A stretch of 64,000 nt of DNA. Source: Dyadobacter fermentans (GTDB taxonomy: Bacteria; Bacteroidota; Bacteroidia; Cytophagales; Spirosomataceae). The position numbers and the translations under genes are program-made. The notes below the pieces were generated by a model. That model had not been told where the DNA came from, did not search any database, and worked only from the letters and a program-made list of their open reading frames with translations. The DNA lies in the NCBI RefSeq assembly GCF_019924045.1, contig NZ_JAHXBN010000001.1, positions 124,001 to 188,000 of the forward strand, written 5' to 3'. Each line of letters starts with the position of its first letter. The first letter of the stretch is position 1. This document shows positions 1-64,000 of this stretch, piece by piece.

Positions 1-2
1 GT

Positions 3-308
3 GCATTACTGGTAGCTCCGGCGGATGCGGAGCTGTCCAAACGGTTGAATTTCGTGGTGGGGTTCACACCCATACCCGTGCGTACGATCCCTTTCAAGAC
101 GATCGTGGTGGCAAGTACCAACGATATCTATGCTACCATAGGCCGTTCCAAGGTATTTGCTGCGAATTGGGGAAGCGATTTTGTGAACGTCGGTAAAAAG
201 GGGCACATCAATGCAGTTTCAGGGCTCGAAGACTGGACTGATGGCAAAAAGCTTTTAGAACGGTTCGAAGGCGTGAAATTGCTGGAAAGCGAAGCAACGC
301 GCTCCTGA
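3..308 (+). CDS. RBBP9/YdeN-type serine hydrolase, C-terminal part (5' cut by window)
   Basis: The frame is open from the window edge, so the true start lies outside. It encodes ALLVAPAD, then a stretch reading KTIVVASTNDIYATI, then FAANWGSDFVNVGKKGHINA. This matches the C-terminal half of the small RBBP9/YdeN alpha/beta hydrolases: the Asp of the triad sits in the SxNDxY motif and the His in GHIN. The nucleophile serine would be upstream. These are small cytoplasmic serine hydrolases of mostly unknown substrate. An internal TTG at 45 could be mistaken for a start, but the protein continues upstream of it. No terminator is evident before the YceI gene. Confidence 0.8.
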   Translation, partial: ALLVAPADAELSKRLNFVVGFTPIPVRTIPFKTIVVASTNDIYATIGRSKVFAANWGSDFVNVGKKGHINAVSGLEDWTDGKKLLERFEGVKLLESEATRS

Positions 309-344
309 GAAACGGCGTATGCGTTTGTTAAAGCCTGTTAATGA

Positions 345-377
345 TTTGTTAAGTGCTTTTTATTCTTTATATCTTTC
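345..377 (+). promoter_or_regulatory. Possible Bacteroidota-type promoter for the YceI gene
   Basis: TTTG at 345-348 is followed after 21 bp by TATCTTTC at 370-377. This is one mismatch from the TTTG-N19-21-TAnnTTTG consensus of the Bacteroidota primary sigma factor. It lies 35 bp upstream of the YceI ATG. The call rests on pattern only. Confidence 0.35.
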
Positions 378-412
378 AAAACAGTTCTACACTTTAAACG
401 ATTGAAATTATT

Positions 413-1021
413 ATGAAAAGAATGTTCGTACTCGCAGCAGCTGGTTTGCTTTTCAATGTTGCGGCTATTGCCAACGGTCCTGGAAAGAGTGCTGCCGACA
501 AAACCCTGAAGGTGGATACCAAAGCGAGCACCATCAACTGGGGCGCTAAAAAAGTGACGGGAACACACGCAGGAACTGTGCCTCTGGAAAGCGGTACGCT
601 CGTGATCGATAACGATAAGCTCAAAGGAGGAAGTTTTGTAGCCGACATCAAATCCCTGGTGGTTACCGACGTAACTGATAAGGAAATGAACGGCAAACTG
701 ACCAATCACCTCAAAAGCGACGACTTCTTCTCGGTAGAAAAACATCCGCAGGCGAAACTGGTGATCTCTTCCGTAACACCGAAGGGCGGCAATGCTTACG
801 ACGTAACCGGTAAACTGACGATCAAAGGCATTACTCAGGATGTGAAATTCCCTGCCACGGTAACAGCCGATGCTAAAAAGGTGACAGCTAATGCGAAAGT
901 AGCTATTGACCGTACCAAATACGACATCAAATTCCGTTCAACCAACTTCTTCGAAAACCTGGGAGACAAGGCGATCGATAACGATTTTACACTCGATGTA
1001 AGCCTGGTGGCTAACAAGTAA
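413..1021 (+). CDS. YceI family periplasmic lipid/isoprenoid-binding-like protein
   Basis: A 202-residue protein with a Sec signal peptide (KRMFVLAAAGLLFNVAAIANG). The remainder is one YceI-type domain: an early TINWGAKKVTGTH strand, repeated LKGGSFVADIKSL and LKSDDFFSVEKHP segments, and a KLTIKGITQDVKFP strand. YceI domains form lipocalin-like barrels that bind amphiphilic or polyisoprenoid ligands in the periplasm. The actual ligand here cannot be told. The ATG at 413 directly precedes the signal peptide. The gene stands alone, with its own candidate promoter and a strong terminator, so it is probably monocistronic. Confidence 0.9.
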   Translation: MKRMFVLAAAGLLFNVAAIANGPGKSAADKTLKVDTKASTINWGAKKVTGTHAGTVPLESGTLVIDNDKLKGGSFVADIKSLVVTDVTDKEMNGKLTNHLKSDDFFSVEKHPQAKLVISSVTPKGGNAYDVTGKLTIKGITQDVKFPATVTADAKKVTANAKVAIDRTKYDIKFRSTNFFENLGDKAIDNDFTLDVSLVANK

Positions 1022-1043
1022 TCAGCGAATATTTAGCAGATAT

Positions 1044-1079
1044 AAAATCCGGTTTGAGCGATCAGACCGGATTTTTTTT
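1044..1079 (+). terminator. Rho-independent terminator after the YceI gene
   Basis: Stem AAAATCCGGT (1044-1053) pairs with ACCGGATTTT (1066-1075) around a 12-nt loop and runs into a T tract ending near 1079. Confidence 0.85.
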
Positions 1080-1123
1080 GCTCTATATTTGGCAAAAGTG
1101 ATTTGATAACTGATAGAAAATCT

Positions 1124-2269
1124 ATGAAAAATTTCATCGCGGGCCTCGCTATATGCACATCGATCTTTACGGGTCAGGCGTTTGCCCAAACTGAAAACAG
1201 ATTGCCCGAATGGGCATTCGGCGGTTTCAAACGACCCGCCGGCGTGAACCCGGTTATTTCGCCCGACAGTACTTCCCGGTTTTTCTGCCCGATGAACAAG
1301 CGGCCCGTCGATTGGGAATCGAACGATACCTTTAACCCGGCCGCGACCATGAAAAATGGGAAGATCGTGGTGCTGTACCGTGCCGAGGACAAAGCCGGAA
1401 AGGCGATCGGAATGCGGACGTCGCGGTTGGGTTATGCTGAGAGCGAGGACGGGATCCATTTCAAAAGAAGGAAGGAACCTGTGCTGTTCCCCGCGGAAGA
1501 CAGCCAGAAAGCGAACGAATGGCCCGGCGGCTGCGAAGATCCGCGTGTGGCTGTTACCGAAGACGGCCTTTATGTGGTTGTTTACACACAATGGAATAAA
1601 GACAAGGCTCGCCTGGGGGTAGCCACATCCCGCGATTTGCTCAGATGGGAAAAATACGGCCCGGTGTTCAGAGAGGCATACCATGGCAAATTCAATAATA
1701 TCTGGACTAAATCAGGCTCTATCGTGACCAAATTGGTGGGCGATAAGCAGGTAATCGCTAAAATCAATGGAAAGTACTGGCTCTATTTCGGTGAAGCCAA
1801 CGTCAATATTGCCACCTCCACAGACCTGATCAACTGGGAGCCGGTAGTCGATAGCAAAGGCGAGCTGGTCAATCTGATTTCTCCCAGAAAAGGCTATTTC
1901 GACAGTAACCTCACCGAATGCGGTCCGCCGGCCATTCTCACCGACCACGGCATTGTGCTGCTCTACAATGGCAAGAATGATAAAGGCGAAGACGGTGATA
2001 AGCGCTTCACACCCAACAGCTATTGTGCCGGCCAGGTGTTGTTTGATAAAAATGACCCCACCAAAGTGCTCGCCCGCCTCGATACCCCCTTCTTCCGCCC
2101 GATGGAGTCATTTGAAAAGAGTGGGCAATACGTAGCTGGAACCGTCTTCATTGAAGGAATGGTGTATCATAAGAAGAAATGGCTGCTCTACTACGGCTGT
2201 GCCGATTCCCGCGTAGGAGTGGCTGTGTATGATCCCGCCACAAAAACGCCGGGCGATCCGTTGCCGTAA
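1124..2269 (+). CDS. Secreted GH130-type glycosidase/phosphorylase-like protein
   Basis: About 381 residues starting at the ATG at 1124; a TTG seven codons earlier is less likely because the signal peptide (MKNFIAGLAICTS ... GQAFA) begins at the ATG. The body carries the five-bladed propeller signatures of GH130: NPAATMKNGKIVVLYRAED, a SRLGYAESEDGIHF strand, GGCEDPRVAVTEDGLYVVVYT, SRDLLRWEKYG, STDLINWEP, a CGPPAILTDHGIVLLYNG segment and a final GTVFIEG. GH130 enzymes are phosphorylases or hydrolases acting on beta-mannosides or related 1,2-linked sugars. A signal peptide favours a periplasmic hydrolase-like role, since phosphorolysis normally occurs in the cytoplasm; that is inference. It lies just upstream of the carbohydrate cluster but is separated from it by a palindrome-rich spacer. 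Confidence 0.8.
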   Translation: MKNFIAGLAICTSIFTGQAFAQTENRLPEWAFGGFKRPAGVNPVISPDSTSRFFCPMNKRPVDWESNDTFNPAATMKNGKIVVLYRAEDKAGKAIGMRTSRLGYAESEDGIHFKRRKEPVLFPAEDSQKANEWPGGCEDPRVAVTEDGLYVVVYTQWNKDKARLGVATSRDLLRWEKYGPVFREAYHGKFNNIWTKSGSIVTKLVGDKQVIAKINGKYWLYFGEANVNIATSTDLINWEPVVDSKGELVNLISPRKGYFDSNLTECGPPAILTDHGIVLLYNGKNDKGEDGDKRFTPNSYCAGQVLFDKNDPTKVLARLDTPFFRPMESFEKSGQYVAGTVFIEGMVYHKKKWLLYYGCADSRVGVAVYDPATKTPGDPLP

Positions 2270-2564
2270 CCGCTGGTACGAAGCTCCTGCTTCGTATCCA
2301 CTATTCGCAGGCCTCCGGCCGGTCGGATTGGCAAAAACGCGATCATTTGCACAAGCGGAGCAGGAGCTCCGCAAATAAGAAGTCACGAAGCACAGCTTCG
2401 TGACAACCGCGTCAAGCAGGTTAGTACAGGATAGTGCATCAGATATTTTTAGGAATTTTTGGATATTAATTTCTGCTTTTTTAAGAGGAATTGATATCCA
2501 AAAGGCCCTTGCAGTAAGGGAAATCAGTTGTTCAGGAGTCACTAAACCTATAAATGCGATCAAA
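2270..2564. repeat. Palindrome-rich REP/MITE-like intergenic element, copy 1
   Basis: This gap of about 295 bp has no credible gene. It holds three hairpins: TACGAAGC-TCCT-GCTTCGTA (2277-2296), GCGGAGC-AGGA-GCTCCGC (2355-2372) and TCACGAAGC-ACA-GCTTCGTGA around 2383-2403. A 25-bp core at 2300-2324 (starting ACTATTCGCAGGCC) recurs exactly, inverted, at 28219-28243. That second site is flanked by very similar CGAAGC hairpins. The shared core plus terminal hairpins suggest a dispersed, non-coding repeat family. The rest, 2404-2564, is AT-rich leader for the DUF1080 gene. Confidence 0.7.
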
Positions 2565-3332
2565 ATGAGTTTCAGATTTATCAAGGCCGGAATGCTTGTG
2601 GCCGCCATGATGACCCTCACCAGCCAGGTCGACACTTTTGCCCAAAAAAGTGAAAAAGGCTTCAAATCCATTTTCGACGGAAAAACACTCAAAGGCTGGG
2701 ATGGCGATCCGAAATACTGGCGTGTGGAAAACGGCTCGCTCGTCGGCGAAATCACTCCTGAAACACTCCTGAAAACCAATTCATTTATTATCTGGCGCGG
2801 CGGCGAACCGGGCGATTTCGAGCTGAAAGGCTCTTTCAAGATCGCAGCAGCGGGTAACTCGGGTATCAATTACCGGAGCGAGCAACTCACCGACGTCCCT
2901 TTCGCATTGAAGGGCTACCAGGCCGATATCGACGGTAAAAACAACTATACCGGCCAGAATTACGAAGAACGCAAACGCACCACATTGGCCTACCGCGGCC
3001 AGAAAACGGTTATCAAAGAATATACTGGCGAAAAAACACCGGAGGGCGTTCGCAAGAATGTATCCAAGAATGCCTGGACCGGTTTCGAAGTGGTAGGCTC
3101 GCTCGGTTCTTCCGATTCTTTGAAGACCTTGATCAAAAGCGAAGACTGGAATACTTTCCACCTCGTTGTGAAGGGAAATCACCTGCAACACTACATTAAT
3201 GGCGTTCTGATGAGCGATGTTACCGACAACGACACGGTAAATGGAGCTAAAAAAGGCCTTTTAGGGGTGCAGGTACATGTAGGGCCACCTATGAAAGTGG
3301 AATATAAGGACCTGCGTATCAAACAATATTAA
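2565..3332 (+). CDS. DUF1080 (3-keto-disaccharide hydrolase family) secreted protein
   Basis: The frame is open from 2400, but the ATG at 2565 starts a signal peptide (MSFRFIKAGMLVAAMMTLTS ending near FAQ). The mature part is one PF06439 domain. It opens with FKSIFDGKTLKGWDGDPKYWRVENGSLVGE, shows GDFELKGSFKIAAAGNSGINYR, and ends with a concanavalin-like strand set (WNTFHLVVKGNHLQHYINGV). Members of PF06439 have been shown to cleave 3-keto-glycosides made by Gfo/Idh/MocA oxidoreductases in Bacteroidota; carrying that over here is inference. It heads a run of plus-strand sugar genes. The following gap contains a 7-bp periodic array. Confidence 0.85.
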   Translation: MSFRFIKAGMLVAAMMTLTSQVDTFAQKSEKGFKSIFDGKTLKGWDGDPKYWRVENGSLVGEITPETLLKTNSFIIWRGGEPGDFELKGSFKIAAAGNSGINYRSEQLTDVPFALKGYQADIDGKNNYTGQNYEERKRTTLAYRGQKTVIKEYTGEKTPEGVRKNVSKNAWTGFEVVGSLGSSDSLKTLIKSEDWNTFHLVVKGNHLQHYINGVLMSDVTDNDTVNGAKKGLLGVQVHVGPPMKVEYKDLRIKQY

Positions 3333-3341
3333 TTAAACACA

Positions 3342-3422
3342 GGCTGTCGGCTCTCGGCCGTCGGCTAATGCAAAACCATTAATGCAAAGCTTATAGCCTA
3401 AGGCTTAAAGCGTAAAGCCTTA
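3342..3422. repeat. 7-bp periodic array A
   Basis: Left part, 3342-3370: GGCTGTC, GGCTCTC, GGCCGTC, GGCTAAT in register. Right part, 3384-3422: AGCTTAT, AGCCTAA, GGCTTAA, AGCGTAA, AGCCTTA. Both parts keep a strict 7-bp spacing but use different units. The array ends four bases before the ATG of the next gene. Confidence 0.8.
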
Positions 3423-3425
3423 ACA

Positions 3426-4277
3426 ATGAATAAAATAGGATTTAATGTGCTGGCCTGGACGGCGGCGGTTTCGGATGACTTGTTTCCGATCATCGAAAGA
3501 CTGAAAACGATTGGATACGACGGTGTCGAGTTCTATTTAGGCCCCCAGGAAGCTGCTGCATACCAGCGAATGGGCAGTTTTGTGAAAGACCTGGGCCTCG
3601 AAACCACAACGGTAATGACGGTTGGCGCCGACGACAACCCCGTAAGCGAATCAGCGGAAGTACGCGGGAGAGCTCTGGACAAAATCAAATGGGCTGTGGA
3701 CCGCGCGCATGACCTCAATTCGAAGGTAATCTGCGGGCCGTTCCACTCGGCGCACACGGTTTTTGTGAACCGCCCGGCCGAGGACCGCGAATACGCATTG
3801 GCCGGAGAGGTATTGCATGCAGCTGCTGATTACGCAGCCCAGGCCAATATCACATTTGCATTGGAGGCACTCAACCGCTTCGAATGCTATTTGTGCAATA
3901 CGATGGAGCAACTGCTCAAACTCGTGAAAGCGGCCGATCACCCGAACGTGCGCGCGATGTTTGACACGCACCATTCCAATATCGAGGAGAAAAGTTACCT
4001 GGGCGCGTTGCAGACCATTGCACCTGTGCTCGCACACGTACACATCAGCGAAAACGACCGCGGTACGCCGGGGACGGGCCAGGTGAAGTGGGACGATGCA
4101 TTCGCGGCATTGGCGGCTATCCAATACGACGGCTGGCTGACGATCGAGGCATTCTCGCGCAACGATCCCGGTTTCGCAAATGCGATCGGCGTTTGGCGGG
4201 AGTTCAACGAGCCATGGGACATTGCCGAGAATGGCTACAAATTTATCCGCGAAATGGGCCTGAAACACGGGCTCTGA
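3426..4277 (+). CDS. D-tagatose/psicose 3-epimerase-like TIM-barrel isomerase
   Basis: A 283-residue cytoplasmic protein of the xylose isomerase-like TIM-barrel superfamily. It retains a metal and catalytic set in the order seen in D-tagatose 3-epimerases: E147 in FALEALNRFE, D180 and H183 in MFDTHHSNIEE, H206 in HVHISENDRG, R212, and E241 in WLTIEAF. The RGTPGTGQVKWD loop is also typical. Such enzymes shift a ketone or epimerise C3 of ketoses using Mn2+ or Co2+. With DUF1080 upstream and ThuA downstream, a role in reshaping a 3-keto-sugar product is plausible. The start is the ATG after heptad array A. Family assignment is firm; the substrate is unknown. Confidence 0.85.
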   Translation: MNKIGFNVLAWTAAVSDDLFPIIERLKTIGYDGVEFYLGPQEAAAYQRMGSFVKDLGLETTTVMTVGADDNPVSESAEVRGRALDKIKWAVDRAHDLNSKVICGPFHSAHTVFVNRPAEDREYALAGEVLHAAADYAAQANITFALEALNRFECYLCNTMEQLLKLVKAADHPNVRAMFDTHHSNIEEKSYLGALQTIAPVLAHVHISENDRGTPGTGQVKWDDAFAALAAIQYDGWLTIEAFSRNDPGFANAIGVWREFNEPWDIAENGYKFIREMGLKHGL

Positions 4278-4304
4278 TCAAACCACCTTTTTCAGTCTGG
4301 GTTT

Positions 4305-5354
4305 ATGAAAAATCTTTTGAAATCAATGCTGGCGCTCGGCATTGCCCTGATCACTTTCGTCTCCAAAGCACAGGACGATCCTGCGAAACATCGCGTCGTG
4401 TACAAAGGCGACAAGGGACCAGGTGTGGGTAAAAACATCGTTTTTATCGCTACCGACCACGAGTACCGGGGCGAGGAATCGCTTCCCGCGCTCGCACGCA
4501 TTATGGCCAAGCGCTACGGGTTTACGTGTACGGTCGTGTACGCGCTCGATGAGAATGGCTACATACTTCCCGGAAGCTCGAATGTAAAAGGCCTGGACGT
4601 GCTCGACAAAGCCGACCTGATGGTGCTGTTCATGCGTTTCGCGCATTTCGAAGACAAGGAAATGCAGCATTTTGAGAAGTACCTCAAATGCGGCGGCCCT
4701 ATCGTCGCATTCCGGACTTCGACCCACGCATTTGAAATCAAAAACGACCCGAAATGGGAGCATTATACCTGGAACTACAAGGGGCCCAAAACAGCCTGGA
4801 AAGATGGTTTCGGTGAATACATTCTCGGTGAAACCTGGGTATCACACTACGGCACCAATCACAAGCAATCGTCCAAAATCATCATCGACGAGGCGCAAAA
4901 AAATCATCCGATCATGCGTGGCGTGAAGGAAATGTGGGTGCAATCGGGTGGTTATACGGCTGCACCGAAAGGCACTGTGCTGGCAAAAGGCCAGGTGCTG
5001 AATGGCATGACTGCCGATTCGCCTGCCGATCCGACCAAGGAGCTGCTGCCCGTTGCCTGGATACGCGATTATCAGATGGAAGGCGGCAAAAAAGGCCGCG
5101 CATTTACGACTACGCACGGTGCTTCCGAGGATTTGTTGAATGAAGGTTTCAGAAGAATGGTCGTGAATGCGATGTTCTGGGGTTTGGGGCTTGAAAGCGC
5201 GATCAAACCTACTAACGACATCGCATTTGTGGGCCCGTATAAGCCTACCACATTTAATTTCAGCGGGTATAAGGCAAATGTGAAACCTTCGGATCTGGCA
5301 GGCTGGGATTCGCTGATCATGCCGGGCGAGGTAGTGAAGAAGAAGTCGAAGTGA
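4305..5354 (+). CDS. ThuA domain-containing secreted protein
   Basis: A 349-residue protein with a signal peptide (KNLLKSMLALGIALITFVSKA) followed by a ThuA-like, class I glutamine amidotransferase-like fold. Visible are KNIVFIATDHEYRGEE near residue 45, a KADLMVLFMRF strand, GGPIVAFRTSTHAFE, and the HPIMRGVKEMW segment common in ThuA proteins. The family is linked to trehalose and other sugar utilisation, but its chemistry is still poorly defined. It follows the epimerase by 27 bp and so is probably co-transcribed. Export to the periplasm matches the signal peptides of the DUF1080 and GH130 proteins, suggesting that part of the pathway runs outside the cytoplasm. Confidence 0.85.
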   Translation: MKNLLKSMLALGIALITFVSKAQDDPAKHRVVYKGDKGPGVGKNIVFIATDHEYRGEESLPALARIMAKRYGFTCTVVYALDENGYILPGSSNVKGLDVLDKADLMVLFMRFAHFEDKEMQHFEKYLKCGGPIVAFRTSTHAFEIKNDPKWEHYTWNYKGPKTAWKDGFGEYILGETWVSHYGTNHKQSSKIIIDEAQKNHPIMRGVKEMWVQSGGYTAAPKGTVLAKGQVLNGMTADSPADPTKELLPVAWIRDYQMEGGKKGRAFTTTHGASEDLLNEGFRRMVVNAMFWGLGLESAIKPTNDIAFVGPYKPTTFNFSGYKANVKPSDLAGWDSLIMPGEVVKKKSK

Positions 5355-5383
5355 TTTTTATATAATTGAAAATAAACTTTTTA

Positions 5384-6211
5384 ATGTCTCAACAACTTCC
5401 ATTCCGCTTTGGATCAGAGGTTTATACCTGGTTCATGAGCAACAGCGGCCAAACACATCAGGGCCGGCTAGGGCATATGATCGAAGTCATCGCGAAAGCG
5501 GGTTTTACGGGAATCCAGCCTATTTTTACCTGGATGGGCGACCTCCAGGACCCTGATTTGCTCGAAGCCAAACTCAAAGAACAGGGCATTCAACTTGCTG
5601 CATTGGCCCTCGCATTGGACTGGAACGAAGCCGAAGAAACAGAGCGCGAACGCGAAGTAGCCGACCACGTAATCCGCGTGGCGCAGCGTTTCCCGGGGGC
5701 AGTCATTAACACTGTACAAATCCCGACGGGCAGACATAACATCGAAGAGCGTCAGAAACGCCTCGTGAATATCGTCAACACGGTATCGCGCCGGGCGGCC
5801 GAGAAGGGCGTTCCTTGCAGCTACCACCCGAATTCCCCGCACAGCTCCATTATCCGCACCGAGGAAGATTACAAAATCGTACTCGAAGGCTTGGATGCGT
5901 CGGTAACCGGCTGGACGCCCGATGTAGGTCACATTATCAACGGCGGTATGGACCCATTGGCGAAAATGAAGGAGTATCAATCGCTGATCAACCACGTGCA
6001 TTACAAGGATTGGGACGGCAACCCGGAATTTACCCTCATGGGCAAAGGCAAAGTCGACCTGCTCGGAGTAACCCAATGGCTTAAAGACATTAATTACAAA
6101 GGCTGGATCATCTGTGAAGACGAAGGCGAAGAAGCCCTTTCGGACCCCGATTTCGTGACATTGCACGACGGGAAGTGGATTCAGGAGGAGTTAGTGCCTG
6201 CACTGCGGTAA
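5384..6211 (+). CDS. Sugar phosphate isomerase/epimerase (TIM barrel, IolE-like)
   Basis: The ATG at 5384 is preferred over an in-frame TTG at 5366. The 275-residue product is a second xylose isomerase-like TIM barrel: FRFGSEVYTWFM at the N-terminus, AGFTGIQPIFTWMGD, a PCSYHPNSPHSS strand, TGWTPDVGHIINGG, and HVHYKDWDGNPEF followed by KGWIICEDEGEEA. The YHPN, DVGH, HYKD and CEDE motifs supply the usual His/Asp/Glu metal site. The layout resembles inosose dehydratase and related sugar isomerases. No signal peptide is seen, so it is cytoplasmic. It sits 29 bp after the ThuA gene and before a heptad array. The exact reaction is unknown. Confidence 0.8.
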   Translation: MSQQLPFRFGSEVYTWFMSNSGQTHQGRLGHMIEVIAKAGFTGIQPIFTWMGDLQDPDLLEAKLKEQGIQLAALALALDWNEAEETEREREVADHVIRVAQRFPGAVINTVQIPTGRHNIEERQKRLVNIVNTVSRRAAEKGVPCSYHPNSPHSSIIRTEEDYKIVLEGLDASVTGWTPDVGHIINGGMDPLAKMKEYQSLINHVHYKDWDGNPEFTLMGKGKVDLLGVTQWLKDINYKGWIICEDEGEEALSDPDFVTLHDGKWIQEELVPALR

Positions 6212-6317
6212 GCAGTAGGCTATAAGCTGTAAGCTTTAAGCCAAGTTTTCAGAAATGTTCATTCCAAAAAAGCTTAAAGCCTAAGGCTTACAGCTTATAG
6301 CCTAAAGCATACAGCCA
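6208..6317. repeat. 7-bp periodic inverted array B
   Basis: Left arm in register: GTAAGCA, GTAGGCT, ATAAGCT, GTAAGCT, TTAAGCC. After a centre of about 30 bp the right arm reads AAGCTTA, AAGCCTA, AGGCTTA, CAGCTTA, TAGCCTA, AAGCATA. The arms are mutual inverted repeats of the same unit (GCTTANA). The array begins at the stop codon of the isomerase and ends next to the following ATG. Confidence 0.85.
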
Positions 6318-6320
6318 AAT

Positions 6321-7133
6321 ATGCCTACCATCAAAACCAACGGTATCAACTTTTACTACGAAGAACGCGGTTCCGGCGAGCCTTTGCTCCTCATTATGGG
6401 CATTACCGCGCCGGGGGCCGTGTGGAATGTGCACGTGGCCGATTGGAAGCACCATTTCCGGTGCATTATCGGCGATAACCGCGGTGTGGGGCTTACAGAC
6501 AAGCCTGCCGGACCGTACTCGACCGAGCAAATGGCGGATGATTATGCCGGTTTGCTGGATTCTTTGGGTTTGGAGAATGTGAGTGTAATCGGCTGCTCGA
6601 TGGGCAGCACCATTGCGCAGCAGCTCGCGATACGGCATCCGAAAAAGGTGAAGTCGCTTGTGCTGATGTGCCCATGGGCCCGTTGCGACAACTACGCGAA
6701 AGGCCTTTTTCAGCATATTATGAATGCCAAGGCCCGTTTCCGGCCGGAGGAATTCAGCCTTTACATTCAATTGCTGATCTTTTCAAAATCGTCTTGGGAC
6801 GATGCGAAACAGCATGAGGATCTGGAAAATGGCCGGCGGATCGACGCATTTAACCCTTTTCCGCAGCCGTTGCATGGATTGGAAGGACAGGCTGCTGCCT
6901 GCATTAACCACAATGCATTGCCGGATTTGGGCAAAATCAATGCTCCTACATTAGTGATAGGAGGCCGGGAAGATATTTTCACGCCGGTATGGATGGCCGA
7001 AGAGGTTGCCGGCGGCATTCCAGGGGCCGAACTGTTCTTGTACGACAAGCTGGGGCACGCATTCCATTTTGAAAATACAGAGGATTTCAATGCCCGCGTG
7101 AGAAATTGGCTGGCCGCCGTGGCGGTAGCCTGA
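6321..7133 (+). CDS. Alpha/beta hydrolase fold protein
   Basis: A 270-residue cytoplasmic alpha/beta hydrolase. It has the oxyanion-hole segment LLLIMGI near residue 25, a nucleophile elbow GCSMGS with Ser93, a candidate acid in VIGGREDIFTP, and the catalytic His in KLGHAFHFEN near the C-terminus. Length and order fit the epoxide hydrolase, esterase and lactonase branch. In a sugar pathway it might open a lactone or remove an ester, which is a guess from context. It lies between two arrays and terminators within the carbohydrate cluster and is followed by a weak hairpin, so it may mark the end of a transcription sub-unit. Confidence 0.85.
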   Translation: MPTIKTNGINFYYEERGSGEPLLLIMGITAPGAVWNVHVADWKHHFRCIIGDNRGVGLTDKPAGPYSTEQMADDYAGLLDSLGLENVSVIGCSMGSTIAQQLAIRHPKKVKSLVLMCPWARCDNYAKGLFQHIMNAKARFRPEEFSLYIQLLIFSKSSWDDAKQHEDLENGRRIDAFNPFPQPLHGLEGQAAACINHNALPDLGKINAPTLVIGGREDIFTPVWMAEEVAGGIPGAELFLYDKLGHAFHFENTEDFNARVRNWLAAVAVA

Positions 7134-7160
7134 TCCCGCATTTTTGAAGTTAAAGCATTA

Positions 7161-7186
7161 AAAAGAGGCATTTTGCGCCTTTTTCA
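7161..7186 (+). terminator. Weak hairpin/terminator after the alpha/beta hydrolase
   Basis: AAAAGAGGC (7161-7169) can pair with GCCTTTTT from 7177, with one G-U pair and a 7-nt loop, and is followed by T residues. It may only reduce read-through into the DUF4432 gene. Confidence 0.5.
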
Positions 7187-7219
7187 GGTTTAGATAATTA
7201 CGAGTTTAATTAAGATATA

Positions 7220-8311
7220 ATGGAGATCGGCGATTCGAAAGGGACTGAGCAACAGGGAGACTGGAAGACCAAAGTGTCGAACCACATCCAGGTGGGCGGC
7301 ATCGAAACTTCCGTGCTCGACAATGGTGCCGGGCGCGGTACCCGCATCGCGTGGATCAATACCGGCGGTGGACTGCGCTTCAAAGTAGTGATCGACCGGG
7401 CGATGGACATTGCCGAGGCATTCTACAATCAGCACAGCCTGGCGTGGATCAGCCACGGCGGCGTTACTGCCCCGCAACCGTTTTCCGACAAAGGCATTGA
7501 CTGGCTCCGCACATTTGGCGGCGGCTTGCTCACTACTTGCGGGCTCTCACATGCAGGCGGGCCGGAGTCGGACAGCTTCGGTGACCGCGGTTTGCACGGG
7601 TTGATCGGGAACCAGCCTGCGGAGATCATTTCAATTGTCCAGCCCGATTTACGCGCCGGAAAATATGACATGAGTATTACCGGCATTATCCGTGAAACAC
7701 GGCCATTCGGCCCGAGTTTAGAGCTGAAAAGGACTATTTCGGCCACACTGGGAGAAGCGAAACTTCGCATTCATGATGAGGTAATAAATAAAGCCAATAC
7801 CGCGGCACCGCATATGCTGCTGTACCATTTCAATTTCGGCTGGCCGATTGTGGACGAGGGAACGGACATTCTCTGGAATGGTCAGTGGCGCCCACGATTT
7901 GAGGAGAATGCGAAGATTTTCAAAGAGGGTAATGCATTCAAAAAGGTGCCCGCTCCGCTCGAAAGCCACCTGGGAAGCGGGGAAGAAGTAGCGTTGATCG
8001 ATGTGGACGCGGATATTTTCGGCGATAGCATTTGCGGGTTGCATAATGAGAAACTCGGGCTGGCCGTCGCATTGAAATTCAAAAAAGAACAACTCCCATG
8101 GCTGGCTAACTGGCAGCATTGGGGTAAGGGTGAATATGTGACCGGCATCGAGCCGAGTACGCACCCGCTTTCCGGGCAATCGAAGGCGCGTGAAGACGGG
8201 ACTTTGATTTTCCTGCAACCGGAAGAAACGCGGGAATATGATCTCGAACTGAGCGTTTTGACCGCGAAGGAAGAGATTGAAGAATTTGAATTGAAAGTAA
8301 ATGTGTCGTAA
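7220..8311 (+). CDS. DUF4432 family aldose 1-epimerase-like protein
   Basis: A 363-residue protein matching the DUF4432 family, a galactose mutarotase-like beta-sandwich. Typical segments are VVIDRAMDIAEAFYN, SHGGVTAPQPF, the FGGGLLTTCGLSHAGGP motif, GLHGLIGNQPAE, and MLLYHFNFGWPIVDEGT. The conserved His residues in GLHG and YHFN and the late YVTGIEPSTHP stretch line the likely carbohydrate site. The family is found next to sugar isomerase and ABC transporter genes but has no firm activity that I can name. It has no signal peptide and is followed by 58 bp to the cupin gene, so the two are probably co-expressed. Confidence 0.85.
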   Translation: MEIGDSKGTEQQGDWKTKVSNHIQVGGIETSVLDNGAGRGTRIAWINTGGGLRFKVVIDRAMDIAEAFYNQHSLAWISHGGVTAPQPFSDKGIDWLRTFGGGLLTTCGLSHAGGPESDSFGDRGLHGLIGNQPAEIISIVQPDLRAGKYDMSITGIIRETRPFGPSLELKRTISATLGEAKLRIHDEVINKANTAAPHMLLYHFNFGWPIVDEGTDILWNGQWRPRFEENAKIFKEGNAFKKVPAPLESHLGSGEEVALIDVDADIFGDSICGLHNEKLGLAVALKFKKEQLPWLANWQHWGKGEYVTGIEPSTHPLSGQSKAREDGTLIFLQPEETREYDLELSVLTAKEEIEEFELKVNVS

Positions 8312-8369
8312 TCGGTGCACTGCACCGAAATATTAATTCAACCAAAACCAATTCTTTAATACAAAAACA

Positions 8370-9584
8370 ATGGGACTTTCAAGTATAGCTGAGAAGGCGT
8401 TGGAGCAGGGGAAGGGAATTTTGCGCCTGGCGCCTACGTGGGTGCCGCGTTCGTTTTGCGTTCCCGGCCGCAGGATTAAATTGCACCCCGACGATTATTA
8501 CGTGCTGGGTGGAGAGCGTGGTGGTATCGATGAGCGTTGGTTGTCATCCACTACTCCTGCGGAAAATGGGCCGCTTACAGGCGAAAATGAAGGTTTGAGC
8601 CAAATCGTTTTGGAAGATGAATCAGGGGTTCAGAAAGTGACGTTGCGGGACGCGGTAGCAGAGCTGAAAGGCCGGATTATAGGCGACAGACTTTGGGATC
8701 AATACAAGAGCTGGCCTATGTACTCCAAGTTTTTTGACAATATGGGGCCGCTTCCGCACCATATTCACCACAGAGATGAACATGCGGCGATGGTGGGCCA
8801 GAATGGAAAGCCGGAAGCCTACTATTTTCCGCCTCAATTGAATAACCACGGTGGTGATTTTCCTTACACATTCATCGGTATCGCTCCCGGTACTACCAAA
8901 GAGCAGATCAAGGAGTGTCTGATGAACTTCACCAAGGGCGATAATAAGATTACCAATTACTCCCAGGCGTTTCGTCTGGAACCGGGAACAGGCTGGGATG
9001 TGCCTCCTGGCATGTTGCACGCGCCGGGCAGCTTGTGTACTTATGAGCCTCAAAAAGCATCCGATATTTTTGCAATGTACCAGTCGCTTGTGAATGAGGC
9101 TGTTATTCCCGAAGAGCTGCTTTGGAAAGGAACACCGAAAGACAGAATTGGCGATTACGACCTGTTGATGGAAGTGATCGACTGGGATTTGAATGTGAAC
9201 CCCAATTTGATGGAAAAGCACTTCATGCGCCCCAAGCCGGTAAAAGATGTCGAAGAAATGGCAGCGGAAGGATATAGCGAGAATTGGATTTGCTATAAAA
9301 ACGAGGCTTACAGCGCCAAGGAATTGACCGTTTTCCCGGGACAGACTGTAACCATCAAAGACGCTGCTGCATACGGAATGATTGTGATGCAGGGCCACGG
9401 CAAATTCGGTGTATGGGATATCGAAACCCCGGCATTGATCCGCTACGGACAGCTGACCAACGACGAATATTTTGTAAGCGAATCCGCTGCGATTGAAGGT
9501 GTTACAATTACTAACCCTTCGAGCAACGACCCGATCGTGATTCTGAAACACTTCGGTCCGGGTAACCCTGATTTGGTATTGTAG
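8370..9584 (+). CDS. Phosphomannose isomerase-like cupin protein
   Basis: A 404-residue cytoplasmic protein. A metal-binding cupin core can be read: H131-I-H133 in PLPHHIHHRDEHA, E149 in GKPEAYYF, and H217 in PPGMLHAPGS. This order (x-H, KPE, then a PxGxxHA histidine) mirrors the zinc site of type I phosphomannose isomerases. The N-terminal (about 1-110) and C-terminal (about 290-404) parts are not obviously PMI; the latter resembles a second cupin strand set. A sugar aldose-ketose isomerase is therefore likely, with unknown substrate. It lies between the DUF4432 gene and a third TIM-barrel isomerase, with a heptad array just downstream. Confidence 0.65.
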   Translation: MGLSSIAEKALEQGKGILRLAPTWVPRSFCVPGRRIKLHPDDYYVLGGERGGIDERWLSSTTPAENGPLTGENEGLSQIVLEDESGVQKVTLRDAVAELKGRIIGDRLWDQYKSWPMYSKFFDNMGPLPHHIHHRDEHAAMVGQNGKPEAYYFPPQLNNHGGDFPYTFIGIAPGTTKEQIKECLMNFTKGDNKITNYSQAFRLEPGTGWDVPPGMLHAPGSLCTYEPQKASDIFAMYQSLVNEAVIPEELLWKGTPKDRIGDYDLLMEVIDWDLNVNPNLMEKHFMRPKPVKDVEEMAAEGYSENWICYKNEAYSAKELTVFPGQTVTIKDAAAYGMIVMQGHGKFGVWDIETPALIRYGQLTNDEYFVSESAAIEGVTITNPSSNDPIVILKHFGPGNPDLVL

Positions 9585-9587
9585 GAG

Positions 9588-9697
9588 CTCTAAGCTGTAA
9601 GCAATAGGCCATAGGCTTATAGCTTACAGCTTAGAGCTTATAGCTTTTTTTCACCAGGCCCAAAGCTTATAGCCTAAGGCTTACAGCTTAAAGCCCT
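9588..9697. repeat. 7-bp periodic array C
   Basis: A short inverted left part (TAAGCTG, TAAGCAA, TAGGCCA) is followed by GCTTATA, GCTTACA, GCTTAGA, GCTTATA, then a T tract. A second block reads GCTTATA, GCCTAAG, GCTTACA, GCTTAAA. All blocks keep the 7-bp step. It fills nearly the whole gap between the cupin and isomerase genes. Confidence 0.85.
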
Positions 9698-9710
9698 TAT
9701 CTCTTAAACC

Positions 9711-10745
9711 ATGCCTGAAAATAATTTCCCCAAGCTTCACAATGCCACATGGCCTGGCATCGTAGGCAAAGGTTCTGATTCAGAGCCGATTATTCCTTTT
9801 GATACATTGCTTGAAAAAACCGCCGCTGCCGAGGTTGACGGTGTGAAATTCGATGGTGTCGATATCGGTTTGTTTGACGAGCATATCGGCGAATACCTGA
9901 ACGCAGCCGACGGCGGCAAACGCCTGGCCGACAAGCTGGCGGGCTATAACCTCGAAGCGGGCAGCCTCGTGGCGAACGTTTGGGCCGGTTCCGCAATGGG
10001 CAGCAAAGATGCCCGCGATACGTTTGTCGAGCAGGTGCGTAAGGCATGTGAGTTCGGCAAGCAATTGCGCGACGCCGGTATCCGCAGCGGAGGCGTGATC
10101 CGCATCGACTCGGCTGCTTCGCCGGAAGCATGGTCGGCGGATCCGAAAGGCAATACCAAACAGATTGCTGAAACTTTCCGCCGCGCTGCCGACGTAGCCG
10201 CCGATTTTGGCGAGAGACTCGCTGCCGAAGGGGAGATTTGCTGGGGTGGTATGCATAGCTGGAAAGCGATGATCGATACGCTCGAAGCGACCGATCGCCC
10301 GAATGTGGGCTTCCAGGCTGATATGTCGCACACATTCCTGTATTTGCTGGGCTATAATGCACCGGAAGACCGCATTCTGCCAGCCGGTTTCCAATGGGAT
10401 GATCGCGCAACTTTGGACGAAGCTTTCAAGAAAATGACTGCCGCGTTGCGTCCGTGGACTATCGATTTCCACGTAGCACAAAACGATGGAACCGTTCACG
10501 GTACCGGTTCGCACGATAAAACCGGCCGCCACTGCCTCGCTACGGATCCGAATGGTAAACTCGACATCGTTCACCACGCCGGTTTCTGGCTTCGCGACGA
10601 AAAAGGCGAGCTCACCAAAGCATTCCGCCATATCTGCTGGGACGGCTGTATGTTCCCGAACGAGGTAATGTACAAGCAGGAAACGTGGAACGATATCCTC
10701 GCAGCACTGGTACGAGTGCGCAATGCGCATGGGTGGCAGGCTTAG
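9711..10745 (+). CDS. TIM-barrel sugar isomerase/epimerase
   Basis: A 344-residue protein with no signal peptide, third of the xylose isomerase-like TIM barrels in the cluster. Recognisable strands include [11 protein letters not shown] at the start, [15 protein letters not shown], the [14 protein letters not shown] strand, [41 protein letters not shown] and a late HICWDGCMF. Candidate metal ligands are the Glu of GEICW, the Asp of QADMSH, the His of FHVAQND and the late Asp in CWDGC. It is longer than the other two, with an insertion of about 60 residues around residue 265-320. It is flanked on both sides by heptad arrays and precedes the cytoplasmic dehydrogenase, so a linked catabolic step is likely. 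Confidence 0.75.
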
Positions 10746-10746
10746 T

Positions 10747-10893
10747 GGCTGTAAGCTGTAAGCCATAAGCTGTAAGCTTTTTTGCCTTCGCTTCAATGAA
10801 GCTTAGAGCTTATAGCCTAATGCTTACAGCTTAAAGCATTTTAAATATTCCCAAAACCTAAGGCTTAAAGCTTATAGCTTACAGCCTAAAGCA
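10747..10893. repeat. 7-bp periodic inverted array D (largest)
   Basis: Left arm, 10747-10778: GCTGTAA, GCTGTAA, GCCATAA, GCTGTAA. Right arm, about 10799-10840: GCTTAGA, GCTTATA, GCCTAAT, GCTTACA, GCTTAAA. A second right block, 10857-10893: CCTAAGG, CTTAAAG, CTTATAG, CTTACAG, CCTAAAG. The left arm is the reverse complement of the right-arm unit, so a long imperfect stem is possible in DNA or RNA. Confidence 0.9.
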
Positions 10894-10902
10894 TTCAACA
10901 AA

Positions 10903-12063
10903 ATGTCTGAAAAAAAGCAAATCCGCGTCGCCCTGATCGGTTCCGGTTTGATGGGCCGCACGCATACAAATGGTTATAAAAGAATCGGGGATTTTTTTCC
11001 TGAACTCGAATACCGCCCGGTACTGGCGGCTGTTTGTTCCCGCAACGAGGAGAAAGTGAAGGCTTTTGCCGAGCAATGGGGCTATGAATCGTACGAAACC
11101 GATTGGCGCAAAATCATCGAGCGCGACGATATCGACGCGGTCGACATTTGTACGCCTAACGATACCCATGCCGAGATCGCATTGGCAGCGGCTGCGAAGG
11201 GCAAAATGATCCTTTGCGAAAAGCCTTTGGCACGTACATTGGCAGAAGCGAAAACTATGGTGGATGCCATTGAAGCTGCGGGTGTGAAAAACACGGTTTG
11301 GTATAATTACCGTCGTGTTCCTGCCGTGACTTTGGCTAAGCAAATTGTGGATTCAGGCAAGCTGGGCCGCATTTTCCATTACCGCGCCAACTTCCTGCAA
11401 GACTGGACGATCAGCCCGGATGTACCACAAGGCGGAACGGCGACATGGCGCCTCGATGTAGACGCAGCGGGTTCCGGCGTAACAGGCGACTTGCTTGCGC
11501 ACTGTATCGACACGGCAATGTGGATCAATGGCGGTATCAAGGACGTGTCGGCGGTGGCTGAGACATTCATCAAGGAACGCAAACACGCTGGTACCGGCGA
11601 AGTACAAAAAGTAGGTATCGACGACGCTTGTATCTTCCATTGCCATTTCGATAATGGCTCGCTGGGCTTGTTCGAATCTACGCGTTATGCACGCGGCCAC
11701 AAGGCGCTTTATACTTTTGAAATCAACGGCGAGCATGCTTCCATTCGCTGGGACCTGCACGATATGAACCGCCTCGAATACTTCGATCACGACGACCAGT
11801 CGATCGTGCGCGGATGGCGTTCGATCCTGGTGACGGACGGCGACCAGCCGTATATGAAGCGCTGGTGGATTCCCGGAACCAGCATTGGCTACGAGCATTC
11901 GTTCGTACACCAGGCGGCAGATTTCTTCGAAAGCCTGCAAACCGGTAAGCCTTGCTCACCGACTTTCCGCGACGCCTACGAAACACAGAAAGTGTGCGAA
12001 GCGGTGCTGGAATCGGCGGCTTCCAAAAGCTGGAAAGATACCGGCGTACATTGGGAGGGTTAA
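10903..12063 (+). CDS. Gfo/Idh/MocA family NAD(P)-dependent oxidoreductase (cytoplasmic)
   Basis: A 386-residue protein with an N-terminal Rossmann fold ([17 protein letters not shown]), the [14 protein letters not shown] strand, and the family CEKPLA motif with K107-P108 at the active site. The C-terminal alpha/beta domain has [17 protein letters not shown], where the conserved Asp and His are expected, and ends in a helix rich in [17 protein letters not shown]. Members oxidise sugars, inositols or amino sugars. No signal peptide is present, in contrast to the Tat-targeted relative at 17.3 kb. It follows array D by nine bases and is separated from the transporter by a strong hairpin. Confidence 0.9.
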
Positions 12064-12083
12064 TCCAATAATGCATTCATAAT

Positions 12084-12134
12084 CTGAGGCTTTAACCGGA
12101 TCCCGCACTGTGGGTGAGGTTAAAGCCTCAGTTT
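12084..12134 (+). terminator. Strong hairpin, terminator or attenuator, just before the ABC ATPase gene
   Basis: CTGAGGCTTTAACC (12084-12097) is perfectly complementary to GGTTAAAGCCTCAG (12118-12131), a 14-bp stem with a 20-nt loop that contains a smaller CCCGCACTGTGGG palindrome. Only TTTC follows, and the rbsA-like ATG lies 14 bases after the stem. It may end the enzyme operon or act as a leader structure for the transporter. Confidence 0.6.
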
Positions 12135-12144
12135 CGATACTGCT

Positions 12145-13647
12145 ATGTCCGATTCGATTCTGAGGGTTAAGGAAATTTCGAAGTCATTCTCCGGCGTCAA
12201 AGCGCTGGACAATATCCATTTTGACCTGAAAAAAGGCGAAGTGCATGCCTTAATGGGTGAAAATGGGGCTGGAAAATCGACTTTCATGAAAATCCTCATC
12301 GGGCTCATCACACCGGATTCCGGGGAAGTTTTGCTGGAAGGCGAAAACCTGATCGGCTGCAATGTGAATGAAACCCTAAAAAAAGGTATTTCCATGATCC
12401 ACCAGGAAATCCTCATTGTTCCCGAGCTGACTGTGGCGCAGAATATTTTTTTGGGGAGAGAAAGGGAAGTTTCGGGTAAAAAGGGATTGCTATCCGGTTG
12501 GCTGAACGATAGCGAAATCAACCGGCAGGCGGCTGCATTGCTGGACAAAATGGGGGTTAATATCGCTCCAAAGGCGAAAATGAAACACCTCAGCGTAGCG
12601 CAGATGCAAATGGTCGAGATTGCGAAGGCTATTTCTAACAATGCGAAAGTGATTATCATGGACGAGCCGACTTCGGCCATTTCGGACAAAGAGGTGGGCA
12701 CATTGTTCCAGATCATTCGCGACCTGAAAGCGCAGGGCGTGAGCATTATCTACATTTCCCACAAAATGGATGAAATATTCCAGGTTTCGGACACCATTAG
12801 CGTGCTCCGCGACGGGAAGTACATTGGTACTAAAAATGCCGCCGAGCTGGATCAGAACGCATTGATTGCCATGATGGTCGGGCGGGAAATCGATCAGATG
12901 TTCCCGGTGGCGACGCAAGTTTTTGGACAGGAATTACTTTCGGTCAAAAACATGGGTAGGGCAGGCAAGTTTTCCAATATCAGTTTCAATGTAAAATCTG
13001 GCGAGATACTGGGGTTAGCGGGGCTGATGGGTGCTGGAAGAACGGAAATCGCCAGAGCCATATTCGGGCTGGACCCATGGGATGAGGGGGAGATTAATAT
13101 CAAACAATCACCGCTTCATGCACGTACGCCACGCGAGGCGATCGACCACGGTATCGGGTATGTGAGCGAGGACCGGAAAGGGCTTGGGTTTATTCCGAGA
13201 ATGTCGGTCAAAGACAATATCACGCTTTCGAGCATGAACAATCACCGCAAAGGCGGTTTTATCGACACACACAGCGAGCAATCGGTTACCGAAAAAATGA
13301 TCGCCGATTTGAAGATCAAAACGGCGGGTACCGGTCAGCATGTAACGTATTTGAGCGGGGGAAACCAGCAGAAAGTCGTCATCGGCAAAGTACTGCTCGC
13401 TTCACCCGAAATCATCATTCTCGACGAACCGACGCGGGGCGTGGACGTCGGGGCGAAATTTGAAATTTATAAACTGATCCGCAGCCTGGCAGACCAGGGT
13501 ATGGCGATCATTATGATATCATCGGAACTGCCGGAAATCCTGGGCCTCAGCGACCGGATACTGGTACTGTCCAAAGGCAAACAAACGGCATTGCTAACCA
13601 GAGCGGAAGCGACGCAGGAGGTGATTATGCGCTATGCGGTGGCGTAG
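12145..13647 (+). CDS. Ribose-type (CUT2) sugar ABC transporter ATP-binding protein
   Basis: A 500-residue double ATPase of RbsA/MglA type. The first domain has Walker A GENGAGKSTF, signature LSVAQMQMVEIAKA and Walker B VIIMDEPTSAIS. The second has the degenerate Walker A GLMGAGRTEIARAIFG usual in these proteins, signature LSGGNQQKVVIGK and Walker B IIILDEPTRGVDVG. One polypeptide therefore supplies both nucleotide-binding sites at the inner membrane. The permease and binding-protein genes follow in the same direction. CUT2 importers take up monosaccharides such as ribose, galactose or xylose, or derivatives. The substrate is not readable from the ATPase. Confidence 0.95.
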   Translation: MSDSILRVKEISKSFSGVKALDNIHFDLKKGEVHALMGENGAGKSTFMKILIGLITPDSGEVLLEGENLIGCNVNETLKKGISMIHQEILIVPELTVAQNIFLGREREVSGKKGLLSGWLNDSEINRQAAALLDKMGVNIAPKAKMKHLSVAQMQMVEIAKAISNNAKVIIMDEPTSAISDKEVGTLFQIIRDLKAQGVSIIYISHKMDEIFQVSDTISVLRDGKYIGTKNAAELDQNALIAMMVGREIDQMFPVATQVFGQELLSVKNMGRAGKFSNISFNVKSGEILGLAGLMGAGRTEIARAIFGLDPWDEGEINIKQSPLHARTPREAIDHGIGYVSEDRKGLGFIPRMSVKDNITLSSMNNHRKGGFIDTHSEQSVTEKMIADLKIKTAGTGQHVTYLSGGNQQKVVIGKVLLASPEIIILDEPTRGVDVGAKFEIYKLIRSLADQGMAIIMISSELPEILGLSDRILVLSKGKQTALLTRAEATQEVIMRYAVA

Positions 13648-13651
13648 GGGG

Positions 13652-13756
13652 TATAAGCGGTAGGCTGTAAGCTATAAGCTGTATACTTCTATGCTTTTGC
13701 TTTAAAATCATTTTGCTTACAGCTTAAAGCCTATCGCTTAAAGCCTAAAGCCAAAT
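13652..13756. repeat. 7-bp periodic inverted array E
   Basis: Left arm, 13652-13686: ATAAGCG, GTAGGCT, GTAAGCT, ATAAGCT, GTATACT. Right arm, about 13713-13752: GCTTACA, GCTTAAA, GCCTATC, GCTTAAA, GCCTAAA. It has the same opposed arms and 7-bp step as arrays B and D. It fills the gap between the ATPase and permease genes inside an obvious transport operon. Confidence 0.85.
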
Positions 13757-13763
13757 TTAAAAT

Positions 13764-14696
13764 ATGAACAGATTCTCCAAACTAGGCCAGTACGGCATCT
13801 TTCTCGCATTTGCATTGATATGTCTCGTGCTGGCATTCAGTACGCCGAAGTTCTTTACGATTTCCAACCTGCTGATTATTGGTAATCAGGTGTCGATCAA
13901 TGCCTTGTTGGCATTTGGCGTCACTTTTGTGATCATTACCGGTGGTATCGACCTTTCACTAGGCTCGATGGTGGCGGTAACGGGAGTGGCGGCTGCGAGT
14001 TTTGCGCACCCAGATACCTATCCGTTGATAGTGCCATTGTTGGTAGGTTTGGGAGTGGGTTCGGCTATGGGTGCATTCAATGGTTTGGTGATTACCCAAA
14101 GCAAAGTGCCGCCATTTATTGTCACATTGGGAACGATGACTATCGGTCGCGGATTGGCATTGATCCTCAGTAAAGGACGGCCAGTCTCAAATCTTTCGGA
14201 CGAGTTCAATTTCATCGGTGGAGGGAATATTGCCGGCGTTCCATTTCCTATTATCATTTTGCTGATAGCCTTCGCAGTCTGCTCCGTTGTTTTGAATAAA
14301 ACGATTCTCGGGCGCTACATGTACGCGGTGGGGGGCAACGAGCCTGCTGCGCGCGCGTCGGGTATACGTGTGAGTCGTGTGAAAATGTGGGTATATACCA
14401 TTTGCGGATTACTTTCTGCATTAGGAGGTATCCTGCTCACGTCGCGTATTACCACCGGCCAGCCCAACGCCGGCGCCGGATTTGAGCTGGATGCGATTGC
14501 CGCAGCGATTATCGGGGGGACGAGCACCTCCGGCGGCACGGGAACCATGACGGGCACATTGATCGGCGCATTGCTGATTGGCGTGATCAGCAACAGCCTC
14601 GATCTGCTGAATGTGACTTCTTACTATCAGCAGGTCGTGATGGGGGTGATTATCATCGGTGCCGTGGTATTGGATGGAGTTGGGAAAAAGGATTAG
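13764..14696 (+). CDS. Ribose-type (CUT2) sugar ABC transporter permease
   Basis: A 310-residue, very hydrophobic inner-membrane protein of the RbsC/XylH family. The hallmark VTFVIITGGIDLSLGSM segment follows the first helices, then PPFIVTLGTMTIGRGLA, LGRYMYAVGGNEPAARASGI (the EAA-like loop that docks on the ATPase), and AIIGGTSTSGGTGT before the last helices. About ten transmembrane segments are expected. It would form a homodimer with the fused ATPase. It is separated from the ATPase gene only by heptad array E and from the binding-protein gene by about 105 bp. Confidence 0.95.
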   Translation: MNRFSKLGQYGIFLAFALICLVLAFSTPKFFTISNLLIIGNQVSINALLAFGVTFVIITGGIDLSLGSMVAVTGVAAASFAHPDTYPLIVPLLVGLGVGSAMGAFNGLVITQSKVPPFIVTLGTMTIGRGLALILSKGRPVSNLSDEFNFIGGGNIAGVPFPIIILLIAFAVCSVVLNKTILGRYMYAVGGNEPAARASGIRVSRVKMWVYTICGLLSALGGILLTSRITTGQPNAGAGFELDAIAAAIIGGTSTSGGTGTMTGTLIGALLIGVISNSLDLLNVTSYYQQVVMGVIIIGAVVLDGVGKKD

Positions 14697-14762
14697 AGGA
14701 GAAAAGGGAAGAAGGAGGAAAGGGAGGATGGGTTTGGTATTGAGTTGAATATTTATTTTAAA

Positions 14763-14790
14763 TCTGACCGCCGACCGCCGATGGTTTAAT
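14763..14790. repeat. Short 7-bp array F
   Basis: After a purine-rich stretch (14697-14740), CTGACCGCCGACCGCCGATGG shows GACCGCC, GACCGCC, GATGGTT at 7-bp spacing, in front of the binding-protein gene. The unit resembles that of array H near 58 kb. Confidence 0.55.
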
Positions 14791-14801
14791 GATATAGCTT
14801 T

Positions 14802-15743
14802 ATGAAACGTAATGTAATTTTTGCTACCCTTATCGCAACGGTCCTATTGGCGGGCTGTAATCAATCTTCCAATAAAGAATCAGGGGAAGGAGGTGGCGAC
14901 AAGCTGGTGATCGGGGCTACGATGTTGAGTATGCAAAATGAGTTTATTGTGAATGTGAGCGACGCGATGGAAGCGAAAGCCAAAGAAATGGGCGTGGAAC
15001 TGATCACCGTGGACGCAGAGCGCTCCGCATTGAAGCAGGTAGAGCAGGTGGAGAGCTTTATTGGGCAAGGCGTGGACGCAATTATCATGAATCCCTGTGA
15101 GGTGGAAGCGAGCTCCCCGGCGGTCAAACTGGCGATGGATGCAAAGATTCCTATCATTAATGTCAACTCTGAAACCTCCGCAAAACCAACCGCATTTGTC
15201 GGCTCGGACGATACCGAATCGGCACGCATTGCGATGAAATACATTGCCGAAAAGCTCGGCGGCAAAGGTAACGTGCTGATGATGCACGGCTTCATGGGGC
15301 AGGCCGCGCAGATCCGGCGTGATAATGGTGCCAAGGAAATCCTGAAATCCAACCCCGGCCTCAAACTCCTCGCCGAACAAACGGGCGAATGGGACCGCGC
15401 CAAAGGCATGTCCCTCACCGAAAACTGGATCCAATCCTACGGCGACAAAATCAACGCCATTTTTGCCCAAAATGATGAAATGGGCATGGGAGCAGTGAAA
15501 GCATTGGAAGCTGCGGGTTTGAAAGGCAAAGTGCTCGTTGTGAGTGTGGACGCAATTCCTGATGCGCTGCAAGCCGTGAAGAAGGGAACATTGGATGCCA
15601 CCGTTTTCCAGAATGCAAAAGAACAAGGTGGAAAAGCGATTGAAACAGCAGTGAAAGCGGCTAAGAAAGAGGCATTTGAGAAGGAGGTGTTGATTCCCTT
15701 TCAGCTGGTGACGAAGGAGAATGTGGGGACGTTTTTGAAGTAG
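14802..15743 (+). CDS. Ribose-type sugar ABC transporter substrate-binding lipoprotein
   Basis: A 313-residue periplasmic binding protein of the RbsB type. The N-terminus is a lipoprotein signal with the lipobox LLAGCNQ (Cys19). The first lobe shows VIGATMLSMQNEFIVNV and GVDAIIMNPCEVEA; the second shows GKGNVLMMHGFMGQ, AIFAQNDEMGMGAVKA and VLVVSVDAIPDALQAV. It would be tethered to a membrane and deliver the sugar to the permease. Its last 25 codons are duplicated at about 16431-16510, beyond two inserted-looking genes. The next gene starts only 11 bases after this stop codon, which is unusual for an unrelated function and supports insertion at this end. Confidence 0.95.
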   Translation: MKRNVIFATLIATVLLAGCNQSSNKESGEGGGDKLVIGATMLSMQNEFIVNVSDAMEAKAKEMGVELITVDAERSALKQVEQVESFIGQGVDAIIMNPCEVEASSPAVKLAMDAKIPIINVNSETSAKPTAFVGSDDTESARIAMKYIAEKLGGKGNVLMMHGFMGQAAQIRRDNGAKEILKSNPGLKLLAEQTGEWDRAKGMSLTENWIQSYGDKINAIFAQNDEMGMGAVKALEAAGLKGKVLVVSVDAIPDALQAVKKGTLDATVFQNAKEQGGKAIETAVKAAKKEAFEKEVLIPFQLVTKENVGTFLK

Positions 15744-15754
15744 AGAGGTTTAGA

Positions 15755-16204
15755 ATGAAATCACACACATTTGACGATAATGGTTATCTCGCCCCGGGAG
15801 AGGTCACAGATATTGCCTGGGATGATTTTGAAGAAATTTTTATATTCAATCATCAGAGGGCTGAATTGGCAATTCAGCTGAAAGAATTTGTTTCCCGTGT
15901 AAGAGATTGGAAGACCGACAGGTTACAAATTTGGGTTGACGGGTCTTTCTCAACACTTAAAACGCATCCGAACGATATTGACCTGGTCTGTTTTGTAGAT
16001 AATGTCTTCTACGGATCCAATCAAGTGGTTTTAAAATCCATCAAGCGAGACTTCCCAAAGTTGGATATCTATTTCGTCAAAGATTACCCAACAGAACATC
16101 CCAAGTACTTTTTGACTAACTTTGATAGGCTTGACTGGTTACACTTTCTGACCAGGGATCGGCAAAATAAGAAGAAAGGCATTGTTAATTTGCTATTGTC
16201 ATGA
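15755..16204 (+). CDS. DUF6932-like nucleotidyltransferase-fold protein
   Basis: A 149-residue protein with a polymerase-beta type nucleotidyltransferase core: G63-S64 in WVDGSFSTLK followed, nine residues later, by D74-x-D76 in NDIDLVCFVD. This is the GSx9-10DxD motif. The N-terminal DDNGYLAPGEVTDI and the late PTEHPKYFLTNFDRLDW match what I recall of DUF6932 proteins. It is translationally coupled (ATGA overlap) to a 68-residue helical protein. Such pairs resemble MNT-type antitoxin/toxin or defence modules, but no activity is established here. The pair sits between two copies of the end of the binding-protein gene, so it looks acquired. Confidence 0.7.
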   Translation: MKSHTFDDNGYLAPGEVTDIAWDDFEEIFIFNHQRAELAIQLKEFVSRVRDWKTDRLQIWVDGSFSTLKTHPNDIDLVCFVDNVFYGSNQVVLKSIKRDFPKLDIYFVKDYPTEHPKYFLTNFDRLDWLHFLTRDRQNKKKGIVNLLLS

Positions 16205-16407
16205 GACCGTTTGACCAACTTCAAGCAGAAATACAGGATACACTCGAAAAAATCATTCGTGTCAATGCTTCCATTGCGAGGCATGAAGCTCAGGAACAAC
16301 CTGATGAACTAGCTATTGCTCAGTTCGAAGAGATCAAGGTCCAATTTACCCAGCATTTATTGGCGCTTTTGGCGGAGATGGATATCAAATTGAAGGTGGC
16401 TGCGTAA
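16201..16407 (+). CDS. Small helical partner of the nucleotidyltransferase-fold protein
   Basis: A 68-residue protein whose ATG overlaps the previous stop codon (ATGA at 16201-16204). It is almost entirely predicted helix, with heptad-like hydrophobics (FDQLQAEIQDTLEKIIRV, then FTQHLLALLAEMDIKLKV). I do not recognise a family. Size, coupling and helical character suggest it forms a complex with the nucleotidyltransferase-like protein, as in two-gene toxin-antitoxin-like units; that is inference. It ends 24 bases before the remnant of the ABC binding-protein gene. Confidence 0.65.
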   Translation: MRPFDQLQAEIQDTLEKIIRVNASIARHEAQEQPDELAIAQFEEIKVQFTQHLLALLAEMDIKLKVAA

Positions 16408-16427
16408 GACCCCATACCATCGGAGAT

Positions 16428-16508
16428 TTCAAGAAGCAGGCGTTTGAGAAGGAGGTGCTGATTCCCTTTCAGCTGGTGACGAAGGAGAATGTGGCAAGTT
16501 TTTGAAAG
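16428..16508 (+). pseudogene. Remnant: duplicated 3' end of the ABC binding-protein gene
   Basis: In one frame this encodes FKKQAFEKEVLIPFQLV, then TKENVASF and a stop. The intact gene ends KKEAFEKEVLIPFQLV, TKENVGTFLK. At DNA level 15663-15726 and 16431-16494 differ at only four of 64 positions, and 15691-15726 equals 16459-16494 exactly (36 bp). No upstream part of the gene is present here. The two copies bracket the nucleotidyltransferase/helical pair as direct repeats. Confidence 0.9.
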
Positions 16509-16668
16509 TCATGCACTCATAACCTGGCCCGAGTATTGGGGACAAGTCCATACCTTCAAGAAATTTCATAGCATCTTCCAATTTCGCCTGAGTACATGCT
16601 TCCACTGACGGATAGTATTTCACTTCCCTCGGACGTCTGCGTTTGCTCTTGTCTATTGTATCGTTCAT
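16429..16668 (-). CDS. Small protein coupled to DUF6934; C-terminus chimeric with the remnant
   Basis: A 79-residue ORF whose ATG overlaps the end of the DUF6934 gene by four bases. The first 55 residues or so (RRPREVKYYPSVEACTQAKL, EDAMKFLEGMDLSPIL, GPGYECM) look like a genuine small acidic/basic protein. The last 25 residues (KNLPHSPSSPAERESAPPS and on) are translated from the antisense strand of the ABC-gene remnant and have low-complexity composition. The original C-terminus was therefore probably lost when the remnant arrived, or the native stop was replaced. Function is unknown; the gene may be damaged. Confidence 0.55.
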   Translation of the reverse strand: MNDTIDKSKRRRPREVKYYPSVEACTQAKLEDAMKFLEGMDLSPILGPGYECMTFKNLPHSPSSPAERESAPPSQTPAS

Positions 16669-17111
16669 ACCGACCTCAATTTAATGAAGAATGCTTCATA
16701 GTGAGTGTTAATGCGGAATGGCTCGTTTGCATAGCCATCCGTTCCATAAATTTCCAGAAAATTTTTGACTTTTGAAATCTCGCTACTGATTACTGCCCGA
16801 TACAATCTCGTGCGTGCGGGAGAATTTCCTCTGACAAGTACCGTTGCTAATGGATGATTTTCGAGAAATTGAAGCAGACAAAGTATAACGGTAGCCATAA
16901 CCTTAGGCATATCTGCATTGTCACTAACAACAACGTCCGATGTAGATCCTTCATGGTCAAGGTCTGTCAGGGTGAGATTGTAGAGCTGAGCCGTCCTGCT
17001 TAGTACGGCAAATTCTACACGTTTTTTAATACATTTAGTCTCGCTAATGCTTTCAAATTCAAATAGGAGATAGCTTTTTTGGTGTGTAACGGGATAAAAT
17101 TCCAAATCCAT
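16665..17111 (-). CDS. DUF6934 family protein
   Basis: A 148-residue protein. The frame is open to 17174, but the ATG at 17111 (MDLEFYPVTHQKSYLLFEF) matches how I recall this family starting. Typical features are a central KVMATVILCLLQFLENHP helix, the VRGNSPARTRLYRAVI motif and a C-terminal FRINTHYEAFFIKL. DUF6934 proteins are common in Bacteroidota genomes, usually beside one small ORF as here; I know of no assigned function, and a toxin-antitoxin-like role is only a guess. It runs opposite to the surrounding sugar genes, another sign that 15.75-17.2 kb is an insertion within the cluster. Confidence 0.75.
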   Translation of the reverse strand: MDLEFYPVTHQKSYLLFEFESISETKCIKKRVEFAVLSRTAQLYNLTLTDLDHEGSTSDVVVSDNADMPKVMATVILCLLQFLENHPLATVLVRGNSPARTRLYRAVISSEISKVKNFLEIYGTDGYANEPFRINTHYEAFFIKLRSV

Positions 17112-17274
17112 ACAATCGGGAGATAATGGGTACCATATCGAATGCAGGAAGTTGAGTGATTGTAGTTGCGGCAAATGTAAAATAATCTCCCCTTAAAAGT
17201 AAAACGCCACGCTACCCGCCCTTTTACCGGCGTATGGCATTTGCCAGTTTTCCTAAAACCAATCAAAATCGCGA

Positions 17275-18642
17275 ATGAACACTTTCAATATCAACCGCCG
17301 CAGTTTCCTCCACGGGGCCACGGCTGCATTGGCACTTTCCACTTTCGGAGCGCAGGGGATGGATCTGATCAACCCCGCTAAAACCTGGCGTGTGGGGTTA
17401 ATAGGCACGGGTTGGTATGGTAAAAGTGATCTTTTCAGGTTGATTCAGGTTGCGCCGGTGGAAGTGATCGCACTTTGTGATGTGGATAAAAATCAGTTGA
17501 ACGAAGCGGGTAAACTGGTCAGTCAGAGGCAGAAATCGGGCAAGACGCCCAAGTTGTATGGTGACTACCAAAAAATGCTTGCGGAAAACGAACTGGACAT
17601 TGTCCTGATCGGCTCACCCGACCACTGGCACGCCCTTCAGATGATCGATGCTGTGAAAGCCGGCGCGCACGTGTATGTGCAGAAGCCGATCAGCGTGGAT
17701 GTACTGGAAGGGGAGGCGATGGTAGCCGCTGCCCGTAAATATAAAAAAGTGGTACAGGTAGGAACACAGCGCAAAAGCACGCCGCATTTGATCGATGCCA
17801 AGAAGAATATCGTCGACGCAGGTTTACTGGGCAAGATTTCGCATGTGGAAATGTGCTGCTATTATCATATGCGGGCCAATGGTAACCCGCCGGTGGAAGC
17901 AGTTCCGGATTATCTGGATTATGAAAAATGGACGGGCCCCGCGCCGCTTCGCCCTTACGACGGCTCGCCACACGTGCGCTGGTGGAGGACGTTCATGGAA
18001 TATGGCAATGGTATCACCGGCGATATGTGCGTGCATATGTTCGACACGGTGCGCTGGATGCTGAAACTGGGATGGCCGAAAAAAATCACGTCGACAGGTG
18101 GTATTTATGTGCAGAAAGAGGGTAAGTCTAATATATCCGACACACAATCAGCGATTTTTGAATACGACGGTCTGAACTGCGTATGGCAGCACCGCACCTG
18201 GGGCACACCGAACAACCCGGATTATCCGTGGTCGTTTACGCTTTACGGCGAAAAGGGAACGCTTTGGGCGAGCACGATGGCGTACGATTTCATTCCGCAA
18301 GGGAAAGGCGAAAAGATCCACAAGGATGTTGTTTACGAAAAAGAAAAGTATCCGGAGGACCTGAAAGAGGATAAGATAGAGCTCAATGCAGCGCCAGCCA
18401 CGCGCCTGCACATGCTCGACTTCCTGGCAGCTATCGAGAACAATGGCCGACCGGTTGCCGACATCGAGGAAGGGCATATTTCGACCGCAAGTTGTATTTT
18501 GGCAAATCTTTCGATGAAAACAGGTCGTTCGATTGTTTATGATCCAATAAAACGCGAAATTGTGGGAGATAGAGAAGCGAATGCGTTACTGGCCCGCGCC
18601 TACCGGGCTCCTTACAAACATCCTGACTATAAACACGTCTAG
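17275..18642 (+). CDS. Tat-exported Gfo/Idh/MocA family oxidoreductase
   Basis: A 455-residue protein beginning with a twin-arginine signal (NRRSFLHGATAALALSTFG). The Rossmann domain shows WRVGLIGTGWYGKSDLF and VLIGSPDHWHALQM; the active-site motif is VYVQKPISVD with K137-P138. The second domain includes MCCYYHMRANGNPP and GDMCVHMFDTVRWML, where a His/Asp pair is expected. Tat export implies folding with bound NAD(P) before secretion, as in periplasmic Gfo/Idh/MocA and GH109-like proteins. With DUF1080 and ThuA secreted from the same cluster, it is a candidate 3-glycoside oxidase. It is cut off from the transporter genes by the 15.75-17.2 kb insertion. Confidence 0.9.
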   Translation: MNTFNINRRSFLHGATAALALSTFGAQGMDLINPAKTWRVGLIGTGWYGKSDLFRLIQVAPVEVIALCDVDKNQLNEAGKLVSQRQKSGKTPKLYGDYQKMLAENELDIVLIGSPDHWHALQMIDAVKAGAHVYVQKPISVDVLEGEAMVAAARKYKKVVQVGTQRKSTPHLIDAKKNIVDAGLLGKISHVEMCCYYHMRANGNPPVEAVPDYLDYEKWTGPAPLRPYDGSPHVRWWRTFMEYGNGITGDMCVHMFDTVRWMLKLGWPKKITSTGGIYVQKEGKSNISDTQSAIFEYDGLNCVWQHRTWGTPNNPDYPWSFTLYGEKGTLWASTMAYDFIPQGKGEKIHKDVVYEKEKYPEDLKEDKIELNAAPATRLHMLDFLAAIENNGRPVADIEEGHISTASCILANLSMKTGRSIVYDPIKREIVGDREANALLARAYRAPYKHPDYKHV

Positions 18643-18687
18643 GATAGGTCATTAAAGTTCGTGGTCCCTTATATATTCCCAGTACAT

Positions 18688-18720
18688 CGCGTCCGGCAAA
18701 ATCCGGGCGCGTTTTTGTTT
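18688..18720 (+). terminator. Terminator after the Tat-exported oxidoreductase
   Basis: CGCGTCCGG (18688-18696) pairs with CCGGGCGCG (18703-18711), with one G-U pair and a 6-nt loop, followed by TTTTTGTTTTT. The rest of the gap to 18935 is AT-rich and I see no gene in it. Confidence 0.8.
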
Positions 18721-18935
18721 TTGATGCAACGGAAACGAGGCGATGCAGGTAATGGTAAATGGAGGCTTAAAAAAGAATGCAAACGTTTGAAATAGGCCCG
18801 ATTAAGTAAATTTGCTGATCGATATATTAATTTTATTTGTTTAAAAGTTTAATAGATGTTTCACAGGTATTTAAACCATTTACCCTCTGAAACTGTCAGA
18901 CTAGCATAGTAAATAACCAAACGTTCCAAAGCACA

Positions 18936-19511
18936 ATGAAAACCATAGTGAAGTTGATAAAATCCGCTGGTATGGCGGTTGTGGCGGGTGTATTCATGAT
19001 GGCATGCAGCAATGCCCTTCAAGTGAGTTACGATTACGACTCCTCAGTGAACCTGAAACAATTCAAGACCTTCAAAGTAGAGGCCGAGCATAATATCGAG
19101 CAGGACCCGTTGCTGGGTAGTGAACTGAACAGGCGCCGGTTGGGCGATGCCGTGGTGGAGGTAATGGAAGCCAAAGGCTACAAGCTGGATCAGCAGAATC
19201 CTGAGATTATCGTAAGGTTTATGACGGATGTAAAAGACCGTCAGCAAGTACGTTCCAACAATATGTATTCGCCCTATATGTGGTGGTATGGTGGTGGTAA
19301 CAATATTTCTACCTACAACTATCAGGAAAGCCGCTTTATTCTCAATATTTATCAGAAAGCGACCGAACGAATGGTATGGCAGGGCTGGGCTTCGGGCAAA
19401 GTGAAAGCGCCAACGAAGAAAGAAGATCAGAATACAATGATCAAAAATACGATGGCAGACATTCTGCGCTCCTTCCCGCAAGCAACGCTGGATACTTACA
19501 GCCGGAAGTAA
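18936..19511 (+). CDS. DUF4136 family lipoprotein
   Basis: A 191-residue lipoprotein with signal and lipobox ending MMACSN (Cys about residue 24). The mature domain has the DUF4136 features: VSYDYDSSVNLKQFKTFKV at the start, RRRLGDAVVEVMEAKGYKL, PEIIVRFMTDVKDRQQV, a Gly/Tyr/Trp-rich centre (YSPYMWWYGGGN) and a MVWQGWASGKVKAPTK segment. It is probably anchored in the outer membrane facing the periplasm, with unknown role. The gene stands alone between terminators. Confidence 0.9.
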   Translation: MKTIVKLIKSAGMAVVAGVFMMACSNALQVSYDYDSSVNLKQFKTFKVEAEHNIEQDPLLGSELNRRRLGDAVVEVMEAKGYKLDQQNPEIIVRFMTDVKDRQQVRSNNMYSPYMWWYGGGNNISTYNYQESRFILNIYQKATERMVWQGWASGKVKAPTKKEDQNTMIKNTMADILRSFPQATLDTYSRK

Positions 19512-19530
19512 TTTTAGAAAGTGAGATAGC

Positions 19531-19562
19531 AAAAAATGCCGGGCGCGAGTCCGGCATTTTTT
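19531..19562. terminator. Bidirectional terminator between the DUF4136 gene and higA
   Basis: AAAAAATGCCGG (19531-19542) pairs with CCGGCATTTTTT (19551-19562) around an 8-nt loop. It has T tracts on both strands and lies between two convergent genes. Confidence 0.9.
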
Positions 19563-19570
19563 GTTACGAT

Positions 19571-19795
19571 TCAATCTTCTTTAAACCCCGTTTCCTCCAT
19601 TCTAATCCTCTTGTGTTCCTCGGGGCTTGGTTCATCGATAGGATAATGCTCCTCTTCGTATTGGCTGATCAGTAGCGCGAGCGCTTCGGCTTCCTTGGCC
19701 TCCTGACTTCCCACTGGCGCGTCAAATAGTAGGTCGAGCCGTTCTACGGCCTCGTCGTACTCCTCCTCGGTCTCAATCAGTTTTATATCCACCAT
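19571..19795 (-). CDS. HigA-like antitoxin lacking the helix-turn-helix domain
   Basis: About 74 residues from the ATG at 19795; an in-frame ATG at 19816 would overlap the toxin end. The sequence (KLIETEEEYDEAVERLDLLF, then DAPVGSQEAKEAEALALLIS and EEHYPIDEPSPEEHKRIRME) matches the N-terminal region of HigA antitoxins partnered with HigB. In full-length relatives a Cro/C1-type HTH follows directly after this point. Here translation stops at ETGFKED and the bidirectional terminator follows, so no HTH can be encoded even with a frameshift. It might still bind and neutralise the toxin, but should not bind the operator itself. Confidence 0.75.
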   Translation of the reverse strand: MVDIKLIETEEEYDEAVERLDLLFDAPVGSQEAKEAEALALLISQYEEEHYPIDEPSPEEHKRIRMEETGFKED

Positions 19796-19799
19796 TTTT

Positions 19800-20093
19800 T
19801 TAGATTGTCTTTGCATTAATTCGATCGTATGCTGCGTGCGTTCCGAGCCACTTGATCATGATCCTTTTGTGCTCAAAGCTAATGCGGGTCACCATGCGGT
19901 ATCGGTTTCCCTTGACATTGAAAATGATCCGGCTATCGGCAATGAAATCAGCGCTTCTGAAATCAGCCTTCACTGCATTGAAGTCCTTCCATTCAGCTTT
20001 TCTGACTGTTTTGAACCAAGATGTCAGATAGGGTTTTGAATCAGGATGAATTTCGTAAAATTCTTTCAATTTTCTGAAACAGATCACATTCAT
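19800..20093 (-). CDS. HigB-type RelE-fold mRNA interferase toxin
   Basis: A 97-residue basic protein with the HigB family pattern: FRKLKEFYEIHPDSKPYLTS, WFKTVRKAEWKDFNAVKADF, SADFIADSRIIFNVKGNRYR, and a C-terminal FEHKRIMIKWLGTHAAYD. The last stretch, with its Arg, His and Lys residues, is the expected RNA-cleavage face. Family members cleave mRNA on the ribosome. The toxin gene comes first and the antitoxin second, the usual HigBA order. The toxin looks intact, whereas the antitoxin is short. Confidence 0.85.
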   Translation of the reverse strand: MNVICFRKLKEFYEIHPDSKPYLTSWFKTVRKAEWKDFNAVKADFRSADFIADSRIIFNVKGNRYRMVTRISFEHKRIMIKWLGTHAAYDRINAKTI

Positions 20094-20117
20094 GAAGCAG
20101 TGTGCATGTTTTTAAAC

Positions 20118-20162
20118 AAAAATAGAGCGGAAAAGTTGGCCTGACGACCACTTTCCGCTCTA
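20118..20162 (-). terminator. Terminator of the efflux operon
   Basis: TAGAGCGGAAAAGTTGG and CCACTTTCCGCTCTA (20123-20162) pair with one bulge. On the minus strand the stem is followed by TTTTTG, placing it just after the end of the RND-MFP gene. Confidence 0.75.
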
Positions 20163-20193
20163 ATGAACGAACGGCTGAGCTTACGGTTTCGAA

Positions 20194-23100
20194 TTACAAA
20201 TCCTGCCCGTTACGATACTCCTCCGAGGCCTTCTTCACAATCGCATCCCCATCGTGCAGATCACCGAATACCTCAACCAGCGTATCTAATACGACACCGC
20301 GCTTCACGGGGACCCATTCCGCTTTCTTACCTTTGTCCCGGATCACAAATACCTGCTCGCTGGAATTGACGACGGCGGTTGTCGGTACAAACAGGGTATT
20401 GCCGGTGCGCTCGGTGCTGAGCTGCACTTGTGCGTACATGCCGGCTTTCAGTTCGTTGGAACGGTTATTCACGTCGAATTCGGTCATCATAGAGCGGTTC
20501 TCTTCCGATAGTGTGCGTGAACTGCGGGCATAAATGGCCTTGTAAACCTTTTCGGGACTGGCCGAAACCGTGAAACTTACTTCGCCCTTGTTCGGGATGG
20601 CGCTCGACATGTTTTCGGGGATTGCGAGTGTCAGACGTAGCTTCGTATTGTCTTCCAATATAAATAATGGCTTCGCGCCGCCCTCACCTGGACCTACCAA
20701 TGCTCCGGGGCTGATATTCCGCTCAGTAATAATGCCGTCGAATGGCGCAGTCACAGTCAGGTAGCGCGAAAGCTCAGCCTTTGTCTCCATGAATGATTTC
20801 GCGGCTTGTACATTGCCTTTTGCCACGGCCATTGCAGAACTGTCGGCAGCGGCACGCGCCTTCGCAAGGTCGAGCTCATTAAGTGATACAGCCCCCTCCG
20901 TACGGTTGGTTTTTTGCAGGCGACTATATGTCAGTGCGCTGGCTTGGTAGCGCGTGGTGGTTTGCTGCAATGCGGCTTCCGCAGCGATCAGTTGCGCCTT
21001 GGCCTGGCTCAGCTCCGAGATTACTTCCGGTGCTTCCAGCACCGACAATACCTGACCTTTTCTGACAAAAGTCCCGCGGTCGACATTCACTGTTTTGACG
21101 AACCCTTTCACCTTCGGATGAATACTAACCTTATTCCAGGGTTTCAATTCGCCCGGCAATGCGATCTGCTTGGCGGGTTTCATGCTTTTGACATAGGCCA
21201 GCTCCACAGTGGCCGGTTCTTTGGAGGCGTTTTCCGCCGGCGCGGTTTTCGCTTCGTGGCTTTCGCTCGTTTCGGCGGTGCTGCTGCACGCGCTCATACC
21301 GGCCGCGACGGTGATCAATATCAGAATGGATTTCAGGGTATTCATGGAAACGGATGTTTGGAGTTTTTTACGGAAGAAATTGCTTTCAGGATCTTCGGGA
21401 TCGAGGGATACCGAGTTGACGGACGCCTTGCGCTGAACCAACGTGAACACGGCCGGCAAGATCAGCAGCGAGGCGAGCGTAGAGGCGATCAGGCCGCCGA
21501 TTACCGCCTGTCCGAGCGGAGCGATCTGGTCACCGCCCTCGCCAAGGCCAGATGCCATCGGGATCATACCGGCGATCATCGCGATACTCGTCATCAGGAT
21601 CGGGCGGATCCGGCTACCGGCTGCGAGCGTCACGGCTTTGTGGGCATCCTGCAATTTCAGGCGCAGGTTTTCGGCATTGGTCACCATCAAAATCGCATTC
21701 GCAACCGATACCCCGACGGACATGATCAGCCCCATATAGGATTGCAGGTTCAAAGTTGCGCCGGTGAGCAGGAGCAGGCCGATGGAGCCTACAACTACCG
21801 CAGGGATGGTCGAAAGTACCACTAGCGATAATTTGAACGACTGATAAGTCGCCGCCAGCAAGAGGAACATGATCACCACCGCGATTAAAAGACCGGTTTG
21901 CAAGCTGCTCAGTGTTTCGGTGAGTAGTTCGGTTTGTCCTTTCAATTCCACGATTACCCCGCGCGGCGGTTCTCCCGCATTCTTGATCGCTTTCTGAACG
22001 GCGCTCGTAGCCGCACCCAGATCTTTTTTGTGAATGTTTGCCGTAACGGTCACGAGTCGGTTCGGGCCCGCACGGTCGTATTCCCCCGGTGCTGTTTTTT
22101 CGGAGAAGGTAGCCACATCGGCGAGCAGCGGGTTGCTCACGCCGGTCTTCAATGGAATAGTACCAATGTCTTCCACGGAGGTCATCTGGTATTCCGGAAT
22201 CTGCACCTGAACCTGGTAGGCAAGCCCTTTGGCATCGTCGAGCCAGAGGTTTTTGTCGGTAAAACGGCTGGAAGAGGTAGCAGCCACCATCGAACGTGCT
22301 ACCTGCGTAGAGGTAATGCCCAACTGTCCGGCCCGTTCGCGGTCGATTTTAACATCCAGGATCGGGTATTGCAAAGGCTGGGCAATTTGTACATCGCGGA
22401 GGAATGCAATCTGCTGCATTTCTTTCTGGATTTTACGGGCAAATCTTCCGGCTTCTTCCACATCTTTGGCCGCCACACTCACTTCGATAGGCGTCGATGC
22501 ACCCTGGCTCATGATTTTGTCAACCAGCTCAATAGGTTCGAATGAAATAGCGAGATTTGGAATTTCTTTGGCTATTCTGGCCCGCAGTTTTTCCTTCAAA
22601 GCATCCATTCTCACAGGAAATTCTTCTTTCAAAGAAACCTGCAAAACCGCCTCGTGCGGGCCGCTGTTGAACACGAAAATATTGGAAGTACCATAACTGG
22701 AAGGGACGGTGCCCACATATGCAGAGGATATTTCGACATGTTCTTTCCCCACTTCCGATTTAATCAGGTTCAAGACTTTCAATGTCGCCTCTTCCGTACG
22801 CTCCACACGCGTGCCATCAGGCACCCGCATGCGCATCTGGAACTGGTGGCTGTTCGCTTTCGGCAGGATGTCGGTACCGATGAGGAAGAACCCGCCGACG
22901 ATCAATGCAATGCTGCCGACGAGGTATATCGGCACAATGAGGCGTTTGCCCATAATGCCGCCGAGTACATTCAGGTATTTTAATTTAAATTTCTCAAAAC
23001 CGGTAGGCGGCAGCGATGGGTGAGCGCCTTCTTCGATCACGTCGTCAATTTCCTGGCTATCCAGTGCCAATGTCGGTGCCTCATGGTGCGGATGGTCTTT

Positions 23101-24570
23101 CAAAAGCCAGTTCGAAAGTACCGGTACCAGTGTTTGCGAAAGCAAAAATGAAGCGATCATTGCGAAACCTACGGCCAGCGAGAGCGGCAAAAACATCGAT
23201 CTTGGAATACCACTCATGACGAACGACGGTGCGAAAACAGCCAGGATCGCGAGCAAAATCAGGAACTCGGGGAATGCGATTTCCTTACACGCGTCCCAGA
23301 TGGCCTGTTCTTTGGGCTTACCCATTTCCTGGTGCTGGTGAATGTTTTCAATGGTCACAGTGGCCTGGTCTACGAGTACACCGATAGCCAGCGCCAGCCC
23401 GCTCAATGTCATGATATTGATGGTTTGGCCAAACAAATTCATCAATATCACCGCCGAAAGAATGGAAATAGGGATAGTTACAATTACAATAATCACGCTC
23501 CGCCAATCGCGCAGGAAGAGGAGTACCATCAAGCCCGTCAGCAATGCACCGAGAATACCCTCGGTGATAAGGCTCTTCAATGAGTTGGTCACATACACCG
23601 ATTGGTCGAATTCATAGGAGATTTTCACGTCTTCGGGCACGGCATTGCGCAATTGCGGCAATGCAGCACGGATATTGTTCACCACATCGAGCGTCGAAGC
23701 ATCGGATTTTTTAACAACCGGAATATAAACCGCCCGGCGGCCGTTGATCAGCGCGTAGCTCACGGTAACGTCGGCGCCATCTTCCACCACACCGACATCG
23801 CGGATAAATACGGTCGGTCCGGCTCCTACGCGGATAGGAATATTCAGGAAGTCCTCGGGTTTCTTAATGAGCGAGTTAACGGGCGTCATCAAAGTTTTGT
23901 CGCCCATGCGGATGTTACCTGCCGGTGACGGCTGGTTGTTGGCAATAATGGATTTGATCACCTCTTCCGGTGTCAAATGGTAACTTCTAATGCGCTCGGG
24001 ATCTACGCGGACGACGATCGTGCGCTGGTTTCCGCCAAATGGCGGCGGGCTGGAAACCCCTTCAATCCGGCTGAACATGGGCCGAACGCGGGAAGAAGCG
24101 AAGTCCTGGATCTCATTCAGCGAGCGCGAGGCGCTTTCGAACACCATCTGGCCGATCGGCACCGAGCTGGCGTCGAAGCGGACCACCTGTGGAGGCACGG
24201 TACCCTCGGGCATGTAGGCCTTCGCGCGCGAGACGTTGTTAGCTACCTCCGCAGCCGCCTGCGCCATATCGGTACCGGGGTAAAACGAGAGTTTGATCAA
24301 TGACAAGCCCTGGATCGTTTTTACATCCACATCACGGATACCCGACACGTACAGGAAGTGGTCCTGGTAGCGGGTAGCGATGAAGCCATCCATTTGGTCG
24401 GGTGCCATACCGCCGTAGGGTTGTACCACGTAAATGGTCGGCAAATCGAGATTGGGGAAAATGTCGACGGGAATGCTCCGTATCGACAGAATCGAGAAGA
24501 ATAGGATGCCGATCACGACCACCACAATGGAAATAGGCTGTCGGAGGGCAGTTCTGATGAGTTGATACAT
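20194..24570 (-). CDS. RND efflux pump fused in frame to its periplasmic membrane-fusion protein
   Basis: One 1458-codon frame. Residues 1-1062 or so form a full RND transporter: MYQLIRTALRQPISIVVVVI at the start, two large periplasmic loops, and the TM4 proton-relay motif GVLVDQATVTIEN with a single Asp (D401). The RND part ends in TM12 (LASLLILPAVFTLVQRKAS). After a linker of about 25 residues comes MNTLKSILILITVAAGMSAC, a recognisable lipoprotein signal, then a HlyD-type adaptor: VSIHPKVKGFVKTVNVDRG, an alpha hairpin and FDGIITERNISPGALVG. The adaptor's own ATG would be at 21345, so internal initiation could yield a separate 384-residue protein. If fused, the lipoprotein signal acts as a thirteenth membrane helix and places the adaptor in the periplasm, which is topologically consistent. 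It follows the TolC gene by four bases. Confidence 0.9.
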   Translation of the reverse strand: MYQLIRTALRQPISIVVVVIGILFFSILSIRSIPVDIFPNLDLPTIYVVQPYGGMAPDQMDGFIATRYQDHFLYVSGIRDVDVKTIQGLSLIKLSFYPGTDMAQAAAEVANNVSRAKAYMPEGTVPPQVVRFDASSVPIGQMVFESASRSLNEIQDFASSRVRPMFSRIEGVSSPPPFGGNQRTIVVRVDPERIRSYHLTPEEVIKSIIANNQPSPAGNIRMGDKTLMTPVNSLIKKPEDFLNIPIRVGAGPTVFIRDVGVVEDGADVTVSYALINGRRAVYIPVVKKSDASTLDVVNNIRAALPQLRNAVPEDVKISYEFDQSVYVTNSLKSLITEGILGALLTGLMVLLFLRDWRSVIIVIVTIPISILSAVILMNLFGQTINIMTLSGLALAIGVLVDQATVTIENIHQHQEMGKPKEQAIWDACKEIAFPEFLILLAILAVFAPSFVMSGIPRSMFLPLSLAVGFAMIASFLLSQTLVPVLSNWLLKDHPHHEAPTLALDSQEIDDVIEEGAHPSLPPTGFEKFKLKYLNVLGGIMGKRLIVPIYLVGSIALIVGGFFLIGTDILPKANSHQFQMRMRVPDGTRVERTEEATLKVLNLIKSEVGKEHVEISSAYVGTVPSSYGTSNIFVFNSGPHEAVLQVSLKEEFPVRMDALKEKLRARIAKEIPNLAISFEPIELVDKIMSQGASTPIEVSVAAKDVEEAGRFARKIQKEMQQIAFLRDVQIAQPLQYPILDVKIDRERAGQLGITSTQVARSMVAATSSSRFTDKNLWLDDAKGLAYQVQVQIPEYQMTSVEDIGTIPLKTGVSNPLLADVATFSEKTAPGEYDRAGPNRLVTVTANIHKKDLGAATSAVQKAIKNAGEPPRGVIVELKGQTELLTETLSSLQTGLLIAVVIMFLLLAATYQSFKLSLVVLSTIPAVVVGSIGLLLLTGATLNLQSYMGLIMSVGVSVANAILMVTNAENLRLKLQDAHKAVTLAAGSRIRPILMTSIAMIAGMIPMASGLGEGGDQIAPLGQAVIGGLIASTLASLLILPAVFTLVQRKASVNSVSLDPEDPESNFFRKKLQTSVSMNTLKSILILITVAAGMSACSSTAETSESHEAKTAPAENASKEPATVELAYVKSMKPAKQIALPGELKPWNKVSIHPKVKGFVKTVNVDRGTFVRKGQVLSVLEAPEVISELSQAKAQLIAAEAALQQTTTRYQASALTYSRLQKTNRTEGAVSLNELDLAKARAAADSSAMAVAKGNVQAAKSFMETKAELSRYLTVTAPFDGIITERNISPGALVGPGEGGAKPLFILEDNTKLRLTLAIPENMSSAIPNKGEVSFTVSASPEKVYKAIYARSSRTLSEENRSMMTEFDVNNRSNELKAGMYAQVQLSTERTGNTLFVPTTAVVNSSEQVFVIRDKGKKAEWVPVKRGVVLDTLVEVFGDLHDGDAIVKKASEEYRNGQDL

Positions 24571-24574
24571 AATA

Positions 24575-26032
24575 TTATTGGTTTATCTGGCTCAGGAAAA
24601 TGTCGAGGTCGCCCGCGGCGGCGGCTTTTAGCAGAAGCGAGCGCCATGCATTGCCGTTGGTGACGAACTTGTCGACCTCGGCGCGGTTCAATGCATTTAC
24701 ACTTTGCGCCAATGTGAAGAGGTCTGTGAGGCCGCTCTGATAGCGCGCTTCGGCTTGATTGAATGCAGTCCGCGCCGCTGCGAGCTGCACGGGTGTAAGG
24801 CGTGCCTGCGCAAGCGAGAGCTGAAACTGGATCTCGGACTCGCGCGTTTGGCGGTCGAGTTGGAGTTGCTGGGTTTGGTACAATGACTTGAAACGCTCGG
24901 CCTGGAATTGTTCGGCGTGGTAGTCGTTTCTGACTTTGAAAATGTTGGTCAGGTTCCAGCGTGTGGAAACGCCGACGAGGTAGTTGTAAACCTGGTATTT
25001 CACGCCGCTGCCAAAATCGGTACGGAAGGAATCGTCCTTGTTTGAAACACCCGAACCGCGGCCCCAACCGGCACCTACGAGCGAAACGGACGGCAAATAG
25101 GAACGTTTTACGGCCAGGCTGCGTGCTACCGACGCATCGATTTGTGCTTGTGAAAACTTTAATGCAGGGTTTTTGAGGAAAGAAGCGATTTCAGGGGAAG
25201 CTGTGGGCAATTGGGCGTAAAAACCCATCGTGTCCACCTGAATGCTATCGTGTAGTTCGCCGGTCAGTTCCGAAAACCGGAGGCGTTGCGCCTTCTCCGA
25301 CCGTTGGCTTTCCAGCAGCAGTAATTGCGCTTTGGCATATTCGGCGGCGGCGAGCGAACTGTCCACGCCCGGACGCATGCCGGAAGTCACGGCGGCATCG
25401 GTAACACGTTTGAAAACTGCCGCCCGTTCCAGGTTCTGACGCTGGGCATCTACCAGTTTCTGGTTGATCAGAAGCAGTAAATAGGCATCGATGATTTTGA
25501 CCTGATGCTGAAAAAGCTCGTTCTCGTAATCGGCCTGGGAGCGGGCGAGGTCGGCTTTTGCAGCATTGACGTTGGCATTTACTTTTCCAAAATTGAAAAC
25601 TTTCCAATCGACCATCGCCGTGGTGAAACTGCCGAATGTGGCGGTGTAAATGTTTTCGGGGCGGATTCCACCGGACGGCGACAATGCGCTACCCTCGTTG
25701 GGCAGGAATGCACCCGCCACGCTGTTGCTGGTGGCATAGGTATATTGGTCCTGCACGATGAATGCGGGCAGGTAGTCGGTTTTGACGGACTTAATGCGGC
25801 TTTCGGCGCTGTGTATTTCGGCCTGTTTGGCTTTCAGAAAAGGGAAATTACCCTTGCCCTGTTCCAATGCTTCGTGCAGTTTGATGTGCTGCGCGCTGGC
25901 CTGTACACATGCGAAGGCGACGAAAAGGAATGCAAGCCATCGGTTTTTGATTTTGAAGGTCCGGTGTGCCGGCGAATGCGTGTTTCCCGGCGGAAAAAAG
26001 CGGGAAACCGAATGATACTGGGAGTGCTTCAT
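24575..26032 (-). CDS. TolC family outer-membrane efflux protein
   Basis: A 485-residue protein. An unusually long basic N-terminus of about 28 residues precedes the hydrophobic signal segment (NRWLAFLFVAFACVQASA); no later ATG lies before that segment, so the ATG at 26032 is kept. The mature part has the duplicated OEP repeats of long helices: KLHEALEQGKGNFPFLKAKQ, then AEYAKAQLLLLESQRSEKAQ, then VQLAAARTAFNQAEARYQSG followed by LTDLFTLAQSVNALNRAEVD. It forms the outer-membrane exit duct for the RND pump. It is first in the operon and divergent from the two-component genes, with a 156-bp shared control region. Confidence 0.9.
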   Translation of the reverse strand: MKHSQYHSVSRFFPPGNTHSPAHRTFKIKNRWLAFLFVAFACVQASAQHIKLHEALEQGKGNFPFLKAKQAEIHSAESRIKSVKTDYLPAFIVQDQYTYATSNSVAGAFLPNEGSALSPSGGIRPENIYTATFGSFTTAMVDWKVFNFGKVNANVNAAKADLARSQADYENELFQHQVKIIDAYLLLLINQKLVDAQRQNLERAAVFKRVTDAAVTSGMRPGVDSSLAAAEYAKAQLLLLESQRSEKAQRLRFSELTGELHDSIQVDTMGFYAQLPTASPEIASFLKNPALKFSQAQIDASVARSLAVKRSYLPSVSLVGAGWGRGSGVSNKDDSFRTDFGSGVKYQVYNYLVGVSTRWNLTNIFKVRNDYHAEQFQAERFKSLYQTQQLQLDRQTRESEIQFQLSLAQARLTPVQLAAARTAFNQAEARYQSGLTDLFTLAQSVNALNRAEVDKFVTNGNAWRSLLLKAAAAGDLDIFLSQINQ

Positions 26033-26158
26033 AATTCGGGTTAAAGATATTTTTAGCCGAAATTAGAGCTCAATTCTGGAAACATTTGGGAAACGGAGCC
26101 GTGCAAGAGGCTGTTTATTACCCGATTATCCCTCCTAAATGTTTCCAACTTCTGGGTG

Positions 26159-26166
26159 TATTTTTG
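26159..26166 (+). promoter_or_regulatory. Candidate -7 element for the response-regulator operon
   Basis: TATTTTTG fits TAnnTTTG exactly, 22 bp before the ATG at 26189. No clear TTTG -33 box is visible at the usual distance, so activation by a regulator is possible. Confidence 0.35.
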
Positions 26167-26188
26167 TAAAGTATCTTTTGAAAGAGGA

Positions 26189-26866
26189 ATGAAAATTTTA
26201 GTTGTCGAGGACGAAAAAGGGCTTGCAGAAAGTATCACCGATTACCTTTCCCGCGAAGGTTTCATTTGTGAGGTAGCCAACACATTCTGGCAGGCCGATG
26301 AAAAAATCAGCCTCTACCAGTACGATTGCACGATCGTGGACCTGACCCTGCCCGACGGTAATGGTTTCGACATCATCCAGACATTGAAAAAGATTGCCGC
26401 CGCAACGGGGATTATCATAATTTCGGCACGTAATACGTTGGAAGACAAGCTGAAAGGGTTGGAGATAGGTTCGGACGATTATATGACCAAGCCATTCCAC
26501 CTTTCGGAGCTGAATGCCCGGGTGAAATCGCTGATCCGCCGCAGGAATTTTGGCGGGAATAACGATATGACCTGGAAGGATATCCGGGTGAACCTGCCTT
26601 CGAGGAAGGTTTTTATCCAGGATATTGAAACGACATTGTCCAAAAAGGAGTACGATCTGCTGCTTTATTTTCTCTCTAATATCGATGTCGCATTGACGAA
26701 AGAATCCATCGCCGAGCATCTCTGGGGTGACAATATGGACTCGGCCGATTCGCTGGATATGGTGTATTCCCATATCAAAAACCTTCGCCGCAAGATCGTT
26801 GAAAAGGGAGGAAAAGATTACATTCAATCGATTTACGGGATAGGATACAAATTCACCGCACCTTGA
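26189..26866 (+). CDS. OmpR/PhoB family response regulator
   Basis: The ATG at 26189 is preferred over an upstream in-frame start because it opens directly with MKILVVEDEKGL and is preceded by GAAAGAGGA, a purine-rich site. The 225-residue product has a receiver domain with acidic pair E7-D8, phospho-acceptor D51 (CTIVDLTLPDG) and the conserved Lys in YMTKPFH. It also has a winged-helix C-terminal domain ending in VYSHIKNLRRKIVEKG and IQSIYGIGYKF. It overlaps the sensor kinase by four bases and is divergent from the TolC-RND operon, so it probably controls that pump, in the manner of CusR-type regulators. Confidence 0.95.
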   Translation: MKILVVEDEKGLAESITDYLSREGFICEVANTFWQADEKISLYQYDCTIVDLTLPDGNGFDIIQTLKKIAAATGIIIISARNTLEDKLKGLEIGSDDYMTKPFHLSELNARVKSLIRRRNFGGNNDMTWKDIRVNLPSRKVFIQDIETTLSKKEYDLLLYFLSNIDVALTKESIAEHLWGDNMDSADSLDMVYSHIKNLRRKIVEKGGKDYIQSIYGIGYKFTAP

Positions 26867-28122
26867 AACTGCTCGAAAAAGCCAGTCGCATTTACCTGCT
26901 CGCCTCGCTGCTGATTTATGCGGCGGTGGGGATAGCCTTTTTCTGGATCATCAAATTCATGATCTACGACGAGGTGGAGAGCCGGCTGATGGTCGAAAAG
27001 CAGGATTTCGAGGCCTATGTCCGAAGCAACGACACGTGGAGCAACAATTCCTACTTCGTCGAGAATAAAATTGAAGTGGTACCGGTGTTCGGCAGGTTCG
27101 ATAACAAAGTCGCATTCACGGACACGCTTATCAGCAACCGCTATGACGAAACGGCCGACCCGTTCCGTCAGCTTACATTCTATACCTTAATCGGCGGCTC
27201 GCCCTACCGCGTCGCGATCAGGAAGTCGATGATCGAGTCCTACAAGCTGATCGAGGCCATTTCGGCGGCAATGATCGCATTTTTAGGGCTGCTTTTGGTA
27301 AGTACCTTCCTTTTTCACCGCGTTTTGTCGGGGAAGCTATGGAAGCCGTTTTATGATTCATTAGCCAAAATCAAGGACTTCGACTGGACGAAAAACAAGC
27401 CCCTGGAAACGGTCCGAAGTGAAATCACCGAGTTCAACGAGCTGGGTGACGTGATGGAGAAGATGGCGTCGAAAATGCAGCACGATTACCGGAGCCTTCG
27501 CGAGTTTACCGAAAATGCTTCCCACGAAATCCAGACACCGCTGGCGCTCATCAATGCGCGGGTGGAGCAATTTATCCAGTCGAAGGATTTAGGCGAAAAC
27601 CATACCTATTGGATCGAGGAGATTTACCATGCCGCGCGGCGGATGTCGAGGCTTAATCAGGGGCTTTTGTTGTTGGCCAAAATTGAAAATCAGCAATTTA
27701 CCGAGCAGGAAAACCTGGACCTTTCAGAACTTGCACTGAACAAGCTGAAAGATTTCGAAGATATTTTGCAGCATAAGGAGATCCGCGTGACCTTACAATC
27801 GGCGGGAAGGTTGCGGAAAGTTATGTCGCCCGCATTGGCAGATATTCTGTTGACCAACCTGATCAACAATGCGATCCGGCACAACTACACCGGTGGAGAG
27901 TTGCGGCTGGAATCCGGTGTCGATTTTGTGCAGGTGAGTAACACGGGCAACCCGTTAAAAAGCGAGCCGGAGCGGCTGTTTGAGCGGTTTAAGAAGGAAT
28001 CCACCGGGGCGGAATCGCTCGGGCTCGGGCTGGCGATCGTGAAGGAGATTTGTGATAATTGCGAGCTGCGGATTTCGTACCGGTACGAGGAACCAGTGCA
28101 TTCGATCAGAATCACAGTATAG
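26863..28122 (+). CDS. Sensor histidine kinase
   Basis: A 419-residue inner-membrane kinase starting at a TTG that overlaps the regulator's stop (TTGA). It has a first transmembrane helix at about 11-33, a periplasmic sensor of about 95 residues, a second helix near 131-152, a linker, and a HisKA domain with the phospho-acceptor His221 in FTENASHEIQTPLALI. The HATPase region shows a degenerate N box (NLINNAIRHNYTGGEL) and a G2 box (GLGLAIVKEIC). The DxGxG-type motif is replaced by VSNTGNPLK, common in this branch. The stop codon abuts the second copy of the CGAAGC hairpin repeat. Confidence 0.95.
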   Translation: MKLLEKASRIYLLASLLIYAAVGIAFFWIIKFMIYDEVESRLMVEKQDFEAYVRSNDTWSNNSYFVENKIEVVPVFGRFDNKVAFTDTLISNRYDETADPFRQLTFYTLIGGSPYRVAIRKSMIESYKLIEAISAAMIAFLGLLLVSTFLFHRVLSGKLWKPFYDSLAKIKDFDWTKNKPLETVRSEITEFNELGDVMEKMASKMQHDYRSLREFTENASHEIQTPLALINARVEQFIQSKDLGENHTYWIEEIYHAARRMSRLNQGLLLLAKIENQQFTEQENLDLSELALNKLKDFEDILQHKEIRVTLQSAGRLRKVMSPALADILLTNLINNAIRHNYTGGELRLESGVDFVQVSNTGNPLKSEPERLFERFKKESTGAESLGLGLAIVKEICDNCELRISYRYEEPVHSIRITV

Positions 28123-28267
28123 TGCGAAGCTCCTGCTTCGCACACGTTATGTGGAGGCCTACGACCGACTTTTGTACGATGTTTCCTCCGGCCGACTTTT
28201 GCGCGATGTTGCATTTCTGACCGGCCGGAGGCCTGCGAATAGTAGGCACGAAGCGCAGCTTCGCGCC
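28123..28267. repeat. Palindrome-rich REP/MITE-like element, copy 2
   Basis: It starts immediately after the kinase stop codon with TGCGAAGC-TCCT-GCTTCGCA (28123-28142). It ends with GGCACGAAGC-GCA-GCTTCGCGCC (28245-28267). In between, 28219-28243 is the exact inverted copy of the 25-bp core at 2300-2324. Two CCGGCCGACTTTTG-like partial repeats lie in the middle. No ORF is supported. Confidence 0.75.
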
Positions 28268-28291
28268 AGCTTGTTCAGCGCAGTTTCGCTA

Positions 28292-29761
28292 TTATTTTGC
28301 GACTTTCTGTAATTCAGCTTCCAGGGTTTTGTTGTTCGGAAACTCCTGCGGGATCCAGCGATTCACGATCTTACCGCCACCATCGATCACCAGGAACGGA
28401 TATCGGATATCAATACCATATTTCTCTTTCAAAACCTCAATGTTTTCATCCGAGGCCCACAAATGCTTCGCGGTCGGCCGTGGTTTTACATATTGTTTCC
28501 AGGTCGAGAGGGGGATGCCCGTTGCAACGGAAATGTACGCGAACGTCACCTTGTCGGCATATTTATCTTCCAAAACCTTCAATCCCGGTTCGTGCTGGCC
28601 GATACTAAACGAGAAAACCATCAAAACCGGCTTGCCCTGCAATGAGGAAACCGTTACAGCCGCGCTGTCGGTATTGAGTAATGTGATGTCCGGAATGGTG
28701 GCTCCGGGTTGCAGCGATTCTTTCGTTTGGATCAGCTTGGAGATGTACTCGGTGTAAGGCGATTGCGGAAATGTGGCCTTGTAATCTGCCAGCAGTGTTT
28801 TAGCAGTTTCGATGCCCGGGATGGCCGTAGCTGCGTAGTTGAGCCAGTAAGTAGCCAGGTATTCTTTCTGTTTCGGATAACTCGCCAGTTTCTCTTTGCT
28901 AAATGCGTACACATCTTTCAATGCATCCGGGCTGATTTCATAGCGTGTTTCCGATTCGAGCGGGTACTTGCGGGTCGAGGGGATCAGCGCCCAGTAGCGG
29001 AGCTCGTCGCGGTAGGCCTGGCTGAGTAAAGCGTCGTCGGGCTGGATTTTGAAGTCGGTCAAGGTAAAGTCTTCGAGTTCCTTCCGTTGTGCAGCGTCGA
29101 GTTTTGCCACGCGGTTGCGGCGCATGATTTTCTCCTGAATGAGCTGGCGGGTCAGCGATGGCTCCGTAGCGGTGGTAGCCAGTACGTATGCTTCGAATGC
29201 AGGTACCACGGGGTTCGCCATTTTGAATTTCTCAAATGCGTCCAGCCGTACTTTTTTCAGGCTGTCGCTTTGCTGTACGACGCTTTTGTTATCGATTTGC
29301 GAAGGTTTGTAACCAAAAACCGGCAGGTACTGGTATTGGTTTTCCAGAAAGTAGTTTTTCAAAAACGTTTGATACCCGGCATTCTTGCCCGCGAAAGTCA
29401 CGTCGGCCTTGTCTGCGAAGTTGATCGTCAGGTCGTCGCCGGGTTGGAGGAAAAGCATCCAGGTCCTGTTCACGCCGTTGCCGCTGTATTGCAGACGCAT
29501 CATTTTGGGCTCATTGAGCTGAATAACCGTTTTTTCGGATGTTTTATCGGCAAAGTTCACCGAGGCCACGGCGTCGAGCTTCGCGTCGGCAAGGCCCGTG
29601 CCCAGATTGGGGTGAAAATGTACATCTTCGAGCACCAGCGTAACGGTCACAGGTGCCTGCTTGGCCGCTGCGAGCGTGATAGTGGCGGTGTTTTGAGCGT
29701 AAGTAGTCCAGCTGATTGTACAACTGAATAGTGTGAGGATCAGAATGTTTATGTGTTTCAT
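28292..29761 (-). CDS. TlpA/AhpC-like thioredoxin-fold protein without a CxxC motif
   Basis: The ATG at 29761 starts a signal peptide (KHINILILTLFSCTISWTTYA); 19 earlier in-frame codons are not needed. The 489-residue product has an N-terminal beta domain (about 25-150, DUF4369-like character), a long helical middle, and a C-terminal thioredoxin-like domain from about residue 345: ATIPDITLLNTDSAAVTVSS, LQGKPVLMVFSFSIG, YISVATGIPLSTWKQYV, RYPFLVIDGGGKIVNRW. Where TlpA-type reductases have WCxxC, this protein reads FSFSIGQHEPG, so it should not do thiol-disulfide exchange. It is probably a periplasmic or surface protein of unknown role. Confidence 0.75.
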   Translation of the reverse strand: MKHINILILTLFSCTISWTTYAQNTATITLAAAKQAPVTVTLVLEDVHFHPNLGTGLADAKLDAVASVNFADKTSEKTVIQLNEPKMMRLQYSGNGVNRTWMLFLQPGDDLTINFADKADVTFAGKNAGYQTFLKNYFLENQYQYLPVFGYKPSQIDNKSVVQQSDSLKKVRLDAFEKFKMANPVVPAFEAYVLATTATEPSLTRQLIQEKIMRRNRVAKLDAAQRKELEDFTLTDFKIQPDDALLSQAYRDELRYWALIPSTRKYPLESETRYEISPDALKDVYAFSKEKLASYPKQKEYLATYWLNYAATAIPGIETAKTLLADYKATFPQSPYTEYISKLIQTKESLQPGATIPDITLLNTDSAAVTVSSLQGKPVLMVFSFSIGQHEPGLKVLEDKYADKVTFAYISVATGIPLSTWKQYVKPRPTAKHLWASDENIEVLKEKYGIDIRYPFLVIDGGGKIVNRWIPQEFPNNKTLEAELQKVAK

Positions 29762-29948
29762 CGGTTCGAAAGGGACAACTGTTTTTACCAGAATCAGGAG
29801 GTGTAAAAATTGTGCCAATATACGTAACTCATGCGGGTATCTGCTCCGTCGGCTTATTCAGCGTAGTCTGGGAGCACATTAATGCAGTTTTTAAAAGCAT
29901 TAATAGGTCAACTACCGTAAATTCGCTGTTTGATTATCGATTATTCCC

Positions 29949-32900
29949 ATGACCCGCGTTTCTCAATTTCAGTTCAATACCCTCCGTGCCCGGTTTGAGG
30001 GGGAATTGTATTTCGACAATTCCACGCTGCACACAGCACAGCGCACAGTTTACGCCACCGATGCGTCCGTTTACCAGGAAATGCCTGAGGCGGTGGCTTT
30101 GCCGAAAACCGTGGAGGATATTCGTGCGCTGATCGATTTTGCCCAAAGCAATAAAGTGACATTGATTCCCCGCGCAGCCGGAACCTCGCTGGCCGGTCAG
30201 GTAGTGGGAAAGGGTATTGTGGTCGATATTTCGAAGCACTTCCGCAAGATCATCGAAGTGAATGCGGACGAAAAATGGGTACGCGTGCAGCCGGGTGTGA
30301 TCCGCGACGATCTGAACAAGCACCTCGCACCTTACGGCCTGCTTTTCGGACCTGAAACTTCCACGGCCAGCCGGGCGATGATCGGCGGGATGATCGGTAA
30401 CAACTCGTGCGGGCTGCATTCCATCACCTGGGGCGCCACGCGCGACCATTTGCTGGAAGTGAAAGTGCTGCTTTCTGATGGTTCCGAAGCAGTTTTTAGT
30501 GAACAGACCATCACCGACTTTACCAAAGAGATTCGGGAAAAGCAGCTAAGAGGCCAGCGCCTGCAATCGATTCTGGCGGGTATGTTCGGGCTGATATCGA
30601 ACCCTATTGACCAGGATTTAATCAAAAAGCAATTTCCAAAACCGACCGTCACCCGCCGGAACTCCGGTTACGCGCTGGATGCATTGGTCAGGAATTTTGA
30701 AAAGGGAAATATCAACCTCTGTAACCTCATTGCAGGTTCGGAAGGCACATTGTGCTTTGTTACCGAGGCTAAAATTGCCTTGGTGGATGCTCCGCCGGCT
30801 GCCGTGGGCGTCGTGTGCGTGCATACGGGCTCGCTTGCGGAAGCACTGCACGCGAACCGCCTGGCGATGCAGCACGATCCCAAAGCCTCCGAGCTGGTTG
30901 ATAAATACATTATGGATTTTACCAAAAACCATAATGTGTATTCCCAAAACCGCTTTTTCATGCAAGGTGACCCGGCGGCGATGCTGATGGTCGAGTTCTG
31001 GGGCATTGCCAAAGAGGAGGTGGAGCAAAAAGCTGCGGCATTAATCGCGCAGTTACAAGCTGAAAACCTTGGGTATGCCTATCCGCTGTTGTTCGGAGAT
31101 GACGCCAACAAGGCCTGGGATATTCGCAAAGCCGGTCTCGGGTTGATCCGCAACCTGCCGGGAGATACCCAGCCGGTGAACCTGATCGAAGACTGTGCGG
31201 TAGCCGTGGAAGATCTGCCCGCATATATTGAAGAATTGGAGGTATTGCTGGACAAACACGGGCTGAGCGCTTCGTATTATGCACACGCGGGCGCGGGTGA
31301 ACTGCACGTGGAGCCGATGATTAACCTCAAAACGAGTGAAGGAAAACAGCAATTCCGCGATGTACTGGCAGACACCGCGGTTCTTGTCAAAAAATACAAC
31401 GGCGCATTATCCGGCGAGCATGGCGATGGCCGCTTGCGCGGGGAGTTTATCCCTTTCATGATGGGGGAAGAGGTGTACGAAATGTTCAGGCAGGTGAAGC
31501 GCATCTGGGACCCGGACGGTGTTTTCAACGCCAACAAAATCGTTGATACGCCGCCGATGAACGAGTTCCTGCGTTATGGGCAGGATAAGCCGAGTCCGCA
31601 AATCGATACGATATTCGACTTTTCGCGGCAGGAAGGCATTCTCCGCCTGGCCGAAAAATGCAGTGGCTCGGGGGACTGCCGCAAAACTGAGCTCACAGGC
31701 GGTACCATGTGCCCCAGCTACATGGCCACACGCAGCGAGCGCGATACGACGCGCGCCCGGGCGAATATTCTGCGGCAGTACTTCACCCCGGAAACCGCCC
31801 CGGCGACCAGCCAGGAAATGGTGAAAGAGGTGCTCGACCTTTGCTTGTCCTGCAAAGGCTGTAAATCGGAATGCCCTTCCAGTGTAGATATCGGTAAAAT
31901 GAAGGCCGAATTCACGCAGCAATATTATGAGACGCACGGCGTGCCGATGCGCAGCAAGCTGATCGCACAGTTTTCAAACCAAATGAAACTGGCCTCGATC
32001 GCCCCGTGGGCATTCAACGGCATATTCGGAACGCCCGCGCTGCGACGCATCGCCAATAAAATGGTGGGTTTCCACCCCGAACGGTCTATGCCGAAACTCG
32101 ATGCAGAGACGCTGAAAAGCTGGTGGGAAAAACATCAGCGGAACAAGCCGGTGGTTGCACCGCATTCGCGCAAGGTATACCTGTTTTGTGATGAGTTTAC
32201 CAACTATAATGATGCTGAGGTAGGGAAAAAGGCGGTACTGTTGCTTGAAAAATTGGGTTACGAGGTCATTATTCCTGAACATTTGGAATCGGGACGCTCC
32301 TATTTGTCCAAAGGTTTTGTGAAAGAAGCCCGGAAACTGGCGATCCGGAATGTGGCTTTGCTGAAAGACAAAATTACTTACGATACACCGCTGGTAGGCA
32401 TCGAGCCATCCGCGATCTTATCATTCCGGGACGAGTATGTGGATTTGGTAGGAGAAGGCGAGCGAGCGAATGCCCAGAAGGTCGCGGAGAATGCAATGCT
32501 TTTTGAGGAGTTCATCGCCCGTGAAATGGATGCAAAACGCATTCAGAAAAGCGCATTTGCAGGTAAAAACCAGTTGATCAAGCTACACGGGCATTGCCAT
32601 CAGAAGGCGCTTTCGACATTAACCGCTTCTAAAAAAGCATTACAGCTGCCGGAAAATTATCAGGTCCAGCTAATTCCGTCGGGTTGCTGCGGCATGGCGG
32701 GGTCGTTTGGCTACGAGGAGGAGCACTTCGAAGTATCGATGCAGATCGGGGAACTGGTGCTGTTCCCAACTGTCCGGCAGCAGCCCGAAGAGGTGATCAT
32801 CGCGGCTGCCGGGACGAGTTGTCGCCATCAGATTAAGGACGGCACAGGGCGCAAAGCGATGCACCCTGTCGAGATTTTATACGATGCACTGATCAAGTAA
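29949..32900 (+). CDS. FAD-linked oxidase fused to Fe-S (GlpC/CCG-type) domains
   Basis: A 983-residue cytoplasmic or membrane-associated enzyme. Residues of about 50-280 form a PCMH-type FAD-binding domain (VTLIPRAAGTSLAGQVVGKG, then SRAMIGGMIGNNSCGLHS). About 280-560 is the FAD-oxidase C domain ending at GEHGDGRLRGEFIPFM and FNANKIVD. There follow two ferredoxin-like clusters, CSGSGDCRKTELTGGTMCPS and CLSCKGCKSECPSSVD. The C-terminal part has the heterodisulfide-reductase-like LHGHCHQKALS and SGCCGMAGSFGYEEE motifs. The layout matches D-lactate/2-hydroxyacid (YdiJ-like, Dld-II-like) dehydrogenases that feed electrons to the respiratory chain. The exact hydroxyacid is unknown. It is apparently monocistronic. 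Confidence 0.9.
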   Translation: MTRVSQFQFNTLRARFEGELYFDNSTLHTAQRTVYATDASVYQEMPEAVALPKTVEDIRALIDFAQSNKVTLIPRAAGTSLAGQVVGKGIVVDISKHFRKIIEVNADEKWVRVQPGVIRDDLNKHLAPYGLLFGPETSTASRAMIGGMIGNNSCGLHSITWGATRDHLLEVKVLLSDGSEAVFSEQTITDFTKEIREKQLRGQRLQSILAGMFGLISNPIDQDLIKKQFPKPTVTRRNSGYALDALVRNFEKGNINLCNLIAGSEGTLCFVTEAKIALVDAPPAAVGVVCVHTGSLAEALHANRLAMQHDPKASELVDKYIMDFTKNHNVYSQNRFFMQGDPAAMLMVEFWGIAKEEVEQKAAALIAQLQAENLGYAYPLLFGDDANKAWDIRKAGLGLIRNLPGDTQPVNLIEDCAVAVEDLPAYIEELEVLLDKHGLSASYYAHAGAGELHVEPMINLKTSEGKQQFRDVLADTAVLVKKYNGALSGEHGDGRLRGEFIPFMMGEEVYEMFRQVKRIWDPDGVFNANKIVDTPPMNEFLRYGQDKPSPQIDTIFDFSRQEGILRLAEKCSGSGDCRKTELTGGTMCPSYMATRSERDTTRARANILRQYFTPETAPATSQEMVKEVLDLCLSCKGCKSECPSSVDIGKMKAEFTQQYYETHGVPMRSKLIAQFSNQMKLASIAPWAFNGIFGTPALRRIANKMVGFHPERSMPKLDAETLKSWWEKHQRNKPVVAPHSRKVYLFCDEFTNYNDAEVGKKAVLLLEKLGYEVIIPEHLESGRSYLSKGFVKEARKLAIRNVALLKDKITYDTPLVGIEPSAILSFRDEYVDLVGEGERANAQKVAENAMLFEEFIAREMDAKRIQKSAFAGKNQLIKLHGHCHQKALSTLTASKKALQLPENYQVQLIPSGCCGMAGSFGYEEEHFEVSMQIGELVLFPTVRQQPEEVIIAAAGTSCRHQIKDGTGRKAMHPVEILYDALIK

Positions 32901-32903
32901 CGC

Positions 32904-33164
32904 CTATTGGGTACCGCGAACGTGCTCATAAACCGTATCGGAACGCAACGGTGTACCTGCGGTATCGGAAGCAATGCTGTCGACAGCAGTGGTGCCCTGA
33001 TCGGCCGGGTTGTCAGCCTGGCCCGACAGATTTCTATCGTGGTTAAAAAAGCCGCCAAACCAGGCGATCAGCGAAAGAACGATACCGATGCCGACGATCC
33101 ACTTCCAGACGTTCTTCACGTTCTTGGTGGCCCTTGCTTCCTTATCTGTTTCTTGCCTGTTCAT
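32904..33164 (-). CDS. Small single-pass membrane protein
   Basis: An 86-residue protein convergent with the FAD oxidase gene, three bases apart. It has a charged N-terminal segment (NRQETDKEARATKNVKN), one transmembrane helix (VWKWIVGIGIVLSLIAWFGG) and an acidic, Ser/Thr/Asp-rich tail (DNPADQGTTAVDSIASDTAG) that would face the periplasm. I recognise no family. Reading-frame quality and the clear helix make it a credible gene; function is unknown. Confidence 0.65.
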   Translation of the reverse strand: MNRQETDKEARATKNVKNVWKWIVGIGIVLSLIAWFGGFFNHDRNLSGQADNPADQGTTAVDSIASDTAGTPLRSDTVYEHVRGTQ

Positions 33165-33374
33165 GGGTTGAATGATTTAGTTTGAAATAACCCTTACCAT
33201 TTCCATACCAGCGCGGATTCAGCACTTTTTGAGCGATTTATATAACATTGTGTTGATAAAATTTCCCCAAACTAAGTCGTGCAGCTAAAATGTAATAAAT
33301 CGGGGATGTTTCATGTTACCTTAGCTGGAAATTTCGTTTCACGTACTAGTTCTTCTCACAAACCAGCCATATTC

Positions 33375-34139
33375 ATGAAAATCAGCCAACGTTTCTCTAT
33401 CCTTCTTTTTGCACTTTTCCTATTTACGCAGCTTGGTGCACAGGCACAAAACGATAACCGGTCCTTCTTTTCGGTTACTGCCGGGTACAGCTTGCCGGTA
33501 GGAGAGCTTGCAAGGGAAAAGCTGAACGACCCTTTCGCAGGTCTGACAGGTTCAGGATATTATGGTCAGGTGAATTATGATTTCCGCATCGCGCGCTGGT
33601 TTGGATTGAAGTTTTCCGGAAGCATGAACAAGAACACGACGCGCCCTCAGCCGATCGTCGATATTGCGGACCTCCGCGTGGAAGAAATCAAAGGGTTTAT
33701 CAACGAAACGACTTCGCATACCTGGGACACGAAAGTATCGCGCTGGAAATTCAATGCGATCATGGCAGGGCCTGCGATTTTCCTCAATTTCGGAAGGGTA
33801 CAACTGGAAGGGCACGTGCAGGGCGGTTATGTGAAAGTTACTTCTCCTACCGTAGATATGGTAGGCACTTTCCAATCCGGTGAAAACCAAATACTCGTGC
33901 ATTTGAGCCCCGCTTCTACCAGCGGTTTCGGTGTAGGTGCCGGTGCTAGCTTGCGTTTGCCGATTGCCGGGCCATTGTATTTCCACCTGTCGGGCGACTT
34001 CCTCGCGACCGAAGCCGAGTTGAAAAACGTAGCCGTAAATGTGCGCGTGGGCAGCTATCCGGAAGTAGGTATTCCTATCAACGAAAAGCGGTTTGTAGGG
34101 GTGGCGAACATCGGTGCAGGACTGGGTATTTCATTTTAA
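33375..34139 (+). CDS. Outer-membrane beta-barrel protein
   Basis: The ATG at 33375 opens a signal peptide (MKISQRFSILLFALFLFTQL ending GAQAQ); the upstream in-frame codons are leader. The mature protein of about 230 residues alternates polar and hydrophobic residues: SFFSVTAGYSLPVGEL, YYGQVNYDFRIARWFGLKFS, GPAIFLNFGRVQLEGHVQGG, GVGAGASLRLPIAGPLYFHL, ending ANIGAGLGISF with the terminal Phe typical of barrels. This resembles the general OmpW/PorT-like outer-membrane beta-barrel group. The gene stands alone, convergent with the SusD gene across a strong terminator. Confidence 0.8.
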   Translation: MKISQRFSILLFALFLFTQLGAQAQNDNRSFFSVTAGYSLPVGELAREKLNDPFAGLTGSGYYGQVNYDFRIARWFGLKFSGSMNKNTTRPQPIVDIADLRVEEIKGFINETTSHTWDTKVSRWKFNAIMAGPAIFLNFGRVQLEGHVQGGYVKVTSPTVDMVGTFQSGENQILVHLSPASTSGFGVGAGASLRLPIAGPLYFHLSGDFLATEAELKNVAVNVRVGSYPEVGIPINEKRFVGVANIGAGLGISF

Positions 34140-34160
34140 ATTCATACAGATATTAGCAAG

Positions 34161-34206
34161 AAAACGGGCCGGATGCCGCACGCATCCGACCCGTTTTGCT
34201 TTTTTA
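34161..34206. terminator. Bidirectional terminator between the barrel gene and susD
   Basis: AAAACGGGCCGGATGC (34161-34176) pairs with GCATCCGACCCGTTTT (34182-34197), 16 bp with one mismatch and a 5-nt loop, followed by GCTTTTTT. Confidence 0.9.
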
Positions 34207-34223
34207 GCACATTTGGTACCGCA

Positions 34224-35684
34224 TTATTTTGCGAACCAAAGCTTCATTTTCATGTCATTCTTGCCTCCCTGGGCGGTGAGGGCCGCTGAAAAATTCTCAT
34301 AGTTCAGCGATTCTTCCGAGTTCGGGTAAGGCAGCCGCGTTGGAATGACGTTTTGATTGGTATTCAGTACAGGAGGTTTCAAATCGGGTATGCCGGTTCT
34401 GCGGAATTCGGTCCAGGCTTCGAGGCCCTGGCCGTACAACGCAATCCACTTTTGCTCCATAATCTGCGTAACACCCGCAGCGCCGGCCTTCAAAGCATTT
34501 GCAGTGAGGTATTCGGGGGAAACGGTCAGTTTGTACTGGGCAAACGAGGCTGTAATGGCATCGGTGTAGTTTTTGGCTACGTCGCCGGCGGCCGCAATTC
34601 CCTTGTAGGCAAATTCGCTTTTGAGAAACAGCAGCTCCGCATAGCTCATAATGACGCCCGGTGCAGTAGGCCCGGTGAAATAGCTGCCGACCCGCGAAGT
34701 GCTGTCGAGGCCCAGTTTTCCGGCTTGCGAGGAAGATAGCCCGTTAGGAACGCCGGTGTATTCATCTTTTAACACCGGTTTGTTGGCGTAAATAGGAAGG
34801 CGTGCATCCTTCAAATCTTTCATTTTGTTTACCAAAGTGGCGCTTACGCGGTGGTCATCGCGTGTTTTCCGGTTCACATTCACAGGATTCTGGTTGTTGG
34901 TCGCGTCCAGGTAATTGAGCTGAATATTCTCGGATACCGAAGTAATGACGGGATACTTGGCAGGATCGCTCAAAATCCGGGTGATTTCCGCCTTTACGTC
35001 GATGGGTGAATCGGCTTTGTCGATCATACGGCTCAGCACGCGCAGGCTCAGTGTGTTGGCAAATTTCTTCCACTTGGTAAGATCATTGTTGAAGAGAATA
35101 TCGCCCGCGATTGCCATACTTTTGTCGGTAGCGTTGATCGACTCCCCGGCCGATTTCAGCTCGGCTACGATGCCCGCGTAAACATCCTTTTGCTTATCAT
35201 ATTTAGGTAAAAGATTCCCTTCTAATCCCTGTAAGGCATCGGTGTAAGGGATATCGCCGTACACATCGCTGAGCAGCATGAATGCCCACGATCGTAAAAT
35301 CATCGCTACCGCCTGGTAGTTGGCGTTCCCCGATTCCTTGCCGATTTTGTAGATGCGCTGGTAGTCCGCCAAAGATTCCACGTACAAACCCTGCCAGGCC
35401 GCGGTGTATACGTCGCTGGAAACCGTATATTGGTCAATGTCCGTGTACTGAATCCGCGCCCAATGCTGTGAGTAGCCGTCGCCGATATCCATTCCGAGAG
35501 AGCCCCCCCAGTAAATATCGACCGCACTCTGGATTCCGTGAGGCAGGAACAGATCGGCGGTGCCGGTAGCCGCGCTGTTATTGTTGGTGTTGATCGTGTC
35601 GAAATCGCCGGTGCAGCTCGTTGCGCAGATGATCGGGAAGGAGAGCAGCGCCGAAATGCCCATTGAATATATTTTCTTTTTCAT
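34224..35684 (-). CDS. SusD/RagB-like surface nutrient-binding lipoprotein
   Basis: A 486-residue lipoprotein with signal and Cys in IICATSCTGDF, then DFDTINTNNNSA, common in SusD-like family 2. TPR-like helices are visible (AAWQGLYVESLADYQRIY, AVAMILRSWAFMLLSDVYGD, IPYTDALQG), with a late QIMEQKWIALYGQGLEAWTE and FRRTGIPDL. It would sit on the outer-membrane surface and lid the SusC-like porin. It lies 17 bases after the SusC gene and ends at the shared terminator. There is no linked glycosidase or regulator, so this is an orphan pair; the ligand could be a glycan, a peptide or something else. Confidence 0.95.
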   Translation of the reverse strand: MKKKIYSMGISALLSFPIICATSCTGDFDTINTNNNSAATGTADLFLPHGIQSAVDIYWGGSLGMDIGDGYSQHWARIQYTDIDQYTVSSDVYTAAWQGLYVESLADYQRIYKIGKESGNANYQAVAMILRSWAFMLLSDVYGDIPYTDALQGLEGNLLPKYDKQKDVYAGIVAELKSAGESINATDKSMAIAGDILFNNDLTKWKKFANTLSLRVLSRMIDKADSPIDVKAEITRILSDPAKYPVITSVSENIQLNYLDATNNQNPVNVNRKTRDDHRVSATLVNKMKDLKDARLPIYANKPVLKDEYTGVPNGLSSSQAGKLGLDSTSRVGSYFTGPTAPGVIMSYAELLFLKSEFAYKGIAAAGDVAKNYTDAITASFAQYKLTVSPEYLTANALKAGAAGVTQIMEQKWIALYGQGLEAWTEFRRTGIPDLKPPVLNTNQNVIPTRLPYPNSEESLNYENFSAALTAQGGKNDMKMKLWFAK

Positions 35685-35701
35685 CGTCTCGAAGAATTAG
35701 C

Positions 35702-38700
35702 CTATAAATTGAAACTGATATTGAAGCCCATAGTTTTGGTAGTCGGGATTTGCCCGTTTTCGATCCCCTGCAAATTACCGTCGTTGTAATAGCTTGTTTC
35801 GGGGTCGATATGCGGCAGGTTGCTCTTCAACAGCGCCAGGTTGCGTCCGACGATGGAGATAGCGATGTCGCGGAACGGCAGTTTGTTGAAAACCTTTCCG
35901 GAAATCATGTAGGTAAGTTTTACCTCCCGCAATTTGATGTAGCTCGCGTCGAAAATGGTGTTTTCGTTGTTGGTCAGCAGGTAATATTTGTGATGGTATT
36001 CCTCCGACGAAATACGCTTCTCGTTAGGCACATACTCAGGCGAGGCCGAAGTACCGATATTCACCACACCTTGTCCTACCACGCCGTCCTCGCGGCCGAA
36101 GGTGGTTTCTTTCAATACGCCGGTATACCTGCCGATATTGATCGATTGCGAGAAAATGTCGCCGCCCTGTTTCATGTCAATGAGGGTGCTGAGCGAGAAT
36201 CCTTTGTAGGTAAACGTATTGGAAATACCACCGATCCAATCGGGTGTGAAGCTGCCGAGCACCCGGCTTACCGGGTCGATCATCGGATATCCCTGGCTGT
36301 CGTAGACGATCTGGCCATCCGGCGCGCGCAAAAAGCCTTTGCCAAAGAAGGTACCATACGGCTGGCCTACCCGTGCTTCCACCGACAACCCCCGGAAACT
36401 ATTGGTCGATGTCGCCTGGGTCAATGCATTGTAGCTGGTATTCAGCTGATAGGTAGTAAGCCCGCCATCCAGCGCTACCACCTTGTTGTTGTTCTTAGCC
36501 CAGTTTATCCCGATGTCCCATGAAAATTTGTCGAGCTTCACAGGTGTGGCGGTGAGTTGGATTTCGATTCCCGAGTTTTTGATCTTACCTGCATTCAGCA
36601 ACTTGGAAAGAAACCCGGTCGCATTGGAAATGTTGACGTCCAGAATTTGGTTTTTAGAAACCTTGTTGTAGTAAGTAACGTCGAGACCCACACGGTTTTG
36701 CCACAGCCGGATATCCGCACCAATTTCGTAGGAGGATGTGATTTCCGTTTTCAGGTTGGCATTCAGCATCGCGTTGTTCTCGGAGAGGCTTGGCGTACTT
36801 CCCCACGCGTTTTCGTATTTGTACGTGCTCACCAAGCGATACGGATCGGTATCATTTCCTACCTGGGCCACGCCTGCGCGCAGTTTTGCAAAAGACAGAA
36901 CCGACGATTTGATATCAAACATATCCGTCACGATCGCGCTCACCGCCGCGGAAGGGTAGAAATAGGAACGGTTATTGGACGGCAATGTGCTCGACCAGTC
37001 GTTGCGAGCGGTCAGATCCAGGAAGAGGTAATTCCGGAAGCCAAGGTTAGCGGCTGCATAAAGGCTGTTAACGGTCTTTTTGATATAACTGTTTTCACCC
37101 ACGAGCTTCTGACGGGAGTTTCCGAAGTTGTATACGCGCGGAATGGCTAGCTCGGTCGCACCCATGTAGTTGCGTTGCGCGTAGTTGGTGCGATGGTTTC
37201 CACCGATGTTAGCCGTAATATCGAAATCCCCGAATTTATGGGTGGCATTGAGCAGGAAGTCCGAGTTGGACTCGCGGACGAATATCTGCTCCTCATTATA
37301 AGCGTCGTAAAGCGCTGAGGTACCGATGATCGCCTGGCGCGCTGCGCTTTTGGTCTTGCGGCGGTCTTCGTAGAAATCGGTACCAGTTCGCGCGGTGAGC
37401 GAAAGCCAACCGGTGAACTTGTAGGTGGCCGAGAAATTGCCGTAAAGCCGGTCTTTTTCATTGGCCCGGGTGCTTTCGTTCAGCAGGTAGTAAGGGTTTG
37501 TCCAGTAGTTGTCGTTCCAGTTGTATTGGTAAATGCTGCCCGGCTTTTTGTAGGATTTCAGCTTATCCATATCCACCTGGCGACCAAACCATATGAAGTA
37601 GAGGCCGAAGTTGTTACGGTTATCGGAGCCGTCCTTGACATAATTTCCTGTTGCACGGATACTTAGTTTGCTGGTAAGGTTCCAGCCTGCATTCAGGGAA
37701 ACAGTCCGCCGCTTGTAGTTGGTATTAGGCAAAATACCGGTTTGATCCAGGTTTGTAAATGCGAGCCGGAAATCCGCTTTGTCGCTGGAACCTGTTACGG
37801 CAACGCTGTTGGTAAAGGTCCTGCCGGTTTCATAGAACTTGTCCACATTGTCGGGGTGTGCAATCCACGGTGTGGGCGTTCTGGTGCCATCCGCCGCGAT
37901 GGGCGAATCGAATTGTGGAATGAGACGTCCATCAAGTCTGGGTCCCCAACTTTCGTCCACGCCGTCGCCCTTGCCACCGCCTTTGCCATCCACGTAAGTA
38001 AACTGCCCCGCAGCGCCCTGGCCGTATTCGTTTTGCCATTCAGGCAATCTGAACGGACTTTCGAATGCCGTATTGGAATTGACCGAAACACCAATCCCTT
38101 TCGTGCCCTTACCACTTTTGGTCGTGATCAAAACGACACCATTCGCACCCCTCGATCCGTAGAGCGCCGCCGCGCTTGGTCCCTTCAGCACGTTGATCGA
38201 CTCCACGTCGTCCGGGTTAATCGCTGCGGCTGCATTGCCGTAATCGATACCTGTGCCGGAGCCGAAGTTGCTGTTATCCACCGGTACACCGTCCACTACA
38301 AACAGCGGCTGGTTGTTGCTGCCGATCGAGCTCGCCCCGCGAATGATCATCCTCGACGAGGAACCCGGTGCCCCGTTGGAATTGGTCACCTGCACACCTG
38401 CGAGCCGACCCGAGAGCGAGTTAACCAAGTTGGTCTCCCGCGCTTGGGTGAGGGTTTTGCCGCTTACTTCCTGCACGGCATAGCCCAACGCCTTCTTTTC
38501 ACGGGCGATACCAAGTGCCGTTACGACGATCTCGTTAAACTGCGTCGCGTCGTTTTCGAGCATGATGTCGAATACGGTTTTCGAGCCGACGGGGATTTCC
38601 AATGTTTTGTAGCCGATAAACGAAATAACGAGGGTTGCATTGGCCGGTGCACTGAGGGTGAAGTCGCCGTTGCTATCCGTGGTGCTGCCGCGGCTCGTGC

Positions 38701-38839
38701 CCTTGATGAGGATGCTGGCACCGGGAAGGTACCCGTCGACCGATTGCACTTTGCCTTTGATGCTCAGGTCTTGTGCAAAACCTGCTCCGGCGAGGAACAG
38801 CAAGACCCATAAGAAGCCTAATGTAAAGACTTTCTTCAT
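35702..38839 (-). CDS. SusC/RagA-like TonB-dependent outer-membrane transporter
   Basis: A 1045-residue protein with signal peptide (KKVFTLGFLWVLLFLAGAGFA), an N-terminal carboxypeptidase-like extension (IKGKVQSVDGYLPGASILIKG), the TonB-box-like ATQFNEIVVTALG, and a plug domain with RMIIRGASSIGSNNQPLFVV, DGVPVDNSNFG and LKGPSAAALYGSRGANGVVL. The rest is a 22-strand barrel ending MGFNISFNL with a terminal aromatic/Leu signature. It imports a large ligand with energy from TonB, working with the SusD partner just downstream. Its AT-rich upstream region (38840-39000) probably holds the promoter, but I cannot place it exactly. Confidence 0.95.
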   Translation of the reverse strand: MKKVFTLGFLWVLLFLAGAGFAQDLSIKGKVQSVDGYLPGASILIKGTSRGSTTDSNGDFTLSAPANATLVISFIGYKTLEIPVGSKTVFDIMLENDATQFNEIVVTALGIAREKKALGYAVQEVSGKTLTQARETNLVNSLSGRLAGVQVTNSNGAPGSSSRMIIRGASSIGSNNQPLFVVDGVPVDNSNFGSGTGIDYGNAAAAINPDDVESINVLKGPSAAALYGSRGANGVVLITTKSGKGTKGIGVSVNSNTAFESPFRLPEWQNEYGQGAAGQFTYVDGKGGGKGDGVDESWGPRLDGRLIPQFDSPIAADGTRTPTPWIAHPDNVDKFYETGRTFTNSVAVTGSSDKADFRLAFTNLDQTGILPNTNYKRRTVSLNAGWNLTSKLSIRATGNYVKDGSDNRNNFGLYFIWFGRQVDMDKLKSYKKPGSIYQYNWNDNYWTNPYYLLNESTRANEKDRLYGNFSATYKFTGWLSLTARTGTDFYEDRRKTKSAARQAIIGTSALYDAYNEEQIFVRESNSDFLLNATHKFGDFDITANIGGNHRTNYAQRNYMGATELAIPRVYNFGNSRQKLVGENSYIKKTVNSLYAAANLGFRNYLFLDLTARNDWSSTLPSNNRSYFYPSAAVSAIVTDMFDIKSSVLSFAKLRAGVAQVGNDTDPYRLVSTYKYENAWGSTPSLSENNAMLNANLKTEITSSYEIGADIRLWQNRVGLDVTYYNKVSKNQILDVNISNATGFLSKLLNAGKIKNSGIEIQLTATPVKLDKFSWDIGINWAKNNNKVVALDGGLTTYQLNTSYNALTQATSTNSFRGLSVEARVGQPYGTFFGKGFLRAPDGQIVYDSQGYPMIDPVSRVLGSFTPDWIGGISNTFTYKGFSLSTLIDMKQGGDIFSQSINIGRYTGVLKETTFGREDGVVGQGVVNIGTSASPEYVPNEKRISSEEYHHKYYLLTNNENTIFDASYIKLREVKLTYMISGKVFNKLPFRDIAISIVGRNLALLKSNLPHIDPETSYYNDGNLQGIENGQIPTTKTMGFNISFNL

Positions 38840-39214
38840 AATTGATTAAGTAATGGAGTGAAACAGTTAGGTAACCTAATTAAAAACAGAAGAATCTTCT
38901 ATTTTTAATTAATTTCAAAAAATATCTGTTTGAGAAAAAATGTTTTAATGAAATATTCGTCGATCAAAGTGATTTTATTTAAAATTTAATATTTTTAAAA
39001 TAGATGTTTATATAAAGTTACACGGAGCGGCAACTGGCTGAGGGTGAGGACTGCGGGTGGCGGGCGTGTCCGGCTGCGGCGCTAATTCGCCGGCGAGGCC
39101 TGCATTTAGGGGTATTATTGAAAGTAAGCGGCGTTTGAATTGCTATATTTGCATTCTGTTCAAAATGAGCGGCCCTGTGCCGTTCACATTCGCATATTTC
39201 GAATATAGCTTTAA
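38840..39214. other. Divergent intergenic region between susC-like gene and thrA
   Basis: A gap of 375 bp with no credible gene. From 38840 to about 39010 it is strongly AT-rich and should contain the susC promoter on the minus strand. From 39010 to 39110 it is GC-rich without clear structure. A thrA promoter element lies at 39144-39151. There is no heptad array here. Confidence 0.6.
39144..39151 (+). promoter_or_regulatory. -7 element upstream of thrA
   Basis: TATATTTG matches TAnnTTTG exactly, about 63 bp before the thrA ATG. An ATTG lies 23 bp upstream as a weak -33 box. The leader shows no obvious Thr/Ile-rich attenuator peptide. Confidence 0.5.
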
Positions 39215-41671
39215 ATGAAGGTTCTTAAATTTGGCGGCACCTCTGTCGGATCGGTCGACAGTATCAAAACGGTAATCAGTATCCTCGAAGAAAATCTGTC
39301 AAAAGGCGAGCGTATCACGGTCGTTTTTTCTGCCATGGGCGGGGTCACGAACAGGCTCATCGAAATCGGGAAAATGGCAGCCGCCGGCAATACGGAATAT
39401 GTCGAATTTTTGAAGGGCGTGGAAGAAAGGCATTTCGCGGTCGTGCGCGGACTGATCCCGGTAAAGAACCAGAGCAGCACATTTGCAGCTGTACGTGGCC
39501 TATTCAACGAACTGGAAGACATTCTTCGGGGTGTCTCCTGGATCCGCGAGCTCTCCGAGCGCACGCTCGATCTCATTATGAGCTTCGGCGAGCGCCTTTC
39601 GACGCTGGTGATCACCGAAATTCTCAAAAGCAAAGGCGTCGCCGCGGAGTTCTGCGACGCGCGCCAGGTGATCCGCACCAATGCCACCTACGGTATGGGG
39701 GATGTCAATTTTGAAGTTACCAATCATTTAATATTAGAGCATTTCGCGAAAAGCCCGGCGCTGCAATGTGTCACGGGGTTCATCGCATCTACGGCCGAAG
39801 GCGTCACCACGACACTCGGCCGGGGCGGTTCCGATTACACGGCATCCATCCTGGGTGCCGCGCTGGAAGCCGACTCGATCGAAATCTGGACGGACGTCGA
39901 CGGCATGATGACTGCCGACCCGCGCAAAGTAGCTAATGCGTTCACGATTCCGTCCATTTCCTATGCGGAAGCGATGGAACTGTCGCATTTTGGCGCGAAG
40001 GTGATTTACCCGCCCAGCTTGCAGCCGGCATTTGCCAAGAACATCACGTTGAAAGTGCTCAATACTTTCAATACGGCTTTTGAAGGAACATTCGTTCAGA
40101 AATCTGCTAACGGTAAGGAGTATGTGATCACCGGGATTTCGTCGATTGACGAGATCGCGCTTGTGAATATCCAGGGCAGCGGGATGATCGGCGTTGCCGG
40201 TATTTCCGGGCGTTTGTTTACCGCACTATCCAACAATGCGATCAGCGTGATCCTCATTTCACAGGCGTCCTCGGAGCATTCGATCTGTTTCTCTATTGAT
40301 CCGAAGAATGCGCAAAAGGCGATTGACGTGCTCGAAAAAGAGTTTGCGACGGAAATCGGGCTAGGCCATATCGATGGGATTTCCGTGGAGAAAAACCTGT
40401 CAATCGTCGCGATTGTGGGCGAGGGGATGAAGAAGAACACCGGTATTTCGGGTAAGCTGTTCTCGGCTTTGGGTAAAAACGGTATCAACGTTGTAGCCAC
40501 GGCACAAGGCTCTTCGGAGTTGAATATCTCAGTGGTTATCTCCAAAAGCGACCTTTCCAAAGCGCTGAACGCGATTCACGGCGTATTCTTCCAATCGGAA
40601 ACGCGCTCGCTGAACCTGTTTATTGTAGGGGTAGGATTGATTGGCGGCACGCTGATCGAGCAGATCCGAAATCAGACCCAGTATCTGCGCGAAGAGAAGT
40701 TGCTCAATCTGAACATTGCCGGTTTGTCCAATACCAAAAAAATGCTCCTTGACCCGGACGGCATTAAACCCGAAAACTGGCGCGACCGCGTGATGGACGA
40801 AGGCGTGAAAACGAGCCTGCCCGCATTCGTGCAGCGCATGATCGAGCTCAACCTCCCGAACAGCGTTTTTGTGGATTGTACTTCGGATAAAGACATAGTG
40901 CAATACTACCACATGCTGCTTGACGCGAGTATCAGCGTGGTAACGCCCAATAAAGTGGCCAACTCGGGCAGTTATTCGGAGTACATTGCATTGCAACGCA
41001 CCGCATTGCAGCGCGGCGTGAAGTTTCTGTACGAAACCAACGTCGGTGCCGGTCTGCCGATTATCAACACCATCCAGGGGTTAATGGCGAGCGGCGATAA
41101 ATTCCTGAAAATCGAAGCGATCCTTTCGGGAACGCTATCCTATATATTCAATAATTTCGGTGGCGACAACCGCTTTGTGGATGTGGTGAAAGAAGCCAAG
41201 GCCAAAGGCTTCACCGAACCCGACCCACGCGACGACCTCAGTGGCGCCGACGTAGGTCGTAAAATCCTGATCCTTTCGCGGGAAGTAGGCGTGGCATTGG
41301 AACCCGAAGAAGTTAAAATCTCGCAAATACTGCCAGGCAACTGCCTGAATGCGCCAACAGTGGATGCATTCTTCGAAGAACTGGAAATTTCCAACGCATT
41401 CTTCGCCGATATGCAATCGTCGGCGGAAGCCAAAGGAGAGAAACTGCGCTATATTGCGACGCTTGAAAACGGCAAGGCCACCATCGAGCTTAAAACCGTG
41501 GACGCCTCGCATCCGTTTTACACGCTTTCGGGCAGCGACAATATCGTGTCCTTCACCACGGAGCGTTACAAAGATCGCCCGCTCGTGATCAAAGGCCCGG
41601 GCGCCGGCGCCGAAGTGACAGCGTCGGGCGTGTTTGCGGACATCATGAGTATCAGTAGCTATTTGGGATAG
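39215..41671 (+). CDS. thrA: Bifunctional aspartate kinase / homoserine dehydrogenase
   Basis: An 818-residue fusion enzyme for two steps from aspartate to homoserine. Residues 1-290 or so are the kinase (MKVLKFGGTSVGSV, FGERLSTLVI, LGRGGSDYTASI, EIWTDVDGMMTADPR). About 310-460 holds two ACT domains for threonine feedback (GVAGISGRLFTALSNNAISV and NTGISGKLFSALGKNGINVV). From about 465 comes homoserine dehydrogenase: Rossmann LFIVGVGLIGGTLIEQI, SVVTPNKVANSG, LFYETNVGAG-like KFLYETNVGAGLPIINT and DDLSGADVGRKILILSREVG. Length and order match E. coli ThrA. It should lead a thr operon, but a two-gene module intervenes before thrB. Confidence 0.97.
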   Translation: MKVLKFGGTSVGSVDSIKTVISILEENLSKGERITVVFSAMGGVTNRLIEIGKMAAAGNTEYVEFLKGVEERHFAVVRGLIPVKNQSSTFAAVRGLFNELEDILRGVSWIRELSERTLDLIMSFGERLSTLVITEILKSKGVAAEFCDARQVIRTNATYGMGDVNFEVTNHLILEHFAKSPALQCVTGFIASTAEGVTTTLGRGGSDYTASILGAALEADSIEIWTDVDGMMTADPRKVANAFTIPSISYAEAMELSHFGAKVIYPPSLQPAFAKNITLKVLNTFNTAFEGTFVQKSANGKEYVITGISSIDEIALVNIQGSGMIGVAGISGRLFTALSNNAISVILISQASSEHSICFSIDPKNAQKAIDVLEKEFATEIGLGHIDGISVEKNLSIVAIVGEGMKKNTGISGKLFSALGKNGINVVATAQGSSELNISVVISKSDLSKALNAIHGVFFQSETRSLNLFIVGVGLIGGTLIEQIRNQTQYLREEKLLNLNIAGLSNTKKMLLDPDGIKPENWRDRVMDEGVKTSLPAFVQRMIELNLPNSVFVDCTSDKDIVQYYHMLLDASISVVTPNKVANSGSYSEYIALQRTALQRGVKFLYETNVGAGLPIINTIQGLMASGDKFLKIEAILSGTLSYIFNNFGGDNRFVDVVKEAKAKGFTEPDPRDDLSGADVGRKILILSREVGVALEPEEVKISQILPGNCLNAPTVDAFFEELEISNAFFADMQSSAEAKGEKLRYIATLENGKATIELKTVDASHPFYTLSGSDNIVSFTTERYKDRPLVIKGPGAGAEVTASGVFADIMSISSYLG

Positions 41672-41713
41672 AAGGAGTTAAATTGCTGGTGTTATTCTGA
41701 ACCATTTCAAGCG

Positions 41714-42052
41714 ATGAGCGACAGGAAAGTACCGGAATCGATAGCAGGGCTGGCGAAGGAGTTCGCGGAGGGCATTCGTGGGCTTTATGGCAACAGGTTG
41801 GATAAGGTGGTACTTTTCGGGTCCTACGCACGCGGCGAGCAGCACCAGGAGTCGGATGTGGATTTTTTGGTGGTTTTGAATGATGAAAGTATAAATGCAT
41901 TTGCGGAAATAAGTCGAATGTCCGGCATTAGTGCCGAGATTGGCCTAAAATATAATTTTTGGATATCAACGGTTCCTATTTCGATAAACAGGCTGCTTCA
42001 CGGCGAGGCGGAATTGGCAATTAATGTTCGTAAAGAAGGAATCGTTGTATGA
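41714..42052 (+). CDS. MNT-type nucleotidyltransferase (MntA-like antitoxin candidate)
   Basis: A 112-residue protein with the minimal nucleotidyltransferase signature: G36-S37 in VVLFGSYARGEQ and D48-x-D50 in ESDVDFLVVL. In characterised MntA/HepT systems such a protein modifies and silences its HEPN partner by adding AMP groups. The downstream HEPN gene overlaps by four bases (ATGA), so the two are translationally coupled. It starts 42 bp after thrA and lies within what should be the thrA-thrB junction. Whether the pair is an active toxin-antitoxin system is not shown by sequence alone. Confidence 0.85.
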   Translation: MSDRKVPESIAGLAKEFAEGIRGLYGNRLDKVVLFGSYARGEQHQESDVDFLVVLNDESINAFAEISRMSGISAEIGLKYNFWISTVPISINRLLHGEAELAINVRKEGIVV

Positions 42053-42441
42053 CAGCACTTACCGCAGGCCGGATTATGAAAAAGGCTGCGGATTGTTTGG
42101 AGGTTAGTAGGGAAGATTTCGAACGCCATTTGTTTGAAGCGTGCGTAAATCGGGCTTACTATTCGATGTTCCATTCAATCCATGCATTATTGTTCATTTC
42201 AGGAGATCATGCGAAAACGCATGCCGGGGCTCACAATAGATTTAGAGAACTCTTCGTAAAAACGGGTTTGATGGACATTTCGCTTAGCATCAGGCTCCAA
42301 AGAACTTTTGAGAAAAGGCAATTTAGCGACTACGACTATGACGAGATAACGGAAAGTGAAGCATTTGAATCAGTTGGTGATGCTACGTACTTCTTCGAAA
42401 CAGTAGTCCGATATTTAAAAGAAAACAACCACTTACAGTGA
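42049..42441 (+). CDS. HEPN domain protein (toxin candidate partner of MNT)
   Basis: A 130-residue helical protein with the PF05168-like HEPN pattern: CVNRAYYSMFHSIHALLF (R35 to H42 fits the loose R-x4-6-H signature), THAGAHNRFRELFVKTG, and RTFEKRQFSDYDYDEITESE. The late RNxxxH ribonuclease motif of HepT toxins is not evident, so activity is uncertain and another role, such as substrate binding for the nucleotidyltransferase, is possible. Its stop overlaps the GTG start of thrB (GTGA at 42438-42441), tying thrB translation to this gene. Confidence 0.85.
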   Translation: MTALTAGRIMKKAADCLEVSREDFERHLFEACVNRAYYSMFHSIHALLFISGDHAKTHAGAHNRFRELFVKTGLMDISLSIRLQRTFEKRQFSDYDYDEITESEAFESVGDATYFFETVVRYLKENNHLQ

Positions 42442-43367
42442 ATTCAGTAAAAGCTTTTGCGCCGGCGACAGTCGCTAATGTGTCGTGTGGGTTTGATATT
42501 TTCGGGTTTGCTATCCAGGAGCCGGGGGATACCGTTGAGTTGTACAAGCGGGACGAGCCGGGAATTGTTATTACCGACATTACGGGCGACGAAGGACGGC
42601 TGCCCCGCCAGGCGGAGAAGAATTCTGTGACCGTGGTGATGCTTGCCCTGCTGAAACACCTGGGCATCAAAGACCTGGGCTGCGAAGTGGTACTGCGTAA
42701 AAATATGCCATTAGGCAGTGGAATGGGTTCCAGCGCTGCCAGTGCCGTGGCGGGCGTGGTGGCGATGAATGAGCTGTTGGGTAACCCGTTGAGCCGTAAA
42801 GAATTGCTGCCGTTTGCGATGGAAGGCGAGCGCATTGCATCCGGTTCTGCACATGCGGACAATGTGGGGCCGTCGCTTTTGGGCGGCTTTGTCGTAATTC
42901 GTAGCTATAATCCGCTGGATATCTTTACTATACCGGTTCCCGATGACCTGTATTGCACACTTGTACATCCGGATATCGAGATCAATACCAAAGATGCCCG
43001 TTTCATTTTGCGCAACGAGGTTTCCCTGAAAAATACAATTGCTCAAATGGGCAATGTGGCAGGTCTGGTAGCCGGACTGATGAAAGCGGATTATGACCTG
43101 ATCAGCCGCTCGATGGTGGATGTGATCATCGAACCCGTCCGTTCGATCCTGATTCCTGAATTCAGGGATGTGAAGCAGGCGGCTATTTCCAATGGTGCAC
43201 TGGGATGCAGCATTTCGGGGGCCGGGCCGTCGATGTTCGCGCTCAGCCGCGGCATTGAAAACGCGCAGAATGCCGGAAAAGCCATGCAGGAGCGGTTTGC
43301 GAGCGCGGGAATTGAATCGGCGGTGCATGTGTCGGGCATTAACCAGGGTGGGGCTGTTGTTTTGTGA
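42438..43367 (+). CDS. thrB: Homoserine kinase
   Basis: A 309-residue GHMP kinase starting with GTG inside the end of the HEPN gene. Family motifs are present: VKAFAPATVANVSCGFDIFG at the N-terminus, the ATP loop LGSGMGSSAASAVAGV near residue 92, ASGSAHADNVGPSLLGGFV, and a C-terminal GCSISGAGPSMFALS. It phosphorylates homoserine for threonine synthesis. thrC does not follow; instead a repeat-rich gap and an IscA-like gene come next. The GTG start and the overlap suggest that thrB expression depends on ribosomes arriving from the MNT/HEPN pair. Confidence 0.95.
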   Translation: MNSVKAFAPATVANVSCGFDIFGFAIQEPGDTVELYKRDEPGIVITDITGDEGRLPRQAEKNSVTVVMLALLKHLGIKDLGCEVVLRKNMPLGSGMGSSAASAVAGVVAMNELLGNPLSRKELLPFAMEGERIASGSAHADNVGPSLLGGFVVIRSYNPLDIFTIPVPDDLYCTLVHPDIEINTKDARFILRNEVSLKNTIAQMGNVAGLVAGLMKADYDLISRSMVDVIIEPVRSILIPEFRDVKQAAISNGALGCSISGAGPSMFALSRGIENAQNAGKAMQERFASAGIESAVHVSGINQGGAVVL

Positions 43368-43389
43368 ATGATCCGCCGTGGAACGGGGA

Positions 43390-43418
43390 ATGATTGAATG
43401 ATTGAATGATTGAATGAG
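43390..43418. repeat. 8-bp tandem repeat TGATTGAA
   Basis: Three and a half direct copies of TGATTGAA lie just after thrB. A related TGAATGATTGAATGG occurs at 54744-54758 next to the decamer array. It is direct, not inverted. Confidence 0.8.
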
Positions 43419-43427
43419 CCGCGGATA

Positions 43428-43615
43428 ATGCCGTTAGGCATGTAACATAGGTAGCAAAAATGCGGCTTTGCAATGTCACACAATGCCCTTGGGCATGTAA
43501 CAACAAGGCATCGTCGTGACCCGTGCGGCATCTGTTGTTGCATCCCTGACGGGATTTCGATGACGGCGTACGGCTTTATGGTTACCAATATTACATCGCT
43601 ACGCGATTTTTTTGA
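43428..43615. repeat. Non-coding small-hairpin element after thrB
   Basis: Within the 368-bp gap after thrB are three short hairpins: ATGCC-GTTA-GGCAT (43428-43441), ATGCCC-TT-GGGCAT (43483-43496) and ATCCC-TGAC-GGGAT (43542-43555). The first two are followed by the same TGTAACA string. I recall similar TGCC..GGCATGTAACA units dispersed in Bacteroidota genomes, which would make this a REP-like element. No ORF here is convincing. The remainder to 43735 is AT-rich leader for the IscA-like gene. Confidence 0.6.
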
Positions 43616-43735
43616 AATCGCTGCTGGCTGTGGACACTGATCAGGGAATGAATGAATTGTGCGTTTTTGAGTAAAATGTGAACTTTCAGGTTCGGTTAAA
43701 ACGTTAATTTGGGCAGGTAATAAAACATTAGAAAA

Positions 43736-44062
43736 ATGGTTACGGTAAGCGATACAGCCAAAAACAAAATTGTAGAACTCCGCAAGGCTGACGGTTTTGA
43801 CGACGATTATCAGATTCGTGTAGGCGTACTCGGCGGCGGTTGTTCGGGTCTCACATACAACCTCGAATTCAACTCCGAATCGAAGCCGAACGATATGGTT
43901 TTTGAGGATAAAGGAGTGAAGATTATCGTAGACAAAAAGAGCCTCCTATACCTGGCCGGAACGACCCTCGATTTCACGGATGGGTTGAACGGAAAAGGCT
44001 TCCAGTTCATCAATCCCAACGCCACCCGCACTTGCGGATGCGGCGAGAGCTTTGCGGTATAA
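43736..44062 (+). CDS. HesB/IscA family iron-sulfur cluster assembly protein
   Basis: A 108-residue A-type carrier. It carries the three conserved cysteines, C36 in GGGCSGLTY and C100/C102 in TRTCGCGESF, that ligate an Fe-S cluster or iron. The core strands read YQIRVGVLGGG and GVKIIVDKKSLLYLAGTTLD. It delivers clusters to target proteins in the cytoplasm. It stands alone, not within an isc or suf operon, and ends at a strong terminator. Whether it is IscA, SufA or ErpA type cannot be decided from this window. Confidence 0.95.
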   Translation: MVTVSDTAKNKIVELRKADGFDDDYQIRVGVLGGGCSGLTYNLEFNSESKPNDMVFEDKGVKIIVDKKSLLYLAGTTLDFTDGLNGKGFQFINPNATRTCGCGESFAV

Positions 44063-44091
44063 TTAAATTATTAAAATATTTTATTTTGAAA

Positions 44092-44126
44092 AAACGCGCT
44101 CCGAAACCCGGAGCGCGTTTTTTTTA
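44092..44126 (+). terminator. Terminator after the IscA-like gene
   Basis: AAACGCGCTCCG (44092-44103) pairs with CGGAGCGCGTTT (44109-44120), a perfect 12-bp stem with a 5-nt loop, followed by TTTTTAT. Confidence 0.95.
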
Positions 44127-44196
44127 TCGTTTTGAATGGGTTTATTTTGAACCGTCTTTTACACACCGCATTAAAGGAACGTTTAAATCCATTTGA

Positions 44197-45096
44197 ATGA
44201 AACCAACTCTTTTGATTTTGGCTGCCGGCATCGGTAGCAGGTACGGAGGTATCAAGCAGCTCGACCAGTTCGGTCCCAACGGAGAAACCATCATCGATTA
44301 TTCTTTATACGACGCCATTCGCGCAGGTTTTGGAAAAGTAGTCTTTATCGTACGCCAGGAGATCAAAGACAGCGCCGAAGCGATTTTTGCCCCTAAACTC
44401 AAAGGTAAAATCGACTTCGACTTCGCGATTCAGGGCGTTCAATCCTACGTTCCGGAAGACCTGGGTACCGTGGAGCGGACCAAACCATGGGGGACCGGCC
44501 ATGCGACCCTCTGTGCCTGGGAGCAAACCGACACGCCCTTTGCCGTGATCAACGCGGATGACTTCTATGGTCGCGATGCATTTGAAACTATGGCTAAGTT
44601 CCTGCAAACCGACACGAACGACAAGCAGCACGCCATGATCGGCTACGAGCTGAAACGCACGCTTTCCGAAAACGGCACCGTCTCGCGTGGTGTGTGCGTG
44701 GAGCGCGAGGACCACAACCTCGAATCCGTAGTGGAACGCACCAAAATCTTTGAAGAAAATGGCACAATCTATTTCGAAGAAGGCGAAACCCGCACCGAAT
44801 TGGCGCCTCAAACGCCGGTTTCGATGAACTTCTGGGGCTTCAAACCCTCGATGTTCCCTATTACCAAAGAACTTTTTGAAAAGTACGCCCGCGAAAATAT
44901 CGACACGCCGAAAGCCGAATTTTACATCCCGACTGTAATGACGCACATCATCAAGAGCGGCCTGGGCGATTGCCGGGTGTTCCGCGTTGCTTCCGACTGG
45001 TTTGGGGTTACTTATCCTGATGACAAGCCGTCGGTACAGGCGTCGTTGAATGCATTACATGAGGCAGGAGCTTATCCTCCGAAATTGTGGGAGTAA
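44197..45096 (+). CDS. Sugar-phosphate nucleotidyltransferase family protein
   Basis: A 299-residue cytoplasmic protein of the GT-A nucleotidyltransferase group. It starts LLILAAGIGSRYGGIKQLDQ, with the G-x-G-[ST]-R nucleotide loop, and has AFAVINADDF-like FAVINADDFYGRDAF with the metal-binding Asp pair. Further strands are KPWGTGHATLCAWEQ and VSMNFWGFKPSMF. The family joins an NTP to a sugar or amino-sugar phosphate. The exact sugar is not known. It is likely monocistronic, with terminators on both sides. Confidence 0.85.
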   Translation: MKPTLLILAAGIGSRYGGIKQLDQFGPNGETIIDYSLYDAIRAGFGKVVFIVRQEIKDSAEAIFAPKLKGKIDFDFAIQGVQSYVPEDLGTVERTKPWGTGHATLCAWEQTDTPFAVINADDFYGRDAFETMAKFLQTDTNDKQHAMIGYELKRTLSENGTVSRGVCVEREDHNLESVVERTKIFEENGTIYFEEGETRTELAPQTPVSMNFWGFKPSMFPITKELFEKYARENIDTPKAEFYIPTVMTHIIKSGLGDCRVFRVASDWFGVTYPDDKPSVQASLNALHEAGAYPPKLWE

Positions 45097-45140
45097 TGTA
45101 TTGCTGATGAGTTCTTTTGAAACAGCAGAGACTTAACTAA

Positions 45141-45173
45141 AAGGCGTCCGCGAAACTCGCGGACGCCTTTTGC
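45141..45173. terminator. Bidirectional terminator
   Basis: AAGGCGTCCGCG (45141-45152) pairs with CGCGGACGCCTT (45158-45169), a perfect 12-bp stem, between the nucleotidyltransferase gene and the convergent FG-GAP gene. Confidence 0.85.
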
Positions 45174-45209
45174 ATTACATCTAAACCTTATTTATGAAGT
45201 TCTTATACA

Positions 45210-47972
45210 TTATCTGCGTATCAGTATTTGGCGGGTGGTAAGCGAACCATCCGTTTTGGTAATGATCAGGAAGTAAGCGCCTTCGGGGAGGTTGCTCACA
45301 TCTACGAATGATCGAAGCTCATTTGATTGATACATCACCGATCCTGTTGCTGTGAGGATTCTCAAACTTTGCACCTGGTCTTTGTCTTTGAGATCGATAT
45401 TCAATCGGCTGGAAACAGGGTTGGGATAAATCTTGGCTATTTCCGATGCTTTCCCCTCCTCCAAACGGATTGCTTTCTTTTCGATAGTTTCTGATAAATT
45501 ACCTCCTTTTTCCTCCGGCACCGGCGCAGTACCATTTCCCATCAGATAGGCCGGTAAATACCGCCATGGTCCATACGATTGTCCGGTCAATGCCAAAACA
45601 GGGTCGTACTTGACACGCACCCGCACCTTGGTACCCGGCCCTTGCTTGTCAATCACATTTTTCAGCTCGAAGCCAGTCGTTCCCAGGTTCGAGTAAGCAT
45701 TTTGCGATGCAGTGGATTGGGTACTGTTGGTAATGCGATTGTTACTGCCTTTGGAAAAGCCTTGTCCTGTCGGTTTGGTTTCCCACACCAGCTTGCCTTT
45801 GTTTCGGCCTGTGAATGACTTGGTGAACAGGCCCGCGCCGAAGTTGGTTTGTGGGAATTGGGTGTGGTTGATGGGGGTGGTGAGGTCGGTGTTGTAGAGG
45901 CGGAGGTTGTTGCGGGAGCCTAATGTGGCGTTGCCGTAAAACAAGTTAGTGGCCCCATTGCCGTAGTACGGAGCTCCGACTATCAAATCACTCACACCAT
46001 CACCATTAATATCACCTGCGCCTGAAACTGACTGACCCATTTCTGAAAAGTCAGTGTCGCTAGTAATGATGGTTTTTTCCTGCGAAACTCCATTGGCAGA
46101 TCCGTAATACACAATGGCTGCCCCACCAAGAATTTGGGAAGTTTGATAATGAATTGCCCCAAGTACGATATCAGTATAACCATCGTCATTTACATCTCCG
46201 GCACACGAAACCGACGAACCTATATAAGCCAATTGATTTACCGATATGGTTGTTTTTGTGGCAATAGACACCCCGGTCGTTGAGCCATAGTACACAAAAA
46301 CAGCTCCTTCACTGTTTTGGCTTATTGTAAAAAGCGGGGCACCTATAAGGATATCGGCAAAACCATCCCCATTCACATCTCCGGCAGAGCTCACTTTATT
46401 ACCCATGGCAGCGTTGTATTGGTTGCCTTCTAGGATTGTAGGGCTCCCCTGAAGGCCGTTGCTCCCTCCACGATAGATGAACGCCGCACCTTCCCCTTCT
46501 TGGCCCTGTCCATTGGTGTACCAGCGGGCGCCTACGATAATATCGCTGAATCCGTCCGCATCGATGTCACCGGCGGGAGCGAGTGAGTAGCCGAACTGGG
46601 CATTGGGTTGGTTGATTTGGAGATAAGTGAAATTAGAAAACAGGTTTCCATTTGCACTACCCCGGCAAACTGCCACGGTCCCTTCTTTGCTTTCACCCTG
46701 TGTGTCCTGGCTAGCGCCAATTAATACGTCACTGAATCCATCAGCACTAATATCGCCAGCAGTTGCAACTGTAATTCCCATAAGTGCTCCCGCGTGGCCA
46801 TTTCCAAATTGATAACTGGTAATAGGATCAGTGAAAAACTTGTCAGAGCCAAGGTAGAGCTTTGCGATTCCATCGTCGATCGCATCCTTATCATAATACG
46901 GCACCCCCACCAGCACATCACTAAATCCGTCCCCATTGAAGTCCCCTGCACTTGCCACGGAATACCCCATTTGCGCATCCTTCTGGTTGCTTTGGAAGGT
47001 AACCGCTATCGCAGTCAATACAAAGGGGCCGCCTTTGTACACAAAAGCTCCTCCTTCATTTTCCTCTCCCAGATCATACTTCGGTGCGCCAATGACCACA
47101 TCACTGTAACCATCACCGTTCACATCCCCCGCGCTCGCTACCGAGAAGCCCAGCCACATATAGCTTTGGTCGACTTGAAGTACCTTATTAGCATTCTGCG
47201 GTGTGCCGTTGGCAATAATAGGGTCAATCGTGACCGGGTAGGCGGCCCCGGCTACATCCACGCTGATCTGAATGCGGTTATCCACGTAAGCAAGGTTTGC
47301 GCTTAACGGCCTTTTGTTGGCGTCCCAGCATTGGAGGTCGCTGTAAACGAGCTCGTTGTGGGTTTGTCCATCAGCTGCTTCGGAATAGAAGCGCAGCTCG
47401 TTGTCCGAACGCTGTTCTACTTTCAGGCCTTTGGCGGTCATTTTTACCTGCAACTGGCGTGTGCCTTCCGGGGCGTTTTCGATGATGAAGTTCTGGCGGA
47501 CGCCGTCTTCGTTGTTGATAAACTCCTCGGTGAATGCATTGTGACTGATTAGCACCTTGTTTTCGTGGTGTTCAGCCTTTGCATGGGCTTCGGGGGTGTA
47601 GAGCAGCTTGCCGTCGGCGAATACGCCTTCATTCACCAGTTCCATTTTGAAACCCTCGCCGGTGGTGTCTACACGGGTCTGGACGGTGAGTTTACCCGGC
47701 TCGTAGTAGGCGCGGATATTGTTCCGGCGGTTGGGGCTTTGCAGTTTTTTCTTGCGCTCGTCGTAGGAGATGTGGTACTCCTGTTTTTCCAGTGAGCTAC
47801 GGATGTCCGCCAACGTCGCTTCTGAAACGCCTGTCGGTAACGCTTCGGCGTTTTTCGTGACTTGCTTTGAAGGAGCCGGGCTTATTCGATGGTGTTTGTG
47901 CCATAATCCTGCTCCGAGGAGAGTCGTTCCGGCCAGGGCAATGGCCATGGCCCGTTGATAAATCTTTTTCAT
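45210..47972 (-). CDS. Secreted FG-GAP (integrin-alpha-like) protein with T9SS sorting domain, 7 repeats
   Basis: The ATG at 47972 opens a signal-like segment (KKIYQRAMAIALAGTTLLGAG); the frame extends 34 codons upstream without need. The 920-residue product has an N-terminal domain of about 250 residues shared with its neighbour (EYHISYDERKKKLQSPNRRN; PVTIDPII). Seven FG-GAP repeats follow, each with AGDxNxDGxxD calcium-loop residues, enough for one seven-bladed propeller. Then comes a region beginning LRLYNTDLTTPIN and a C-terminal type A sorting domain (IYPNPVSSRLNIDLKD to TRQILIRR). It should be exported by the type IX system to the surface or medium. Ligand unknown. Confidence 0.9.
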   Translation of the reverse strand: MKKIYQRAMAIALAGTTLLGAGLWHKHHRISPAPSKQVTKNAEALPTGVSEATLADIRSSLEKQEYHISYDERKKKLQSPNRRNNIRAYYEPGKLTVQTRVDTTGEGFKMELVNEGVFADGKLLYTPEAHAKAEHHENKVLISHNAFTEEFINNEDGVRQNFIIENAPEGTRQLQVKMTAKGLKVEQRSDNELRFYSEAADGQTHNELVYSDLQCWDANKRPLSANLAYVDNRIQISVDVAGAAYPVTIDPIIANGTPQNANKVLQVDQSYMWLGFSVASAGDVNGDGYSDVVIGAPKYDLGEENEGGAFVYKGGPFVLTAIAVTFQSNQKDAQMGYSVASAGDFNGDGFSDVLVGVPYYDKDAIDDGIAKLYLGSDKFFTDPITSYQFGNGHAGALMGITVATAGDISADGFSDVLIGASQDTQGESKEGTVAVCRGSANGNLFSNFTYLQINQPNAQFGYSLAPAGDIDADGFSDIIVGARWYTNGQGQEGEGAAFIYRGGSNGLQGSPTILEGNQYNAAMGNKVSSAGDVNGDGFADILIGAPLFTISQNSEGAVFVYYGSTTGVSIATKTTISVNQLAYIGSSVSCAGDVNDDGYTDIVLGAIHYQTSQILGGAAIVYYGSANGVSQEKTIITSDTDFSEMGQSVSGAGDINGDGVSDLIVGAPYYGNGATNLFYGNATLGSRNNLRLYNTDLTTPINHTQFPQTNFGAGLFTKSFTGRNKGKLVWETKPTGQGFSKGSNNRITNSTQSTASQNAYSNLGTTGFELKNVIDKQGPGTKVRVRVKYDPVLALTGQSYGPWRYLPAYLMGNGTAPVPEEKGGNLSETIEKKAIRLEEGKASEIAKIYPNPVSSRLNIDLKDKDQVQSLRILTATGSVMYQSNELRSFVDVSNLPEGAYFLIITKTDGSLTTRQILIRR

Positions 47973-48007
47973 ACTCGTGTGTATTGATAGTTTTGGATTA
48001 CGGTAAT

Positions 48008-48084
48008 ATTCCCGCGCCCCAAATTTTGTGAGCGCGGGAATTAAAAAGGCTAAGCGATTATTCTCAGGTAGCAACCGCTTAGCC
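48008..48084 (-). terminator. Terminator of the 14-repeat FG-GAP gene plus second hairpin
   Basis: On the minus strand, GGCTAAGCG and CGCTTAGCC (48048-48056 with 48076-48084) form a stem followed by TTTTTAA. Beyond it a second perfect 10-bp hairpin joins 48008-48017 and 48032-48041 (ATTCCCGCGC). Confidence 0.75.
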
Positions 48085-48122
48085 CGTGGTTCATTGATCT
48101 TCTGAAAGTAGCCGCCGGATAA

Positions 48123-51100
48123 TTAGTGTAACACGATAGGATGATTACTTTCCGTGGCATCGGCGTAACGGATGCGGAGCACATATCGTCCCGTACCGAC
48201 TCCGCGCAGATCCAGTTTTTCAGAATTTCCTTTCCAACTTCGGACTACCGCGCCGTTGGTTGTGAGCAATGCCGATTCGGCGATTGTCAGGGTTTTTCCG
48301 GTATGAATGTGTAATGCCGACGCTGCCGGGTTGGGGTATACGTAGGTTGTTGCGGCCGGATTTTCATTGTGTCCGGTTTCGGGGATCTTCGGAACGGGAG
48401 CGCTGGTTGTTCCCGTGGATGGACCGGACAGGTAACGCCATGGGCTGTAAACCTGCCCCGTCAACGATAGCGCGGGGTTGTATTTAATTCTGATCCTCAG
48501 GTTTGTTCGGGAGCCTTGTTTGTTAATTTTCGCTTTGAGCTCCGAGCCGGTGAGGCTGTAATATCCTTTTTGAGAGCCGTTATAAAAAGTGCTGTTAGGA
48601 AGAAACCCATTGGAGCCGGTAGAGAATGCCTGCCCGCTTGCAAGCGCTTCCCAGGCCAGTTTTCCTTTACTCAATCCTAAAAATGATTTGGAAAACAACC
48701 CCACTCCGAAATCACTTTTGCTATGCTGCTGGTTGCTCAGCAATGTAGAGAGATCCGAGTTATAAAGGCGGATGCTGTTGCGTAAACCCACGCCATTATT
48801 GCCGTAATAGACAAATGCGGCATCCGTGTCCGTCTGGCCGGAGCTGAAATTGGGTGAGCCGACGAGCATATCAGCAAATCCGTCGGCATTCACATCGCCG
48901 GCAGCGGCCACTGCCCATCCGAAGAAGTCATAAGCATCGTTGGGATTCCCCGTAATGCGTTGCGGGCTGTGAGCGATTCCTGCGGGCGATCCGTAAAAAA
49001 TCAGGGCGAGGCCTGTTAGCACCGAGGTGTTTTCATCCATAAACCATGGCTCGCCGACAAGCACATCACCGTACCCATCACCATTGAGGTCACCTGCGCC
49101 CGCGACGGACTCGCCCATAGCAGCGCCCATACCCGTCTCGTGCGCGTACAGATGCGTGACGTTCGCTTCCGTGATTCCGGCAGGCGAACCATAGTAAATG
49201 TGGGCGGCACCGTCGCCGTTATTATAGGCATGCGCGCCCACAACTACGTCGGAATGCCCGTCGCCATTCAAATCGCCTGCGCCGGACACATCCCAGCCGA
49301 AATGCGCCTGATCCTGCGTGCCTTTGATGCAATCCAAAGTAAGCGAATCCAGTGAATTGGCTTTCCCGCACCCAATAAAGATGGCGCCCGCGTCGTAATC
49401 GCCGACGCTGTATGCACCCGCAATGATATCGTCCTGGCCGTCGCCATTCACATCGCCGGCGGCTGACACCGCATTGCCGAGCCGTGCATCTTCCAGGTCG
49501 CTTTCGATGATCCGTAGTCCGGCGGGATTGGGACCGTTGGGCGAACCGGGGAACAGGTAAAGTGCTCCTTCTTCCGACTGGCCGTTGGAATAGTTCATCG
49601 CGCCGATTACTATTTCGGAAAAGCCATCGTCATTCAGGTCACCGGCGTGCGCTACGGCGCAGCCAAACCAGGCGCCGGTTTTGTTGCTTTCGAGTTGGAT
49701 AGGGGTTGAGTGGAGGCCTGCCGGCGAGCCGAGGTAAACAAAGGCGGCGCCCTCTTCGTTCTGGCCACCACTATAATGCATCGCGCCAACGATAATGTCG
49801 CCAAACCCGTCGCCGTTGATATCCCCGGCAGCGGAAACGGATGTGCCGAAACCGGCGTCCGACTGATCGGCTTCGAGCAGATGGGCGGGTATCTGGTTGA
49901 TGCCGTCCGGCGTTCCGCTAAACAGGATTGCGACGCCTTCCTCGGATTGGCCATTGTCATAATGCGGTGCGCCGACGATAACGTCGTCGTAGCCATCGCC
50001 GTCGACATCGCCTGCACCCGAAACGGAGTACCCCAGGGCCGACTCCGGCTGGTTGGCGTTCAAAGCGGTGGTAGTGGCGGTGTTGGGACCGGAAGCACCG
50101 CCGTGCCAGATCATCATTGCGCCTTCGTTGTTTTGTGTATCGTCATAAAGATGAGCGCCGATGACAATATCGCTGTACCCGTCGCCATCGACATCCCCCG
50201 CACTCGCGAGCGACTGACCGAGGTACGCATTGGCCTGACCGCTTTTAAAAACAGATGCAGGTTTTTTCTGAATACCCGCCGGAATTCCTGAATAGAGCAT
50301 GACTACTCCTTCATTGGAAAGGTTTTTACCCTGCATTCGGCTCGCAATCATAATGTCGGCATAGCCGTCGCCTTCCACATCACCAGCACAGGCCACCGCA
50401 CGACCGAATTCTTCTTCCATTTGTTGGCCCGCAAGCGTGATCGGGGCGTTGGCATTGATTCCATTTGCGGAACCAAGGTGAATTTTGACCAAACCCTGGT
50501 CGGTATACACCTTGTCGTAATGCGGCGCACCGAGGATGATATCGGAAAAACCGTCGCCATTTAAATCCCCCGCGGATGCGAGCGAGGTGCCCAGGTGGGC
50601 GTCGGCCTGGTTGCTTTGGATTACGGTTGGGACAGGTGATATTCCCTGCACGCCGCCCAGGTACACCAACGCGGCGCCCTCATTGGATTCGCCCTGATCG
50701 TAAAACGGTGCACCAACCAGCGCATCGCTGAAACCATCCGAGTTGACGTCCCCTGCACCCGCCACACAGGTGCCCATTCCGGAAATCGACTGGTTCATTT
50801 CCAGGATCGTCATCTTGTTGGCATCGATGCCGACTATTGAACCATAATAAACAAATGCCGCCCCTTCGTCCAACTGCCCTTTATCGAACTCGCTGGCACC
50901 GACGATCAGATCGCTGTAACTATCATTATTAATGTCGCCCGCGAGCGCTATGGCCGTGCCGAATTGTGCCCCGGCCTGATTTCCTTCCAGCATCACAGCC
51001 GGATTAGGCTTTATGCCTTTGGGAGACCCGAAATGGACAAATACTACGCCCTCGTCGGGCTGCCCGTTGTCGTAAAATGGCGCTCCCAGGATAATATCGC

Positions 51101-52139
51101 TGAAACCGTCATTGTTGATATCTCCTGCGCTCGAAACTGAGTAGCCCATCTCGGCGTGTGCCTGGTTGCTTTCCAAAAGTGTTGGCAAAGGATTGAGCCC
51201 GTTGGCAGAACCATAGTAGAGAAATGCCGCTCCCTCGTTGTCCTCTCCATTATCATAATGCGGCGCTCCGGCCAGTACATCACTATACCCGTCGGAATTG
51301 ACGTCCCCGGCCGAAGCGACCGAAAATCCCAGCAATGCATCCGCTTGTGATGAGGCGAACAGGGCATTGGCATTGGCCGGATTGCCATTTACGACAATCG
51401 GATCGATCGTCACGGGGTAGGCGGCATGATGCACGTCGACGGTGATGCGAATTTGCTGACCCTCGCCGGTCAGATGCGCGGCGAGCGGCCGGTTTCCGGC
51501 GTCCCAGCATTTCAGATCGCGGTAAATGAGGCGGGGATGTACCTGGTCGTCATCTGCAAAAAACAGCAATTCGTTTTCACTTCCATTCTCTATGCGTAAG
51601 CCCCGGGCGGATAGTTTTACTTCCAGTTCTTTCGTATCGGCAGGGGCGTGCTGAATGATAAAATTCTGCCGTAAGCCGCTTTCACTGTTGATAAACTCTT
51701 CCGTGAATGTTGAATGCCGGATGAGGAGCCTGTTTTCAAGTATTTCAGGTTTAGCGCCAGGGTTTGGCTGGTCGATCAGCAGGCCGTCGGCCAGGATACC
51801 TTCATTTTTTAATTCCAACAAAAACTGCCGGTCGGGGGAATCGACGCGGTTTTGAATCGTGAGATTTCCAGGCTTGTAACAGGCACGGAGATTGTGCTTT
51901 CGGTTGGGACTTTGGAGTACGCGCCGGGCGTGGTCGTAGGAAATGTGGTACTCGCGGAAAGCGATGATTTCGCCGAATCCGGGTGGAATGCCGGTATCAT
52001 TATGGCTGTCCGGCTTTAACAGACTTTCGCCGGGTAATGATTGTTTTAAAAAGTCAGGGAAGAAGCTAACGCAGCCCGCATAGGTGAGAAGCGCGATAAC
52101 GGACGCCGCAATGGATAGCGGCAGGAGGTGTTGTCTCAT
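48123..52139 (-). CDS. Secreted FG-GAP protein with T9SS sorting domain, 14 repeats
   Basis: A 1338-residue paralog of the neighbouring protein. The N-terminus is a signal segment (RQHLLPLSIAASVIALLTYA) followed by the same domain (EYHISYDHARRVLQSPNRKH; PVTIDPIV). I count 14 FG-GAP repeats with the AGDxNxDGxxD motif, exactly twice the neighbour's seven, which suggests two seven-bladed propellers in tandem. The shared pre-terminal region (IRLYNSDLSTLLSNQQHS, PWRYLSG) and a sorting-like end (VYPNPAASALHIHTG to VLH) follow. It lies 5' of the smaller paralog in the same direction but with a terminator between, so they may be independent units. Probably a large surface or secreted adhesin or scaffold. 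Confidence 0.9.
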   Translation of the reverse strand: MRQHLLPLSIAASVIALLTYAGCVSFFPDFLKQSLPGESLLKPDSHNDTGIPPGFGEIIAFREYHISYDHARRVLQSPNRKHNLRACYKPGNLTIQNRVDSPDRQFLLELKNEGILADGLLIDQPNPGAKPEILENRLLIRHSTFTEEFINSESGLRQNFIIQHAPADTKELEVKLSARGLRIENGSENELLFFADDDQVHPRLIYRDLKCWDAGNRPLAAHLTGEGQQIRITVDVHHAAYPVTIDPIVVNGNPANANALFASSQADALLGFSVASAGDVNSDGYSDVLAGAPHYDNGEDNEGAAFLYYGSANGLNPLPTLLESNQAHAEMGYSVSSAGDINNDGFSDIILGAPFYDNGQPDEGVVFVHFGSPKGIKPNPAVMLEGNQAGAQFGTAIALAGDINNDSYSDLIVGASEFDKGQLDEGAAFVYYGSIVGIDANKMTILEMNQSISGMGTCVAGAGDVNSDGFSDALVGAPFYDQGESNEGAALVYLGGVQGISPVPTVIQSNQADAHLGTSLASAGDLNGDGFSDIILGAPHYDKVYTDQGLVKIHLGSANGINANAPITLAGQQMEEEFGRAVACAGDVEGDGYADIMIASRMQGKNLSNEGVVMLYSGIPAGIQKKPASVFKSGQANAYLGQSLASAGDVDGDGYSDIVIGAHLYDDTQNNEGAMMIWHGGASGPNTATTTALNANQPESALGYSVSGAGDVDGDGYDDVIVGAPHYDNGQSEEGVAILFSGTPDGINQIPAHLLEADQSDAGFGTSVSAAGDINGDGFGDIIVGAMHYSGGQNEEGAAFVYLGSPAGLHSTPIQLESNKTGAWFGCAVAHAGDLNDDGFSEIVIGAMNYSNGQSEEGALYLFPGSPNGPNPAGLRIIESDLEDARLGNAVSAAGDVNGDGQDDIIAGAYSVGDYDAGAIFIGCGKANSLDSLTLDCIKGTQDQAHFGWDVSGAGDLNGDGHSDVVVGAHAYNNGDGAAHIYYGSPAGITEANVTHLYAHETGMGAAMGESVAGAGDLNGDGYGDVLVGEPWFMDENTSVLTGLALIFYGSPAGIAHSPQRITGNPNDAYDFFGWAVAAAGDVNADGFADMLVGSPNFSSGQTDTDAAFVYYGNNGVGLRNSIRLYNSDLSTLLSNQQHSKSDFGVGLFSKSFLGLSKGKLAWEALASGQAFSTGSNGFLPNSTFYNGSQKGYYSLTGSELKAKINKQGSRTNLRIRIKYNPALSLTGQVYSPWRYLSGPSTGTTSAPVPKIPETGHNENPAATTYVYPNPAASALHIHTGKTLTIAESALLTTNGAVVRSWKGNSEKLDLRGVGTGRYVLRIRYADATESNHPIVLH

Positions 52140-52273
52140 GGGAAAAATTTAGGATAAGGTGAAGTGTAAAACAGGGCGGCCGACCCGGTTTTCAATTTTG
52201 TACTTATCTTAAACTCTTTCCGAAAGCAATGTTCAGGTGACGCTAGTGGTTATCAAACGGCTAATTCGGCTCC

Positions 52274-52310
52274 AAAAAAGAAAATCCCGGAAGCTGAGTG
52301 CCCGGGATTT
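52274..52310 (-). terminator. Terminator after the SGNH hydrolase gene
   Basis: AAATCCCGG (52282-52290) and CCGGGATTT (52302-52310) pair; the minus-strand transcript then runs into TTTTCTTTTTT. Confidence 0.85.
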
Positions 52311-52334
52311 CCCTCATGGGTTGAAATGCAGGAT

Positions 52335-53012
52335 TTACTTCTGCACCAATGCTTCCAGCATTTTCTCTGCCAGGAATTGGTTGCCGGCTTCCGTCAAATG
52401 CACGCGGTCAGTCGTGAGAACGCCTTTTTCCTTGTTTTCAGGGTTGTTCTGGGCCAGATAGTCCTGGAAATGTTTGCGCAGGTCGAGCAGTTGCAGGTTG
52501 TTGCGCGTCGCAATCTCGCGGATCAGTTTGGAATATTGGTTCAAATCACCGTCCTGCTGGTTGGAATTATCGTTGCGCTCGCCGATAACGGTAGGGGTAC
52601 ACACGATCACGCGGATATTCTGCGCTTTCAGTTTTTTGATCAGTGCCTCGTAGAACTTCACATATTTATCAGGATCGGTACCGGTTCCCGACGAGGCTTT
52701 GTGCCATACGTCGTTGATGCCCACGTAAATGAATACGACATCCGGCTTTTTGGCGAGCACATCGTCTTCCAGTCTTAAATAGAGGTCGTACACCTTATTA
52801 CCACCGATTCCGGCGCCGATCAGCTCATACTGGCCGTCCTGGCCCTTCGCTTTCAGCATTTCGCCTACTTTGGTAATATAGCCGGTGGGGCTCACGCCCG
52901 CCTGGGTAATGGAATCGCCGAAGAATACGACGCGAAGAGGCTTGTCGGCACGCATGGCAAGTAACGGAAGCGCGATAACGGCAATTTGCAGCAGTTTGAA
53001 AAGTACTTTCAT
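52335..53012 (-). CDS. SGNH/GDSL-type esterase
   Basis: A 225-residue secreted hydrolase with a signal peptide (KVLFKLLQIAVIALPLLAM). It has block I GDSIT with nucleophile S34, block II Gly in GIGGNKVYDL, block III GIND, and a C-terminal DRVHLTEAGN holding the catalytic Asp and His. Together these give the SGNH Ser-Gly-Asn-His set. Such enzymes remove acyl groups from carbohydrates, lipids or other esters. It lies downstream of the mod operon, separated by array G, and appears to be its own unit. Confidence 0.9.
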   Translation of the reverse strand: MKVLFKLLQIAVIALPLLAMRADKPLRVVFFGDSITQAGVSPTGYITKVGEMLKAKGQDGQYELIGAGIGGNKVYDLYLRLEDDVLAKKPDVVFIYVGINDVWHKASSGTGTDPDKYVKFYEALIKKLKAQNIRVIVCTPTVIGERNDNSNQQDGDLNQYSKLIREIATRNNLQLLDLRKHFQDYLAQNNPENKEKGVLTTDRVHLTEAGNQFLAEKMLEALVQK

Positions 53013-53090
53013 GGATTGATTGTATGGATTTTTTGGTGAAAAGACTGATTGGCGGCGGAAATACCCTTAGGCGCTGCGCGCGACCATGGG

Positions 53091-53200
53091 GCCTTAAGGC
53101 CCGACCATAGAGCCTTAAGGCTCGACCGCCGACCATGGATTGGTTGTCCGCGGTCCATGGTCTATGGTTCATGGTCTATGGTCGGCGGTCTACGATCATC
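53091..53200. repeat. 7-bp periodic inverted array G, overlapping the modC 3' end
   Basis: The left arm carries GACCATG, CGACCAT, CGACCGC, CGACCAT units and two palindromes GGCCTTAAGGCC and AGCCTTAAGGCT. The right arm reads GGTCCAT, GGTCTAT, GGTTCAT, GGTCTAT, GGTCGGC, GGTCTAC at 7-bp steps. The arms are inverted relative to each other. The right arm also encodes the last residues of modC. Confidence 0.85.
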
Positions 53201-54085
53201 AGATTTAATCGTCCGAATCTCCACATCTCCCCCGCTGTAATGCAACGTAAACTTCGCGCCCGGCCGTAACTGTGCTTCCCAATGCGTCGGGACATTGAAT
53301 TGCCGGATTTTCCCGTCGATCCACGCTTGTACGGAAAGCATTTCCTTGTGGCGCTCGCGGGTTAGTACTTCGCCGTAAATGCGCAGCGCGTCGGTTTGGT
53401 CATTCAAATATACTTCGGCGGGTGATCCGATGCGGGTTAATCTCCCATTTCCCATGATTGCCACCTGATCGGCCAGGCGGAAAATTTCCCCGATGTCGTG
53501 CGTTACCAGTATGATCGTAAATGGTCGCTCGCGGTGGAGTTTGAGTAATAAATCCTGCAATTGCAGTTGCATATCCGGGTCGAGGGCGGCAAAAGGCTCG
53601 TCCATTAAGAGCAGCTCCGGCTCGCGCACGAGGGCACGGGCGAGCGCAACGCGCTGTTGTTGCCCGCCCGAGAGCTGGTGCGGTTTCCGGGTGGTGAGCT
53701 GCGTGAGACCTGCCGTTTCGAGCAAATGGCTGATCAGTTCCTTGTTATGGGTTTTAGGCAGGGCAAATTCAAGATTTTGCATGACGGTCATGTTCGGGAA
53801 CAATGCATAGTCTTGAAAAACAAACCCGATATGCCGCTGCTGTGCCGGAACGTGCAGGCGGCTTGCGGTATCCAGCCATGGATTCTTGCCAAAAGTGATC
53901 CGGCCGGATTCCGGTATGGCCAACCCTGCAATTTGCCTTAATAATGTGGTTTTTCCTGCGCCCGAAGGTCCGGTAAGTGCGAGAATGCTGTTGCCGGGCA
54001 ATGCAAAATCCACTTCCATCGGTAAGATTCCCTCCGCAGTGTGCAAAGTATGCCGGATATGGACTTCAAGCAGGTTGTCGGACAC
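53162..54085 (-). CDS. modC: Molybdate-type ABC transporter ATP-binding protein
   Basis: About 307 residues from the GTG at 54085, which overlaps modB by 20 bases; an in-frame ATG at 54142 would overlap much more and adds residues unlike the family. Walker A is GPSGAGKTTLLRQIAG, signature LSGGQQQRVALARALV, Walker B ELLLMDEPFAALDP, and H-loop VTHDIGEI. A C-terminal MOBE-like domain (SVQAWIDGKIRQFNVPTHWE) follows. The last 13 residues or so (DDRRPPTIDHEP) are coded by the heptad array, so the natural end has probably been replaced. It powers uptake with ModB and ModA. Confidence 0.9.
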   Translation of the reverse strand: MSDNLLEVHIRHTLHTAEGILPMEVDFALPGNSILALTGPSGAGKTTLLRQIAGLAIPESGRITFGKNPWLDTASRLHVPAQQRHIGFVFQDYALFPNMTVMQNLEFALPKTHNKELISHLLETAGLTQLTTRKPHQLSGGQQQRVALARALVREPELLLMDEPFAALDPDMQLQLQDLLLKLHRERPFTIILVTHDIGEIFRLADQVAIMGNGRLTRIGSPAEVYLNDQTDALRIYGEVLTRERHKEMLSVQAWIDGKIRQFNVPTHWEAQLRPGAKFTLHYSGGDVEIRTIKSDDRRPPTIDHEP

Positions 54086-54740
54086 GGAGCAGGCGGTTGT
54101 TAATGGAATAGACCAGCAGCAAAATAACGAAAGTGATCGCAAAAAGCACCATCGCGTAGGTATTCGCGGCCGGGTAATTCAGGGCTTCCACCTCGTTGTA
54201 AATGGCTACGGATGCCACTTTGGTTACGCCCGGGATGTTGCCGCCGATCATCAGCACCACGCCGAATTCGCCGACGGTATGCGCGAATGTGAGTACAAAT
54301 GCCGTGAGAATGGCCGGTTTGCAATTGGGTAAGAGCACTTTCGTGAACGTCTGCCATTCGCTTTTGCCCAGCGTGTAGGATGCCTCCCGTAGCGAAGGCG
54401 GTAACGATTGGAGCCCCGCACGAATAGGGTAGATCATGAATGGCAGGCTGTATAAAATGGAGGCGATCACGAGGCCCGGAAACGAGAAAACCAGCCTTAA
54501 TCCGAAAATATCCTCGATCCACGCCCCAAACCAATGCGACGGACTGAAAGCCAGCAGCAGGTAAAACCCGATCACCGAAGGCGGTAGGACGAGCGGCATG
54601 CCGATCAACGCTTCCACCACGCCCCGGCCTTTGAATTTTCCAAAAACCAGCCAGTAGGCGATCGGCATGGCGATTACCAGTAGCAGAACTGAAGTAATGC
54701 TGGCTAGTTTGAAGGTTAGCAGGAGTGGTTGGGGGTCCAA
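54066..54740 (-). CDS. modB: Molybdate ABC transporter permease
   Basis: A 224-residue inner-membrane permease from a TTG start. It has five to six hydrophobic helices, the PLVLPPSVIGFYLLLAF segment typical of ModB, and the cytoplasmic EAA loop LREASYTLGKSEWQTFTKVL that contacts the ATPase, then FAHTVGEFGVVLMIGGNIPG. It is downstream of modA with a 220-bp gap that is filled by the 10-bp inverted array, unusually large for this operon, and it overlaps modC. The array may affect modB expression relative to modA. Confidence 0.93.
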   Translation of the reverse strand: MDPQPLLLTFKLASITSVLLLVIAMPIAYWLVFGKFKGRGVVEALIGMPLVLPPSVIGFYLLLAFSPSHWFGAWIEDIFGLRLVFSFPGLVIASILYSLPFMIYPIRAGLQSLPPSLREASYTLGKSEWQTFTKVLLPNCKPAILTAFVLTFAHTVGEFGVVLMIGGNIPGVTKVASVAIYNEVEALNYPAANTYAMVLFAITFVILLLVYSINNRLLRVRQPA

Positions 54741-54757
54741 TTTTGAATGATTGAATG

Positions 54758-54960
54758 GTCAGGTTTTATCAAGTGTAGTCAGGTATTGTCAAGTGTTGTC
54801 AAGTATAGTCATGGGTTGTCATTCGTGGTCAGGTATTGTTGTATGTGTGTTTCATGACTAATTCAGAGTATCAATGGCAGCACTTGACTATACCTGACCA
54901 CGAATGACTACACTTGACAATACCTGACAACTCTTGACCAAAAATGACAATACCTGACAA
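54758..54960. repeat. 10-bp periodic inverted array between modA and modB
   Basis: From 54758, GTC recurs every 10 bp through nine units (e.g. GTCAGGTATT, GTCAAGTGTT, GTCAAGTATA), one of them ATC. From 54851, TGAC recurs every 10 bp: one unit at 54851-54860, then eight from 54881 to 54960 (e.g. TACCTGACAA, CACTTGACTA). The right units are the reverse complement of the left ones, and GTCATTCGTGGTCAGGTAT is shared between the arms. The centre is about 54841-54880. The array abuts the modA stop codon exactly. Confidence 0.95.
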
Positions 54961-55713
54961 TTATTTGTAACCGTACCGTTTAAAAATCGCTTTTGCTTTG
55001 GTTGAATACAGGAATTTGTAAAACTGCTCACTGGATGCTTTTTTGGGTGAATCCTCGCTGTGCTTCAATAAAATGGCTGCCTGTTGAATGGGTTTATAAA
55101 GGCTTGAATCCACTAATACATAATGTCCTTTATCCTTCATCTCAGGCGACAGCACAATGGATAATGCATTGAAACCCGCTTCCACGGAACCAGTTGTAAT
55201 GTATTGGGCGGTTTGGGCGATGCTTTCACCGAATACGAGCTTCTTTTCGGTTTGTTCGTAAAGTTTCAATGCATTCAACGCCTGCACGGCCGCTTCGCCG
55301 TAAGGTGCCGTTTGGGGATTGGGGATGGCGATTTTTTTGACACTACCGGTAGCTAGTATTTCTGGTTTGAGGTCGGTTTCGGAGATATCCTTCGACCAGA
55401 GTACCAATGCGCCGGTGGCGTAAACTTCCGGTTTTTGGTCGGAACCGCCGTTTTTGAAAATTTCCTCGGGGTATTTGGTGTCGGCGGAAACGAATACGTC
55501 GAATGGCGCGCCCTCGCGGATCTGCGTCGTGAGTTTGCCGGAGGAAGCAACTACGATCTCGATCTGCTTGCCCGACTCTTTCTCGAATTCCTGCTGGATT
55601 TCTTTCATCACATATTGCACGTTGGCGGCAGTTGCGACGACGATTTTCTCCGACGGCTTGGAGCAACCGGCCAGAAATGCAGCGAAAAGGACAAGGATAC
55701 GTAGTTTGTTCAT
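54961..55713 (-). CDS. modA: Molybdate ABC transporter substrate-binding lipoprotein
   Basis: A 250-residue binding protein with lipobox FLAGCSKP (Cys17). It has the ModA features VATAANVQYVMKEIQQEFEK, EIVVASSGKLTTQI, GAPFDVFVSADTKYPEEIF, KIAIPNPQTAPYGEAAVQAL and a late QAAILLKHSEDSPKKA. The SSGKLTTQI and NPQTAPYGEA stretches line the oxyanion site for molybdate or tungstate. It is first in a modABC operon. The stop codon sits right at the edge of the 10-bp array. Confidence 0.95.
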   Translation of the reverse strand: MNKLRILVLFAAFLAGCSKPSEKIVVATAANVQYVMKEIQQEFEKESGKQIEIVVASSGKLTTQIREGAPFDVFVSADTKYPEEIFKNGGSDQKPEVYATGALVLWSKDISETDLKPEILATGSVKKIAIPNPQTAPYGEAAVQALNALKLYEQTEKKLVFGESIAQTAQYITTGSVEAGFNALSIVLSPEMKDKGHYVLVDSSLYKPIQQAAILLKHSEDSPKKASSEQFYKFLYSTKAKAIFKRYGYK

Positions 55714-55877
55714 GCCGCAATTTAGAAATATTGTTTTGCAATAATAGCCGCTTGCAGCCTCCGTGGAGCGTCCCCTCGGGAATTTGTCGTAAATTGCGCC
55801 CCGTTTCGCCGGGCTGTTCCGGACGGACGTTTGAACCGCTGATAGCCAATGGCTAAAAGCACAATTTAATCATTATA

Positions 55878-57035
55878 ATGATCATAGAAACTGCACAGCG
55901 CACCAGGCAGACATCGGAATACTATTTTTCGGTGAAGCTGGCCGAAGTGCGCAAACTGATTGCCGAAGGGCATGACGTCATCAATCTCGGGATCGGAAAC
56001 CCGGATATGATGCCCTCAGTAGAAACGCTGGAAGCATTGACAACCGCTGCCTATCAACCACAGGCGCATGGTTATCAGCCTTATACAGGCACCCCCGCTT
56101 TCAGAAAATCAGTGGCAGATTTTTATTATCGTACCTATGGCGTAACACTCGATCCGAATACTGAAATATTGCCGCTCATTGGTTCCAAAGAGGGCATTAC
56201 CCACATATCGCTGACGTTCTTGGACCCGGGCGACGAGGTGCTGGTACCCGAGCTGGGTTATCCGGCCTACCGCGCCGTAAGCCAGATGGTCGGGGCGGTG
56301 GTGAAAGAATACCCGCTGCGCGAAGACCATGGCTGGCAGCCTGACTGGAATGCGATGGAAAGCCTCATTACGCCCAAAACAAAGCTGATGTGGCTCAACT
56401 ACCCGCATATGCCCACGGGCGCGCCTGCTACGCAGGAGCTGTTCGAAGAGGCGGTTGCATTTGCTAAAAAACACCGGATTTTGCTTTGCCATGATAATCC
56501 TTACAGCTTGATCCTGAACAAAAAAGCGCCTATCAGCCTGCTTTCGGTGGAAGGGGCCAAAGAGGTGGCTATCGAGCTGAATTCGATGAGCAAGTCGCAC
56601 AATATGGCGGGCTGGCGAATGGGGTGGCTTTCGGGCGCGAAGGAGTACATCAGCGCGGTGCTGACGATCAAGAGCAATGTCGATTCCGGGATGTTCTTTG
56701 CAATGCAGGAGGCTGGTGCGAAGGCATTGGGCAACTCTGCCGAATGGCATTCGGAGCGCAATGCGGTGTACCAGGGTCGTCTGGAAGCTTCGGAAGCGCT
56801 TCTGCGCACGCTTGGCTGCACGTGGGACAACAAGCAGGAAGGCATGTTCCTATGGGGCAAACTACCCGATTCCACGGAGTCGGCGGAGGCGCTCGTGAAC
56901 AGCCTGCTGGTCGAAAAGCACGTGTTCATTGCGCCGGGCTTCATCTTTGGTCCGAAAGGCCAGCGATATATCCGTTTGTCGTTGTGCTTGCCAAAGGAAA
57001 GAATCTGGCAGGCAGTGGAGCGGATTAAAGGATAA
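55878..57035 (+). CDS. PLP-dependent class I/II aminotransferase
   Basis: A 385-residue fold-type I aminotransferase. It has LGIGNPDMMPS at the N-terminus, YQPYTGTPAFRKSVADFYY, the LNYPHMPTGAPA segment with the conserved Asn-Pro region slightly altered, LLCHDNPYS with the PLP-binding Asp, and Schiff-base Lys239 in ELNSMSKSHNMAGWRMGW. The late Arg in RYIRLSL binds the substrate carboxylate. Prephenate dehydrogenase follows 28 bp later, so it is likely the aromatic (tyrosine/phenylalanine) transaminase of that pathway; diaminopimelate or aspartate specificity cannot be excluded. Confidence 0.9.
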   Translation: MIIETAQRTRQTSEYYFSVKLAEVRKLIAEGHDVINLGIGNPDMMPSVETLEALTTAAYQPQAHGYQPYTGTPAFRKSVADFYYRTYGVTLDPNTEILPLIGSKEGITHISLTFLDPGDEVLVPELGYPAYRAVSQMVGAVVKEYPLREDHGWQPDWNAMESLITPKTKLMWLNYPHMPTGAPATQELFEEAVAFAKKHRILLCHDNPYSLILNKKAPISLLSVEGAKEVAIELNSMSKSHNMAGWRMGWLSGAKEYISAVLTIKSNVDSGMFFAMQEAGAKALGNSAEWHSERNAVYQGRLEASEALLRTLGCTWDNKQEGMFLWGKLPDSTESAEALVNSLLVEKHVFIAPGFIFGPKGQRYIRLSLCLPKERIWQAVERIKG

Positions 57036-57063
57036 TATTTCAGGATATTTAAAATTCAAAATA

Positions 57064-57921
57064 ATGATAATCAGTATCATAGGGGTGGGCCTGCTCGGCG
57101 GGTCATTTGCCCTGGGACTGCGCGAGAAATACCCGCATGTGAAATTCGTGGGGGTGGATAATTCGTCGGTCAATCAAAAAATAGCATTGGCAAAAGGGAT
57201 CGTGGACGAGATCCTGACGCTCGACGAGGCATTGCAGGTATCCGAGCTGAACGTGCTCGCGACGCCGGTGGACGCCATTACCAAATTGCTTCCCTACATG
57301 CTCGATCACCTGCCCGACGGGCGGACGATCATGGACCTCGGTTCTACCAAGGAGCTGATTTGCAAACTGGCAGACAAACATCCGAAACGGGGCCAGTTCG
57401 TAGCGGCGCACCCGATGGCCGGTACCGAAAACTCGGGCCCGGGAGCGGCATTCAGGGAGCTTTTGATCGATAAGAATGTGATCATATGCGATAAGGAAAA
57501 AAGTAATCCCGATTCCCTGGCACTGGTAGAAACATTCCTGCGCGATGTAGGCATGAAAATCCACTATATGCAACCCGTGGAGCACGATCTGCATTTGGCG
57601 TATGTGTCGCATTTGAGCCATATCAGTTCGTTCGCTTTGGGGATGACCGTCCTGGACAAGGAACGGGATGAGCGCGCGATCTTCGATATGGCCAGTACCG
57701 GTTTTTCTTCCACAGTTCGTCTGGCCAAAAGCTCCCCGCAAATGTGGGCGCCGATTTTTGACCAAAACAAAAAGAATGTTTCCAAGGCATTGGGCGACTA
57801 TATCGAGCTTCTGAAAAAGTTCAAAGACGCGATCGACGGCCGCGATATGGATGCCAGCCTTTCTTATATGGCCCGGGCAAATGATATAGGACGGGTTTTG
57901 GCGGGGATTGAAAAGAAATAG
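57064..57921 (+). CDS. tyrA: Prephenate dehydrogenase
   Basis: A 285-residue protein starting at the ATG at 57064, which opens directly on the Rossmann motif ISIIGVGLLGGSFALGL; an open frame farther upstream overlaps the aminotransferase and is ignored. Family motifs are DLGSTKELICKLADKHP, AAHPMAGTENSGPGAA (with the catalytic His) and AYVSHLSHISSFALGMT. It oxidatively decarboxylates prephenate to 4-hydroxyphenylpyruvate, which the upstream aminotransferase can convert to tyrosine. In related genomes a DAHP synthase/chorismate mutase often follows; here array H and a terminator do. Confidence 0.93.
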   Translation: MIISIIGVGLLGGSFALGLREKYPHVKFVGVDNSSVNQKIALAKGIVDEILTLDEALQVSELNVLATPVDAITKLLPYMLDHLPDGRTIMDLGSTKELICKLADKHPKRGQFVAAHPMAGTENSGPGAAFRELLIDKNVIICDKEKSNPDSLALVETFLRDVGMKIHYMQPVEHDLHLAYVSHLSHISSFALGMTVLDKERDERAIFDMASTGFSSTVRLAKSSPQMWAPIFDQNKKNVSKALGDYIELLKKFKDAIDGRDMDASLSYMARANDIGRVLAGIEKK

Positions 57922-57940
57922 TCAGATGTGGTCATTTTTT

Positions 57941-58029
57941 TGACCGCCGACGGCTGATGGCCGACCGCCGAATGGCGCAATGACAATTGTTCGGCGGTCA
58001 GCTGTCAGTGGTCAGCGGTCAGGTATGGC
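57941..58029. repeat. 7-bp periodic inverted array H
   Basis: Left arm: ACCGCCG, ACGGCTG, ATGGCCG, ACCGCCG, AATGGCG. The centre is around CAATGACAATTG. Right arm: CGGCGGT, CAGCTGT, CAGTGGT, CAGCGGT, CAGGTAT. The 7-bp step is strict and the arms are inverted. It lies between tyrA and its terminator, so it is part of the 3' untranslated region. Confidence 0.85.
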
Positions 58030-58069
58030 CAAGAATTGTTGTATATAAATGGCTGAATATTAGTATATT

Positions 58070-58110
58070 GCAAATGGTTCTGAAATTGTTCGGAACCATT
58101 TGCGTTTTTT
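58070..58110 (+). terminator. Terminator after tyrA
   Basis: GCAAATGGTTC (58070-58080) pairs perfectly with GAACCATTTGC (58093-58103), followed by GTTTTTT. Confidence 0.85.
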
Positions 58111-58189
58111 GGGCTGTTAAGTTGGGGTCGTTCAACGGCACCCTTCTTGATTGATTTTGAAGCATATAGTCTCAACAAAACAATAGGAA

Positions 58190-58957
58190 ATGACAAAAGC
58201 GCATGGGGTTTGGGCAGCGGTATTGATAGCAGCAGGCATTTCATTAGGTGTGCACCGGGCCGACTCACTTTCCAATCATTCTACTACACAAACATTGCCG
58301 GTCGCGAAAACCGACTCGGCCGTTACCCGTTCCGAATGGATTTCATTGTACGACTCGCTAGGCCTGAAAAAGCAGGGCTTGTCTGAACGTGCATTCTATT
58401 GTGCCTGGTTCGGTTTCCAGAAAATCAAACTCGATAACCCGATCATGGCGATATGCGATTTTACGCAATCATCGCGCAACAAGCGGTTGTATGTGATCGA
58501 TCTGCTGAAAAAGAAGGTGCTTTACAATACCTACGTGGCGCACGGCCGGAACTCTGGTAATGAGTTTGCCGAGCATTTTTCAAATGCCAATTCTTCCTTC
58601 CAGTCGAGTTTGGGTTTTTACAAAACATTAGGTACCTACCAGGGCAAGCACGGATTGTCATTAAAACTGGAAGGTCTCGAAAAAGGCATTAATGACCGCG
58701 CGTTGGAACGTGCCATCGTCATGCACGGCGCTGACTATGTGAGTGAATCCTTTATCAAAAATACGGGCCGCCTTGGCCGCAGCCTTGGTTGCCCCGCGGT
58801 TTCAATCGCCGATTCCAAAAAGCTCATCAATATGCTTTACAATGGCGCGGGGTTGTTTATTTACTCCGGTGACCAGCATTATCTCCAAAAATCCTCACTG
58901 CTGGCCGGAATGGAAGCTGTGGCCGAAGTTCAGGCATTAGGCGCTTCGCGTTTGTAA
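58190..58957 (+). CDS. Murein L,D-transpeptidase catalytic domain protein (YkuD_2 type)
   Basis: A 255-residue exported protein with a signal-like N-terminus (HGVWAAVLIAAGISLGVHRA). The domain shows KRLYVIDLLKKKVLYNTYVA, HGRNSGNEF, MHGADYVSESFI and the catalytic GRSLGCPAVS with Cys201. This is the PF13645-like branch of L,D-transpeptidases, expected to form or trim 3-3 crosslinks or attach proteins in peptidoglycan. Its last 28 bases overlap the end of the second, convergent L,D-transpeptidase gene. Confidence 0.9.
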   Translation: MTKAHGVWAAVLIAAGISLGVHRADSLSNHSTTQTLPVAKTDSAVTRSEWISLYDSLGLKKQGLSERAFYCAWFGFQKIKLDNPIMAICDFTQSSRNKRLYVIDLLKKKVLYNTYVAHGRNSGNEFAEHFSNANSSFQSSLGFYKTLGTYQGKHGLSLKLEGLEKGINDRALERAIVMHGADYVSESFIKNTGRLGRSLGCPAVSIADSKKLINMLYNGAGLFIYSGDQHYLQKSSLLAGMEAVAEVQALGASRL

Positions 58958-60126
58958 ACATCCGGGAAGTACATCAAATCGCCTTTCTCGTTGCAGTCTG
59001 CCGGTAAATACAGCAGAAACACCGGCACGCGGACTTTCAGTTTGTGCCACTTCGGCGGATGCGAAACGCTGTCGGGCTCGGTCATGAAATCGCTGTCGAG
59101 CAGTTTGGTGCCGGCCATGTAGTTGGCCAGGTCGGTAGGATGCTGTACACGTACGCACCCGTGACTGCGCCAGCGCTTGTCGCTTTTGAAGAGGTAGCGC
59201 GCATTGGTATCGTGCAGGTAAATAGAGAGCGGGTTTTTGATCTCCACTTTTAATAAACCTAATGAGTTATCCTCACCCGTTTCCTGGCGGAAGCGGTAGG
59301 GGAATTTGTCGGCAGTCAGGTCCCCCCATTCGAGTTCTTCGGGGTTAATGGCCTGCCCGTCCTTACCAATCACCTGAATGCGGTTTCTGGTCAGGTACTC
59401 GGGATCGGCGGCGGCTTTCGGGAAAATTTCCTTGATGGCAATGCTTTTGGGCACGTTCCAGTACGGGTGCGTGACAATGCTCGTTGCGTAGGTGTCGATG
59501 GTAGGCGTGGGTGTATCCCGCTTGCCTACGACGGTATGCATGGTGAGCACGTTCTTGCCTGCGGAATCCATGGCCGTCAGGTAGGCGCCCCGGATATTGA
59601 CCATTACAAAACGCGGCGCGTGCTGGATCTGCCGGTGAATCCAGCGGTAGGCATTCAATGTCTGCGCCACATAGGCCGCGCTGTCTTTCTTGTTGGATTT
59701 GATCAGCCGGTCGTAATGGATTTTCAGGTTATGGTAAACCGGGAAAACCGGCTCCAATTGCTCCATTACCCGCTCCACAGCCTCTCCTTTCGCCAGTTCT
59801 TCGGCTGCATTGCGGATCAATGCAGTATCCGCTTTCACCTTTTTTTGGGTAAATCGAATGGTAGGCTTGTGGCCGAACGCGATTTCTTCCAAAAGCGCGA
59901 AAACCGGCGCAATGGTGTCTTTTGTTCCAAATTTTTGGGTATTGATCCCCGCTTCGCTGGCTTGCGAAAGGAGTTCCTGGTAAATATCCTTGCTGCTGAT
60001 CGCCTCTGCCAGTTCCTGGTCAGTCATGTCCTTCGGGTTCTTCCGGCACGACTGCATGATGGCGAGGGTAAAGAGTATCAGGAGGGGTACATAGCGGGCT
60101 TTGCCCAGACCGGACAGCATTTGCAT
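58930..60126 (-). CDS. L,D-transpeptidase (YkuD family) lipoprotein
   Basis: A 398-residue protein with a lipoprotein signal (LLILFTLAIMQSC, Cys27). An N-terminal helical region of about 180 residues is followed by the YkuD domain: RFVMVNIRGAYLTAMDSAGK, LTMHTVVGKRDTPTPTID, HPYWNVPKSIAIKEIFPKAA and the catalytic SHGCVRV with Cys324. The length and the helical N-terminal domain match the YcbB-type (LdtD) branch. It would act on peptidoglycan from a membrane anchor. It is convergent with the smaller transpeptidase, and the two coding ends overlap by 28 bp. Confidence 0.92.
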   Translation of the reverse strand: MQMLSGLGKARYVPLLILFTLAIMQSCRKNPKDMTDQELAEAISSKDIYQELLSQASEAGINTQKFGTKDTIAPVFALLEEIAFGHKPTIRFTQKKVKADTALIRNAAEELAKGEAVERVMEQLEPVFPVYHNLKIHYDRLIKSNKKDSAAYVAQTLNAYRWIHRQIQHAPRFVMVNIRGAYLTAMDSAGKNVLTMHTVVGKRDTPTPTIDTYATSIVTHPYWNVPKSIAIKEIFPKAAADPEYLTRNRIQVIGKDGQAINPEELEWGDLTADKFPYRFRQETGEDNSLGLLKVEIKNPLSIYLHDTNARYLFKSDKRWRSHGCVRVQHPTDLANYMAGTKLLDSDFMTEPDSVSHPPKWHKLKVRVPVFLLYLPADCNEKGDLMYFPDVYKREAPNA

Positions 60127-60259
60127 TACGAACGATGATTTGGTGCTGAATAGGGCAGTGCAATTGTCATGCTAACCTGAAATGTGCATACACGGACCGT
60201 CCATAGCTCAAAAATGGGGAATTAAAGTGGCATTGCTGTACTTTAATTCCCTAAATCGA

Positions 60260-62917
60260 TTATTCGTTGCGCAGGCTGCGGACCGGATCGGCCGTGGCAG
60301 CGCGGATCGCCTGGAAACTGACCGTCCCGATCGTCACTGCCAACGCCGCTGCGCCGGTCACTGCAAACACCCACCAATGGATCGTCGTCCGGTAGGGATA
60401 GTTTTCCAGCCATTTTTGCAGCCCATACCACGCTAGCGGCGACGCTACCACGATGGCAATGACCACCAGTTTGACAAAATCTTTCGAAATCAATCCCACA
60501 ATACCCGCCACGGACGCTCCCAGCACCTTGCGGATGCCTACTTCCTTCGCCCGCTGCTCAGCCGCCTGTACCACCAATCCGAAAATACCCAATGCGGAAA
60601 GAAACATAGTCAGCCCGCTGAAAAAGAGAAAGAGGCTGTGGAGTTTGGATTCGGCCTCATATTGCTTTTCCAGCTTTTCTTCGATGTTATGAATGCGCAG
60701 CAGCTTTTCGGGAAAGAACTGCTTCCAGAGCTTGCGTACGCCGGCACCGACCTGCATTTCGGTCCCCGGCTCGATTCGAATGAGCATGCCCGCGTACTCA
60801 GGTGCCCTTTGGGCGAGAATGAGCGTGGGTTTCAACGGTTCGTACAACGATTCATTATGGAAATCGCCTACAACGCCCACGGGTACCGATTGTGTGTCTT
60901 TGGCGTGAACATCCAGCTGTTTGACACGAAGCATTTTCGCGGCCGAGGCAGTCATTAGCGAATTCTGGTTCATCTGCATTTTTTCGAATTTTACGAAATC
61001 CTTTTCCCGTAGTGAATCGGCGTTGAACGCATCGGCGAAGCGGCTGCTGAACATGCGCCCCTTCACTAATTTTAGTCCCAAAGTCGTAGGTAAATCCACA
61101 TCACCGGCGATGTGCCAGATCCGGAGACGGCGCCCGGCGTGGGCCGGGTCGGGGACCTCGCGCTGCATATAGCCCGCGCCCTCTGTGGGCATCCACATGC
61201 TAAGGCTGCTGCGCACGACACCCGGAATTCTTTGCAATTCGCTTTTAAATGCTTCGCCTTTGCCATTCCACGCGATCTGCTCGATGCCGATCAGGTTGTT
61301 TTTATCGTAGCCGAGGTCTTTGTTTTTCATCAGGTCAAATTGCTGCCAGACCACGATGGTAGCAAGCAATACAACAATCGAAATGGAAAATTGCGCGACG
61401 ACGAGCGTTTTGCGGAGCCCTGTTTGCCCCAACGAAGCCGTGAATATGCCCCGTAATGTATTGGCCGGTTTGAAGCCCGAGATAATCCAGGCGGGGTAAA
61501 GGCCTGTGACCAGCGCGGTGAAGAAGAACATCAGCAATGCGCCCCCTGCCATCAGGATGTTGGAAGTAAATGTGAGTACCAATCGGTGCCCGAGAAAGTT
61601 TTCGACCGGGCGTAATGTGAAGAAATAGGCAAATACCGCGATACCGACCGAAATGCCGAATAATAGTAAGGTTTCCGTAAGAAGCTGCATGACGAGCTGC
61701 GTCCGCGATCCGCTGAGCACTTTCCGGACACCGGCTTCCTTCACCCGCGCGAATGCCTTTGCCGTGCTGAGGTTTACAAAATTGACGCAGGCGATGAATA
61801 ACACGAGTAATGCGACGCCCGCAAAAATATAAATCGTCCGGATGCTGGCTTTCACGCTTTGGCCTTCGGCGAAATCGGAGTGGAGGTAAATGTCTTTTAA
61901 AGGCTGGAATTCGAACTGCTCCCGGCCTTTGTTTTTTGTGAAATCTGCATACCAGGCATTGACCTTTCGCGTAAATGCCTTCACGTCGGTGCCCGGTTTG
62001 AGCAACAGATAACTTTGGTCGAACATAATTATACCATTATTAGTCAGCGGCTCTACCTTGGTACGTTTCAGTCGGATCACATCCGTTCGGAGATGGCTGT
62101 TATAAGGCAGGTCTTCGATCAGACCAGTGATTTCATATGGTGCGGGTTCCGAGCCGAGTGTCGGGATCTCGTAGATAATCCGGCCTATCGGGTTCTGACC
62201 CGGAAATATCCTGCCTGCATACGATCGTGTGATGAGTAAACTCCAACGGTTTTCCGAAGTGCGTTCGAGGCTGCCGGCAACAAGCTTAATGTCCAACATT
62301 TTATTTGCCATCGTGTCAACCGTCAGCATGTTGGTTTCTATGCCATCGTTATCCCCAGGGCTAATCTTAAAATGAGGCCGATAGGAGTCAACGGACGACC
62401 AGGATTGTGCTTCCGCATACATTTTCTGTAATGCGGGCGCAAGATAGGAGGGGGATGAAATATGTCGTTCAAACAGCCCGCCGCCCATTTTATTCACCGT
62501 GACAATCCTGTAAATATCATCCTTCCGGCTCCATTGCCGGTCGTACGAAAGGCTGTCGATCACCACCGTAGCCACCATCATGCACGCCCACAAGCCAATG
62601 GAAAGGCCGATTAAATGGATCAGCGAATAGCCGCTGTTTTTAACCAAAACCCGCGAGCCGATTTTGAAATAATTACGCAGCATATCGCTGCTAAATGCCG
62701 ATGGCGAGCCGTACGGCGACGGTTTTCGCCGCATAATAGAAGGGCGGAGCAATGCTGTTACTTCTCGGAGGAAGAAAAAATTGGCCTTGAGCGCGCCTGT
62801 GCGGCGGTGGCGCAACGCGTAGCGCTCGTGCAGGTCGCCGAGTAGTTCTTCGCGCAGATGCGGGGCGCAAATGCGCGTGGCCAGCTTATCGAGCCAGCGG
62901 GGAGGGAGTGGTTGCAT
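60260..62917 (-). CDS. FtsX/MacB-type ABC permease with N-terminal prefix domain
   Basis: An 885-residue protein. Residues of about 1-75 form the prefix domain found with PadR-linked permeases (LPPRWLDKLATRICAPHLRE, ELLGDLHERYALR). There follow a transmembrane helix (YSLIHLIGLSIGLWACMMVA), a MacB-like periplasmic domain, a first FtsX triple-helix set near 370-500, a second periplasmic domain, and a final FtsX set with VRKVLSGS-like repeats (GIRKVLGASVAGIVGLISKD). No ATPase gene is adjacent. It starts three bases after the PadR gene, so the two are coupled. Role probably in export or signalling of a peptide or lipid; unknown. Confidence 0.88.
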   Translation of the reverse strand: MQPLPPRWLDKLATRICAPHLREELLGDLHERYALRHRRTGALKANFFFLREVTALLRPSIMRRKPSPYGSPSAFSSDMLRNYFKIGSRVLVKNSGYSLIHLIGLSIGLWACMMVATVVIDSLSYDRQWSRKDDIYRIVTVNKMGGGLFERHISSPSYLAPALQKMYAEAQSWSSVDSYRPHFKISPGDNDGIETNMLTVDTMANKMLDIKLVAGSLERTSENRWSLLITRSYAGRIFPGQNPIGRIIYEIPTLGSEPAPYEITGLIEDLPYNSHLRTDVIRLKRTKVEPLTNNGIIMFDQSYLLLKPGTDVKAFTRKVNAWYADFTKNKGREQFEFQPLKDIYLHSDFAEGQSVKASIRTIYIFAGVALLVLFIACVNFVNLSTAKAFARVKEAGVRKVLSGSRTQLVMQLLTETLLLFGISVGIAVFAYFFTLRPVENFLGHRLVLTFTSNILMAGGALLMFFFTALVTGLYPAWIISGFKPANTLRGIFTASLGQTGLRKTLVVAQFSISIVVLLATIVVWQQFDLMKNKDLGYDKNNLIGIEQIAWNGKGEAFKSELQRIPGVVRSSLSMWMPTEGAGYMQREVPDPAHAGRRLRIWHIAGDVDLPTTLGLKLVKGRMFSSRFADAFNADSLREKDFVKFEKMQMNQNSLMTASAAKMLRVKQLDVHAKDTQSVPVGVVGDFHNESLYEPLKPTLILAQRAPEYAGMLIRIEPGTEMQVGAGVRKLWKQFFPEKLLRIHNIEEKLEKQYEAESKLHSLFLFFSGLTMFLSALGIFGLVVQAAEQRAKEVGIRKVLGASVAGIVGLISKDFVKLVVIAIVVASPLAWYGLQKWLENYPYRTTIHWWVFAVTGAAALAVTIGTVSFQAIRAATADPVRSLRNE

Positions 62918-62920
62918 GGT

Positions 62921-63274
62921 TCAGCTGTTTGAAAAGTCGAGGCCCATTTTGGATAATTCGGCAGGTGTAATGCGGTTCCATAGGTTGTTCCGCACGGTGC
63001 GGGCCTCGTGGAGGATCTTGCCGCCATAAGCAGTCACGGTAAACAGGCGCTTGCGGCGTCCGCCACGTTCCTGCGTCGCCTCGCCAAGGTACGAGCTGAG
63101 GTAGCCTTTCTGTTCGAGCCGCTGCAATGCGGCATGTACCGCGCCGGTGCTTACCGTCTGCCCGGTTTCGTTTTCGAGCTCTTCCGCAATGCTCACCGAG
63201 TAGGCGCCCGGCGCCAGCGCCGCCACGGCCAGTAATACGATTTCTTCAAATTCGCCCAAATCGCTTCGTCTCAT
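62921..63274 (-). CDS. PadR family transcriptional regulator
   Basis: A 117-residue winged-helix protein: LGEFEEIVLLAVAALAPGAY at the N-terminus, SIAEELENETGQTVSTGAVH for the recognition helix, AALQRLEQKGYLSSYLGE for the wing, and RRKRLFTVTAYGGKILHEAR. It probably represses its own operon, which continues straight into the FtsX-type permease. PadR plus prefix-domain permease is a recurring pair in Bacteroidota. Confidence 0.93.
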   Translation of the reverse strand: MRRSDLGEFEEIVLLAVAALAPGAYSVSIAEELENETGQTVSTGAVHAALQRLEQKGYLSSYLGEATQERGGRRKRLFTVTAYGGKILHEARTVRNNLWNRITPAELSKMGLDFSNS

Positions 63275-63375
63275 AAGAATGTGTCCGGATTTATTAGATC
63301 TATTTCTGTATGTAAAATATCTTGCCAGTTATTGAAAACCGTATTTACGTCGAAATGAGGGCAGTTTCACGAAAA

Positions 63376-63401
63376 AGCCCTGTTCGTTTTTGAACAAGGC
63401 T
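63376..63401 (-). terminator. Terminator after the glycerophosphodiesterase gene
   Basis: AGCCCTGTTC (63376-63385) and GAACAAGGCT (63392-63401) pair with one G-U. On the minus strand the stem is followed by TTTTTC. Confidence 0.8.
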
Positions 63402-63460
63402 CGTCCGGTGTTGTACAGGGTTGTTAATGAATTGATATTAGTTGAAATGCTCGTAGCCTG

Positions 63461-64000
63461 CTATTTCTTCCCAAAAAACTTCTGCTTCACACTCTCTTTC
63501 CGTGCATACTTCTTCACCGCTTCCGCCGCTTCAATAGGCAAATCCGATTCCAGAATGGATGCCCCGTCTTTTGCAATGGCCAGGTATGCGGCTTTGCGCT
63601 CTTCCGGAGTTTTAAGTTTGTCATACGACGAGGCCGCTGAGATCATGCACATGGTGCCTTTTTTGTTCAGCAACGCATATAATTCCTTATTTTCGGGCTT
63701 CACGTGCGGGCCTATGTAGGCGATCATCTGGGTGAAAGGCACGTTGGCCTTTTCGTAGTCCTCGTACTCTTTCATGTTCCGGATGAATGCCGAGAAGGTG
63801 TGGTTTTTGTTTTGGGATAAATAATAGGTCATTTCGGCGGCGCTGTGCACGGTGAGCATCACGAATGCGTCGGCTTTGTGCTTTTTGATCAACGCGGCAG
63901 TCATGGCTAGGGGGACGTCCTTATGGTCGAGGTTGAGGACGGTTTTGCCGCGCGCCCATTCGATCACTTCCGAAAGCGTCGGGATAGGGAAGTTGGTGAC
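63461..64000 (-). CDS. Glycerophosphodiester phosphodiesterase, C-terminal part (5' cut by window)
   Basis: The frame is open to the window edge. Translation from there reads VTNFPIPTLSEVIEWARGKT, then VLNLDHKDVPLAMTAALIKK, AFVMLTVHSAAEMTYYLSQN, and a late AIAKDGASILESDLPIEAAE. The IPTLSEV, NLDHK and ESDLP segments are the conserved strands of the GDPD TIM barrel. The N-terminal HRG catalytic motif would be outside the window. The enzyme hydrolyses glycerophosphodiesters to glycerol-3-phosphate and an alcohol. The C-terminal KKYARKESVKQKFFGKK tail is basic. It ends at a clear terminator. Confidence 0.85.
   Translation of the reverse strand, partial: VTNFPIPTLSEVIEWARGKTVLNLDHKDVPLAMTAALIKKHKADAFVMLTVHSAAEMTYYLSQNKNHTFSAFIRNMKEYEDYEKANVPFTQMIAYIGPHVKPENKELYALLNKKGTMCMISAASSYDKLKTPEERKAAYLAIAKDGASILESDLPIEAAEAVKKYARKESVKQKFFGKK

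Follow-up and report, generated by a model that had tools for sequence, protein, structure and literature searches.

Facing arrays of short, degenerate repeats between modA and modB of Dyadobacter fermentans and in intergenic regions of related bacteria

As described in PMC5927463, the malE gene of Escherichia coli is stabilized by a structure located between malE and malF, which protects the upstream mRNA of the malEFG operon, and in the ABC transporter operons found, the stabilized gene is invariably the one that encodes the binding subunit. Repetitive extragenic elements of the REP type, as characterized in PMC3733652, are palindromes of 20–40 bp that carry GTAG or CGTC tags. Arrays of TAACTGA-like heptamers have been reported from Beggiatoaceae, Cyanobacteria and five Bacteroidetes; according to PMC4679880, these are near-identical direct repeats (169 sets, with one indirect repeat) that mostly lie just before start codons.

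Here we analyze a stretch of 64,000 nucleotides of the Dyadobacter fermentans genome (contig NZ_JAHXBN010000001.1, positions 124,001 to 188,000; hereafter, the window), in which the gap between modA and modB of a molybdate transport operon is filled by two facing arms of 10-bp units. As in the malE–malF type of structure, a stem-loop, here a predicted one (fold z -8.9), separates the genes for the binding protein (modA) and the permease (modB) of an ABC operon. In the open-licence literature searched, we recognized no description of such arrays in Dyadobacter or its relatives.

Layout of the mod array and its genome-wide family

The first-pass annotation described the array as nine GTC-marked units facing nine TGAC-marked units; the strict 10-bp step and the opposed arms stand, but the count is eight units per arm (Table 1). 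The TGAC cores of the right arm lie at 54885, 54895 and onwards in exact 10-bp steps to 54955 (eight cores), whereas the row of the left arm stops where the following 10-bp step, at 54838, reads GTTG. The final TGAC of the right arm ends at 54958, two bases off the modA stop codon, with modA at 54961–55713 on the minus strand, so that the array indeed abuts this stop codon, as had been noted. An inverted-repeat search of the mod gap returned 74-nt arms that are 80% complementary, with 47 nt between them. The 8-bp GAATGANT family, of which a short stretch adjoins the modB start, fills or flanks the modA–modB gap in many congeners, too. Further along the operon, a facing 7-bp GACC/GGTC array occupies window positions 53123–53190, between the mod ATPase gene and the next gene, and the syntenic segment of the relative G018 contains a facing 7-bp GACC/GGTC array at the matching place.

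Table 1. The mod operon array with its neighbours (window coordinates) and the six orthologous gaps compared among five genomes (G000, own genome)
Feature	Position	Strand	Content or evidence
Left arm	54758..54837	+	eight 10-bp units in GTCA orientation (seven GTCA, one ATCA, the second unit, 54768)
Centre (loop) of hairpin	54838..54878	.	~41 nt without a clean unit row; one extra TGAC at 54855
Right arm	54879..54958	-	eight 10-bp units that read TGAC on the plus strand
ATTTTGAATGATTGAATG	54740..54757	.	short run of 8-bp GAATGANT-family sequence beyond the left arm, adjoining the modB start
modA, molybdate substrate-binding protein	54961..55713	-	TIGR01256, 198.3 bits, cut-off 62.5
modB, molybdate permease	54066..54740	-	TIGR02141, 231.8 bits, cut-off 182.6
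ABC transporter ATP-binding protein, probably modC	53162..54142	-	TIGR02142, 204.3 bits, below the cut-off of 285; position; the called ORF starts at an early TTG
Gap 1, mod			10-bp array in G000, G018, G003 and G011 (short in G011); plain 25-bp gap in G002
Gap 2	G000 204852		10-bp array in all four species covered
Gap 3	G000 235683		10-bp array in G000 and G018; facing 8-bp arrays in G003 and G011
Gap 4, between probable moaE and moaCB	G000 274417		10-bp array in G000 and G018; facing 8-bp arrays in G003 and G011
Gap 5	G018 194043		G018, G003 and G011 with a 10-bp array, G000 with a facing 7-bp array of GACC type, G002 with 39 bp and no array
Gap 6	G011 299274		G011 with a one-armed row of 10-bp units, G003 with a facing 7-bp array of AAGCTTA type; coverage lacking for G000 and G018

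The mod-sense strand of the array has a predicted folding energy of -89.2 kcal/mol compared to a shuffled mean of -45.8 (z -8.9, with 0 of 200 shuffles as good), and the strand opposite to the mod sense yields z -8.3. The long RNA stem that had been proposed inside the mod operon is thus thermodynamically plausible, as judged from the predicted fold of the mod-sense strand. Among 20 gap sequences containing 10-, 8- or 7-bp arrays, 18 fold better than all 60 of their dinucleotide shuffles, the exceptions being the short mod array of G011 (5 of 60 shuffles as good) and the one-armed row of the same genome (25 of 60). Intrinsic terminators, that is, a GC-rich stem followed by a T run, were not detected in window positions 54600–55100 (0, with 0.4 in shuffles), and there is no T run at the mod array; the Rfam 15 covariance models gave 0 matches at the gathering score across the whole window. 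Elsewhere in the window, a facing 7-bp TAAGC/GCTTA array (9585–9700) includes a near-perfect hairpin (9585–9646) that leads straight into seven T and is terminator-like. Additional 7-bp arrays of the AAGCTTA family are located at about 6260–6320, 10800–10905 and 13660–13770, and, by the strict scan discussed below, the window has four facing arrays that belong to it.

The 10-bp array recurs elsewhere in the genome. A three-core pattern (GTCA-N6-GTCA-N6-GTCA) has 836 matches (415 + 421) in the 8.0 Mb of G000, compared to 0 + 0 for the control, in which the pattern was reversed. A facing pattern, consisting of two GTCA cores, 20–50 nt and two TGAC cores, with overlapping matches counted, yielded 88 matches in the facing polarity, none in the reversed control and 5, at two places, in the opposite polarity. 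A looser array detector that was tried first (191 arms vs 93 in the reversed control) was dropped; in 1.08 Mb of own sequence, of which ~0.36 Mb was chosen because pattern matches lay there, the stricter detector found 80 arms, with a single arm in the reversed control. After joining one split locus, these arms correspond to 45 loci, of which 34 have both arms (32 facing and 2 in the reverse order) and 11 are one-armed, although the two-armed share is inflated because part of the sequence was selected by a two-armed pattern. Over 693 units, the GTCA core is 94–97% intact per position, with a detector that favours intact cores; position 9 is T in 89% of these units, A and G together make up 88% at position 8, and the other positions rarely have C (2–7%). 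Core intactness is 0.765 near the loop (n=132), 0.911 in the middle of the arm (n=146) and 0.882 in its outer part (n=161), where the lower value near the loop could stem from mis-chaining of the detector into the loop.

Comparison of the flanks and loops of the loci revealed no loop, flank or target site common to all of them; several other repeat families lie beside the arrays, without a boundary common to all. Some loop wordings, such as TTTCA-TGAC, seem to recur on inspection by eye. Two 10-bp loci, L128:18964-19051 and L132:5659-5732, have alike centres and purine-rich flanks and are likely copies of each other, a hint of dispersal. Window positions 43427–43609 contain a copy of a dispersed ~190-bp element that matches several places in the own genome, on both strands, and the same element also sits within one 10-bp array locus (L126). 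Next to this copy, at 43388–43417, there is a one-armed, perfect 8-bp row, GAATGATT (3.8 copies).

The 41 loci with clear neighbours comprise 24 in co-directional, 15 in convergent and 2 in divergent gaps, whereas the 427 background gene pairs include 270, 89 and 68, respectively, with orientations taken from a simple ORF caller, such that single ones may be wrong. The convergent excess (15/41 vs 89/427) is supported at p 0.03; the divergent depletion (2/41 vs 68/427) is not significant (p 0.066). Almost all co-directional arrays (22 of 24, p 3.6e-5) are closer to the upstream stop than to the downstream start, the median distances being 15 nt and 44.5 nt, respectively. This preference for gene ends is not absolute, given that one of the gaps with an array, at G000:C77:235683, is truly divergent.

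Growth of the arms and replacement of unit families

Mirrored unit order between the two arms of a locus was not found, with a mean z of -0.29 over 31 loci (3 below -2), some of which were imperfectly paired by the detector, with overlapping arms and, in one locus, the opposite polarity. Likewise, arms within a locus are no more alike (0.390) than arms of different loci (0.403), and the number of exact shared words (16) is close to the expectation (16.4). Because unit order is not mirrored and arms of the same locus match each other no better than they match others, there is no covariation between arms, and mirror symmetry or exchange of units between arms was not found in these order and word tests.

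In the clearest orthologous pair, G000 235683 and G018 255573, the arrays are near-identical and differ by exactly one 10-bp unit, besides a few substitutions that fall on variable positions. Across arms, neighbouring units are 34–58% alike at the variable positions (5–8 and 10), and long arms contain block duplications, identified by eye, with an excess at even separations. In G000, units separated by two, four or six steps resemble each other more than adjacent units do (42 arms up, 25 down, p 0.0009); this even-separation, or period-20, preference is not significant in three other genomes (p 0.24; of 13 arms, 8 up and 5 down). In one G000 arm of 36 units, L136:6121-6480, the even-apart units are more alike, as if blocks of 2, 4 and 6 units had been duplicated, and odd-sized blocks are present inside arms as well (by eye). 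Outside the 10-bp arms, GAATG rows of the 8-bp family occur in a fixed polarity, in 22 of 75 flanks vs 2 with CATTC, and the mod gap is arranged likewise, so that the arrays seem to be nested.

Orthologous gaps were compared over ~300 kb in G000, G018, G003, G002 and G011; where aligned, the identity to G000 is 88.1% for G018, 86.6% for G003 and 82.1% for G002. Six gaps contain a 10-bp array of at least 5 detected units in some species (Table 1). In 4 of these 6, a small set found post hoc, a 10-bp array in one species (one-armed in one of the four cases) has as its counterpart in another species a facing array whose 8- or 7-bp units are unrelated to it. Two smaller 10-bp rows of G018 (3–4 units) resemble coding or decayed sequence that is conserved in relatives. 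In a strict scan of 1.38 Mb of the five genomes, for four families picked after being seen, we identified 32 facing arrays, all of which (32/32) show one polarity per family, and none in the reversed controls. Among the 101 gaps of G011 that are longer than 60 bp, two contain facing 8-bp arrays, and both are gaps in which G000 and G018 have 10-bp arrays; the chance of this coincidence is about 1 in 500 (10/5050 pairs, five such gaps counted), in a small test made post hoc. Thus, the earlier suggestion of one opposed-arm design with different unit lengths holds, in that such arrays exist and even share orthologous gaps. The presence of unrelated units in orthologous gaps speaks against a DNA-binding protein with 10-bp spaced sites on one face of the helix and for a register-tolerant hairpin, and suggests that the hairpin shape counts more than the sequence. 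The interchange of unit families is the surprising feature of what is a real, large family of dispersed intergenic hairpin repeats.

The 28 named loci retrieved with ModA all belong to Dyadobacter. The three-core pattern was detected in 29 of the 37 Dyadobacter genomes (own included), of which two have a single match, and the remaining 8 have none. The matches per genome range from 0 to several hundred, and abundance tracks genome size (rho 0.48, p 0.0025, 37 genomes). Outside the genus, one of the 22 genomes of the order that were searched has a match, a single one. Facing arrays were found in 54 of 200 genomes drawn from the family, representing 7 of 36 genera, and in two other genera, a few members are rich in facing arrays, with up to 95 and 51 matches. 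Thus, the 10-bp family is patchy within both the genus and the family. The ratio of GTCAGG- to GTCATT-type pairs is 447:159 in G000, 388:116 in G018, 3:161 in G006 and 9:124 in G014, that is, the words at unit positions 5–6 are set per genome, not per locus. In the genus g30 (G145; L219, L210, L213, L216), arrays contain, alongside 10-bp units, 16-bp units that consist of GTCATT and a small GC-rich palindrome (by eye).

In the modA–modB gap, 10-bp arrays are present in 10 of the 39 species compared, which answers the objection, raised together with the original description, that the array might be an assembly artefact. The other species have one-armed or simple 8-bp rows (15), facing 8-bp arrays (2) or no array (12), where one 10-bp case (G066) and both facing 8-bp cases were assigned by eye; gaps without any array are 0 to ~90 nt long. 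On a modA+modB tree of these species, the 10-bp class requires 6 changes, of which 2 are forced by well-supported branches, and all four gap classes together require 11 changes, with many forks unsure. Given that 29 of 39 species lack it, and that 12 of 39 have neither a 10-bp array nor an 8-bp row, the 10-bp array of the mod gap is dispensable.

A putative gene-end hairpin and the competing explanations

Our preferred, although tentative, reading is that the mod array belongs to a group of REP-like RNA hairpins at gene ends, with a stem that would block decay, placed as in malE–malF of E. coli; this function is inferred. Assuming that the gap is transcribed, its transcript would fold into one long, imperfect stem formed by two rows of short, degenerate tandem repeats that face each other, in which a unit of either arm would pair fairly well with any unit of the other arm, in any register. 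Because all units have a common core, the stem would survive the gain or loss of units. The arms would lengthen and shorten by slippage in whole units, and the identity of the unit sequence that fills the gap would matter little. If formed in vivo, such a stem at the 3' end of a gene would work like a REP hairpin, blocking 3'-to-5' decay and rendering the expression of neighbouring genes uneven; in particular, the modA–modB stem would favour modA, which encodes the binding protein, over modB and the ATPase, in the same way as the malE–malF structure. Several observations weigh against this reading: the arms do not covary, the mod array is dispensable, 11 of 45 loci are one-armed, 2 of the 20 folds do not outdo their shuffles, and at least one array occupies a truly divergent gap. 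The conservation of the GTCA cores across genera hints at sequence recognition that would be superfluous to a pure hairpin.

A serious rival, and a realistic possibility, is that the arrays are neutral or selfish satellites of no use to the cell, whereby an inverted seed arises in, or is copied into, the least harmful gaps, the arms grow by slippage, and the hairpins draw new slippage so that families displace each other. Such an origin is compatible with the independence of the arms in both words and order, with the block duplications within long arms, and with the high turnover of the mod gap (11 changes among the four classes on the 39-species tree, many forks of which are unsure). The relationship between abundance and genome size (rho 0.48, p 0.0025, 37 genomes), the lack of three-core matches in 8 of 37 Dyadobacter genomes, and the fixed polarity of the GAATG flanks, as if array grew within array, point in the same direction. 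Neutral growth, however, does not explain why two facing arms are kept upon replacement in 4 of 6 gaps (with one 10-bp row one-armed), why the core is 94–97% intact beside variable neighbours (as seen by a detector that favours intact cores), or why the arrays are close to stop codons, unless these are merely the places where they are tolerated.

The three other explanations appear improbable, to varying degrees. That the arrays are bidirectional transcription terminators, as the array excess in convergent gaps and the one 7-bp hairpin of the window that runs into seven T (9585–9646) might indicate, is rather improbable, given that the mod array shows neither a terminator-like match (0, shuffles 0.4) nor a T run, that a strong terminator inside modA–modB or moaE–moaCB would cut off the operon, and that, at L134:5759, a hairpin with a T run is already present beside the array (by eye). 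We consider it improbable, too, and markedly so, that a DNA- or RNA-binding protein reads (RTN)GTCA, with sites spaced one per helical turn on DNA. Such a reader would account for the retention of GTCA, together with R at position 8 and T at position 9, in Dyadobacter and, by eye, in other genera, and for the genome-specific words at positions 5–6 (447:159 in G000, 3:161 in G006), as if these were read by each genome's own factor; but the arrays in orthologous gaps can have 7- or 8-bp units whose cores are unrelated, G145 has 16-bp GTCATT units (by eye), such a protein would need neither the polarity nor two facing arms, and no candidate protein was found. The form in which the first-pass annotation put this idea, with GTCA read on one face of the helix, is not supported: the 7- and 8-bp families and the 16-bp GTCATT units share the layout without the 10-bp phase. 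Finally, mobilization as REP-type elements by a REP-associated Y1 transposase is highly improbable: the arrays are intergenic, hairpin-forming and dispersed, with genome-specific wording, and 47 of 48 Dyadobacter genomes have Y1_Tnp genes, but there is no conserved tag, flank or loop, the numbers of Y1_Tnp genes and arrays do not correlate (rho 0.16, p 0.35, 37 genomes), and, whereas G020, which lacks Y1_Tnp, is array-free, G008, G013 and G017 have Y1_Tnp and yet no arrays.

Extending the gene-end hairpin reading beyond the mod operon, it is conceivable, although we are doubtful, that bacteria of this family keep sequence-interchangeable structures at gene ends, with facing arrays maintained by the cell or by a copying machinery while unrelated 7-, 8- and 10-bp families take each other's place and often grow one within the other. 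Selection would then act on the register-free stem, with slippage renewing it. If that is the case, structure would be conserved at gene boundaries while sequence is replaced wholesale, in a manner invisible to ordinary sequence or covariation searches; such blindness is apparent here because Rfam gave 0 matches in the window and the arms show no covariation. Short tandem repeats, usually taken for noise, would serve as renewable RNA structure, and the mod array and its relatives would provide a testable case. Dyadobacter, with dozens of species that differ in array number, would be a ready comparative system. If the arrays are neutral instead, they offer a clean model for the origin of facing satellites in bacteria and for the way in which one displaces another.

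Comparison with described repeat systems

Like REP/BIME elements, the Dyadobacter arrays are high-copy, dispersed intergenic inverted repeats that are able to form a hairpin and are mostly located near gene ends. Unlike these elements, however, their arms are rows of degenerate 10-bp (or 7- and 8-bp) units, and the families replace one another; inspection of the outer flanks of the loci by eye showed no common terminal tag of the GTAG/CGTC type. With intrinsic terminators, the arrays share a hairpin after a stop codon, but the mod array differs in having no T run and a stem of ~80 nt. The STRR heptamers of heterocystous cyanobacteria are short tandem units scattered in gaps, as in the Dyadobacter arrays; they are not known to have opposed arms or exchangeable families.

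The TAACTGA-type arrays introduced above resemble those of Dyadobacter in being intergenic arrays of short units with a patchy distribution that includes some Bacteroidetes. By comparison, the Dyadobacter units are degenerate (34–58% alike at variable positions), their arms face each other, and the arrays are mostly located just after stop codons, with 22 of the 24 co-directional ones nearer the upstream stop.
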